DNA of 40,705 nt from an uncultured Verrucomicrobia subdivision 3 bacterium (GTDB taxonomy: Bacteria > Verrucomicrobiota > Verrucomicrobiia > Limisphaerales > UBA11358): assembly GCA_903865745.1 (NCBI GenBank), contig CAIPKV010000004.1, forward strand, positions 1 to 40,705, given 5' to 3'. The translations under genes and the position numbers were made by a program. Position 1 is the first letter of the stretch. The number at the start of each line of letters is the position of its first letter. Shown here piece by piece: positions 1 to 40,705 of the stretch. A model generated the notes under the pieces. It did not search any database, was not told where the DNA came from, and was given only the letters and a program-made list of their open reading frames with translations.

Positions 1-62
1 ACCCGCAGAGCCTCTTTTTTGCCTGCACCCGCTGGTTTTTCCGTTTTTTGTTGTTTCAACAT
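1..62 (-). CDS. IS1380-family transposase, N-terminal fragment (cut by window edge)
   Basis: ATG is at 62-60 on the minus strand. The visible 20 codons read MLKQQKTEKPAGAGKKEALR and match the start of the transposase at 40205 ([20 protein letters not shown]) with several substitutions. The family assignment rests on that second copy, where the IS1380-type transposase sequence is much longer. Only the poorly structured N-terminus is visible, so whether this copy is intact cannot be judged. Confidence 0.75.
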   Translation of the reverse strand, partial: MLKQQKTEKPAGAGKKEALR

Positions 63-139
63 AGAGGAAAGCCTTTGTTTATGCGGCTTTATTGTAGGTC
101 AATAACTTCAGCTTGCAAAGTTAATCTGGGAAATATGGG
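1..139 (-). mobile_element. IS1380-family insertion sequence, 5' end (left copy, runs off the window)
   Basis: On the minus strand, positions 139 to 1 align with positions 40128 onward on the plus strand. Both begin with the shared terminus CCCATATTTCCCA. They share a leader including GCCGCATAAACAAAGG and then the start of a transposase gene. The copies differ at many bases, so they are related but not recent duplicates. The terminus at 128-139 lies inside the reading frame of the secreted-protein gene at 89-1105, so this element inserted into that gene. The far end and any target duplication lie outside the window. Confidence 0.85.
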
Positions 140-1105
140 ATTACCAGTATCAACCGTGATGCCATCGTAACCACCACCGCCAATAAAGCTGCCGTTACCG
201 TAAGCATAATTACGCTGACCACCAACGATGGTTGCGCAAATGCCCATGCTAATATTTATCGCACCACCACCAACCACGGCAAACGCGCCCGCGCTATTTG
301 CTACCCCGCCACCGACGGTTCCAAAACTACCAGTGACACTATTTGTTGTTGGACCCACCTGACCTCCGCCGCTGATGGTTGCGCCTCCGATTCCGCTAGC
401 GGCAAAATTGTTAGCCGCACCTCCAATGACGTTGGGTGCACCAGACACACTGCCTGGCTCCAGCCGAAATGCTCGCGAGCCGTTCGCCCAGATTTCCACC
501 GGCTGATTGTTCATGCTGCCAATAAATTGGCCGCTGGCCACATTGTTGCCACCCAGCTGCCAGAAATTCGTCGCGGTCAAGCCGTTTAACGTCGCTGCAT
601 TCACATTCGTCACATTGGCCCCGTTGCCAATAAAAGCACCGTAGATGCTGTTGCCGGTATTATTCAGCGTCACCGCGCTGCTGTAGGCACCGGCTAAACC
701 GGTGCCGCTCAGGCCATTCGCCTTCTCCGCAAAGAGGGCATAGGGCGTCGGAGTCAATTGTTGATAAGGACTCAATAAGGTGAAACTGCCGGCACCGTTG
801 GTTTCTACGCCAACTTGCAGCCAGTTGGTCTGACCATTGAATGAACCAGCGCCAAAATCAATTGTCACCGTGAATAAGCCGTTGGTGACCGCGACCGCGC
901 TGTTGGTGACCGGTCCCGCAATGGCTGAACCGCCGCTGGCAACATTGAATAGCGAGAAGGTTAAGTTGTAGCTACCATTGGCAGGGCTAGTGCCGCTATT
1001 CAAGCGGCCTTGATACGTGAAGGCGGTGCCTTGGGCGAAGGCGGTTGAGAGGGGAGAGTTGAGGGTGGCAAGCGCCAGCAATGCCAGCGCGATGTGGTTT
1101 TTCAT
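89..1105 (-). CDS. Secreted head-repeat protein, truncated by the IS insertion
   Basis: The 338-residue product starts with a clear signal peptide (MKNHIALALLALATLNSPLSTAFAQ) followed by the FTYQGRLN segment common in Verrucomicrobia secreted proteins. Residues about 210-320 are Gly/Asn/Ala-rich (GGGxxN, VGGG) and resemble the beta-roll head repeats of YadA-like adhesins. The host-derived sequence ends at residue 322. From Pro323 on, the codons are those of the IS terminus (CCC ATA TTT CCC), and the stop at 89-91 is also IS sequence. The last 16 residues are therefore foreign and any C-terminal domain (an anchor or chaperone is usual) is lost. A surface or adhesive role is inferred. The remnant is probably non-functional. 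Confidence 0.8.
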   Translation of the reverse strand: MKNHIALALLALATLNSPLSTAFAQGTAFTYQGRLNSGTSPANGSYNLTFSLFNVASGGSAIAGPVTNSAVAVTNGLFTVTIDFGAGSFNGQTNWLQVGVETNGAGSFTLLSPYQQLTPTPYALFAEKANGLSGTGLAGAYSSAVTLNNTGNSIYGAFIGNGANVTNVNAATLNGLTATNFWQLGGNNVASGQFIGSMNNQPVEIWANGSRAFRLEPGSVSGAPNVIGGAANNFAASGIGGATISGGGQVGPTTNSVTGSFGTVGGGVANSAGAFAVVGGGAINISMGICATIVGGQRNYAYGNGSFIGGGGYDGITVDTGNPIFPRLTLQAEVIDLQ

Positions 1106-1395
1106 GGTTGATCCTTGGTTTGATGTTGGCCGGCAAGGGGCCGTAGTTTAGGCTGCTGGGCCCTTTTTTAAATATATTTCAAACCAAATACAACTCAAAA
1201 GCACCTCAACTTAAAGCTCTACAAACCAAGGGTTGCAACCGCCCTTCCGCCCACCCATTCGCGTATTTCAGGTATCTCATGTTAAAGTCATTCTTTCCCA
1301 GCGGATGTAACAGAATGGGACAGTTGAACCACCGAAGCGCAACTCTATCCCAAAACCTGCCCATAAAGGGGACATTTCGTCATATCAATAACCAT
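1106..1395. other. Intergenic upstream region without a recognisable gene
   Basis: This is the promoter side of the leftward secreted-protein gene and the leader side of the first 21-bp repeat array. The minus-strand translation of the array itself runs into it, but no codon pattern typical of a gene is seen. The 10-mer AATGGGACAG at 1314-1323 is the reverse complement of CTGTCCCATT at 37629-37638 ahead of the third array. Confidence 0.5.
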
Positions 1396-1626
1396 GGACG
1401 GAGCAAACAGGGTCCTGTACGCGTCGTACAGGACCCTGTATGGACCAAACATAACCCTGTACACGCCGTACAGGACCCTGTACAGACCAAACTTAACCAT
1501 GTACGCGCCGTACAAGACCCTGTACGGACCAAACATAACCCTGTACGCGCCGTACAAGACCCTGTACGGACCAAACATAACCATGTACGCACCGTACAGA
1601 ACCCTGTTCGCGTCGGCCATGGTCGT
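1396..1626. repeat. 21-bp degenerate tandem repeat array 1 (alternating A/B units, 42-bp higher order)
   Basis: Eleven consecutive 21-bp units begin at 1396, 1417, 1438 and so on to 1606. Two unit types alternate. Type A begins GTACGCGCCGTAC (self-complementary GTAC...GTAC) and type B begins GTACGGACCAAACAT; both end in ACCCT or ACCAT. The best-conserved units are 1501-1584. Units at both ends are more diverged. Positions 1407-1439 form a near-perfect hairpin with 14-bp arms around the loop GCGTC. Because 21 is a multiple of 3, several frames on both strands stay open and encode heptad repeats such as LYAPYKT/LYGPNIT. I treat these as by-products, not genes. Confidence 0.9.
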
Positions 1627-1924
1627 GGCTGGAGACGATTTTACCCGGGTTGAGGCGTCGGTCTGCCCGCAGATTGATGCCTTCCAGCGCTCTTAAAACA
1701 GAAGCGGTAGCCAGCCAACCCCTGCCCTTGAATTTTATTTCGGCTTATCCATTGAAATGTCAGCCAAAATGGACATGGCAAGATTTGTCTAGGAATTGGC
1801 AACCGAGGGTGAGAGCTGGGCTGACCGTTAATATATCTTCCTCTTTGTAAAATATGAGTCACCATCAATCGTTGGCCCCACTTTATTGCAACCACTAAAA
1901 CAACCATTCTGACCCGGTAACCAC
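1627..1924. other. Intergenic region, nothing recognised
   Basis: This stretch of about 300 bases lies between the repeat array and the cytochrome gene. Short open frames on both strands have no family resemblance, no signal peptide and no ribosome-binding site. The promoter of the cytochrome-porin genes presumably lies near its right end, but I see no convincing -35/-10 pair. Confidence 0.4.
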
Positions 1925-2284
1925 ATGAAACCTCTTCAACCAATGAAAACTCTGGCTCAAACCGTCTTGGCCGCCGCGACGTTCGCCGGGCTGATGCTCA
2001 GCCTCGCGTCAACTTCGTGCTTCGCTGAACCACCCACCAACTCCGTACCGGCCACCGCTTCGGCCCCGGCCGCCGACCCGAAGGTCGTGACGCCGCGCAG
2101 CGCCCTCACCGGCGCGGAACTTTATTCGATGCATTGCAACCGGTGCCATCAGGAACGTTATCCCACCGAACGCACCGGGGCCTCCTGGAAGACCATCATG
2201 CTGCACATGCAGGTGCGCGCGAACATTCCGGTCAGCCAGTCCAAACTCATTCTCCAGTATCTCCAGGAAAACAGCGGTCGTTAA
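1925..2284 (+). CDS. Small periplasmic monoheme cytochrome c
   Basis: The 119-residue product has an N-terminal signal peptide (hydrophobic stretch about residues 11-33, ending near CFAEPP), a Pro/Ala-rich linker, and a single CxxCH heme-binding motif (CNRCH, C71, C74, H75). Met92 or Met95 is the likely distal heme ligand. The compact C-terminal part (residues 60-119) is the size of a minimal class I cytochrome c domain. A second in-frame ATG at 1946 is an alternative start that still leaves a signal peptide. It lies 27 bp before the porin gene, so the two are probably co-transcribed. It is likely an electron carrier in the cell envelope. The redox partner is unknown. Confidence 0.8.
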   Translation: MKPLQPMKTLAQTVLAAATFAGLMLSLASTSCFAEPPTNSVPATASAPAADPKVVTPRSALTGAELYSMHCNRCHQERYPTERTGASWKTIMLHMQVRANIPVSQSKLILQYLQENSGR

Positions 2285-2311
2285 TCCACCTCATCACACT
2301 TCGAAATACCT

Positions 2312-3706
2312 ATGAATACGACCTTGAAAGCAAACTTGAACGTCAGCCGCCGGCTATTCGGGCTGGCCACCATTCTTTGTATCGCCACCCTTATGATGAC
2401 CCCCCGGGCCTCGGCGGTAGTGAGCGATGCCGATTTTGAGGCCTTGAAACAGGCCGTGCAGCAGTTGAGTGAACAAGTGCAAAGCTTGAAGCAGACCAAC
2501 TTGATCGTGGAACAGCGCCATGAGCAGGATCAACAACAGCTCCAGGTGCTGCAAGAGAAGCTGGCGGAGACGCAGCAGATCGCTACGAACACCGAACAGA
2601 AAGTGATCGAGGCCGCCCAGACGCAGCCGATCCCGCGTCAGGCGATTGACGAGGCCACTGTGAACCACAACTTCATGATGCTGGGCGATGCAGAATTTCA
2701 GTACAACAAGATTGCCGGCCAGCACGGCGGTTTTGAGCAGGCCGATTTCGCGCCCATCTTTCTGTATCGCGCCGGGGACAATATTTTGTTTGAAGCCGGC
2801 TTTGACACCACGCTCCAAAACAACGCGACCAACGGCCCGGGTTACACCACAACGTTTAACCTAAGCTTCGCGCAATTGGATTATGTGATGGGCGATTACG
2901 TCACGCTGTGCGTCGGGGATTTGATTCTGCCGTTGGGCACCTATACCGAACGGGGCGCCGGCTGGCTCAACAAGATTCCGGATAATCCGTTGGCGGTGGA
3001 TTCGCTGATCCCGGGCACGGGTGTGGGCGCGATGCTGCGCGGGGCGGTGCCCTTTGGCAATGACGGCAAATACGTCAACTATGCGGTGTGGGGCGTGAAC
3101 GGGCCCAGTTCGGCGGACGGCACGGCCAATGCCGGGGCATTGGATTTGGGCGGCAACGTCGGGGTCACCTCCAGCGGCACGTCGGCGAACCTGCATGGCA
3201 ATCCTTCCGGCGGTGCGCGGGTGGCGGTCTTTTTACCCATCCCCTACAAACCCCGTTACGATTTTGAATTGGGCATCTCCGGCCAGTCGGGTGAATGGGA
3301 TAATGACGGCAATTATCTCTGGACCGCCGGCGTGCTGGATGCCGCCCTGCATCTGGGACCCAACTTCGAAGCCAAGGGTGAATATATCCTGACCCAATAC
3401 GGCAGCAGCGATCTTGGGGTAAATCTGCAGCAGGGCTATTATGTGCAGGCTTCCTACAAGCTGGCTGGCTTGAATGTGGAATTGCCGGGCATCAACAATA
3501 CGGAGTTGGTAGGGCGCTACGACAATCTGTTGCATAACTACAACTCCAATAACAACGCTTTTGATTTAAACACCCAGCGCTATACCATCGGCCTGATTTA
3601 TTATTTCACGAACACGTTGTTGCTGGAAGGCGACTACGAATTTTATAACAGCAACGATCCATCCTCGGCGGACCAGTTGATTTTGCAGCTATCCCTCGGA
3701 TTCTAA
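2312..3706 (+). CDS. Outer-membrane porin with N-terminal coiled coil
   Basis: The 464-residue product has a signal peptide (about residues 1-36, ending PRASA), then a Gln/Leu-rich coiled coil (residues about 40-105, with many EQ and QQ heptads). The remainder is beta-barrel-like, with alternating aromatic/polar strands (for example NYAVWGVNG, FEAKGEYIL, QRYTIGLIYYF), and it ends in a C-terminal Phe (LQLSLGF), the usual outer-membrane insertion signal. The layout resembles OprO/OprP-type or S-layer-homology-less trimeric porins. It is flanked closely by two c-type cytochrome genes, which could mean transport of a substrate oxidised or reduced by them, or an electron conduit across the outer membrane. 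The substrate cannot be read from sequence. Confidence 0.8.
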   Translation: MNTTLKANLNVSRRLFGLATILCIATLMMTPRASAVVSDADFEALKQAVQQLSEQVQSLKQTNLIVEQRHEQDQQQLQVLQEKLAETQQIATNTEQKVIEAAQTQPIPRQAIDEATVNHNFMMLGDAEFQYNKIAGQHGGFEQADFAPIFLYRAGDNILFEAGFDTTLQNNATNGPGYTTTFNLSFAQLDYVMGDYVTLCVGDLILPLGTYTERGAGWLNKIPDNPLAVDSLIPGTGVGAMLRGAVPFGNDGKYVNYAVWGVNGPSSADGTANAGALDLGGNVGVTSSGTSANLHGNPSGGARVAVFLPIPYKPRYDFELGISGQSGEWDNDGNYLWTAGVLDAALHLGPNFEAKGEYILTQYGSSDLGVNLQQGYYVQASYKLAGLNVELPGINNTELVGRYDNLLHNYNSNNNAFDLNTQRYTIGLIYYFTNTLLLEGDYEFYNSNDPSSADQLILQLSLGF

Positions 3707-3751
3707 GCCCGGCCCTGAACCATACGATTAATCTTAAAACCATCAGCAGCC

Positions 3752-4552
3752 ATGAATAAATTCCAATCCTTAAATCAGCGGGCCATGCGGCAGGTGTTAG
3801 TCGCCGCCCTGTTCGGAGGCCTGACCGCCGCCAACGTCCTCGCTCAGAGTGCGCCGACCGACACCACCACCAATCAGGCGCCCACCTATCTCCGGGACAT
3901 CCAGCCCATCTTCATGGGTAATTGTTCCCGCTGCCACAACCAGCAGTCCCAGTATGTTTACAACTGGCTGGATTATAAGACCGCTTATTCCGATCGCTGG
4001 GAGATTCGCCGGCGCATCTGGGATAGCTGGCAAGGAACTTATTACAAAGAGCCCATGCCCGTGGCCAACAGCCCGGAAGCCGAGGAGCTCACCGCCGAGC
4101 AACGACAGATTGTCCGGAACTGGGTGGATGCCGGTGCCCTCCAAGGCGTTCCGCCACCGCCCGGCGCCGCCAAGTCCAAGGCAGAAAAGATTGAGATTGG
4201 CCGGCACCTGTTCATGTCCGTGTGCGCCGCCTGCCATCAGCCAAGCGGACGCGGTCTGCCGAACGTGTTCCCACCTTTGGCCGGGTCCGACTTCTTGAAT
4301 GCCGATAAGAACCGAGCCATCCAGATCGTCATCTTTGGCCGGCAAGGTCAGGTGGTGGTCAACGGGATGAAGTTCAACAACAACATGCCCGCGTTCCCGT
4401 TCAGCGACCAGGACGTCGCGAATGTGCTGACCTATGTTTACAACTCCTTTGGCAACTCCGGCTTGGAAGTCTCGCCGGACGAAGTGAAGACGCTCCGCAG
4501 TCAGCCGCCGGCCCCCATCACCACGCCCGCCAAGAAAAGCGACTTTGAGTAA
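3752..4552 (+). CDS. Periplasmic diheme cytochrome c (PSCyt1-like plus cytochrome c domain)
   Basis: The 266-residue product has a signal peptide (about residues 1-31, ending VLAQ). Domain 1 (about 45-135) begins YLRDIQPIFMGNCSRCHN, with heme motif C58-x2-C61-H62 and Met102 (PMPV) as probable distal ligand; this is typical of the PSCyt1 'planctomycete cytochrome C' group. Domain 2 (about 145-235) is a class I cytochrome c with C158-x2-C161-H162 and Met212 (NNMPAF). The gene lies 45 bp after the porin gene and is followed by a strong terminator, so it ends the three-gene unit begun at 1925. It is likely an electron-transfer protein. No catalytic domain is present. Confidence 0.85.
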   Translation: MNKFQSLNQRAMRQVLVAALFGGLTAANVLAQSAPTDTTTNQAPTYLRDIQPIFMGNCSRCHNQQSQYVYNWLDYKTAYSDRWEIRRRIWDSWQGTYYKEPMPVANSPEAEELTAEQRQIVRNWVDAGALQGVPPPPGAAKSKAEKIEIGRHLFMSVCAACHQPSGRGLPNVFPPLAGSDFLNADKNRAIQIVIFGRQGQVVVNGMKFNNNMPAFPFSDQDVANVLTYVYNSFGNSGLEVSPDEVKTLRSQPPAPITTPAKKSDFE

Positions 4553-4579
4553 GGCCCCTGCCCCTACCTCGGATTAACT

Positions 4580-4626
4580 CCGCTCCCTTCTGACACCTCG
4601 GGCGTGTCAATGGGAGCGGATTTTTT
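4580..4626 (+). terminator. Rho-independent terminator of the cytochrome-porin operon
   Basis: CCGCTCCC (4580-4587) pairs with GGGAGCGG (4612-4619), and inner TGACAC (4591-4596) pairs with GTGTCA (4604-4609). Six T residues follow at 4621-4626. It begins 27 bp after the stop of the diheme cytochrome gene. Confidence 0.85.
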
Positions 4627-4747
4627 GTTTAGGTCCCGAGGTTAAGAAAGCGGCCCGCAAACGCAAAGTTGTACAACGTCATTAACGATATTACGATACA
4701 TCTAGGGATTCCCGACCCCAAACGTCCTGTTTCGATACACTTTTCAG

Positions 4748-4894
4748 CCCCTTTTGACCTCCGAGATAACCATCGCGGTCATGGCGATGGTTATCGCCGT
4801 CACTGCGACATGCTTCGCGGTCATTGCGATAGCCATCGCGGTCACTCCGACAATCTTCTCGGTCACTGCGATAAGCTTCGCGCTCACCGAGATG
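4748..4894. repeat. 21-bp degenerate tandem repeat array 2
   Basis: Seven consecutive 21-bp units start at 4748, 4769, 4790, 4811, 4832, 4853 and 4874. The core is TTCGCGGTCACTGCGATA with variable first bases. In one frame they spell a hydrophobic heptad (IAVTATC, FAVIAIA, IAVTPTI, FSVTAIS); in another a His/Arg/Asp-rich heptad. Neither reading has a plausible start with a ribosome-binding site, and the third-codon bias expected of coding sequence is not seen. Period and copy geometry match the arrays at 1396 and 37784, but the sequence differs. Confidence 0.85.
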
Positions 4895-5128
4895 ACCTTG
4901 ATTTTGAGTCAGTCAACTACCCTTTCCGGTATTTCGTATTAAATATTTGGGCAGCAACTCTTCATGGGTGCTGGGTAAAACTATCCATTTCTGACGTTGA
5001 CGGACATTTAAATGCTAAATAACACGACAAAGGTATAAAAATAGCTTTCTTTCGTTAATGGCTTTGATAGAAAGGCAGCACCAACCACTGCCAAACCAAA
5101 CCAAAACCCCCAACGGAAAATAAAAACC
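4895..5128. other. Intergenic leader of the FIST gene
   Basis: This AT-richer stretch separates array 2 from the FIST gene. A weak promoter candidate is TTGACG at 4997-5002 with TAACAC 17 bp further on (5020-5025). No Shine-Dalgarno is visible before the ATG at 5129. Confidence 0.3.
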
Positions 5129-6280
5129 ATGAAAGTACATCAATCAAGATGGGTAGCCAACTCGGGCTGGACGGTCCGGTCCGGTTCGGAACCAGTTGAC
5201 GCCCAATTGGTATTAGTGTTTGGCGCCACGGCGTTGTTAAATCGATCGGAACTCATTACTGAAATCCGCGCCAAGAATTCCCGGGCGCTAGTCTTCGGCT
5301 GCTCGACGGCGGGAGAAATCAGCGGCACGGAAGTCACGGATGATTCGCTGGTGGTGACGGCCATCCAGTTCGAACACACGAAAATTCACAGTTCCCAAGC
5401 CAGCCTGTCCAGCGGGTTGGGCTCGGAAGCGGCGGGCGAACAAATCGCGCGCGGCCTGCCCAGCACACTCCCCACCGGCGAGAAGTTGAACCATGTCATG
5501 GTTCTGGCTGACGGCTTGAAAACCAACGGCACCCGGCTGGTATGGGCCATGGCGAATCAATTGCCGACCAATGTGAAAATCACCGGCGGACTGGCGGGTG
5601 ACGGGCCCCGCTTTGCCGAGACGGTGGTGCTCACGGGCGGCTTGGCGCAGCGGGACATGGTGGTGGCGGTAGGCTTTTATGGGGACCGGCTGGAAGTGGG
5701 TTGCAGCGCGTTCGGCGGTTGGGACCCGTTTGGTCCGGAACGGCTGGTCACTAAATCCAACGGCAATATCCTGTACGAATTAGACGGTCAATCGGCGCTG
5801 GCTCTTTACAAAAAATATCTGGGCACGCAGGCGAAAGATTTGCCGGGCTCCGCCCTGCTCTTCCCGCTGTGTATGCGGACGAAGACGGGTGAGACGGGCG
5901 TGGTGCGCACGATTCTGGCGGTGAATGAGGCGGATCAAAGTATGACCTTCGCCGGCGATATGCCGGAAGGATCGCGCGCGCAATTGATGATGGCTAACTT
6001 TGACCGGCTCATCAGCGGGGCTGGCAAGGCGGCGGAATCCAGCTGGAACGCAGCGGGGGCCGGGGCGCCTGAACTGGCGGTGCTGATCAGTTGCGTCGGC
6101 CGCAAGCTGGTGCTTAAGCAGCGGATTGAGGAAGAAGTCGAGGCGGTCCGCGACGAACTGGGAGCCGGCACGGTGCTGACGGGCTTTTATTCTTACGGTG
6201 AGATTTCGCCTTTCGGCACGGGCGGCAAATGTGAATTGCACAATCAGACGATGACGGTCATTCATTTCACGGAAAAATAG
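5129..6280 (+). CDS. FIST-domain sensory protein (FIST N and FIST C)
   Basis: The 383-residue cytoplasmic protein has no signal peptide. The N-terminal half has the FIST N pattern: VLVFGATALL near residue 30, then GCSTAGEI about residues 57-64, and ITGGLAGDG about 150-158. The C-terminal half (about 225-375) has the FIST C pattern, ending with CVGRK and GFYSYGEISPFG. FIST domains are small-molecule sensing modules, probably for amino acids or derivatives, typically tied to two-component signalling. The next gene, 3 bp downstream, is a hybrid histidine kinase that lacks a large sensor region of its own beyond one PAS, so this protein most likely supplies ligand information to that kinase. The ligand is unknown. 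Confidence 0.9.
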   Translation: MKVHQSRWVANSGWTVRSGSEPVDAQLVLVFGATALLNRSELITEIRAKNSRALVFGCSTAGEISGTEVTDDSLVVTAIQFEHTKIHSSQASLSSGLGSEAAGEQIARGLPSTLPTGEKLNHVMVLADGLKTNGTRLVWAMANQLPTNVKITGGLAGDGPRFAETVVLTGGLAQRDMVVAVGFYGDRLEVGCSAFGGWDPFGPERLVTKSNGNILYELDGQSALALYKKYLGTQAKDLPGSALLFPLCMRTKTGETGVVRTILAVNEADQSMTFAGDMPEGSRAQLMMANFDRLISGAGKAAESSWNAAGAGAPELAVLISCVGRKLVLKQRIEEEVEAVRDELGAGTVLTGFYSYGEISPFGTGGKCELHNQTMTVIHFTEK

Positions 6281-6283
6281 CCC

Positions 6284-7996
6284 ATGCACAACCTGCTTGC
6301 CCGCCAGCTCCGCCGCCATTTTGGCGACGGTTTTGAGGCTCCGCCCGAGTGGCGGGGTCTGCTGGATATGGTGAACCAGGCTTACAAACAGGCGGACACG
6401 GACCGGATGATGCTGGAGCGTTCGCTGGAGTTGAGTTCGCAGGAATTGACGGAGGCGCACCAGGCGGAAAAGGCGTCGCTGCTACAGCAGCAATTGAATC
6501 GTATTGCGGCGGAGCATAAGCGGTTTAAAGATCTGGCTAACACGGTGCCCGCGGGCGTGCTGCGGTTGGACCCGCATGATAATGGGGATTTTGCCAATGT
6601 GGAATGGCTGCGCATCACCGGCTTTACCCTAGCGCAAGCCGTCGGGCGCGGCTGGTGGAATTCCATTCATCCGGACGACCTGAAACAGTTCCGCGAATTG
6701 TTTACTGGTCTCCGGAAGACGGGAGCGGGATTTTCCTGCGAATACCGCATTAACAAGCCCCCGGGTACGAACGATGAGGTGTGGGTCTACGGCACGGCCA
6801 TCGCCGAACAACCGGATGTGACGGGGCGCGCGGGGTGCATCTTTTGCATCCTGGATATCACCGAGCGCAAGAGTGCGCTAAAGAAGATCGAGCGATCGCA
6901 GCGGCTGGAGAGCATCGGCGGGCTGGCGGGAGGCATCGCCCACGATCTGAACAATGCGCTGGCCCCCATCAATGTGGGGTTGGACTTGCTGGAAAAAAAG
7001 ATTGCGAAAGAAGACCGGCGCATGCTGGAAATCATCGCCTTGAGCACTAAACGCTGTTCCGAACTGGTGCGCAACCTGGTGACGTTCGCGCGCGGCGGTG
7101 AAGGCACCAAGGAGAACCTGCCGTTGAAACGTTTGATTGACGAATTGAGCGTTGTCATCCGCGCTTCCTTTCCCAAAAACATTGAACTGGTGGTGAATGT
7201 GCCGGAGGGATTGCCCTTGGCGCTGGCCAATTTGAGCCAGCTTCATCAAGTACTTTTGAACTTGGCGGTCAACGCCCGGGACGCCATGCCCGAGGGCGGA
7301 CGAATTACTTTGGAGGCAGGCATCGTGAAGTTTCAAATTCCCACCAAGGGGACGCTTACCATCCTGAAACCGGGCACTTATCTCCGACTCACGGTTGCCG
7401 ATAACGGCTCGGGCATGACGCCGGACGTGCAGGATCATATGTTTGAACCCTTTTTTACGACCAAAGCCAAAGGCACGGGCTTCGGATTATCGAATGTCGC
7501 CGGTATCATCAAGGAACATCAGGGCGATATCCATGTCTATTCCCTGCCCGGCCGTGGCACAACCTTTCATATCTATCTACCAGCTCAGGAAGTTGCCGCG
7601 GCTCCGACCGCAACCGTGACCGCTCCGGCCAAGGTGGACGGTGGCGGGCGACTAGTGCTGGTGGTGGATGACGAGGTTAACATTCGCACGCTGATGAAGT
7701 TGTTATTGAGCAATGCCAATTTCCAAGTCGTAGAAGCGGCCAATGGTGTCGCCGCGCTGGCGCACGTGGAGGAGCTGAAGGAACGGCTGGATTTCATCGT
7801 CACGGATATGCATATGCCGGAGCTCGACGGCCTCGGCTTGATTCGTAAGGTGAAATCGTTGCTGCCCGCGCTGCCCGTGATTGTAATGACCGGCCGATTG
7901 GAAACGGGCGAAAAGGAAGAACTTAAGACCCACCACATCAGCGCCATCATTGAGAAGCCTTTCTCACCGCCAACGCTCTTTGCGGCGCTCCGCTGA
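6284..7996 (+). CDS. Hybrid sensor histidine kinase with PAS and C-terminal receiver
   Basis: The 570-residue soluble protein has an N-terminal coiled coil (about 40-80), a PAS fold with PAC-like end (about 80-198, ending ILDITERK), and a HisKA domain with phosphoacceptor H220 (GGLAGGIAHDLNNAL). The HATPase domain has N box NLAVNARDAM (326-335), G1 DNGSGM (373-378), F box FEPFFTTK and G2 GTGFGLS (397-403). A receiver domain (about 456-570) has acidic pair D462/D463, phosphoacceptor D508 (VTDMHMP), T536 and K558. No transmembrane segment is seen. It is co-transcribed with the FIST gene (3-bp gap). The receiver has no attached output domain, so signal probably passes by phosphorelay to a regulator encoded elsewhere. 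Confidence 0.93.
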   Translation: MHNLLARQLRRHFGDGFEAPPEWRGLLDMVNQAYKQADTDRMMLERSLELSSQELTEAHQAEKASLLQQQLNRIAAEHKRFKDLANTVPAGVLRLDPHDNGDFANVEWLRITGFTLAQAVGRGWWNSIHPDDLKQFRELFTGLRKTGAGFSCEYRINKPPGTNDEVWVYGTAIAEQPDVTGRAGCIFCILDITERKSALKKIERSQRLESIGGLAGGIAHDLNNALAPINVGLDLLEKKIAKEDRRMLEIIALSTKRCSELVRNLVTFARGGEGTKENLPLKRLIDELSVVIRASFPKNIELVVNVPEGLPLALANLSQLHQVLLNLAVNARDAMPEGGRITLEAGIVKFQIPTKGTLTILKPGTYLRLTVADNGSGMTPDVQDHMFEPFFTTKAKGTGFGLSNVAGIIKEHQGDIHVYSLPGRGTTFHIYLPAQEVAAAPTATVTAPAKVDGGGRLVLVVDDEVNIRTLMKLLLSNANFQVVEAANGVAALAHVEELKERLDFIVTDMHMPELDGLGLIRKVKSLLPALPVIVMTGRLETGEKEELKTHHISAIIEKPFSPPTLFAALR

Positions 7997-8007
7997 ACTG
8001 AAGCGGC

Positions 8008-8421
8008 TTAGATTATTTCAGATTTGGCGGGAGGTACGGCGCAGGTACCGGTTTCGCACTTACGCCCGAAGATTTTGCCAATGGTGAGCCGATGGCGCGC
8101 GAACCATTCATAGCCGCAGTCGGTAAGCCAGCGAAGGATCGGCCAGCCGGTGGGCAAGAGCAGCCAGCCAAGACCGACGGCGCGATAGGCTTCACGGAAA
8201 ACTTCCACCTTGCGCACCATGCGCCCGTCTGGAAAGACGCCGTGAATAACGCCCATCAACTCCGCTTGGGTCGTGTGATACCGTGTTGCGTCGAAGCCAG
8301 GGGCGGCAATGTTCTCGAACGCCAGCCAGCCGTGGCGATTACAACGCTGAAGAAAACGCGCCTCGCGCACGCACAGCGGACAGTCGCCATCGTATAACAA
8401 TTTGAAACGCCAGGAACTCAT
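8008..8421 (-). CDS. DCC-family thiol-disulfide oxidoreductase-like protein (DUF393)
   Basis: The 137-residue product begins with LLYDGDCPLC (C14, C17), the hallmark DxDCPxC motif of the DCC family. It has the usual follow-on helix (VREARFLQRCNRHG), a central FRAVG-like segment (FREAYRAVGLGWLL) and a C-terminal hydrophobic helix. Length fits the family. Members are thioredoxin-fold proteins presumed to act in redox chemistry; the substrate is unknown. It is convergent with the histidine kinase gene (11 bp between stops) and stands alone on the minus strand. Confidence 0.85.
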   Translation of the reverse strand: MSSWRFKLLYDGDCPLCVREARFLQRCNRHGWLAFENIAAPGFDATRYHTTQAELMGVIHGVFPDGRMVRKVEVFREAYRAVGLGWLLLPTGWPILRWLTDCGYEWFARHRLTIGKIFGRKCETGTCAVPPAKSEII

Positions 8422-8505
8422 TAGCGGAGGAAGACTAGCTCAGATTTAACCAACTTGCGAAAAAAACGTGGGACAAATTAATATCCCGCAGAGGCGTCAC
8501 CAAAC

Positions 8506-8829
8506 CTACTTCCTGGCGGCGGTCTTTTTCTTGGGAGCCAGTGTTTTTTTCGAGGTACCCTTGCTTTTGACGGGCGTCTCGGACTTAGGCGGCTGGGCGG
8601 TGGGTTTAGGGGCGGCTTTTTGCAGAACGGCTTTGTTCTTTTTGAGAAATTTTACGATATCCGCCTGACTGCCAATGGAATTGGAAATACGAACAGCGCC
8701 GTGCTTGCCGAGTTTGTAATGGACGAGCAACCGGCCGACCATGTCCACTTGGAGACTGGATTCTGCCATGCGCCAGACCTGACCGTCAGCCAGCGAAGCC
8801 ATGGCCGGAGCGGATTTGGATTTAATCAC
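8506..8829 (-). CDS. Small basic protein with Lys/Ala/Pro-rich tail, unknown function
   Basis: The 107-residue product is not recognised. Residues 1-68 form a compact domain with pattern DGQVWRMAESSLQVDMVGRLLVHYK. Residues 69-107 are a low-complexity Lys/Pro/Ala/Thr tail (SKKTLAPKKKTAARK) resembling histone-H1-like C-termini found in several bacteria. Nucleic-acid binding is a reasonable inference from charge but not shown. It stands between the DCC gene and the bicarbonate operon on the same strand, with gaps of 84 and 68 bp. Confidence 0.6.
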   Translation of the reverse strand: MIKSKSAPAMASLADGQVWRMAESSLQVDMVGRLLVHYKLGKHGAVRISNSIGSQADIVKFLKKNKAVLQKAAPKPTAQPPKSETPVKSKGTSKKTLAPKKKTAARK

Positions 8830-8897
8830 GATGCAATGCTGCCGGTTTTAATCAGGCTTATCCAGCCAAATCGGTAGCATAAACAGAAAGCAAGAAT

Positions 8898-9080
8898 CTA
8901 CTTTTTCTCCAGGTCGGCCAGCCGCTTTTCCAGTTTGTCCAGACGTTTTTCCAGCGCTTCGGTTTTGTCTTTAACGCCGAACTGTTTTTTTACCCAGTCG
9001 TCCAAGCCAGTGAGGCTGCTAAGAATAACCCACGCGACGCCGAGGCAGAGGGCCCATTCGATCAAACTGTCAGGATTCAT
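8898..9080 (-). CDS. Small membrane-anchored coiled-coil protein, end of the bicarbonate operon
   Basis: The 60-residue product has one transmembrane segment (about residues 6-23, LIEWALCLGVAWVILSSL) and then a charged coiled coil (ALEKRLDKLEKRLADLEKK). The ATG at 9080 is preferred because it directly follows the stop of the upstream gene (2 bp) and gives a membrane start; longer readings to 9200 overlap that gene entirely. Its place as last gene of the dab-ppc-pur-pyc operon is clear; its function is not. It might be a scaffold or assembly factor. Confidence 0.6.
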   Translation of the reverse strand: MNPDSLIEWALCLGVAWVILSSLTGLDDWVKKQFGVKDKTEALEKRLDKLEKRLADLEKK

Positions 9081-9082
9081 AT

Positions 9083-9361
9083 TTAAGAATTGGTTTCCAG
9101 TTCGGATTCCGGTTCCTCCAGTGACCGAAGTTTGGAGTGATGGATGGCCCAGTAAATAGCAGTTGTAATAATTCCACCCACGAGGGCAGCGACCGTCCAA
9201 AAGAAACTGTTAAGAAACCACAGCTTGCGCCCAGGTCTTTGCAGGAGGTCCTCAGCATCCCGAAACACGCCCACAGCCAGAGCGACATGAACCACCACCA
9301 GAGCCACCCAATAGGAATAGGTAGCCAGCATGAAAACATTTACGGGTTGGTTAAAGTTCAT
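9083..9361 (-). CDS. Small two-transmembrane protein behind pyruvate carboxylase
   Basis: The 92-residue product has two predicted membrane helices (about residues 12-30 YSYWVALVVVHVALAVGVF and 48-70 LNSFFWTVAALVGGIITTAIYW), separated by a short charged loop (RDAEDLLQRPGRK). It has a charged C-terminus (EEPESELE). ATG at 9361 is chosen because it lies 14 bp after the pyc stop and removes overlap with pyc; the open frame extends further only by running into pyc. The family is not recognised. Position suggests a membrane function linked to the operon. Confidence 0.6.
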   Translation of the reverse strand: MNFNQPVNVFMLATYSYWVALVVVHVALAVGVFRDAEDLLQRPGRKLWFLNSFFWTVAALVGGIITTAIYWAIHHSKLRSLEEPESELETNS

Positions 9362-9375
9362 AGAACGAAAACCGC

Positions 9376-12300
9376 TCACGCCGCCCGCAACTTTAAAATC
9401 AAATCCTTGCTCTCCAACGCATCGCCGTTCGCCACACAAATCTCGTCCACCACACCATCAGCGGGCGCATAAATCGTGGTCTGCATCTTCATGGCTTCGA
9501 GTGTAAGCAACTTATCGCCCTTAACCACCTTGGCCCCCACACTTACCGCGAGCGCGGTTACTAAGCCGGGGATCGGCGCACCCACCTCGTTCGGCTTAGC
9601 CGGGTCGGCCTTATGCCGGGCCTTGACGGTCGGCTTGGCGGAACGGTCAACGATAGCCAACTGCCGGGTCATGCCGTTCAATTCAAAGTTCAACGCACGC
9701 TTACCCTCGGCATCCACAGCTCCGATGTTGACGAGGCGGATAAACAAGGTTTTACCGGGTTCGATTTCCACCGAAATTTCCTGACCTGGTTTCATGCCAT
9801 AGAAAAACGCCGGGGTGGGCAACGCGGAAAGATTGCCAAAATTATTCTCATTCTTCACAAACGCGGCAAACACTTCAGGATACATGATGTGGCTAAATAC
9901 ATCGTCGTCCGTAGCTGGACGCTTGAGTTTAACCGAAAGCTCCTCGGCAATTTTCTTGAAGTTTAGCGGCTTCAAGGATTCACCCGGACGGCCTTTCAAT
10001 GGCTTGCGATCGCCCAAGATGACGTGCTGCAATTTCTTTGACCAGCCGCCCAGCGGTTGGCCCAACCCGCCACCAATCATATCAATCACTGATTCGGGGA
10101 ATGGCGTTGCCCCGGGTTCAAGATTCAACACATCCGCCGGCTTGATGCCGCGCGTAACGAGGAACATGGTCATATCGCCAACCACTTTGCTGCTCGGCGT
10201 TACTTTTACGATATCGCCGAAAAGCTGGTTTACCTCCGCATAAGTGCGGGCAATCTCTGGCCAACGATGCGCCAAACCCATGGATGCGGCCTGCTCTTTA
10301 AGATTAGTGAATTGGCCACCGGGCATCTCGTGCAAATATACTTCAGCGCTGCCGGATTTCGGTGCGGTATCAAACGGCGCGTAGTACGTGCGAACCTGTT
10401 CCCAATAATCGGCGAATTCATTCAGGGCATCGAGGTCGAGGCCCGTGTCGCGCTTGGTGAATTGCAGTGCCGCTACGATTGAATTCAGATTCGGCTGGCT
10501 CGTCGAGCCGCTCATCGAAGCGATGGCGAGGTCAGCTATATCCACGCCGGCTTCTGCTGCGCTCAATACGCTCGCCGCCGCAATACCGCTGGTGTCGTGC
10601 GTGTGATAATGAATCGGAATACCAATCTCTTCCTTAAGCGCCTTCACCAGCACACTCGCCGCTGCCGGTTTGCACAATCCAGCCATGTCTTTGATCGCGA
10701 GAATGTGCGCGCCCATCTTCTCCAATTCCTTGGCCAGCTTGACGTAGTACTTGAGCGAATACTTATCACGCGCTGGATCTAGAATATTGCCAGTGTAACA
10801 AATTGCCGCCTCGCAGATGGCGTGTGTTTCCTGCACAGCATCGATGGCGACAGTGAGATTTGGCAGATAATTCAGAGAATCAAAAATACGGAAGATGTCC
10901 ATGCCGGACTCGGCCGCGTGCTTCACAAAGCCAGCGACGGCGTTATCGGGATAATTGGAATAACCGACCGCGTTGGAGCCGCGAAAGAGCATTTGGAAGC
11001 AGATATTAGGAATCCGCTGCCGCAAATCACGCAAGCGTTGCCAAGGGTCTTCATGCAGGAAGCGCATCGAAGTATCGAAGGTTGCTCCGCCCCACATCTC
11101 CATGGAAAATAAATTCGGCGTGCGCTGCGCAACTGACTCCGCCACTGCGAGCATATCATAGCCACGCAGCCGGGTGGCAAAGAGCGACTGGTGGGCGTCG
11201 CGGAAGGTCGTGTCGGTTATGAGCAGAGGCTTTTGCTTTAGCGTCCACTCGGCAAACTTCTTTGCACCAAGCGAGAGCAACAGCTGACGCGTCCCATCAG
11301 GCGCTTGTAGCTTACGGTCATGAGCCGGAATTCGCGCTGGCAATAAGTTTTCCTTCGGCACATAACCTTTTGCCTGGGGATTGCCATTGACGGTCACATC
11401 GCCGATGAAGCTCAGCAATTTGGTAGCGCGGTCGCGGCGCGGCTTGAGATTGAAAAGTTCCGGCGTGGTATCAATCAACGTGGTGGACGCCTGACCGGAC
11501 TTGAAAACATCATTGTGAATGACGTTTTCAAGAAACGGTATGTTCGTCTTAACACCTCGGATGCGGAACTCGCGCAGCGCACGATCCATGCGTTGCAGGG
11601 CCGCACTAAACGTCTGCGCACTCACAGTTAGTTTGACAAGCAGCGAATCATAAAACGGCGTGACCACCGCGCCGCCATAGCCCATGCCGCCGTCCAATCG
11701 CACCCCGAAACCGCCGGCGCTACGATACGTCAGGATGCGTCCGTAATCCGGTTGAAATTTATTCTCGGGATCTTCCGTGGTGATGCGGCATTGGACAGCG
11801 TAACCATTACGCGGAATGTCTTCCTGCGCCGGAATGCCAACTTCGGGGCCGTGCATCGGCTTGCCGTCGGCAATCAAAATCTGCGAACGCACGAGATCGA
11901 GGCCCGTGATGACTTCCGTGACCGTATGCTCCACCTGGATGCGCGGGTTCATCTCGATGAAGAACCATTCCTTCGTATCTTGATCGTAGAGGAATTCCAC
12001 CGTGCCTGCGTTATCGTATTTGATTTCGCGGCACAGCTTGACTGCGGCATCACACAATTCGGCGCGGACATTGCGGTCCAGTTGTACGCTCGGCGCAATC
12101 TCAATGACTTTCTGATGGCGACGTTGCACCGAACAATCACGCTCGTGCAAGTGAACCACCTTGCCATGCTTGTCGCCGAGAATCTGAACTTCAATATGTT
12201 TGGCGCGAGGAATATAGCGCTCCAAAAACACCGCCGGATTTCCAAACGCCCGCCCCGCTTCACCTTGAGCTTCGTCGAGCAAATCCGCCAAGTCGCCGGG

Positions 12301-12846
12301 CTTTTGTACGACGCGCATACCGCGCCCGCCACCGCCAAATGCCGCTTTGATGATTAAGGGGAAACCAATTTCCTTCGCGACCTTCAACGCTTCGCTACGG
12401 TCTTCAATCGGGTCTTCCGTACCTGGCAACACGGGCACACTCACTTTTTGCGCGAGGGCGCGGGCAGCCGTCTTGTCACCCATGTTGCGGAGCAAATCTA
12501 CGCGCGGACCGACAAAAATAATTCCCGCTTCCTCGCACGCTTTGGCAAATTCTGCGTTCTCAGAGAGAAAACCATAACCTGGATGGATGAAATCCACACC
12601 TTTCTCTTTCGCGAGCGCAATGATGCTGGGAATGTCCAGATAGGCCCCAACGGGGCCTTTGCCTTCACCGACCACATAAGCCTCGTCGGCCTTGAAACGG
12701 TGGATGGCTAAGCGGTCCTCCTGGGCATAAATAGCTACCGTACGAAGACCTAGTTCCGTGGCCGCGCGGAATACCCGGATGGCGATTTCACTGCGATTAG
12801 CGACGAGCAATTTGCGCTGGCGAATGGGGGCGGCGATTGAAGTCAT
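9376..12846 (-). CDS. pyc: Pyruvate carboxylase
   Basis: The 1156-residue product is full length. It carboxylates pyruvate to oxaloacetate using ATP and bicarbonate, the main anaplerotic reaction. The biotin carboxylase domain (about 11-460) shows KLLVANRSEIAIR, the ATP-grasp loop GGGGRGM (171-177) and EMNPRIQVEHTVTE (298-311). The carboxyltransferase domain (from about 542) shows ITDTTFRDAHQSLFATR, MEMWGGATFDT and the KDMAGL motif bearing the metal-bridging Lys. The C-terminal biotin carrier domain has AMKMQ with the biotinylated Lys at about residue 1120. It lies 77 bp after purE; the leader holds a GGCCGA/TCGGCC inverted repeat (12853-12879), so partly separate regulation is possible. Confidence 0.97.
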   Translation of the reverse strand: MTSIAAPIRQRKLLVANRSEIAIRVFRAATELGLRTVAIYAQEDRLAIHRFKADEAYVVGEGKGPVGAYLDIPSIIALAKEKGVDFIHPGYGFLSENAEFAKACEEAGIIFVGPRVDLLRNMGDKTAARALAQKVSVPVLPGTEDPIEDRSEALKVAKEIGFPLIIKAAFGGGGRGMRVVQKPGDLADLLDEAQGEAGRAFGNPAVFLERYIPRAKHIEVQILGDKHGKVVHLHERDCSVQRRHQKVIEIAPSVQLDRNVRAELCDAAVKLCREIKYDNAGTVEFLYDQDTKEWFFIEMNPRIQVEHTVTEVITGLDLVRSQILIADGKPMHGPEVGIPAQEDIPRNGYAVQCRITTEDPENKFQPDYGRILTYRSAGGFGVRLDGGMGYGGAVVTPFYDSLLVKLTVSAQTFSAALQRMDRALREFRIRGVKTNIPFLENVIHNDVFKSGQASTTLIDTTPELFNLKPRRDRATKLLSFIGDVTVNGNPQAKGYVPKENLLPARIPAHDRKLQAPDGTRQLLLSLGAKKFAEWTLKQKPLLITDTTFRDAHQSLFATRLRGYDMLAVAESVAQRTPNLFSMEMWGGATFDTSMRFLHEDPWQRLRDLRQRIPNICFQMLFRGSNAVGYSNYPDNAVAGFVKHAAESGMDIFRIFDSLNYLPNLTVAIDAVQETHAICEAAICYTGNILDPARDKYSLKYYVKLAKELEKMGAHILAIKDMAGLCKPAAASVLVKALKEEIGIPIHYHTHDTSGIAAASVLSAAEAGVDIADLAIASMSGSTSQPNLNSIVAALQFTKRDTGLDLDALNEFADYWEQVRTYYAPFDTAPKSGSAEVYLHEMPGGQFTNLKEQAASMGLAHRWPEIARTYAEVNQLFGDIVKVTPSSKVVGDMTMFLVTRGIKPADVLNLEPGATPFPESVIDMIGGGLGQPLGGWSKKLQHVILGDRKPLKGRPGESLKPLNFKKIAEELSVKLKRPATDDDVFSHIMYPEVFAAFVKNENNFGNLSALPTPAFFYGMKPGQEISVEIEPGKTLFIRLVNIGAVDAEGKRALNFELNGMTRQLAIVDRSAKPTVKARHKADPAKPNEVGAPIPGLVTALAVSVGAKVVKGDKLLTLEAMKMQTTIYAPADGVVDEICVANGDALESKDLILKLRAA

Positions 12847-12852
12847 AAATTA

Positions 12853-12879
12853 GGCCGAGATGAAAGCGAAAAATCGGCC
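12853..12879 (-). promoter_or_regulatory. Inverted repeat in the pyc leader
   Basis: GGCCGA (12853-12858) and TCGGCC (12874-12879) flank a 15-base loop in the 77-bp purE-pyc gap, ending 6 bases before the pyc ATG. It could hide the start region in the transcript or be an operator. It has no T run, so it is not a terminator. Confidence 0.35.
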
Positions 12880-12923
12880 CGCAATCAATTCGAGAATCAC
12901 TTTAATGCATCATTACATACAAA

Positions 12924-13439
12924 TTATTTTTGATTAACTAAGCTGGATTGCAATTTACGACCTCGGGCGCGGGATTCGGCCGCCAAGCGGCTTTTGAAGC
13001 GGACGACTTTATTAAGTAACTCTCGATCGCTTGCCCCCAGAATCGAAATTGCCAACAGCCCCGCGTTTTTCGCTCCACCGATGGCGACGGTGGCCACGGG
13101 TATGCCCCCCGGCATTTGGACAATCGAAAGCAATGAATCCAGGCCCTTCAGGCTTTTACTCTCTACGGGTACACCGATGACTGGCAGCGGAGTATGACTT
13201 GCGACCATTCCCGGCAGATGCGCCGCCCCCCCTGCTCCGGCTATGATCACCCGTAAACCACGCTTATGTGCCGACTTGGCGTAACGTGCCATGTCATCTG
13301 GGGTGCGATGGGCCGAGACAACGCGCACCTCGCAAGCCACTTCAAACTCCTGACACACTTGGTAGGCCGCCGCCATTGTCGGCCAGTCGGAATCGCTCCC
13401 CATGATGATACCTACAACCGGTAAGTTTTCTTCTTTCAT
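12924..13439 (-). CDS. purE: N5-carboxyaminoimidazole ribonucleotide mutase
   Basis: The 171-residue product shows the PurE signature [14 protein letters not shown] near residue 10-20, SAHRTPDDM (about 42-50), [11 protein letters not shown] and [10 protein letters not shown]. Length and the SAHRTP loop match class I PurE, which isomerises N5-CAIR to CAIR in purine synthesis and works with PurK. Its start overlaps the purK stop by 4 bp, so they are translationally coupled. With PurK it forms the bicarbonate-dependent route to CAIR. Confidence 0.96.
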
Positions 13440-14632
13440 AGTTTCTTTCCAAAATGGATTTCTTGGGCAGCGCGCTCAGCCACGGCTAATCCCTCAGTAA
13501 ACGAATTTTCCAAGGCCGTGATGTGACCCATTTTGCGGCCGGGCCCACTCATCAATTTACCGTAAAGATGAACCCGGGCCCCTTTTATCTGCAGGGCTTT
13601 TGCCAACCCCAGCGGCTGGCCGGAAGTTATTTGGGTGCCAAGAATATTCACCATTACCGCCGTCGGGGCAAGCATCAGAGGATTGCCCAGCGGCCAGCCA
13701 AGCACCGCCCGGACATGGTTCTCGAACTGCGAGCAATCGCACGCCTCAATGGTGTAATGGCCGGAGTTGTGGACGCGTGGCGCAAGTTCATTGATGACGA
13801 GATCGCCGGTCGCCGACAAAAACATTTCCACGCCAAAACTACCAACCCCGCCGACTGCTTCAACCGCACGCTTTGCCAACTTCGCCGCCTGTGCGGCTAA
13901 ATCATCAGGTATTTGTGCCGGCGCTTTGACAACATGACAGACATGGTTGCACTGAATAGTTTCAACCACAGGGTAAACGACCGCCACCCCGTCCTGCCCG
14001 CGCGTAACTATGACGGCCAACTCTTTCACAAACGGAAAGAAAGCTTCAACCATTAGTTCGTTTTTACCACCGCCCAAAGCGCGCCAGCCGGGTTCAATGT
14101 CTACTTCAGAATTTAAAGTGAAATTGCCTTTGCCATCATACCCGTTACGACGTGTTTTCAATATTAACGGCCAGCCATAATCTTTTGCGACATACTTAAT
14201 TTCCGAGGACAAACTGACGGCTCGAAAACTAGGCACACTGAGGCCCGCTTTCTGCAGCGTGTGTTTTTGCATCAGTTTATCCTGCGTCACCGCAATACAC
14301 GCAGCACTTGGGAAAACCTGATGGCCGGCTCGCTCTAAAACAGCCAGCGCACCGGCATCCACAAATTCATTTTCCAGCGTAATGACATCACATCGTTCGG
14401 CAAATGTCCGAAGCGTTTTCGGATCACTCCAATCACCAACGATGCAATCGGGCGAGAGTCGCGCCGCCGGACTATGCGGATTTTTTTCCAGCACAATAAC
14501 TTCTACCCCCAGTGGCAAAGCGGCAATTGCCGTCATTCGCGCCAGCTGGCCACCACCAATGATGCCAAGCCGCACCGGATATTTTTTCAGCTCGGCCGGA
14601 GGCTTGACTTTGAAATCGTAGGTTTCGTGCAT
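13436..14632 (-). CDS. purK: N5-carboxyaminoimidazole ribonucleotide synthetase
   Basis: The 398-residue ATP-grasp enzyme makes N5-CAIR from AIR, ATP and bicarbonate. Visible features are the N-terminal pre-ATP-grasp fold [12 protein letters not shown] (about 22-33), the ATP-grasp loop [12 protein letters not shown] (about 160-171), and the metal-binding end [18 protein letters not shown] (about 274-291), all typical of PurK. It starts 3 bp after the ppc stop and overlaps purE. Unlike E. coli, where purEK form their own operon, here the pair sits between two other bicarbonate-using enzymes. Confidence 0.96.
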
Positions 14633-14635
14633 AAT

Positions 14636-17077
14636 TCAACCCGTGCTTTTCATGCCCGCCGCGACGCCCTTCACGGTGAGTGCGAGCAGGCGGCGCAATT
14701 GTTCCGTACGCTGCGCCTCATTGGCCTTGCGCCAGACGGAAAGGAAACGGATCTGTAAATAATTTAGCGGGTCAACATAGGGATTCCGCAACCGGATGGA
14801 TTGAGCCAGAGTTGGCTGGTTTTCCAAAAGTTCTTTACGCTCATTAATGGCCAGAACCAGCTCAACCGACCGCGCATATTCAGCTTCAATCAAGCCGAAG
14901 ACTTTTTTGCGAACCACGGCGGATTCAACCAGCGCGGCATACTGACTCGCTATTCCGAGGTCGGTTTTTGCTAGCGATACCTCAGCGTTGTCTAGCAGCG
15001 TACGGAAAAACGGCCATTGCCGATACATTTTACGAAGTTGTTTAATACCGTCCGGTACCTGCAACGAAAAATCCATTAGCGCGGTGCCCACCCCATACCA
15101 GGCGGAAATCAGGTGACGCGATTGGGTCCAGGAAAAGACCCACGGTATTGCCCGTAATTGACGAATGTCGGCGGTAGCCGCCCGTCGCGATGGACGTGAG
15201 CCTAGGCGCAGATGTTCAATCAGGTCAATCGGGGTTGCCTGCCAGAAATATTCGGCGAACTCGGGCGTTTCATAAACAAGCTTTTGGTAATGCGCGAAGG
15301 AGCCTTTGGCAAGCCGGTCAGCGTGTGCCTCCCATTCAGGCAATTCCGCCGTTACATTTTCCGGCAAGCATTGCACCGCGATGACGGCGGAGGTTAACTG
15401 CTCCAGATTTCTCTGCGCGATAATGGGGTTGGAATACTTTAACGAAATTACTTCGCCCTGTTCGGTTATCCGCAACCTTCCGCCATGTGCGGCATGCGGC
15501 TGCGCACGCAAGCTGCGATAACTTGAACCGCCACCGCGGTCTATCGTGCCACCCTTACCGTGGAAAAACCGGAGCTTAACCCCAACCTCGTCGGCGACGC
15601 GCGACATCTCCTTTTGTGCGCGATACAAAAACCAGTTGGCTGCCAGATATCCACCATCTTTGTTGGAATCAGAGTAGCCAACCATCACTTCCTGCACGCG
15701 GCCACGGGCTTTTAGATGCCGGCGATATTCAACGTTAGACCACAAGTCACTGAGGATTTTGGAGGAGTTTTCCAAATCTTCAATCGTTTCGAACAATGGC
15801 ACGAGGTCGATTTCATATACCCCGGCAAGTTTGGCGAGTCGGAACAGCCGCAGGATGTCGTCGGCACAGCGCGTCATGCTCACGATGAAATGACTGGCTG
15901 CCTGGTTACCAAATTCTTTTTGGATGTCACGGATGGCGCGAAATTCTTCAAGCAATTCTGCCTCTGCTTGTTCAAGCTTGCCGCTGTGATCGCGAAAATC
16001 CAACTCTGCCAGATGCACGCCAAAAGTTTTTGCCTGTACCAGCAACCGTCGTATGCGGCCGTTGGCGGCGCGAATCGCTTTTTGTTGCAACAATCCCTTA
16101 CGGACCTCCTCGAGCGACGTTATGAATTCTGCATGATCATGTTTGCCTTCGCTCAATTTGCGGCGGAGCAATCCAATCTGGTTGCGAAAGACTTCGTAAG
16201 GTTGATACGTTCTAGCAGCCTGCGTACGGTTGTGTGGCACGGACAAATCTTCGCTGACATCGGCATGGGTAATCTCCTTGCTCAGCTGATCGCACTCCCG
16301 CCGGTAAAAATTCATCACTGCTTCGTGCTGGCGCTGCATGGCTTGGCGGCTGATTTCCGGCGTCACAAACGGATTGCCATCGCGGTCACCACCCGCCCAA
16401 CTTGCGAACGTAAGAAATTGCCTCGTGCGCTGCACGCTCGGAAAATATTTGGCAAGTTGAACGTCAAAGGTTTCATAAAAGTTGGCCGCCGTCTCGAAAA
16501 TCGTTCGGTTGAAATAATACAACGCTGTGTCCACTTCATGGAGCGGACCAATTTTTTGCTCACGAATCTCCTCGGTCTGCCAAAGCGCTTCTATTACTTC
16601 GTCGGGCTGTTCCCATTCTTGGACGAGTCGCGCGATTTGATTTAGCACTGCTCGGCGCTTGGCTTCCGTCGGATGCGCCGTCAGTACCGGCTCCACTTCG
16701 AGCTCATTCAAAACCGTCTGCAACTGTTTTTCCGTAACGCCCGCCGACTTCAATTCGCGGAATAAATGGCGTAGTGACATCGGGGCAATTTTCTTAGACG
16801 TGAGGTGGCGTTCACGGGCGCGCTCTTCGCAAAGATTTACCATTTGAAAAAACAGGCTAAAGGCATGAGCCAGTTGATAAGCTTCCTTGGCATCGAGCCA
16901 GTCCAGCAACTTATGTTTTGTCCGCCGGCTGTCCTCGCTGCCAAAATGCCGGGCCCGCTTCGACAACTTCCGCACAGCGTCGAGACGTTTAAACAACTTT
17001 TTGCCCGCCTGCTCCAAAATGATTTTGTCAAGGCGACCAGTAAGCTGCCGGATTTCTTGTTTTAGAATAGTGCTCAT
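14636..17077 (-). CDS. ppc: Phosphoenolpyruvate carboxylase
   Basis: The 813-residue product is somewhat shorter than the usual 850-950. It carboxylates PEP with bicarbonate to oxaloacetate. Key sites are present: LTAHPTEAKRR with catalytic H135, SWAGGDRDGNP (226-236), GYSDSNKDGG with K473, and FFHGKGGTIDRGGG (504-517) with H506. The C-terminus TVKGVAAGMKSTG matches the family's conserved end. It lies 12 bp after dabA and 3 bp before purK. Both PEP carboxylase and pyruvate carboxylase in one operon is unusual and suggests strong demand for oxaloacetate. Confidence 0.97.
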   Translation of the reverse strand: MSTILKQEIRQLTGRLDKIILEQAGKKLFKRLDAVRKLSKRARHFGSEDSRRTKHKLLDWLDAKEAYQLAHAFSLFFQMVNLCEERARERHLTSKKIAPMSLRHLFRELKSAGVTEKQLQTVLNELEVEPVLTAHPTEAKRRAVLNQIARLVQEWEQPDEVIEALWQTEEIREQKIGPLHEVDTALYYFNRTIFETAANFYETFDVQLAKYFPSVQRTRQFLTFASWAGGDRDGNPFVTPEISRQAMQRQHEAVMNFYRRECDQLSKEITHADVSEDLSVPHNRTQAARTYQPYEVFRNQIGLLRRKLSEGKHDHAEFITSLEEVRKGLLQQKAIRAANGRIRRLLVQAKTFGVHLAELDFRDHSGKLEQAEAELLEEFRAIRDIQKEFGNQAASHFIVSMTRCADDILRLFRLAKLAGVYEIDLVPLFETIEDLENSSKILSDLWSNVEYRRHLKARGRVQEVMVGYSDSNKDGGYLAANWFLYRAQKEMSRVADEVGVKLRFFHGKGGTIDRGGGSSYRSLRAQPHAAHGGRLRITEQGEVISLKYSNPIIAQRNLEQLTSAVIAVQCLPENVTAELPEWEAHADRLAKGSFAHYQKLVYETPEFAEYFWQATPIDLIEHLRLGSRPSRRAATADIRQLRAIPWVFSWTQSRHLISAWYGVGTALMDFSLQVPDGIKQLRKMYRQWPFFRTLLDNAEVSLAKTDLGIASQYAALVESAVVRKKVFGLIEAEYARSVELVLAINERKELLENQPTLAQSIRLRNPYVDPLNYLQIRFLSVWRKANEAQRTEQLRRLLALTVKGVAAGMKSTG

Positions 17078-17089
17078 AAGCAGTGCCTT

Positions 17090-19597
17090 TTAAATTTCCT
17101 CAACAAATTGATTACCACAAAAACGCCAGAGCTTTTTACCAGACGCGTCTAGGGCAAACAAGTTTACCCAGCCGTTCTCTATCAATTGGCGCACCCCGGA
17201 CTGCTTAGCGATAACCCGCTCTATGTCGCTGCATTCGGCTTCGATGAAGACATTCAGGCGCAATGGCTCATGCATCCAGCGGCTGCCATCATGAACGGAT
17301 TGGAGCGGCAAACCAGTCTGCAAATCGCCGCCATTGCCTTGCCAGACGCCGAAGGTGCCGACGACGTTATGTAGCACCTTGTTACCGCTACCAAACAGCC
17401 GGTTGTCAACGGTCGAACCGTAGTACTGTAAATTAATCCAACTGGCTACAACCATGGGCGCCACCATTATTAATTCCAAAGTGGATTTATCCTGGTCCTT
17501 ATTGTTGTCGTAGTTGTGCAAAAAAGTCCGGCCACCGAGATTCAAACCCCGCGTCCGTTCGCGCGGCGCGGCAATAAATGCAGCATTACCAGCCAAACCC
17601 CATTCCGGACGAACCTGCGACCAGTCACGGCTCCGTTTGAAAATATGTTCGTCCAATTCATCAGTCGGAACATCGACCAGATTAAGCGAAGTCGCCCGCT
17701 CCCTTCGCGCTACTTTCGATGCCGTAGCCAACCATTTTTGGATTTTTTCTAACTCCACAAATTGGTTAGGGGAAAGATTTTCCGTATCATAAATTAAAAC
17801 TTCATCCGTAGTCGTGTTATGCAAGCCAGCAATGAAAACGGTCTCGGCGGGGATAATAATTCCTTGCAACTTCAACCCCTCACGTACCGCTGGTTGGTTT
17901 AAGATATCCGCCGCCACACGGGCATTCACGTCCCCGGCATGGCCACCGCACGCGCCACAATCAAGTGCCGAGCCGTAGGGATTGTTTGCAGTCGAACTGC
18001 CGTGACCGCAAATTAAAACCACCTTGGCAAAATCCGCAATCAATCCCATATTCTTCAAGGCGAAGGTGGCCAGCGCGATTTGTTCAGCGGGCGTTATCCC
18101 AGTTTTAAAATAATGCCCGTGATCATCCGGGCAACAGGGTTCGCTTTCAATCCTTGGGCCATATTTCCCGTCTACTTCGGCAAATGACACCTCTGGGGCC
18201 GCCAATGCCAGGGTATCTTCGACCAACTTAACGCCATATCCCAACCCCGATGTCTCCACAAAAGAGAAACAAGAAATGGCAGAGGTTTTAAATGAATTCC
18301 AGGCATCATTAACGGTCTTTTGGAAATTCATTTTTCGCAATTCCGCTCGCTCCCTATCCACATTAGGGCGACGCAGAGCCTCCCGCACCTTGATTTTGGG
18401 TGTTAGCAATACCGGACACTGGGCGCTGCCGACCGACTGTCCTAATTTAAGGTGTTCAATTGTCATGCCAAAAAAACCAGCGAATCCAATTGTCTCGATT
18501 TCTTTCGACTGCTCCTCCAGCGAACGTCGGAATATTTCTGATCGCACATCAATACAGAAAATTGCTTGTAACGTTTTCTGGGTTGTGGCCGCCGGTTGTG
18601 GTATCTTTGATTTTAGCTTTGCGATTAATTCAGCTTGGTAGCGATGCTCCCAAGCCAATTGGGCGATATAACGGGCAAGTATATCAAGCGATACATTATC
18701 ACGCTCGAGATTACGGAAATCTTTTTTCCAATCGGCGACTAATTCGGCCTCACCACCAAATTGACCAAGTAAAGCGAGGTCATAAACGAGCCTGATGGCA
18801 AGCAGTTGCGCCAGCGTATCATCTTGCCCGCCAGCCATGGTTTTTTCGCGCACCAAATATTGGATGTAGCTGCTCCAACCGGGGATGCTCATTAGTTGTC
18901 GGTGCAGAAAGTTCGGCCGCAAGTATTCCGGCACCGCAAGTTGTTCCAACGCTTTCTCAATGATTTCAAAATAGTCGTGGGGCAGCGTAGCGATGAATCT
19001 TCGGAAGTTTTTTAAACCCGCCATTTCCGAATTGGCGTCAAGCTGCGCCACCTGCTTCCAGGCAGCAAATAATCCTAAATGACGCCACGGCATCCGCCAC
19101 GAGGACTGGCCCTGGTCAAAATAGGTCGAACACCACTTGGAAATCTCCTCAACCACAAAGGCGGCCCATTCGGTCTCGTTGCGCGTGTCTAGAAAGTCAG
19201 CGAAAGTCAAAACGCGCATTTGTATATTTTGCCCTGAAGAATTAGATAGCGCACTTTTCAATGAATCAAGACTGACGAAATCAATCTGGTTTGCCCAAAC
19301 CGCCGGCAGATTGTTTGAGGCGAGCCGCATCGCCGCTTGAAAATCTGGCTCCCGAATCCGGCCACTGGTAATTTGGTCGTAATAAAATGCCGCCGGCATG
19401 AGCATTTCGCCGTGGCCAACTTGTGGAATCAATTTGGCCGCCTCAATGAAATGACGGTCGCTCAAGCCCAGGAACGGATTGACGGCGACGAAGTTCTTCA
19501 ATGACCACAGCGGCGGAATGCGTTTGCATACAGATTGAACCGTATTTTGGAGCTCGTTTTTCATTTCGGAAGTTTCGGTTTCAAGGGCTGGGTTCAT
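17090..19597 (-). CDS. dabA: Inorganic carbon accumulation protein DabA (DUF2309)
   Basis: The 835-residue product is the zinc-containing, carbonic-anhydrase-like subunit of the DAB inorganic-carbon uptake system, which converts CO2 to bicarbonate one way inside the cell at the membrane. The four expected zinc and active-site residues are visible: C348 and D350 (FCIDVRSE), H532 (CGHGSS) and C547 (LDCGACGGHAGDVNAR). The N-terminal PLWSLKNFVAVNPFLGL is also typical. Start overlaps the dabB stop by 4 bp. In autotrophs DAB feeds Rubisco; in heterotrophs (for example MpsAB of Staphylococcus) it supplies bicarbonate for growth. Here the downstream ppc, purK and pyc name the likely consumers. Confidence 0.95.
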   Translation of the reverse strand: MNPALETETSEMKNELQNTVQSVCKRIPPLWSLKNFVAVNPFLGLSDRHFIEAAKLIPQVGHGEMLMPAAFYYDQITSGRIREPDFQAAMRLASNNLPAVWANQIDFVSLDSLKSALSNSSGQNIQMRVLTFADFLDTRNETEWAAFVVEEISKWCSTYFDQGQSSWRMPWRHLGLFAAWKQVAQLDANSEMAGLKNFRRFIATLPHDYFEIIEKALEQLAVPEYLRPNFLHRQLMSIPGWSSYIQYLVREKTMAGGQDDTLAQLLAIRLVYDLALLGQFGGEAELVADWKKDFRNLERDNVSLDILARYIAQLAWEHRYQAELIAKLKSKIPQPAATTQKTLQAIFCIDVRSEIFRRSLEEQSKEIETIGFAGFFGMTIEHLKLGQSVGSAQCPVLLTPKIKVREALRRPNVDRERAELRKMNFQKTVNDAWNSFKTSAISCFSFVETSGLGYGVKLVEDTLALAAPEVSFAEVDGKYGPRIESEPCCPDDHGHYFKTGITPAEQIALATFALKNMGLIADFAKVVLICGHGSSTANNPYGSALDCGACGGHAGDVNARVAADILNQPAVREGLKLQGIIIPAETVFIAGLHNTTTDEVLIYDTENLSPNQFVELEKIQKWLATASKVARRERATSLNLVDVPTDELDEHIFKRSRDWSQVRPEWGLAGNAAFIAAPRERTRGLNLGGRTFLHNYDNNKDQDKSTLELIMVAPMVVASWINLQYYGSTVDNRLFGSGNKVLHNVVGTFGVWQGNGGDLQTGLPLQSVHDGSRWMHEPLRLNVFIEAECSDIERVIAKQSGVRQLIENGWVNLFALDASGKKLWRFCGNQFVEEI

Positions 19598-21210
19598 TTT
19601 TTATTACGAATGACTTTTATTGGCCAGACGGCGGTCACCAGCCGGTTGGCCAGCGTATTGAAGTAAAAACCGTTTCGTGCATGTACGTAAATCACCTGAA
19701 AGAGCGGCCGGTTTGTCCACACCGGCAACTCTGTCTGCACCACTAATACCAGCAAAAACAGCGCAAGCAGCGTCACCAGCAATACCATTCCCGTCCAAGT
19801 ATTGAGTTGCGAATTAACCCATTCGCTTTGACCAATAAGCTGGCCGAAGATTTTGTGGAGCGCGAAATACACAGCCACAATGCCGCCGCCAAATACGACG
19901 CCGAAGACGGCCATCTTGAAATCCAATAACTGGCTCCACAAATTCCACAGTGCATATGCCAGCGCCATCGCGAACGTGCAACCCAGCACGAAGAGCGCTG
20001 GCTCGTGCCGGTAATCCACTCCAAAAAACCATGCCGAACCGAGCGCCATTAAGCCAGCCGTACCAAATGCTGCGACGAACGTAAGCGGATGGGCGATTGG
20101 TTTCCCGGTCGGAGTCCACGCCGATTTTGCCATGCTGACAATGCTGCCCGACGATAGGAACGCGTGTGCCTTGTACAACGAATGCGCCACGAGGTGCAGG
20201 ACCGCGAGGCCAAACGCACCCAGACCGCATTCGAGCATCATAAAACCCATTTGGGCGACCGTGGAAAAGGCCAGTGACCGCTTGACGCTCGCGTGCGTCA
20301 GCATCACCAGCGAAGCGAACAGCGCGGTAAAGGCGCCAAACAAAGCCAGCGTAGACATTGCTGCGGGCGAAAGCGTGACCAGCGGGTTTAGCCGGATGAT
20401 GAGATAGCCACCGGCATTGATAATGCCTGCGTGCATGAGGGCCGAGACTGGCGTGGGCGTCTCCATCGTGTCTGGCAGCCAACTATGAAAAGGGAACTGT
20501 GCCGACTTAAGCATCGCAACTGCCACGAGCAGGAAACAAATCAGATTTACTTCTCCGCCATCCATAATAAAACCAGTTTCGTGTAAATGTCTGGTTGCGT
20601 TGAACAGCACGGAAAAATCCCAAGTGTGAAATACCTTGTACACCAAAACGATGGCCATCAAAAGACCCGCATCGCCAAGACGGCTCAGAATAAACTTCTT
20701 TCGCGCGGCGAGTAAGGCTCCGGGGCGTTCAGGATAAAATACCAGCAACTGATGCAGGGATAAACTGGTAGCACACCACGCCAGCGCGAATTGGACGAGG
20801 TTACCTGAAATCACAATGCTCAGCACCGAACCACCCGTAAGACATAGCCATTTGGTGAAGCGCCCTTGCGCCGGATCGCCTGCGAGATAGTTGACCGAGT
20901 AACGCGCGATGACCGCCAGTAAAAAAGCAATCAAGACCAGCAAGCAGGCGGACAAATTATCGAAGTATACGCCCAGTTTGAAGGCGCTGACGACTGTTAG
21001 TTGAACGTCTACAAGCCCATTGAAACCCAGGCTGATGGCGGCCAGACAAGCCAACCCAAGGGTGGCGAGTGATATGGTGGCACCGATGCGGGCGGCGCGA
21101 ATTCCATTCTGATTAAGCATCGCTTCCGGGAGTAGTCCAAAACCGATTAAGGCCAGCGGGCCGGCGGCGACCAGTGCGGCGGTCAAGATTTGATGATTCT
21201 CGTTAGTCAT
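19594..21210 (-). CDS. dabB: DabB, proton/cation-translocating membrane subunit (NuoL-like)
   Basis: The 538-residue polytopic membrane protein (about 13-14 helices) belongs to the NuoL/Mrp antiporter family. It shows the conserved KSAQFPFHSWLPDTMETPTPVSALMHAG region, split here: FPFHSWLPDTME then TPTPVSALMHAG. With DabA it powers CO2 hydration using the cation gradient. The start at 21210 is preferred over an ATG at 21234 because AAGGA (minus strand of 21216-21220) lies 5 bases before it, one of few good Shine-Dalgarno sites in the window. It is the first gene of the operon. Its promoter region also holds the start of the divergent lysR. Confidence 0.94.
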   Translation of the reverse strand: MTNENHQILTAALVAAGPLALIGFGLLPEAMLNQNGIRAARIGATISLATLGLACLAAISLGFNGLVDVQLTVVSAFKLGVYFDNLSACLLVLIAFLLAVIARYSVNYLAGDPAQGRFTKWLCLTGGSVLSIVISGNLVQFALAWCATSLSLHQLLVFYPERPGALLAARKKFILSRLGDAGLLMAIVLVYKVFHTWDFSVLFNATRHLHETGFIMDGGEVNLICFLLVAVAMLKSAQFPFHSWLPDTMETPTPVSALMHAGIINAGGYLIIRLNPLVTLSPAAMSTLALFGAFTALFASLVMLTHASVKRSLAFSTVAQMGFMMLECGLGAFGLAVLHLVAHSLYKAHAFLSSGSIVSMAKSAWTPTGKPIAHPLTFVAAFGTAGLMALGSAWFFGVDYRHEPALFVLGCTFAMALAYALWNLWSQLLDFKMAVFGVVFGGGIVAVYFALHKIFGQLIGQSEWVNSQLNTWTGMVLLVTLLALFLLVLVVQTELPVWTNRPLFQVIYVHARNGFYFNTLANRLVTAVWPIKVIRNKK

Positions 21211-21260
21211 GGCGTTCCTTAACAACGCGTTCATACTAGCTGATTTTTTATTTCGTATAA

Positions 21261-21296
21261 ATAGATTGTATCTATATTATAATTCGGATATTCCGA
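21261..21296. promoter_or_regulatory. Two LysR-type operator palindromes between dabB and lysR
   Basis: ATAGAT-TGT-ATCTAT (21261-21275) is a perfect inverted repeat containing T-N11-A (T21262, A21274). TCGGA-TAT-TCCGA (21284-21296) is a second perfect one, also T-N11-A. Their centres are 22 bp apart, about two helical turns, as expected for recognition and activation sites of one LysR tetramer. The surrounding TCGTAT (21253-21258) and ATACGA (21296-21301) are also complementary. The divergent arrangement suggests that the LysR protein controls dabB onward and itself. Confidence 0.7.
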
Positions 21297-21300
21297 TACG

Positions 21301-22239
21301 ATGAATTCGGCATTTGAAAATCCGGAATGGCTGAACTACCACCACTTGCGCCATTTCTGGATGATTGCGCGGCATCGCAGCATGACCAAGGCGGCGGCGA
21401 AATTAAACATATCGCAATCCACCTTAAGCGAGCAGCTAGCCGAGCTCGAAAACTGGCTGGGGCAGCCTTTGTTTGATCGCCGTGGACGCGAGTTGCACCT
21501 GACCGATGCCGGGCGCGTAGCCCTCGAGCATGCGGAAACCATCTTCACGACCGGACACGAATTGATAACCCGTTTTCGCCAATCCGATCAAAAGAACCGT
21601 CAGCGCGTACTGCGTATTGGCGCGGTGGGACCGCTCTCGAAAAACTTACAATACGACTTCATCCAGCCCATTCTCACGGACACGCGCACTAAAGTCGTCG
21701 TCGTGGCGGGCGCCTTGGATGAACTCACCAAGTATTTACAGGAGCACGAGGTTGATTTGGTGCTGTCCAATATTCCTTTGCGCGCCGATCAGGAACAGGA
21801 TGTATTCAGTCATCTCCTCGGTGAAGTCCCGGTCTTTCTGGTCGGCGGCAAAAAACTAAAGATTGCCCACCCTAAATTCCCGCAGTTTCTCAAAAACCAT
21901 CCGCTTTTCTTGCCCAGCCGCCAGAGCGATGTGCGCGCTGATTTTGATTTACTCCTGGCGAATGCCGGTGTCGAACCGTTTGTTCACGCCGAAGTGGATG
22001 ACATGGCCCTACTCCGCTTGCTCGCCTTATCTGGCGAAGGTCTCGCGCTCGTGTCAAAAATCGTGGTCGAACGCGAATTGCAATCCCGCAAAATCAAATT
22101 CATGTTAAGGGTCCCGGGTCTGGCAGAACGCTACTACGCGCTTACCGTCCGCAAGCGTTTCCAAAATGCCTGGCTAGGCGAAATCGTCGAAGCCTTCCGC
22201 GCCCGCCTAAAAGTACTGGCTGCACCCGGCTCCCGCTAA
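21301..22239 (+). CDS. LysR-family regulator (NhaR-like) of the dab operon
   Basis: The 312-residue product has an N-terminal winged helix (about residues 12-75: YHHLRHFWMIARHRSMTKAAAKL, then SQSTLSEQLAELENWLG) and a type 2 periplasmic-binding-like effector domain (about 100-300). The YHHLRHFW start resembles NhaR rather than CbbR. It is divergent from dabB with 90 bp between ATGs and two T-N11-A palindromes. LysR genes are often found beside dabAB, so it probably senses low inorganic carbon or a related metabolite or ion. The effector is not known. Confidence 0.88.
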   Translation: MNSAFENPEWLNYHHLRHFWMIARHRSMTKAAAKLNISQSTLSEQLAELENWLGQPLFDRRGRELHLTDAGRVALEHAETIFTTGHELITRFRQSDQKNRQRVLRIGAVGPLSKNLQYDFIQPILTDTRTKVVVVAGALDELTKYLQEHEVDLVLSNIPLRADQEQDVFSHLLGEVPVFLVGGKKLKIAHPKFPQFLKNHPLFLPSRQSDVRADFDLLLANAGVEPFVHAEVDDMALLRLLALSGEGLALVSKIVVERELQSRKIKFMLRVPGLAERYYALTVRKRFQNAWLGEIVEAFRARLKVLAAPGSR

Positions 22240-22259
22240 ACTGCCCCTTCCAACCAAAG

Positions 22260-22275
22260 TACGACAAACGTCGTA
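22260..22275. promoter_or_regulatory. Inverted repeat upstream of the secreted repeat protein
   Basis: TACGAC-AAAC-GTCGTA is a perfect palindrome with 6-bp arms, lying 20 bp after the lysR stop and about 50 bp before the next start codon. It has no T run. It may be an operator for the downstream gene. Confidence 0.4.
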
Positions 22276-22326
22276 TTGGAACCACATCCGTCAGCCTTTA
22301 GGCTTTCGGGTATTCCAACCCAACTA

Positions 22327-24294
22327 ATGTTCATCATTCGCGTTGCCCTGCTCCTCCTGTTTGCATCAGGTCAAACCCGCGTACTCGCGGCCACTGGTTT
22401 CTCGGTTAATGGTGGCGCGGCGCAAACCGGCTCCGTCATTGGCCAGAACAATTGTTGTAGCGGCGATACGGTCACCGGTGGTGGAACTTTTGCAGGCTCC
22501 TTTTATAAAAACCCAGGAAACACCTATTATGCGGATACCGTACTCATCAACAGCAACGCTTTCATCACCACCCCCGGTATTCAGCCCTACTTTACGAATA
22601 CGAGCACTTTCACGGGTTCAGACAGCAACACCTACACCAATTTCAATTATTACCAGAGCCTCTGTTACTTTTCCGCCGGCAGTCTGACGAATTACGGCTC
22701 GTTAAATTATTCCAACGCGAATAATTTGCCGGGCAACTCCATCTTCCTAAACGCTTACGATGGGCAAATCGGCACGGCTCCCGGCGTGACCGGCAACTTC
22801 AACCGGAATTACTACTGGGGCAATGGCGTGAAACTTTTCGATGCCAATGTAAACTACTTTGGCGGGCCGGTCACTGTGTTGAACGGCGCGACGAATAACC
22901 CCAACGCCATGATCACTGCTGTCGTTGGGGGCACCAACCAGGTCAATGTTGCCGGTCTCAACGTCTCGGCTCAGTATGGCTCCAGTACCAATACCGTGAT
23001 TACGGAGCTGAATTATGGCACGATTGCCGGTAGCTATAACGGCAGCTATAACGGCACCGCCGCCGGTATCTACAACTTCACCCTTTACGGTGGTCAAAAC
23101 ATCACGAATACAGCTTCCGGCGTGGTTACCGCCAATGCCCCCTATTATGCCGATGGCATCTTTGCCTGGTGTGATTATGGCAACTTGAACGTCGTCCAAA
23201 ACGGGCTCGTTACCGGCACCGCCTCGGGCGGGCAGAATGGCAATACCACCGGCATAGGTGACGCAGTTGGCATGGATTTATTCACTTACAGTTCCACCAA
23301 TACCGCTAACATCACTTTGTTAAACACCGGCACCGTGACCGCCAGCGCCACGGCCTACACCAACCTCTACTCGGTGGCCGTCTTTTGTTGGGCGGAAGGT
23401 GGTAGCTTTACCTTTTCCAATACCGGCACCCTGACCGCCAGTGGTAATGTTTCCTCAACCGCCGTCAATTGCTCCGCGCTCGGTTTCTATGGCGGCTGTA
23501 ATCATGGCCCGGTCAACTTATTCAATTCCGGCACCGTTACCGGCATTGGCGGCCCGGGCGTTGGCGGCTGGGCCTATGGCACCGAGAATGACAGCGGGGA
23601 TGCCATCACCGTTGCCAATAGCGGCACGATTTCCCATAACACGGGTCTGGGCCTGTTCATCTATGGCACGGGCGGCGGCACTGCGACCGTGACCAACAGT
23701 GGCAGCATCTATGGTGGCAACGAAGGGATTGCCGCTGAGCATTATACTGGCCAGCTCACGATTTACGATACCGGCACGGTCATGGGCGGTACCGCCAATA
23801 ATAATGCCATGGACCTTGGCGCCACCAATGCCACCGTCTTTGTGCATCTTTACGGCCGGCCAAACATCGTTGGCTATATTAACGGCTTAGGGAAAAGTAA
23901 TGTACTGGATTTACAATTGGTCGGCACGTTGCAGAAGGTCAATGGAGCCACCCCCACGCAAAGCACCAACCTCGCCGCTTATAATTTCAGCCTCACGGGC
24001 GGTCAAAGCATCGTCGTCTCCGGCCAGACTTATAAGTGGTCACATTTTTATGTGACCGGCTCGGTCGTCCCGCCGCCGGCGCTGACGGTATCACTGGCCT
24101 CCAACGGCACTGCCTCGCAAATTTCCTGGCCAGCAGCCAACACCGGCTGGACTCTGCAGATTCAGACCAACTCCGTCGGGGTCGGACTCGGCACCAACTG
24201 GCAGGCTGTCGCTGGTTCGTCCGCCACCAACCAGATGTCCCTGCCCCCGCCCGCCGCCGGACAGTCCACCTTCTACCGGCTCAGCCTGCCCTGA
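22327..24294 (+). CDS. Secreted beta-helix repeat protein with Verrucomicrobia-type C-terminal domain
   Basis: The product is 655 residues. ATG at 22327 is chosen because it begins a signal peptide (MFIIRVALLLLFASG, ending VLAA); an upstream TTG at 22276 would add 17 residues that spoil it. The body is rich in N, G, T and S, with repeated short strands such as LNTGTVTAS, SNTGTLTAS, NSGTVTG, ANSGTISHN and TNSGSIYGG. This is the pattern of a right-handed beta-helix like the passenger of autotransporters. The last about 65 residues (from LTVSLASNG, with ISWPAANTGWTLQIQTN and STFYRLSLP) form a module common at the end of Pedosphaera-type secreted proteins. No autotransporter barrel follows. A surface-associated or extracellular role is likely; the ligand is unknown. 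Confidence 0.75.
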   Translation: MFIIRVALLLLFASGQTRVLAATGFSVNGGAAQTGSVIGQNNCCSGDTVTGGGTFAGSFYKNPGNTYYADTVLINSNAFITTPGIQPYFTNTSTFTGSDSNTYTNFNYYQSLCYFSAGSLTNYGSLNYSNANNLPGNSIFLNAYDGQIGTAPGVTGNFNRNYYWGNGVKLFDANVNYFGGPVTVLNGATNNPNAMITAVVGGTNQVNVAGLNVSAQYGSSTNTVITELNYGTIAGSYNGSYNGTAAGIYNFTLYGGQNITNTASGVVTANAPYYADGIFAWCDYGNLNVVQNGLVTGTASGGQNGNTTGIGDAVGMDLFTYSSTNTANITLLNTGTVTASATAYTNLYSVAVFCWAEGGSFTFSNTGTLTASGNVSSTAVNCSALGFYGGCNHGPVNLFNSGTVTGIGGPGVGGWAYGTENDSGDAITVANSGTISHNTGLGLFIYGTGGGTATVTNSGSIYGGNEGIAAEHYTGQLTIYDTGTVMGGTANNNAMDLGATNATVFVHLYGRPNIVGYINGLGKSNVLDLQLVGTLQKVNGATPTQSTNLAAYNFSLTGGQSIVVSGQTYKWSHFYVTGSVVPPPALTVSLASNGTASQISWPAANTGWTLQIQTNSVGVGLGTNWQAVAGSSATNQMSLPPPAAGQSTFYRLSLP

Positions 24295-24464
24295 TACTAG
24301 CCTGCATTCTAAAAGCAGACTTAGTCAGTTCCATAGGCAAACCTCTGTTGCCTACGCGACTTTCGCCAACCTCACGCGAAACATTCTGCCGCAAGTACTT
24401 GACAAAATTCGTCGCAGAGCCAAGTGTGTCATTAGTCGGCCGGATTGAAATATACGATTTGTTT

Positions 24465-24872
24465 ATGATCAATTGGGAAGAGCGCCTAGCAACCGGTTCG
24501 GATACGATTGATGGACAGCATAAAATGCTGATCCTGCACATCAATCAGTTGGAAGGGATGCTCAAGAACTTCAAGCCGGATGCACGCCATATCGAATTCG
24601 CCCAGAGCCTTGTCGCCTTTCTGGAGCAATACGCCGCCACTCATTTCAAGTACGAGGAGCAGTGCATGGAATGTCATCTCTGCCCGGCCCATGAACAAAA
24701 CCGGGAACAGCACAGTCAGTTCATCGAGTTCTTTGGACGGTTCCATGCCAAATATCAGGTCGAAGGTTTTAGCCTGGAAAGCTTTCAGGCCCTGCATCAG
24801 ATGACCAGTTCATGGATTGTCAGCCACATCCTCCGGATTGACACCCAATTGAAGCCCTACGTCAAAAATTAG
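24465..24872 (+). CDS. Bacteriohemerythrin with an added Cys cluster
   Basis: The 135-residue four-helix bundle carries a non-heme diiron O2-binding site. Typical pieces are INWEERLATGSDTIDGQHKML (H19 in DGQH), THFKYEE (H60, E64), REQHSQF (H83) and SHILRID (H121, D126). Two oddities stand out. The usual H-x3-H pair is H76-x6-H83 here, with Asn at position 79. The adjoining stretch CMECHLC carries three Cys (67, 70, 73). The start at 24465 fits the family's conserved N-terminus; the frame is open further upstream only as overlap with the preceding gene. It is probably an oxygen sensor, buffer or carrier. Confidence 0.88.
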   Translation: MINWEERLATGSDTIDGQHKMLILHINQLEGMLKNFKPDARHIEFAQSLVAFLEQYAATHFKYEEQCMECHLCPAHEQNREQHSQFIEFFGRFHAKYQVEGFSLESFQALHQMTSSWIVSHILRIDTQLKPYVKN

Positions 24873-24965
24873 CCCTGCCCAGCCGCGCTTGTCCGAATTC
24901 AGGCAGTAAATGGCCTTGCCAATCGGGACCGGATTTTTCAACCTTCCTAGAAGAATAATAGCTAA

Positions 24966-25619
24966 ATGAAACTGATTTTATCCATCGCCGCCGGGGTGGT
25001 CATTGTTGCCTTAGGCGTCATCCTGACCATCACTATGAAGAATGATGCTGCCGCGCTGGACACCGCCAACGGCACCATTACCGATTTCTCTAATCGTCTG
25101 GACTCCGCGCAGATCCGCATTGCCGAACGCGAAAACAGCATCCTTACCTTGTCCAATTCGCTCGCCGATGTCACCGCCGCCACTCTGACCCTTTCCAATG
25201 CCTTGACCACCGCCCAATCCACCAACGCCGCACAGGCCGATTTGATTGCCGACCTTAACAAACAATTGGCAGATGCCGCCGCAGAGAAACAGACGCTCGA
25301 CAAGAACATTACCGATTTGACCAAACAGATGGCGCAAATTATCCAGCAGCGCGATCTCTCCCAAACCAATCTGGCCAACGCCAACGCGCAACTCGTTCAA
25401 GCCGGCAAAGATTATGCCCTGCTCGAACATCGTTTCCGCGAGGATGTCGCTGCGCGCGTCATAGTCGAACGCCGCTTCAATAACTACCTCGAAGTTCAAG
25501 CTCAGGAGAAAAAACTTTATAAAAATAATCAGCCCTGGATTACCGCTCAGAGCATCTATGCCGGTCTGAATGTGGAAGTGAATTCCAACGGCACCGTCCG
25601 CGTCCTCTCTCCGGACTGA
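24966..25619 (+). CDS. Membrane-anchored coiled-coil protein, unknown function
   Basis: The 217-residue product has one N-terminal transmembrane segment (residues 2-22, LILSIAAGVVIVALGVILTI) and then a long coiled coil of about 140 residues rich in A, L, N, Q, D (ERENSILTLSNSLADV, DLNKQLADAAAEKQTLDKN, TDLTKQMAQIIQQRD). It ends with a short globular end (residues about 160-217) containing VNSNGTVRVLSPD. Topology suggests a periplasmic or envelope structural protein. It has no recognised family. The hairpin repeats at 25630-25856 follow it directly. Confidence 0.7.
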   Translation: MKLILSIAAGVVIVALGVILTITMKNDAAALDTANGTITDFSNRLDSAQIRIAERENSILTLSNSLADVTAATLTLSNALTTAQSTNAAQADLIADLNKQLADAAAEKQTLDKNITDLTKQMAQIIQQRDLSQTNLANANAQLVQAGKDYALLEHRFREDVAARVIVERRFNNYLEVQAQEKKLYKNNQPWITAQSIYAGLNVEVNSNGTVRVLSPD

Positions 25620-25629
25620 GTCCCGACAA

Positions 25630-25714
25630 GTTGAGGGTTGAAAGTTGAGCTTTGTGGGTGGGAAAATCTCGGCCTGAGCTTTTTCAATACGTCACTCAAC
25701 TCTTATCTCTCAAC
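25630..25714. repeat. Imperfect long hairpin repeat 1 (GTTGAG words)
   Basis: The left arm 25630-25649 and the reverse complement of 25695-25714 match at 16 of 20 positions. Both are bounded by GTTGAG at each end, with a 45-base loop. Arms are built from a repeated word (GTTGAG, GGTTGA, AGTTGAG). It begins 10 bp after the stop of the coiled-coil gene. No T run is present, so it is unlikely to be a standard terminator. Confidence 0.65.
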
Positions 25715-25782
25715 CAAGAACTTTCCGGCAGCCTCTGCGCCGATCTGCGAAATCTGCGGGCAATGGCTGGCTGCCCAATGTG

Positions 25783-25856
25783 ACAGAAGCCAACAAAGCG
25801 AACCAAGGGTTGGAAAAACAAATCGGAAATCCTTTGCTTCCTTCGTTGCCTTCTGT
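25783..25856. repeat. Imperfect long hairpin repeat 2 (ACAGAAGG/AACGAAGG words)
   Basis: The left arm 25783-25808 (starting ACAGAAGCCAAC) matches the reverse complement of 25831-25856 (starting ACAGAAGGCAAC) at 20 of 26 positions, with a 22-base loop. Each arm consists of loosely repeated 8-10-base words containing AAG. The rest of 25620-25967 holds no gene; it includes GATCTGCGAAATCTGCGG at 25742-25759, another small internal direct repeat. Confidence 0.65.
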
Positions 25857-25967
25857 TCAATCCCTCGCCGATTCCCGCCCATCCCGCATCTCCCATTTCC
25901 CGCCGGCTCACTCTGCGGACGTTTATATCTCTCGACGCGCGGCGCCTGCGCGTTACTCTCCTGAGCC

Positions 25968-26759
25968 ATGACCACTTTCGTGCCGGTGAACAATCTGGAA
26001 ACCAAACTCCGCGCCATCATCACCGATCCGACCACGCTGTCGTGGAGTTTCTACACACCCCTCGCCGCCTCCCCGCTCTGGCTCATCGTCAAAAATCATC
26101 CGGAACTCGATGGCAGCAATCTGGTCGCGCCGCTGGGCAAGAATCCCGAAGTGTGCACGTTCCATTTCCCCCAGGGTGCGTTCATCGGACTTTACACCTC
26201 GCCGGGCCGCGCCCAGGCGGCGATTGCGCATTGGAAAATGTCCACGCACGATTGGACCGTCGTGTCGGCGCCCGGCTATCAACTGCTAAAATTTCTGACC
26301 CATTCCGAGGCGAAACTCTACGTTAACATCGGGGTAAAGGAATGCCAATATCAGCTCGACCCGGACATGGTGGAAATCCTTCTCAGTCGTCCTGAACCCA
26401 TCTACGAAACCCCGCAAACCGCCCGCAAAGCCGACTTCGCGCCCGCGCCTGAATATGAGAAACATTTAAAACCGCTGCACGATTTTCTAAGCCGCCAGCC
26501 CAAGCTGCGCGCCGCCTGGGTTTACCGACAATCATCCCCCGCGCCTGCGCCGGGAACTAATCACGTGTATGAAATCGGGCTGGTGATGGATGACCCGGAA
26601 GATAAAAGTCTGCTGGCCGAAGTCGGGGTGATTGCCAAGGCGCTGACCCCGGTAGAGTTGGAATGTGTGATTGCCACGCTAATGGCCGACGACCAATCCC
26701 TGCGGAACTTGTCCAAGCAAAAACCCCCGTTCTACGCCCGCCCTGATTTCCTTAGGTAA
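25968..26759 (+). CDS. SseB-like protein (enhanced serine sensitivity family)
   Basis: The 263-residue soluble protein has the two-part SseB layout. The N-terminal SseB domain (about 15-135) contains SPLWLIVKN, FIGLYTSPGRAQAAI and a GYQLLKFL segment. The C-terminal SseB_C domain (about 160-260) contains LRAAWVYRQ, VYEIGLVMDD, AEVGVIAKAL and the end KQKPPFYAR, which matches the PFY end of the E. coli protein. Biochemical role in the family is unclear (serine sensitivity phenotype in E. coli). A 22-bp stretch from its 3' end is duplicated at 36664-36690. Confidence 0.75.
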   Translation: MTTFVPVNNLETKLRAIITDPTTLSWSFYTPLAASPLWLIVKNHPELDGSNLVAPLGKNPEVCTFHFPQGAFIGLYTSPGRAQAAIAHWKMSTHDWTVVSAPGYQLLKFLTHSEAKLYVNIGVKECQYQLDPDMVEILLSRPEPIYETPQTARKADFAPAPEYEKHLKPLHDFLSRQPKLRAAWVYRQSSPAPAPGTNHVYEIGLVMDDPEDKSLLAEVGVIAKALTPVELECVIATLMADDQSLRNLSKQKPPFYARPDFLR

Positions 26760-26809
26760 TTATGGTTTAGCGGTTTTAATCTATAAAAAACTGAGCTGGT
26801 ATCTGGTAA

Positions 26810-27040
26810 TTATCCCCGTTTTTGCATCCTTTTGGCGCGGAGAATCTCGTCCGTCAATTCCTTTGGCGCGGCCATGAATAAGCTACTGTTGAGTTTGTAA
26901 AACAGCCCTTGCAAATCCTTTAATTGGATGTGCAGCGACACACCGCTCAACGTCTGCATATCTGGCCTGGTACAATCCACCAAGTGGTTCAAATCATCTT
27001 CAATGGTCTGCAAATAATTTGCTATTTTCTCGTTGAACAT
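26810..27040 (-). CDS. Small helical protein, unknown function
   Basis: The 76-residue product is not recognised. It is mostly helical (MFNEKIANYLQTIEDDLNHLVDC, then LKDLQGLFYKLNSSLF) with a basic C-terminus (RAKRMQKRG). No signal peptide or membrane segment is present. It sits downstream of the two small membrane-protein genes on the same strand (58-bp gap), so it may belong to the same leftward transcript starting near 27650. Confidence 0.5.
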   Translation of the reverse strand: MFNEKIANYLQTIEDDLNHLVDCTRPDMQTLSGVSLHIQLKDLQGLFYKLNSSLFMAAPKELTDEILRAKRMQKRG

Positions 27041-27098
27041 ATTTTAATTTCTTAAAACCCCGGAAAACTCAACAGGCTCAGTTGGTTTTATATTACGA

Positions 27099-27284
27099 TT
27101 AATTTCTTTTAAAAGTGGTGTCGGTTACACTTTCCTGACTGCTTGGATTCGTAGTATTGAGACCGGCCTTGCGGATTTGGTCCGCTTCATCCTTGGCCCA
27201 GTCGTGCGCCTGCTGGATCGCTATAAAAACAATCCCCGTGATGGCGCAGCCGAACAAAAAAATGGGGAAAATGTAGATGCCCAT
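27099..27284 (-). CDS. Small single-span membrane protein
   Basis: The 61-residue product has one transmembrane helix (about residues 3-23, IYIFPIFLFGCAITGIVFIAI) followed by a charged soluble tail (HDWAKDEADQIRKAG). It begins 1 bp after the stop of the next gene upstream (27286), so both are co-transcribed. The family is not recognised. Short hydrophobic proteins of this shape are common accessory subunits, but no partner is visible here. Confidence 0.55.
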   Translation of the reverse strand: MGIYIFPIFLFGCAITGIVFIAIQQAHDWAKDEADQIRKAGLNTTNPSSQESVTDTTFKRN

Positions 27285-27285
27285 A

Positions 27286-27480
27286 TTACTTTTTCCGGTT
27301 GTAGGCTGGACTCTCCGATACCACTACCAGGCGCACGCCCACCCAGAGCGCGAGAATACTGGGCACCCAAAGTCCCACGTAAACACCGTAGTCGTGATTC
27401 ACCAGAAACCACAAGCCGACGCTCACGACGAAACTCGCGAAGGCGGCGAACAGAAAGGAATAGTCGTATTTCTTGAACAT
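27286..27480 (-). CDS. Small two-span membrane protein
   Basis: The 64-residue product has two hydrophobic segments (about 8-27 SFLFAAFASFVVSVGLWFLV, and 34-53 YVGLWVPSILALWVGVRLVV) joined by NHDYG, with a basic C-terminus (YNRKK). The family is unknown. It lies upstream of the 27099 gene with overlapping translation signals. A promoter with CarH-like repeats lies about 180 bp upstream on the minus strand, suggesting light/B12-controlled expression (inference). Confidence 0.55.
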   Translation of the reverse strand: MFKKYDYSFLFAAFASFVVSVGLWFLVNHDYGVYVGLWVPSILALWVGVRLVVVSESPAYNRKK

Positions 27481-27605
27481 TTTTTGTTTCTTTTTGGTTT
27501 TTGAGTTTTGAACCCAACGCTCACCGCAAAATGCGTCGGCGGATAATAGGTTAATTTTAATACCCGGCCGGCGCTTTCATCCGGTGATGCTTTTTCCAGT
27601 TTCAT
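27423..27605 (-). CDS. Doubtful small ORF at the head of the leftward unit
   Basis: This 60-residue reading (MKLEKASPDESAGRVLKL...) starts about 45 bp downstream of the predicted leftward promoter. Its second half overlaps the better-supported membrane-protein gene at 27286-27480 and turns Ser/Pro/Arg-rich. Only the position favours it. It may be a leader peptide or non-coding. Confidence 0.2.
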   Translation of the reverse strand: MKLEKASPDESAGRVLKLTYYPPTHFAVSVGFKTQKPKRNKKCSRNTTIPFCSPPSRVSS

Positions 27606-27651
27606 GCTTACTTAATTTTTTGACCGCAATTCCCGCCAAACCGTGGCGAAG

Positions 27652-27687
27652 ATGTGCAACTATTGTGTAGTTTTTGTGTAATGTCAA
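27652..27687 (-). promoter_or_regulatory. Leftward promoter overlapped by 11-bp CarH-like direct repeats
   Basis: On the minus strand, TTGACA (27687-27682) is followed after 17 bp by AATAGT (27664-27659), a good sigma70-type promoter pointing to the small membrane-protein genes. On the plus strand, ATGTGCAA (27652), TTGTGTAG (27663) and TTGTGTAA (27674) recur at exactly 11-bp steps across its spacer and -10. In reverse complement they fit the CarH operator form (nTnTACAn repeats 11 bp apart) with one or two mismatches each. Binding would block RNA polymerase. Confidence 0.55.
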
Positions 27688-27800
27688 ATTCATTCTCAAA
27701 ACTATTATTTCACCCGGCAAATTACCGTCAGATTCGCTACTTTTATTAACAATAAAGCACATTAATCCAACATATTCGAATCATCCGGGCATTTTTAAAC

Positions 27801-27836
27801 TTGCCAGCGAGGTTATTTTGTATAATTATTGTGTAA
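27801..27836 (+). promoter_or_regulatory. Promoter of the B12-regulator gene with 11-bp direct repeats
   Basis: TTGTATAA (27818-27825) and TTGTGTAA (27829-27836) are spaced 11 bp apart, just before the ATG at 27841. The first contains TATAAT (27821-27826), a perfect -10. TTGCCA at 27801-27806 may serve as -35, though it is only 14 bp from that -10 and 17 bp from AATTAT. The reverse complement of the first repeat (TTATACAA) matches the CarH half-site exactly. This suggests autorepression. Confidence 0.5.
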
Positions 27837-27840
27837 TTAG

Positions 27841-28806
27841 ATGTCAGCCGCCAGTCATCCAATTAAAATTGTCGCCCGCCTCACCGGGTTGAGCCCGTTC
27901 GTCGTCCGGATCTGGGAGCAGCGCTATGGCGCCGTCAAACCCGAGCGTACCGGTGGTAACCGCCGGCTTTATTCAGATGAACAGGTTGAGCGGCTTAACT
28001 TGCTGCGTGAAGTTACTCAGGCCGGTCACAACATCGGCCTGGTCGCCCGCTGGCCGACCGAAAAGCTGCGCCAGCAGGCGGCTGATTCCACTGGCTTGAC
28101 TTCGCCCACGAAGCCGGCTGCGGCGGCCGCGCCGACTTCAATTCATTCAATCCATCAAGAATGCGTGGCGGCGATGAGAGCGCTCGACGCCAGGGCTTTT
28201 GAGGGGGCGCTAAAACGTGGCGTTGCCTCCTTTGGCACCATGGGACTGCTGCAGCGCGTCATTGCGCCGCTGACGCAAATGATCGGTGAGCTTTGGATAG
28301 CTGGCAGCATTAGCGTGGGCCACGAACATTTGGCGACTTCCGTCCTGCGGACGTTTTTGCTCAACGCGGCCCGGCCTTTCGGCGAAACAAAACATTCCCC
28401 CCGGCTGGTAGTCGCCACGCCGGCGGGCCAGATTCATGAACTCGGCGCGCTGCTGGTCGCCGCGATGGCCACGCAACTGGATTGGGAGGTTATTTATCTG
28501 GGCGCAAGTTTGCCCGCCCCAGAAATTGCCGGCGCCGCACGCCAGAGTCATGCGCGGGCCGTCGCCTTGAGCCTCGTGTATCCCGAAGACGATTCGCGGC
28601 TGGACAACGAGCTGGCCCTGCTCCGGGAATTGCTGCCGGCGGAAGTCTCCATTTTAGCGGGCGGTCGGGCAATGCCCGCTTATCACGATGCGATTAAAAA
28701 AATCAACGCCATTCAAATTAGCGACCTGACCGGTCTCGCCACCCAACTGGAAGGATTAAGAAAACCCGCCAAGAAGATTTCCCGCCCCCAAAAAGCGGTC
28801 AAATAA
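27841..28806 (+). CDS. MerR-family B12-dependent photoreceptor regulator (CarH/LitR-like)
   Basis: The 321-residue product has an N-terminal MerR helix-turn-helix (about 7-75: IKIVARLTGLSPFVVRIWEQRYG, with RTGGNRRLYSDEQVERL split). A linker of Ala/Thr/Pro follows, then a four-helix cap (about 103-180) and a cobalamin-binding Rossmann fold (about 186-300). The cap carries W152-x9-E162-H163, the signature of CarH/LitR photoreceptors. H199 (in QIHELG) is the expected lower ligand of cobalt. Such proteins bind adenosylcobalamin as a dark repressor and release DNA in light. Its gene is followed 8 bp later by an NDH-2 gene, so both are one transcript, and the upstream repeats suit its family. Confidence 0.88.
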   Translation: MSAASHPIKIVARLTGLSPFVVRIWEQRYGAVKPERTGGNRRLYSDEQVERLNLLREVTQAGHNIGLVARWPTEKLRQQAADSTGLTSPTKPAAAAAPTSIHSIHQECVAAMRALDARAFEGALKRGVASFGTMGLLQRVIAPLTQMIGELWIAGSISVGHEHLATSVLRTFLLNAARPFGETKHSPRLVVATPAGQIHELGALLVAAMATQLDWEVIYLGASLPAPEIAGAARQSHARAVALSLVYPEDDSRLDNELALLRELLPAEVSILAGGRAMPAYHDAIKKINAIQISDLTGLATQLEGLRKPAKKISRPQKAVK

Positions 28807-28814
28807 CCTTTTAA

Positions 28815-30089
28815 ATGGAAACCACCACCCCTATTCATATCGTCGTCCTCGGTGCGGGCTTTGGCGGCCTTAACTTCTGCAAACAATTTCAGGTGCCCGG
28901 GGCGCGCATCACGCTGGTTGACCGCACCAATCACCATTTGTTTCAGCCGCTACTGTACCAGGTGGCGACTTGCGGCTTATCTGCGCCCGACATCGCGCAA
29001 CCCGTTCGCTCCATATTATCCGATCGGCCGGATGTCACCGTTTTGCTGGATAACGTAACCGGTTTCGATATCAGCCAGCGGCGCGTATTGCTCGAAAAAA
29101 ATTCGTTAAGCTACGACTATCTCATCCTCGCGCTGGGCGGCAAGACGGGTTACTTCGGCCATCCCGAATGGGAACGTTTTGCGCCGGGCCTTAAAACACT
29201 TGAAGACGCGCTCCGCATCCGCAGCCATGTCCTGCTCTCGTTCGAGCGGGCCGAGAACGAGGCGGATACCGCCGAACATGACAAGCTGATGACCATCGTG
29301 GTAGTGGGCGGCGGCCCGACCGGCGTGGAACTCGCCGGCTCTTTTGCCGAACTGACCCGCACCGTCTTGAAACGTGATTTTCGGCGCATTGATCCAACGC
29401 AGGCGAAGATTATTCTTATTGAGGCCTCCCCCAACCTGCTTTCGAATTTTCCCCGGGATTTATCCGCCAGCGCCCGCCGTCAGCTGGAAGCGCTGGGGGT
29501 GCAAGTCCGCACCGAAACCATGGTCAAGGCGATCCGCGAAGGCGAAGTCGAACTTACCAGCGGCGAAACCATTCAAGCTGCCAACATCGTCTGGGCGGCC
29601 GGCGTTTCCGCGACTCCGCTTACGAAAAAACTTGGCGTGGGGCTCGACCCGGCCGGGCGTGTGAAAGTGAACCCCGATTTGAGCCTGCCCGGCCATTCGG
29701 AAATATTTGCCATCGGCGACATGACCTTCGTACCGCAAGCCGACGGCAAACCCGTGCCGGGCGTCTCACCTGCAGCGATCCAGATGGCATCGCACGTGGC
29801 CAAAATTATCGAGCAGGAAGTCATGTTTGCCGCGAACCGCGACACCCGTCCCGCCTTCAAATATTGGGATAAAGGCACCATGGCGACCATTGGACGTTCG
29901 GCCGCCGTGGCGTGGATAGGCAAACTAAAGTTTTCCGGCCCGCTCGCGTGGCTGGCGTGGCTGTTCGTGCATTTGATTTTCCTGATTGGATTCCGGAACC
30001 GCACCTCCGTCTTTTTTCAGTGGGCGTATTCCTATTTCTCCTACAAACGGAGTGCACGACTGATTACGAATCTGCCCGAAAAGAATTGA
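28815..30089 (+). CDS. ndh: Type II NADH dehydrogenase (NDH-2)
   Basis: The 424-residue flavoprotein oxidises NADH and passes electrons to quinone without pumping protons. It has the FAD-binding GAGFGG (13-18), the NAD-binding GGGPTGVELAG (165-175), the AIGDMTFVP motif of the FAD-binding end, and a C-terminal membrane-associating hydrophobic stretch (LAWLAWLFVHLIFLIGF about 375-392, then the typical YSYFSYKRSARLI). Length is usual for the family. Cotranscription with the B12 regulator suggests that NADH oxidation is adjusted to light, for instance against singlet-oxygen or over-reduction; this is inference. Confidence 0.93.
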   Translation: METTTPIHIVVLGAGFGGLNFCKQFQVPGARITLVDRTNHHLFQPLLYQVATCGLSAPDIAQPVRSILSDRPDVTVLLDNVTGFDISQRRVLLEKNSLSYDYLILALGGKTGYFGHPEWERFAPGLKTLEDALRIRSHVLLSFERAENEADTAEHDKLMTIVVVGGGPTGVELAGSFAELTRTVLKRDFRRIDPTQAKIILIEASPNLLSNFPRDLSASARRQLEALGVQVRTETMVKAIREGEVELTSGETIQAANIVWAAGVSATPLTKKLGVGLDPAGRVKVNPDLSLPGHSEIFAIGDMTFVPQADGKPVPGVSPAAIQMASHVAKIIEQEVMFAANRDTRPAFKYWDKGTMATIGRSAAVAWIGKLKFSGPLAWLAWLFVHLIFLIGFRNRTSVFFQWAYSYFSYKRSARLITNLPEKN

Positions 30090-30149
30090 GCTGAGGGTTA
30101 CCCGCAGATTTGGGAGATAATCAAGCTGGCGCCCGAAATTTCACATCAC

Positions 30150-31751
30150 TTACTCCGTGGTCTTAGAGGTCAGTTGTAGCGCCTTTATTCGTGAAATCAA
30201 GGTCGTGGGGTTCATCTTTAGAATTGAAGCCGCGCCGGATTCCCCAAATATTTTTCCCTCACTGCGCTTCAAAGCATTTTGAATGATCTCCTTCTCCATC
30301 CGTTTCCACTGATCACGCGTAACAATTGGCTGCGTCCCGCCCCCCGTGGCGGAATCCGGAGAGCGGACTGGGTCCGGCGTTGCCGCCAGCAACGATTCAA
30401 GATCCAATTTGGATCGCTGGGCCAGAATGATTGCCCGCTCGATGGCATTGTGCAATTCACGAACATTTCCCTGCCAATCAAGTCCCGCGAGGAAATCCGC
30501 CTGCGCTTTGGTCAGGCGCGGTGGTGGCAGATTCATTTTTTTAGCCGTCGACCGGAGGAAATGTGCCGCTAGTAGCGGGATATCCTCGCGCCGTTCCCGT
30601 AGCGGAGGAATTTCCAGGGGGAAAACGCTCAGCCGGAAAAACAGATCCTGACGGAAGCGCCCCGTGGCAGCCTCTTTCTTAAGATCCCGATTCGTGGCCG
30701 CCACAATCCGCACGTCGATTTTCCGCGTCCGTGGATCCCCCACCCGCTCAACCTCCTGCTCCTGCAACACCCGTAGTAGCTTCGCCTGAACCGTCAGCGG
30801 TATTTCTCCGATTTCATCCAGGAATAACGTGCCGCCATCGGCAAGTTCGAAACGCCCGGGCTTGTCATGCGTGGCTCCAGTGAAAGCTCCGCGCTTGTGG
30901 CCAAAAAATTCGCTCTCGAATAGGTTTTCCGGAATTGCCCCGCAATTAACTTTTATCAGAGCGCGCCCTTTCCGAGGGCTGTTTTCATGAATGGCCCGGG
31001 CCACCAATTCCTTGCCGGTACCGCTTTCACCACAAATTAAAACGGAAGCATCTGTGGGCGCAACCAGTTGGATTTGATGCAGCACCTTTTTGATTCCGGG
31101 GCTGGTGCCGATGATGTTATGGTGCCCTAGGGCCTCATTTACTTCCGCGCGAAGGTAGTTGTTTTCCTCCTCCAACCGTTCTTTTAATAGCGCAATTTCC
31201 TCAAAAGCTCGCGCATTCACGATGCTGACCGCCGCCTGGTCGGCACACACCCGCAGCCAGACAAAATCCTCGTCGCTGAGCAGCTTCTTATCCCACACCT
31301 CCAGCACGCCCATCGTTTCCCCGCGAAAATGCAACGGCTGCGCCGCGAAATTCTTGATTCTTTCACTCCTTACCCAATCTGGATAAACAATCCATTCTTC
31401 ATGCGGATCAACCGTGGGCTTTCTCACCGGCAGGGCGGAACTGAAAACCGTGCCGATTTGCGCCATGTTAATCGGATACCGGTCAAAAGCGGGCGACTGG
31501 TCGTTCACCTTATGTTTGGCAGTCGGCGAGTTGCTGGCGCTGGCCATCAAGTGCAAACATCTTTCCTGATTCTGACATCGGTCCCGGAGCTGACAGCCAT
31601 CGCACCGGTCGCCCGGTCCAACCAGCCAGATACTCGAGAGCGATACGGACTGCGAACTGACAATGCCATTGACGATTACCTGCAGCAGCGAGGACACGGA
31701 ACGCTCTTGCGCCATTGCCAATATCAACTTGGGAAAACTCGCGGAGTCCAT
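30150..31751 (-). CDS. Sigma54-dependent transcriptional activator with GAF domain and Cys cluster
   Basis: The 533-residue product has an N-terminal GAF sensor (about 15-185) with an inserted C50-x2-C53-x5-C59-x5-C65 cluster, which might bind an Fe-S cluster or metal. A coiled linker (about 185-210) follows. The AAA+ domain (about 213-445) has Walker A GESGTGKE (241-248), the sigma54-contacting loop GAFTGA (288-293) and Walker [11 protein letters not shown] (306-315). The C-terminal Fis-type helix-turn-helix (about 485-530, [18 protein letters not shown] then [11 protein letters not shown]) completes it. Architecture is like NorR/FhlA. It is divergent from the AhpD-P460 genes, which have a sigma54 promoter, so those are its probable targets. 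Confidence 0.93.
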
Positions 31752-31760
31752 CTATCTAAA

Positions 31761-31807
31761 TTACGAAATGTCATAACAAGGCACAACGACTTTTCGTATT
31801 ATACGAA
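31761..31807. promoter_or_regulatory. Probable activator-binding sites (TTCGTA half-sites)
   Basis: TTCGTAT-T-ATACGAA (31793-31807) is a perfect 15-bp palindrome. A further half-site TTACGAA lies at 31761-31767. The palindrome is about 75-90 bp upstream of the -24/-12 promoter at 31882, the usual distance for an enhancer site of a sigma54 activator, and also just upstream of the activator's own start (31751), so it may serve autoregulation. Confidence 0.6.
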
Positions 31808-31881
31808 TTATCGTAGTCGCTGCGAACGGCGGAATCTTTCAAAACACCAATAAAAGTTGGGTTCCGTCCGAACTTCAGGCT

Positions 31882-31897
31882 TGGCACGCGTCCAGCA
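31882..31897 (+). promoter_or_regulatory. Sigma54 -24/-12 promoter
   Basis: TGGCACG-N4-CAGCA fits the consensus TGGCACG-N4-TTGCA. The invariant GG (31883-31884) and GC (31895-31896) are 10 bp apart as required. Transcription would start near 31908, about 10 bases before the ATG at 31918, giving a very short leader. Confidence 0.75.
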
Positions 31898-31917
31898 TAA
31901 GGGGGGTGTTGCAAAAA

Positions 31918-32523
31918 ATGAATCGTATCGCTCAACTCGACCCCGCAGATGCGGTCGGCAAAGCCAAAGAACTTTTTGATCTGGCCCAGATCAAGCTGGG
32001 CTGTGTCCCCAATTTGCTCCGCGTGCTCGCTAATGCGCCGGTCGCCTTGGACGGCTTTCTGAGCCTGAATGCGGCCTTGGCGCAGGGTGTGTTAGGCGAA
32101 AAAATTCGCGCCCAGATTGCACTGGCCGTTGCCGAGATCAACGACTGCGCCTACTGCCAGAGCGCCAATGCTTTCGCGGCGAGCGCTTTGGGGTTGACCG
32201 AAGCGGATATAAAAGATGCGCGCAACATCACCGCCCAGGACGAACGGACGGCCGCCATTCTTAATCTTGCCCGCCACATCATCGTGGAACGGGGCCGGTT
32301 GAGCGAAAGTGAGTTTGCCCTCGTTCGCAGCGCCAAACTCACGGACGCGGAAATCATGGAAACCGCCGCCAACGTCGCCCTGAACACCCTTACCAATTAC
32401 GTCAACAACCTCGCCCGCACCCTCGTGGATTTTCCGGTGGTCGCTTCCATGGCGGATGACTTAACCGTGGTTCATCAACTCAAAGTGACCAGCGAAGACG
32501 ACCCCGAGGACGACGCCTACTAA
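31918..32523 (+). CDS. AhpD-like / carboxymuconolactone-decarboxylase-family protein
   Basis: The product is 201 residues. ATG at 31918 is preferred over GTG at 31906 because it gives the family's usual start (MNRIAQLDP) and because the sigma54 transcript probably begins near 31908. The all-helical AhpD fold is evident, with EINDCAYC (C77, C80), the redox-active CxxC. The His usually found four residues after the second Cys (CxYCxxxH) is Asn here (N84), so proton transfer may differ. Relatives are alkylhydroperoxidases. It is the first gene of the operon with the YHS and P460 genes; a role in oxidative or nitrosative stress is inferred. Confidence 0.8.
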   Translation: MNRIAQLDPADAVGKAKELFDLAQIKLGCVPNLLRVLANAPVALDGFLSLNAALAQGVLGEKIRAQIALAVAEINDCAYCQSANAFAASALGLTEADIKDARNITAQDERTAAILNLARHIIVERGRLSESEFALVRSAKLTDAEIMETAANVALNTLTNYVNNLARTLVDFPVVASMADDLTVVHQLKVTSEDDPEDDAY

Positions 32524-32604
32524 TTTCCGCCACGCAATTTCTGCAACGGCGGATAGTCAGCAAACAACGCAACAACCAAAACAAAAACAACCATAATAAA
32601 TAAC

Positions 32605-33009
32605 ATGTCACACACACACGAACTCGTTAACACCTCCGGCGCCAGCGGCATTGACCTTAGCGGCTATGACACCGTGGCGTTTTTCACCCAGCACAAGCCC
32701 GTTCACGGCAATCCCGGCATTTCCGTGCAACACCATGGCGCCACGTACTTCTTTGCCAACGAAGAGCATCGCAAACTGTTTGTTGGGGCCCCGGATAAAT
32801 ACCTGCCCCAGTGCGGCGGTTTTTGCGCTTTTGGCGCTTCGGTCAATGCCCTGTTCCCGATTGATATCAGCACCTGGCAGATCGTGGACGGCAAACTGTA
32901 CTTCACCTTGAATCCGGAAATTCATAAGGCGTTGAATGCCGATTTAACCGGCAACCTCACCAAAGCGGCTCACAATATGCCCGGCTTGGTCGCAAAACAC
33001 GCCAAGTAA
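32605..33009 (+). CDS. YHS-domain protein
   Basis: The 134-residue soluble product has no signal peptide. The core HGATYFFANEEHRKLFVGAPDKYLPQCGGFCAFG is the YHS pattern (given here in parts: ATYFFANEEHRKLF and PDKYLPQCGGFCA). The two Cys of QCGGFC may bind metal. YHS modules occur in metal transport and oxidoreductase proteins. It lies 81 bp after the AhpD-like gene and is followed by a hairpin (33017-33048) before the first P460 gene. The precise function is unknown. Confidence 0.8.
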   Translation: MSHTHELVNTSGASGIDLSGYDTVAFFTQHKPVHGNPGISVQHHGATYFFANEEHRKLFVGAPDKYLPQCGGFCAFGASVNALFPIDISTWQIVDGKLYFTLNPEIHKALNADLTGNLTKAAHNMPGLVAKHAK

Positions 33010-33016
33010 TCGGCGT

Positions 33017-33048
33017 AACTGGCCGGAGGCAGCTCCCTCAGGCCAGTT
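33017..33048 (+). promoter_or_regulatory. Intercistronic hairpin between the YHS and P460 genes
   Basis: AACTGGCC (33017-33024) pairs with GGCCAGTT (33041-33048), with GAGG/CCTC pairs inside. No T run follows, so it more likely stabilises or separates transcript segments than terminates. A GC-rich hairpin (GGCGGGC at 33672-33678, GCCCGCC at 33682-33688) lies in the same place after the next gene. Confidence 0.5.
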
Positions 33049-33080
33049 CCCTTCCAAAACAACTAACTAAAAACATAAAA

Positions 33081-33665
33081 ATGAAAATGAACTTTAAATT
33101 CTCAGCCCTAGTATTAGTCACCGCGGCCCTGTCCATCGTCACGCCCGCCCTCGCCCAAGACGGCATGGCCAAACAGGGCACCGCGGCGCAATGGAATGAC
33201 AAAGGTCAACTCTTGCAGCCCGTTGGCTATCGAGAATGGATTTTCGTGGGCGCGCCCGTCACGCCCAATGACCTGAACGATGGCAAAGCGGCTTTCCCGG
33301 AGTTCCACGACGTTTACATCGAACCCACCAGCTGGGCGCAATACAAAAAGACCGGCGAATTCCCGGATGGCACCATCATCGTCAAGGAATTGGTGAGCGT
33401 CGGCGCCAAATCAGCCCCCAGCGGCAATGGCTATTTCGAAGGTGAATTTATTGGCCTGGAAGCCGCGGTTAAAAGTGCTGATAAACATCCCAAAGAACCC
33501 GGCAACTGGGGTTACTACAGTTTCACCCAGCCCGGAGCCGCGCCCTTGAAGGTGACCGCGCTTAAGGCAACTGCCAGTTGCAATGCCTGCCATCAGGCGA
33601 GTGCCAAGCAGGATTATGTATTCACCCAATACTACCCCGTCCTCCGCGCAGCGGGTAAACACTAA
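33081..33665 (+). CDS. Cytochrome P460-family protein 1
   Basis: The 194-residue product has a signal peptide (ending TPALAQ, about residue 26), a beta-sheet-rich core with VGYREWIFVGAP, and EFHDVYIEP. It also has YKKTGEFPDGTIIVKEL (87-104). The C-terminal heme site is C167-x2-C170-H171, followed by KQDYVFTQYYPVLR, the P460 end. The family covers hydroxylamine-oxidising P460 and the NO-binding cytochrome c'-beta; both act in the periplasm. Whether the Lys-heme crosslink that separates them exists cannot be decided from sequence alone. It is third in the sigma54-controlled unit. Confidence 0.88.
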   Translation: MKMNFKFSALVLVTAALSIVTPALAQDGMAKQGTAAQWNDKGQLLQPVGYREWIFVGAPVTPNDLNDGKAAFPEFHDVYIEPTSWAQYKKTGEFPDGTIIVKELVSVGAKSAPSGNGYFEGEFIGLEAAVKSADKHPKEPGNWGYYSFTQPGAAPLKVTALKATASCNACHQASAKQDYVFTQYYPVLRAAGKH

Positions 33666-33710
33666 ATCACCGGCGGGCGGCGCCCGCCGCCGCTCGCCCC
33701 CTTTATCATC

Positions 33711-34274
33711 ATGAATAAAATAAATCATTCCCTCCGCGTAATCGTTTTCACCCTGCTCACGCTGGCGACGGTTGGCGCGGTCTTACCCGCGCGCGCGCAA
33801 GACCAAAAACCGTTGCCCTATGTCAGTGCAAAGGGCGAAATATCCATGCCGACCGGTTTTCGTGAAAAAATGATCTATATTGGTTCCTGGTCCTTGCAAG
33901 GTCAGATGCATGAGGTTTACACCCAGCCGGAATCGCTGGCGGCTTATCGTAAAACCGGCGCCTTTCCCGATGGCACCGTGCTCATCAAAGAAGTCCGGGC
34001 TGGGGATTCAGGTTTGAAAACCACCGGCCAAGTGCGTTGGGCCAAAGACGAAGATTTGCAATGCTTCGTGATGGTCAAAGACAATTACAACCGTTTTCCC
34101 GGCAACCCGCTGTGGCAAGACGGCTGGGGTTGGGCGCTATTCAAAGCCGATGCGCCCATGAAACAGGTGGCGACCAGTTACACAGCCGATTGTCAGGCCT
34201 GCCACGTTCCAGCCGCCGCTACCGATCACGTCTTTACTGAAGGTTATCCCATCCTACGCATACACAAACCATAG
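33711..34274 (+). CDS. Cytochrome P460-family protein 2
   Basis: The 187-residue paralogue of the preceding gene has a signal peptide (ending ARAQ, residue 30), PTGFREKMIYIGSW, HEVYTQPESLAAYRKTG and AFPDGTVLIKEV. The heme motif is C161-x2-C164-H165 and the end is TDHVFTEGYPILR. The two share the layout but have diverged strongly, so this is an old duplication and they may have split roles (for example one catalytic, one binding or electron transfer). The gene is followed by a strong hairpin with a T run (34307-34341) that ends the unit. Confidence 0.88.
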   Translation: MNKINHSLRVIVFTLLTLATVGAVLPARAQDQKPLPYVSAKGEISMPTGFREKMIYIGSWSLQGQMHEVYTQPESLAAYRKTGAFPDGTVLIKEVRAGDSGLKTTGQVRWAKDEDLQCFVMVKDNYNRFPGNPLWQDGWGWALFKADAPMKQVATSYTADCQACHVPAAATDHVFTEGYPILRIHKP

Positions 34275-34306
34275 GGCGCCTGGACCATCCATTATACGGC
34301 GAACCG

Positions 34307-34341
34307 AGAACTGCGGGCATTTGCCCGCAGTTCTGCGTTTT
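34307..34341 (+). terminator. Rho-independent terminator after the P460 genes
   Basis: AGAACTGCGGGCA (34307-34319) pairs perfectly with TGCCCGCAGTTCT (34322-34334), followed by GCGTTTT. It lies between the convergent P460 and LysR genes. Confidence 0.85.
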
Positions 34342-34347
34342 AACGAC

Positions 34348-35250
34348 TCACCGGGTCAGTTGCTTGACTGAACTTCGCAGGCAGGCACAGAACTTTTCTC
34401 CTGCCGGTGTCACATCACCTTTCAAGGCGCGGACGATGCCGATTTCTTGCGCTGGCGGTGCGGGCGTGAGGGGTCGCAACTTGAGCCGGGCCCCGACGAT
34501 TTTCTCAAACACCAACGGTAGAATAGCAATGCCGCGGCCAGTGGAGATTTCGGTGATAAGACTGCTCGCACCGTCGCACTCCGTGGCAATGGGCAGGCGC
34601 TGATTCACGCTGCGCAGCACACTCGCGAGCAAAGCATGATAGTCGGCATATTCGCGCCGACGGAAAACCACCAGCTTCTCGGTGGCGAGCCGCGCCAGGG
34701 CCACCGACTTCATTTTGGCAAAGGGATGGTCCGGCGCGACCGCCACGCAGATGGGATAGGCATGCAATGGCTCGAATTGCAGCCCGATCCCATTGGCTTC
34801 CAGCGGGCGTTGCATCACGGCCAGTTCCAGTGTCCCCTTGCGCACGCCATCGGCCAGCTCGTTGCCGGCAAGGTTGTGCAAGCGCACGGTCACCCGCGGA
34901 ACGGATTTTTGAAAAGTCCCCAACGCCGGCGGCAGGATTTCCACCGTCGGTGACGGGGAATAGCCGATGTGCAATTCACCAAATTCGCCGCGCGCCAGGG
35001 AGCGGGTTTTCTCCACCGCCTCGTCGGTCCGCTTCAGGATATCGCGCGCTTCCTCCAGAAATAATTTCCCCTCCGCCGTCAGCGCCACCCCGCGCGGGCT
35101 GCGCGTGAGCAAGTCCACGCCGATTTCATCCTCGAGGTCTTGCACCTGCCGGCTCAATGCCGGCTGCGCGACCCGGAGCCGGGCCGCGGCCTTGGTGAAG
35201 TTGAGCGCTTCAGCCACGGCCACATAGTAGCGGAGATGCCGGAGTTCCAT
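34348..35250 (-). CDS. LysR-family regulator, divergent from the SnoaL-SDR pair
   Basis: The product is 300 residues. ATG at 35250 is chosen because it gives the classic LysR start MELRHLRYYVAVAEALNF; a longer frame to 35370 would add 40 untypical residues across the intergenic control region. The helix-turn-helix covers about 1-60 (FTKAAARLRVAQPALSRQ, then GVDLLTRSPRGV), and the effector-binding domain about 90-295. Length is standard. It is divergent from the SnoaL-like and SDR genes, which are its likely targets. The effector is unknown. Confidence 0.92.
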   Translation of the reverse strand: MELRHLRYYVAVAEALNFTKAAARLRVAQPALSRQVQDLEDEIGVDLLTRSPRGVALTAEGKLFLEEARDILKRTDEAVEKTRSLARGEFGELHIGYSPSPTVEILPPALGTFQKSVPRVTVRLHNLAGNELADGVRKGTLELAVMQRPLEANGIGLQFEPLHAYPICVAVAPDHPFAKMKSVALARLATEKLVVFRRREYADYHALLASVLRSVNQRLPIATECDGASSLITEISTGRGIAILPLVFEKIVGARLKLRPLTPAPPAQEIGIVRALKGDVTPAGEKFCACLRSSVKQLTR

Positions 35251-35262
35251 GCCGAACCCATT

Positions 35263-35351
35263 ATGCCGGAAAAGCATCGCTGCGCAAGGAAGGCGGTATT
35301 GGGCGCCATTCAACTTCGCAATTACTCTCCTCCCATCGAACACAACGTTCG
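35263..35351. promoter_or_regulatory. Candidate LysR operators between the divergent genes
   Basis: ATGC-N7-GCAT (35263-35277) contains a T-N11-A (T35264, A35276) and lies 13 bp before the lysR ATG. CGAAC-ACAAC-GTTCG (35337-35351) is a second inverted repeat about 43 bp before the SnoaL-like gene. Their sequences differ, so only one may be the true site. Confidence 0.4.
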
Positions 35352-35393
35352 GCACAAAACAAATAAACAAACAAAAGAACCGATAATAAACCT

Positions 35394-35786
35394 ATGAAAC
35401 AAGAAATAACGCAGCAGATCAAAGCCTACGAAAAATCGTTAAACACCAGTGACGCCCAGGCGGCCCTGGCCGTCTACGGCCGTGAGCCGGTGTTCATGGC
35501 GCAAAACATGGAAGCCTTTGTTGGCCGGGACGCCGTGCAGGCGGCCTACCAGCATATCTTCAAGGCCATCAAGCTAAACGTGGCCTTCACCATTCATGAA
35601 ATTGCCCCGATCAGCGATGAGTTCGCATATGTGCGCACCACCTCAGCCGGGCAGACCGACATTCTGGGCCTCAACCAGACCGTTAAGGAATCGAATAACG
35701 AGTTGTTCGTCTTCCGCAAAGAATCCGGCCAATGGAAAATTCATCGCTACCTATTTGCCACCACCAATCCGCCCGCCAACAACTGA
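35394..35786 (+). CDS. SnoaL/DUF4440-like (NTF2-fold) protein
   Basis: The 130-residue soluble protein has the NTF2-like pattern: an N-terminal helix ITQQIKAYEKSLNTSDAQAAL, the YGREPVFMAQNMEAFVGRDAVQAAYQ segment (split: PVFMAQNMEAF and GRDAVQAAYQHIF), and paired strands ending NELFVFRKESGQWKIHRYLF. Relatives include polyketide cyclases, ketosteroid isomerases and small scavenging or detoxifying proteins. It lies 37 bp before the SDR gene and is probably co-transcribed. The substrate is unknown. Confidence 0.85.
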   Translation: MKQEITQQIKAYEKSLNTSDAQAALAVYGREPVFMAQNMEAFVGRDAVQAAYQHIFKAIKLNVAFTIHEIAPISDEFAYVRTTSAGQTDILGLNQTVKESNNELFVFRKESGQWKIHRYLFATTNPPANN

Positions 35787-35823
35787 CCTTAAACCATCCC
35801 ATAAAAATTAAATAAATCATCCC

Positions 35824-36591
35824 ATGAAAAATACCTTCCAAAACAAAGTCGTCCTCATCACCGGAGCCACCAGTGGCATAGGCGCCACGGTCGCGCACGA
35901 ACTCGCGGCCCGGCGCGCCAAAGTCGTCGTCAGCGGCCGCCGCACGGCCGAAGGCGAAGCCGTAGTCAAAGCCATTCAGGACGCCGGCGGTCTGGCCGCA
36001 TTCTTCAAGGCCGACACCAGCAAAGAAGCTGATGTGAAAGCCTTGGTCGACTTCACCGTCCAGACCTACGGCCGGTTGGATTACGCCTTCAACAACGCCG
36101 GCATCGAAAGTACGCCCGGCCTGACGAGCGAACAGCAGACCGAAGAAAACTACCGCCAAACCTTCGATATCAACGTGCTGGGCGTGCTTTTAAGCCTGAA
36201 GTATGAATTGCCGGTCATCCTTAAAAATGGCGGTGGCGCCATCGTCAACACCTCCTCCGTGCTCGGCCAGGTCGGCGTAGCGGGGATGGGCGTGTACACG
36301 GCCTCCAAGCATGCGGTCAATGGCCTCACCCGCACGGCGGCGCTGGAGTACGCCAAGCAAGGGGTGCGCGTCAACGCCATCGCGCCGGGCGCAATCCAGA
36401 CCGCGATGGTCAACCGCTTCGTCGGCGAACAAACCGTCAACAATCCGAATCGCGACTGGCTCGCCGGCCAGCATCCGGTCGGCCGCATTGGCACCACCGA
36501 TGAAGTCGCGCACGCGGTGATTGCCCTGTTGGAAAACCCCTTCATCACCGGCACAGTTTTGACCGTTGATGGTGGCTGGACGGCGCAGTAA
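35824..36591 (+). CDS. Short-chain dehydrogenase/reductase (SDR)
   Basis: The 255-residue classical SDR has the cofactor motif TGATSGIG (about 14-21) and NNAG (about 90-93). The catalytic Ser is in NTSSVLG (about 143), and Tyr and Lys in YTASKHA (about 158-164). The C-terminal end is GTVLTVDGGWTAQ. An Arg following the second strand (VVSGRR) favours NADP(H). Substrate class cannot be set. It is second gene of the unit controlled by the divergent LysR and is closed by a terminator. Confidence 0.93.
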   Translation: MKNTFQNKVVLITGATSGIGATVAHELAARRAKVVVSGRRTAEGEAVVKAIQDAGGLAAFFKADTSKEADVKALVDFTVQTYGRLDYAFNNAGIESTPGLTSEQQTEENYRQTFDINVLGVLLSLKYELPVILKNGGGAIVNTSSVLGQVGVAGMGVYTASKHAVNGLTRTAALEYAKQGVRVNAIAPGAIQTAMVNRFVGEQTVNNPNRDWLAGQHPVGRIGTTDEVAHAVIALLENPFITGTVLTVDGGWTAQ

Positions 36592-36601
36592 GACCGCACG
36601 C

Positions 36602-36641
36602 AACTTACACGGAAGGCCGGCCACCTTCCGTGTAAGTTTTT
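36602..36641 (+). terminator. Rho-independent terminator after the SDR gene
   Basis: AACTTACACGGAAGG (36602-36616) pairs perfectly with CCTTCCGTGTAAGTT (36624-36638), 15 bp, loop of 7, followed by a T run to 36641. It starts 10 bp after the stop. Confidence 0.9.
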
Positions 36642-36663
36642 GTAATTAAACAGAAACCTGACG

Positions 36664-36705
36664 CAACAAAAGCCCCCGTTCTACGCCCGCCTCGATCCCT
36701 CAAGG
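36664..36705 (+). pseudogene. Short remnant matching the 3' end of the SseB-like gene
   Basis: AGCCCCCGTTCTACGCCCGC (36671-36690) differs by one base from the segment at 26722-26741 in the SseB-like gene. In frame it reads QQKPPFYARLDPSR, against KQKPPFYARPDFLR there. No upstream part of the gene is present. It is either a relic of a lost SseB paralogue or a small duplication. Confidence 0.45.
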
Positions 36706-36828
36706 CTTGAGGGCAAGATTCATAACGGCGGTAGAAGGTGATTTTAACTTAGTTGCACCCAGACGAAAAAAAACATGACGGGTAGCCTTGGACAGCCTTT
36801 GTCCCACCCTGCCAGTTAAAGTTGCGTC

Positions 36829-37050
36829 ATGAATGCCGCCCGCTATTTCATGCGCCGTGAAGATTATCAACCACCGCAAACCCATCCGGACAGTCCGTTT
36901 CGCCGGTTCACCGTGGCCTGCCTCAAGTGTGGCAGCTTCAAGCTACGCGTCATCGGCGAGTTTGATTCCGAAGCCGGGGAGCTAAATGTGTTCCTGTTCT
37001 GCCCCGCCTGCCGCGAGCGCGAACAATTACCGATGACCGGTGGGAGATAG
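36829..37050 (+). CDS. Small zinc-ribbon-like protein
   Basis: The 73-residue product has two CxxC pairs (CLKCGSFKLR and CPACRERE) about 30 residues apart, the layout of a zinc ribbon. The central part (VIGEFDSEAGELNVFLF) is beta-rich. No signal peptide is present. The family is not named. It might be a regulator or nucleic-acid-binding protein. The flanking 36706-36828 stretch holds nothing else recognised. Confidence 0.6.
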   Translation: MNAARYFMRREDYQPPQTHPDSPFRRFTVACLKCGSFKLRVIGEFDSEAGELNVFLFCPACREREQLPMTGGR

Positions 37051-37153
37051 GATCTGAAAATGCAAATATAGATTCAGTTTTGAATTTTGAGTTGAGCGTT
37101 GCGCTGGCCGAGTTGTAAAATCTGAAACTAAAACTATTGAAAGTTAATTACGT

Positions 37154-37537
37154 ATGACAAATCCAAAACTAAACCCAATTATTTTGATTAACGTGAAAAC
37201 CATAAACCTGACTTTCACAGTAACCGATGCGAACGGGCCAGTTTCAGATTTTTTTATAACTCTCTACTTTTGTCCGCTTAATGACTTAAATGGTGCCGGA
37301 GCGATAACGCAGCAATTTGTTGCTAAAAAAGGAAAAATCACCATTGCGACCACTCCACCCCCCGACAACAAAGCTTTTGCAGCTAATTTGGTGGTACAAT
37401 CAGACTCTTACGGAGTCGACGTTTTGGAATACATCGGGTCTTACAATTCCGATATAACCGTCAATTTCATCCTGAAACATAATGCCAAGACAGTATCTTT
37501 AGGAAAATCCCGGAAGAAATCGGGCAAGAAGCGTTGA
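37154..37537 (+). CDS. Hypothetical protein, beta-rich with basic tail
   Basis: The 127-residue product is not recognised. It is rich in beta-strand-like alternations (TINLTFTVTDANGPVSDFFITLYF) resembling an immunoglobulin-like or carboxypeptidase-regulatory sandwich, and it ends in a strongly basic tail (LGKSRKKSGKKR). It has no signal peptide. Base composition is AT-richer than its neighbours, which may mark acquired DNA. Confidence 0.5.
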   Translation: MTNPKLNPIILINVKTINLTFTVTDANGPVSDFFITLYFCPLNDLNGAGAITQQFVAKKGKITIATTPPPDNKAFAANLVVQSDSYGVDVLEYIGSYNSDITVNFILKHNAKTVSLGKSRKKSGKKR

Positions 37538-37783
37538 GGCCTTCATTTCCATACAAAACCCAATAGTTCAAACAAATTTTGGTATTTTGCAATTGGTGGC
37601 GTTATTGATGGTTTTTTATCCCGCTTGACTGTCCCATTTGTGGTCGAAAGTGTCCTGTTTTATTTTTCAGTGTCCCATTAACGGTCAGTTTAAAAAATTA
37701 AAACCGTCCCGTTCTGGGACGAAACCGAGGTTTTGAAAATAATTTGAAGAAATCTTCACTTAAACCATTTTTTAACCATTTTA
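37538..37783. other. Leader region of repeat array 3 with spaced GTCC boxes
   Basis: No gene is seen. GTCCCATT (37631) and GTCCCATT (37672), with GTCCTGTT (37652) between them, lie at 21- and 20-bp steps, and GTCCCGTTCTGGGAC (37706-37720) is a palindrome. GTCCTGTTT followed by TTTTCAG (37652-37670) also occurs before array 2 (4724-4747). Confidence 0.5.
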
Positions 37784-38077
37784 CAGCCGGTTATTGCTCC
37801 AAATCAACGGGGTTTTGTTTCTGTGCAACGCGGTTTTGTTCAATCGCAACGGGGTAATGCTCCGGTGCAACGGGTTTTTGTTCCATTACAACGCAGTTGC
37901 GTTTCAGCACAGCCGGTAATTTTCATTTCACAACGCGGTTTTGTTTCAGCGCAGCCAGTTTTTGTTTCGTGGCAGCGCAGTTTTGTCGCATTAAAACCCG
38001 GTTTTGCTCCATTACAGCGTGGTTTTGTCACATTGCAGCGTTGTTATGTTCTATTACAACCGGTAATTCACGTGCAA
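37784..38077. repeat. 21-bp degenerate tandem repeat array 3
   Basis: Fourteen consecutive 21-bp units start at 37784 and step exactly 21 bp to 38057. The core is CAACGCGGTTTTGTTTCA, with CAGC in place of CAAC in about half of the units. The last bases vary most. One frame encodes a heptad QRGFVxx, but three stop-free frames are simply a consequence of the period, and no start with a ribosome-binding site is seen. A less clear unit precedes at 37763. Confidence 0.9.
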
Positions 38078-38208
38078 TGACTTTGACGCCAAAAAGTGTC
38101 GCTTGTGAAATATTTCACAAACATGGCATCGCTGATGCTCGTTATTATTTCACGCACGATTGATCGCCTGTTGGTTGTCATTCGGATTCTTCCAGGTCTA
38201 TCGACCAT

Positions 38209-38832
38209 ATGAAAAGACTACAACCGGTACAGGTGAGCCTTGCCTTTGCGAGACTTAAGAAAAACGACTTCAACGGCTTTGCGCTGCTCGTCATCGTGTG
38301 TTTAGGGAAAAACGTCATCCTATTCCCTAACCTTCCCGTCACGCTCATCGCCCTCGAAGCGTATCAAAAGGTGTTTCAAGCTTCCTTAAATGCGTCGGCC
38401 ATCGGCGGCCCTCCGGATACGCAGGCTATGAAGGAAGCCTATGCCGATCTTGTCCTCGCCTTACGCGTCATCGCGGCGTATATCCAATCGCTCAACCTCT
38501 CCGCCGCACAGGTGCTGCTGTCGGGTTATGATGTGATTACCTATTCGCGCAGTTCCATCGCGCTGGTCGCGCCGATGATCACGGGTCTGGATAATTCTTT
38601 GACCACGCAACTGGGTGTCTGGCTTCAATCCGTGCCCGGGGCCAAGGCGTATCACGTGCAATATTGCACGGCCGCCGGCGTCTGGCTGGATGCCGGAATC
38701 TGGCCGAACACGAAGAACATCGTCCTCACCGATCTGCTGCCGGGTACGGTGTACGGCGTGCGCGTCCGCGGCATCGGCGGCGCCTCGCGCTACGGTCCGT
38801 GGAGCGCCGTGGTGTCGCTCATGTGCACCTGA
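38209..38832 (+). CDS. Fibronectin-III-containing protein, otherwise unknown
   Basis: The 207-residue product has an N-terminal about 130 residues of helical, unrecognised sequence (ARLKKNDFNGFALLVIVCLGKN). A fibronectin type III module follows (about 140-205), with PGAKAYHVQYCTAAGVW and the typical GTVYGVRVRGIGGASRYGPWS. It has no signal peptide. Similar small proteins with one FN3 occur repeatedly in Verrucomicrobia and related genomes; the role is unknown. It is followed at once by two hairpin repeats. Confidence 0.65.
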   Translation: MKRLQPVQVSLAFARLKKNDFNGFALLVIVCLGKNVILFPNLPVTLIALEAYQKVFQASLNASAIGGPPDTQAMKEAYADLVLALRVIAAYIQSLNLSAAQVLLSGYDVITYSRSSIALVAPMITGLDNSLTTQLGVWLQSVPGAKAYHVQYCTAAGVWLDAGIWPNTKNIVLTDLLPGTVYGVRVRGIGGASRYGPWSAVVSLMCT

Positions 38833-38839
38833 TTAAAAT

Positions 38840-38911
38840 AGTTATGAGTGTTGGGTTTTGAGTTTTGAGTTACGGCTTCAACTCATCATTCATAATCCAT
38901 AACTCATAACT
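38840..38911. repeat. Imperfect long hairpin repeat 3 (AGTTATGAG words)
   Basis: The left arm 38840-38871 matches the reverse complement of 38880-38911 at 25 of 32 positions, with an 8-base loop ACGGCTTC. Arms are made of AGTTATGAG/GAGTTTTGAGTT words. It begins 8 bp after the stop of the FN3 gene. The transcript would form a strong but imperfect hairpin without a T run. Confidence 0.75.
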
Positions 38912-39093
38912 GTCAGACAATTTGCCACTGGTTTTATTTCCAGGGCGCAATCGCCGGTCGATGGGCACATGCCAAGCGTCAGAGCGAAGAATTATTGGCC
39001 AACCCACCGCCCGGTTCCTACCTGCGGTAGTGCCACCATGGGAAAAGCCACTGCCTGCGGCAGAGCCAACACGGGGCAAGCTTCCAATACGTT

Positions 39094-39205
39094 AACCACG
39101 GATGGGCACGGATGAACACGGATTTGGGATGGGGACTTTTCATTCATTTTCCAAGTAAAGCTGCCAAGGCCGTTTATCCGTGTCCATCTGTGTTCATCCG
39201 TGGTT
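39094..39205. repeat. Imperfect long hairpin repeat 4 (ACCACGGATG words)
   Basis: The left arm 39094-39123 and the reverse complement of 39176-39205 share AACCACGGATG and CACGGAT ends and match at 25 of 30 positions, with a 52-base loop. Each arm is three near-copies of a 10-base word (ACCACGGATG, GGCACGGATG, AACACGGAT). The words ACGGATG-AACACGGAT are known to me as frequent in Verrucomicrobia and Planctomycetes sequence. Confidence 0.75.
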
Positions 39206-39315
39206 GATCTGCCGGCAGAATGCGCTTGCAAATCGGTCGCGCGGGTTGAGAATCACATCACCAACTCTCGCTGGTCGCCAGTGAGCAACCCTTTGGTATT
39301 TCCCAATTTTATTTT

Positions 39316-40047
39316 ATGAACGAATCGCGTCCGCAACTTTTTGGCATGCTCGCCGGTCTCTTTCTCGCGGCGGGCCTGGTACTATCCGCCATGCTCGGCA
39401 CGAGCGCATGGCTGAAAATTAAAAACTCGCAGTTTGTCAGCGTCAAAGGTTCCGCTCAGAAAAATATCGAAGCGGATTTGGCAATCTGGTCCGGCAGTTT
39501 TTTGGTGGAGGCAGAAACGTTGCTCGAGGCGCAACACAAAATTCAGGCGGACCGCGCGCTGGTGGCAAAGTTTCTCAGCGACACCGGCGTGACGAATGTC
39601 ACCTTCGCGCCCATTGGCATTGAAGAATTAAAGGCGACGCAGAAATCCGCCGATGGTTTTGTCTCGCAACGCACGACCGGTTACCGGCTGACGCAAGCTG
39701 TCTCGGTGGAATCCACCGACGTTGACCGGCTCGACAAACTCGACAGCACGCCGCTGGTGGAACAGGGCGTGATATTCAGTGTCGCACCGCCGCAATTTAT
39801 TTACAGCAAGGCTGGCGATACCAAGATTGAAATGCTCGCCGAAGCCACCAAGGACGCCCGGGCTCGCGCGGAGCAGATTGCATCGCAGGGCGGCCGGACG
39901 ATTGCGCGATTGCAAAACGCGGACCAAGGCATCTTTCAAATCACGCAGGAGCACAGCGTGAACACGAGCTGGCAGGGTGAGAACGATACGACCGCGCGCA
40001 AGAAAACCATCACCGCCGTGATCACCGCGACTTTCCTGCTGAAATAG
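39316..40047 (+). CDS. SIMPL-domain protein (DUF541)
   Basis: The 243-residue product is anchored by one N-terminal transmembrane segment (about 11-32, LAGLFLAAGLVLSAMLGTSAW). The SIMPL/DUF541 domain follows: VSVKGSAQKNIEADLAIWSGSF (parts 41-62), a long helix, FAPIGIEEL, TTGYRLTQAVSV and RARAEQIASQGG. The domain oligomerises and is found in cell-envelope proteins of unclear role (periplasmic YggE is a relative). It stands alone between the hairpin repeats and the right IS end. Confidence 0.85.
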   Translation: MNESRPQLFGMLAGLFLAAGLVLSAMLGTSAWLKIKNSQFVSVKGSAQKNIEADLAIWSGSFLVEAETLLEAQHKIQADRALVAKFLSDTGVTNVTFAPIGIEELKATQKSADGFVSQRTTGYRLTQAVSVESTDVDRLDKLDSTPLVEQGVIFSVAPPQFIYSKAGDTKIEMLAEATKDARARAEQIASQGGRTIARLQNADQGIFQITQEHSVNTSWQGENDTTARKKTITAVITATFLLK

Positions 40048-40127
40048 TTTTGCGGCAGCGGCGGTCACGCGAAGCTCGCCCTCATCCTCGCCTTTTCATT
40101 CAACGGGAGTTTTAGTTTTCATCTAAA

Positions 40128-40705
40128 CCCATATTTCCCAAATAAGCTTCACAAGCTGATGTTATTGACTTACACTGAAGCCGCATAAACAAAGGCTTTC
40201 CTCTATGTCCAACCAACAAAAAACGGAAAATCCAACGGGTGCAGGCAAAAAACCGGGTCTGCGGATGGTTTTCGATAGTCGTTTGAAGCTGGAATTTCAC
40301 GGCTCCAAGGTCACATCTGATGCCGGGTTGTTGGCCTATCGGGAACTCGATGCGGCACTGGGTCTGACCGATCTGGGTGAAAATCTGTTGAGTGATGGGC
40401 GGACGGGTAAGAACACGCAACACTCGATGGTGGCGCAGATTCGTCAGTCCATCTTCAGTCGGCTGGCAGGTTACGAAGACACCAATGATGCTGAACGGCT
40501 TTCCGTTGATCCCACGATGCGGCAAATAGTTGGTGGGCGAGCCACGGAACACACGGCGGCTTCCACCAGCCAGATGGGACGCTTCGAGACCGAGGTGTTG
40601 ACCCAACCGGGCAACTTGACGGAGTTGACAAAGCTATCAGGAAAATGGATCGACCGGCTACGGGAACGCCAGCCGATGCGGGAACTAATCTTGGACATGG
40701 ACAGT
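40128..40705 (+). mobile_element. IS1380-family insertion sequence, 5' part (right copy, runs off the window)
   Basis: It begins at the terminus CCCATATTTCCCA (40128), shared with the left element read on the minus strand. The leader to the transposase ATG at 40205 aligns with the left element over its whole visible length (GAAGCCGCATAAACAAAGG here). The two copies face outward from the roughly 40-kb interval, i.e. they are inverted to each other. Confidence 0.88.
40205..40705 (+). CDS. IS1380-family transposase, N-terminal 167 residues
   Basis: The start is [20 protein letters not shown]. Recognisable family features are [21 protein letters not shown] (given in parts), [29 protein letters not shown] (parts), the SQMGRFE segment, and the first catalytic Asp in LILDMDS at the window edge. 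This is the DDE transposase of IS1380 (group 1). The frame is open to the end; the C-terminal two catalytic acidic residues lie outside. It looks intact so far. Confidence 0.9.

Follow-up and report, generated by a model that had tools for sequence, protein, structure and literature searches.

The 321-residue regulator encoded near position 28,000 of the window (the whole 40,705-nt stretch of DNA analyzed here) is very probably a CarH-type photoreceptor and repressor that, bound to adenosylcobalamin (AdoCbl) in the dark, would occupy two operators, with both of the associated promoters released by light. In the dark, the AdoCbl-bound protein would oligomerize and bind 11-bp repeats. Three of these boxes extend from the leftward -35 element to the start and two lie over the regulator's own -10 and start, so that both promoters would be blocked. 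Light would break the Co-C bond and the oligomer would fall apart, after which the leftward small-ORF unit, as well as the regulator and an NDH-2-like gene, would be transcribed. CarH-type autoregulation combined with control of a divergent promoter, as predicted here from the sequence, is supported by the protein type, the format of the boxes, their overlap with promoters and their recurrence at related loci; we infer in addition that the regulator binds AdoCbl, responds to light and represses. The features on which this reading draws are as follows.

26810..27040, minus strand: small protein of 76 aa, with a homolog directly leftward of the regulator at locus L046
27099..27284, minus strand: small protein of 61 aa, starting 1 nt after the stop of the 64-aa ORF, with a similar N-terminus in L045
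27286..27480, minus strand: small membrane-type protein of 64 aa ("membrane-type" from reading the sequence); in the leftward unit, the first gene that is clearly coding
27423..27605, minus strand: leader open frame (profile match 27486-27605) directly downstream of the leftward promoter, a peptide or nucleic-acid element
27652..27659, minus strand: predicted operator box L1 (plus strand ATGTGCAA), with TnnACA on the minus strand, at the leftward -10 and start; fits TGTnnA
27663..27670, minus strand: predicted operator box L2 (plus strand TTGTGTAG), 11 bp from L1
27674..27681, minus strand: predicted operator box L3 (plus strand TTGTGTAA), abutting the leftward -35
27659..27687, minus strand: leftward promoter, TTGACA (27687..27682), N17, AATAGT (27664..27659), by consensus match
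27801..27829, plus strand: promoter-like site of the regulator, TTGCCA-N17-AATTAT, by consensus match only (9/12)
27818..27825, minus strand: predicted operator box R1 (plus strand TTGTATAA), overlapping TATAAT
27829..27836, minus strand: predicted operator box R2 (plus strand TTGTGTAA), ending 4 bp before the regulator's ATG
27841..28806, plus strand: CarH-type regulator of 321 aa, with a MerR winged helix, a four-helix B12-binding_2 domain and a Rossmann B12-binding domain
28815..30089, plus strand: NDH-2-like pyridine nucleotide-disulfide oxidoreductase (Pfam Pyr_redox_2, 1.6e-49; NDH2_C, 1.4e-7)

Three Pfam domains are found in the regulator: MerR_1 (5e-14), B12-binding_2 (1.6e-7) and B12-binding (2.6e-11). 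Its best solved relatives are the Thermus thermophilus CarH entries 3whp and 5c8d (phmmer, 1.7e-30 and 2.2e-30), and an AlphaFold model built from a 15-sequence alignment (mean pLDDT 82.3, pTM 0.61) returns full-length Thermus CarH (5c8d, 5c8f, 5c8e) as its top Foldseek matches in the PDB; among the Foldseek matches listed, the isolated B12 domain of the model superposes at 2.5-2.9 Å. The CarH equivalog NF052513 of NCBIfam scores 125 bits, under its cut-off of 400. Because of this score, and because one residue departs from the B12 motif, we label the protein "CarH-type, a variant": as far as sequence can tell, it is of the CarH kind, but its contact residues diverge and its neighbors are unusual. 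The recognition-helix pattern RxWERRY reads RIWEQRY here, with Q replacing the first R of ERRY; across 30 orthologs, R, W, E, R and Y are present in 30/30, and the variable place is occupied by K (15), Q (9), R (5) or H (1). The closest taxon-named carH ortholog, L032, lies on a Verrucomicrobia subdivision 3 MAG contig (75% identity), and the other orthologs at or above 55% identity are L034 (71%), L033 (a Limisphaerales MAG, 65%) and L035 (an Akkermansiaceae MAG, 55%). The host genome, 3.63 Mb in 87 contigs, includes a cobalamin adenosyltransferase gene.

The published CarH repeat is an 11-bp unit, nnnnTnnACAn, whose core TnnACA, also given in PMC8156234, is the reverse complement of TGTnnA (PMC9304148). 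Tandem 11-bp TnnACA repeats lie over promoter elements on both sides of the regulator, as five predicted boxes in two arrays. The initial annotation had described these boxes as TTGTRTAR, which holds exactly at 27663, 27674, 27818 and 27829 and with two mismatches at 27652 (ATGTGCAA). Its 11-bp spacing, with three boxes (27652, 27663, 27674) in one array and two (27818, 27829) in the other, is borne out, all five fitting TGTnnA. It had also compared them with the CarH form nTnTACAn, which is strictly fitted only by the box at 27818; all five do fit nnnnTnnACAn. The number of single boxes is within chance, since TTGTRTAR matches four times in the whole window and 20 of 100 shuffles reach four (mean 2.11); their arrangement is beyond it. 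Exactly three 11-bp TGTnnA pairs occur on both strands of the window, starting at 27653, 27664 and 27819. Genome-wide (3.63 Mb), TTGTRTA-N4-TTGTRTA has two exact matches, both at this locus, and one more with one mismatch (reversed-pattern control, 0). The looser TTGTNTA-N4-TTGTNTA likewise has two exact matches, both here, and two more with one mismatch; it is not over-represented as such, since the control gives five at equal tolerance. The surroundings of one of these two single-mismatch sites, on contig C32, gave nothing identifiable.

Both arrays coincide with promoter-like sequences, as had been proposed. The leftward TTGACA-N17-AATAGT under the three boxes is the best of six promoter-like sites in 26700-30200 (score 10/12), a region whose shuffles average 2.5 such sites. 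On the other side, an alternative -10 of the regulator's promoter, TATAAT at 27821-27826, lies across the box at 27818; the two boxes lie over the -10 and start of this promoter.

We compared 31 carH loci: the window's own and 29 more out of the 45 carH matches with E < 1e-40, together with L035. Up to 230 bp upstream of the regulator and on its strand, these contain 56 TGTnnA pairs at a spacing of 11 (shuffles: mean 0.32, maximum 3), with 0 to 9 at other spacings from 6 to 25 and one at 11 on the opposite strand; the 56 pairs are not independent trials, because the loci share ancestry. The leftward TTGACA itself reads TnnACA, and part of the 56 pairs uses it. With TGTNTA, which excludes the -35 hexamer, 24 pairs remain at a spacing of 11 (0.03 in shuffles). 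At least one 11-bp pair is found in 28/31 loci, located upstream of -95 in 25, within 45 bp of the start in 16 and at both places in 14; upstream of carH in L050, L030 and L031 (3/31 loci) there is none. At the six closest loci, the start-proximal pair is kept in all six and the leftward pair in five. The agreement of protein type and site format that had first been taken to point to light/B12 control thus stands, in the form of CarH-type domains, boxes over promoters and a pair at 28 of 31 carH loci.

A different account of the boxes is that they have nothing to do with the regulator, being sites of another DNA-binding protein or simply AT-rich promoter sequence. It accords with the number of single boxes, which are no commoner than chance, and with the double box, which across the relatives' genomes is not enriched over its control: exact TTGTNTA-N4-TTGTNTA occurs at 20 sites in 146 genomes (own included) and its reversed control at 31, so that any excess is one of placement and not of number. 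The placement and the 11-bp spacing signal at carH loci, however, argue against this account. Ten of the 20 exact sites fall in the 300 bp before the start of a carH match (n = 45), all reading in the carH direction, where about 0.0004 would be expected by chance for a total assumed as 700 Mb and not summed. Two of the ten exact sites away from carH were read (G009:C18 and G079:C474), and neither has a clear light gene nearby. We therefore regard boxes unrelated to the regulator as very improbable, and operators of a CarH-type repressor remain the preferred reading.

The boxes recur in distinct registers relative to the leftward promoter, for which 24/31 loci have a TTGACA at positions from -95 to -230 relative to the regulator. 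In the first layout, seen in the window and L042, boxes stand at -7, -18 and -29 from TTGACA, covering the promoter from its -35 past the -10 up to the start. L045 shares these three positions, L043 and L053 keep -7 and -18, and the spacing of L3 to TTGACA in the window is identical in L042, L043, L045 and L053. In the second layout, found in 12 of the 24 TTGACA loci, a box lies on the opposite flank at a distance of 11 bp, and TTGACA thereby becomes part of the repeat; embedding of a -35 within a CarH repeat has been published (PMC9304148), and these 12 loci resemble it. Boxes at -19 and -30 occur in six loci.

We then asked what the regulator's residues suggest about a light response. Both of the photoreceptor features initially noted are present: the W-x9-EH motif, as WIAGSISVGHEH, and the expected His ligand, in QIHELG. 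The published light signature GxxW, EH, GxxH, GxxxP (PMC11796333) is complete, at G149/W152, E162-H163, G196/H199 and G221/P225. The B12 motif HxxG-x41-SxT/V-x22-27-GG is also fitted (H199, G202, 41 residues, S244-x-V246, 27 residues, GG). For residue counts, L057 was excluded from the 31 loci because its frame is broken; among the remaining 30 orthologs, the W, E, lower His, S and GG are each conserved in 30 and the H of EH in 29. The acidic D/E two residues before the B12-motif His is absent, being Q197 in the regulator and Q in 30/30 orthologs. Carrying over positions through a phmmer alignment of the regulator to Thermus CarH, we found equivalents of Thermus His132, Arg176 and Asp201 (any of the three) in 0/30 orthologs. 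The regulator has I153, I198 and S223 there, and the His132-equivalent position, Ile in the regulator, is Arg in 17/30. In Thermus CarH, His132 is the upper ligand after light, and Arg176 and Asp201 form a dimer contact (PMC10442372). Given the absence of these three equivalents and the Gln in place of the acidic residue, the switch must differ in detail, and the particulars of the Thermus mechanism cannot simply be carried over.

Since neither the ligand switch that light drives in Thermus CarH nor its dimer contact is present here, the regulator might instead be a B12-binding autorepressor that acts at the same operators and senses the availability of AdoCbl rather than light. Besides the lack of all three equivalents across the 30 orthologs, the Thermus H132A variant speaks for such a sensor, being largely tetrameric after light, though an earlier report of the opposite, disassembly, is noted in the same paper (PMC10442372). 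Set against it are the four elements of the light signature, all kept in the regulator; the B12 domain of CtMerR, which has Arg at the place of His132 and reportedly goes from tetramer to monomer in light (an anaerobic crystal showed no monomerization; PMC11796333); and the CrtI-family and UvdE genes that adjoin the regulator in relatives and fit photoprotection. On this evidence we consider sensing of AdoCbl availability improbable, and a light response of the regulator, by a route other than that of Thermus, is likely as judged from its residues.

On the rightward side, the NDH-2-like gene starts 8 bp past the regulator stop and would be co-transcribed with it. A homolog also follows the regulator in L042, in L045 and, shortened, in L043; beyond it in L045 lie an SDR gene and a UvdE endonuclease gene, and UvdE has no match in the window's own genome. 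Elsewhere in the window, an ORF resembling a proton-pumping NADH dehydrogenase subunit lies beside a divergent LysR-type ORF (19594-21234, minus strand), and a YHS-like ORF and two cytochrome P460-like ORFs stand in a row (32605-34274, plus strand), all named from their translations.

The leftward side varies among the loci. Assigning first leftward genes by single-linkage clustering, with one representative per named family scanned for domains, we found across the 31 loci a fasciclin cluster (9), a sigma-70 factor (8), the CrtI family (3), a DCC-type oxidoreductase (2) and, at one locus each, an SDR, a YgaP-like membrane protein, a homolog of the 76-aa ORF and the window's leader ORF. Five loci have no assigned first gene, among them L026 (CrtI-like by eye) and L031 (sigma-like by eye). 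L024, L025, L027-L030, L056 and L058 are the loci where the sigma-70 gene comes first on the divergent side of carH, and its representative, from L027, has regions 1.2 to 4. No carotenoid gene adjoins the regulator in the window, and no 11-bp TGTnnA pair was found within 1.2-1.5 kb upstream of the two CrtI-family genes of its own genome, or in the stretch examined upstream of its two squalene/phytoene-synthase-like genes and its one adenosyltransferase gene. Of the window's small leftward proteins, the 64-aa protein has no Pfam match, and neither the 61-aa nor the 76-aa protein has an NCBIfam match.

In L042, L045, L047, L049 and L051, a promoter and leader of the same kind precede fasciclin, which has no match in the window's own genome; most simply, it would have been lost from the window lineage, although it is present at only two of the five closest loci. 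The leftward operator could then be a relic of the lost gene, now driving nothing of note. Such a history would suit both the fasciclin loci and the window's leader, which continues straight into a small ORF. It is harder to reconcile with a leftward array that has three boxes and a perfect TTGACA, with the coding constraint on the 64-aa ORF (28 of 41 differences from L045 fall at third codon positions), whose L045 counterpart lies behind fasciclin, and with the homolog of the 76-aa ORF that is the first leftward gene in L046. A relic operator thus seems unlikely to us, if far from negligible, and we keep to a leftward small-ORF unit under the regulator's control.

The leader of about 120 nt is common to the window, L042, L045, L047, L049, L051 and, most weakly, L025, where it precedes the sigma factor. 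A profile (A1) of which the window's leader is a member matches that leader at 4.5e-16 (next best match in the own genome, E 0.145) and, at E ≤ 0.01, 12 of 146 genomes, 7 of the 12 being profile members. The matches in L075 and L078 are divergent to carH-like sequence, and a weak match in L077 (E 0.006) has no carH or fasciclin context. In L076, the leader precedes a fasciclin gene (1392-2011, minus strand) that has a TGTCAA/TGTCTA pair spaced by 11 bp. The 5 kb examined there contain no carH match, which makes this gene a candidate CarH target in trans. The leader in L074 stands beside a carH-like start recognized by eye, with only a short C-terminal carH match, and an apparently shortened fasciclin. 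Within L074, the fasciclin frame and the carH-like frame both look internally shortened (2018-2560). A full carH also occurs in the genome of L074 (G077), on a separate contig (L050), and no 11-bp pair lies upstream of it.

The leader may act as a peptide or as a nucleic acid. Read as a peptide, it shows a nearly even spread of differences by codon position (376/367/391) over the 21 of 55 pairs with less than 50% difference; the trio of window, L042 and L045 leans to third positions (15/37, 18/36 and 21/44), and the frame of the leader relative to the next gene varies between in-frame and overlapping. Read as a folded RNA, it has an unfavorable covariation term (+0.28 and +0.31 kcal/mol), with predicted pairs changed on both sides in 5/20 and 4/8 cases. 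A known riboswitch is unsupported, since Rfam gave no family at E values up to 1 for 27000-28000 or for L047, L049 and L076.

Taken together, these loci might represent a distinct Verrucomicrobiota clade of CarH-like regulators that lack the known light-state ligand, the salt bridge of the dimer and the B12 motif's acidic residue, with an exchangeable first gene and a leader that serves as a control element. This joint reading is tentative and, in its entirety, doubtful. If true, it would describe a photostress regulon with a fixed operator and promoter and a first gene that is swapped (fasciclin, sigma-70, CrtI family, small membrane proteins), and in which the leader of about 120 nt stays with the promoter in part of the loci and acts as a control element of its own.

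A light-responsive regulator with these operators would extend the B12 photoreceptor system, protein and operator alike, to a phylum for which our literature search found no paper joining CarH with "Verrucomicrobi"; matches to CarH with fasciclin were unrelated, as judged by title. It would also offer a natural test of CarH-type switching in a protein that has neither the bis-His ligand nor the Arg-Asp contact, and the neighborhoods suggest targets beyond carotenoids, namely a sigma factor, a UV endonuclease and envelope proteins.

One of the closest known systems is Thermus thermophilus CarH (5C8D/5C8E), which shares the layout of MerR, four-helix and Rossmann domains, the Wx9EH motif and the lower-axial His, as well as 11-bp direct repeats over promoter elements with three boxes at one operator (PMC10442372, PMC9304148); identity to its chains 5c8d, 5c8e and 5c8f is 26-31% among the Foldseek matches listed. 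Unlike it, the regulator lacks equivalents of His132, Arg176 and Asp201, has Q for E in the B12 motif, and is flanked by two operators at divergent promoters in a window without an adjoining carotenoid gene. Like the regulator here, CarH of the Sorangiineae has two operators that are unequal and are expected to act on divergent promoters, sometimes with only one or two full repeats in an operator; in contrast, the targets described for it are carotenoid genes and our regulator comes from another phylum (PMC9304148). Class II LitR proteins are likewise MerR-type light regulators of stress genes, but their B12 domain is reduced to its four-helix half, whereas the regulator has both halves, as in class I (PMC9758184). 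Finally, CtMerR (8JBS/8JBT; PMC11796333) resembles the regulator as a MerR-type AdoCbl protein without a His132 equivalent and with GxxW, EH, GxxH and GxxxP, the two aligning over residues 98-260 only (phmmer E 5.1e-11).
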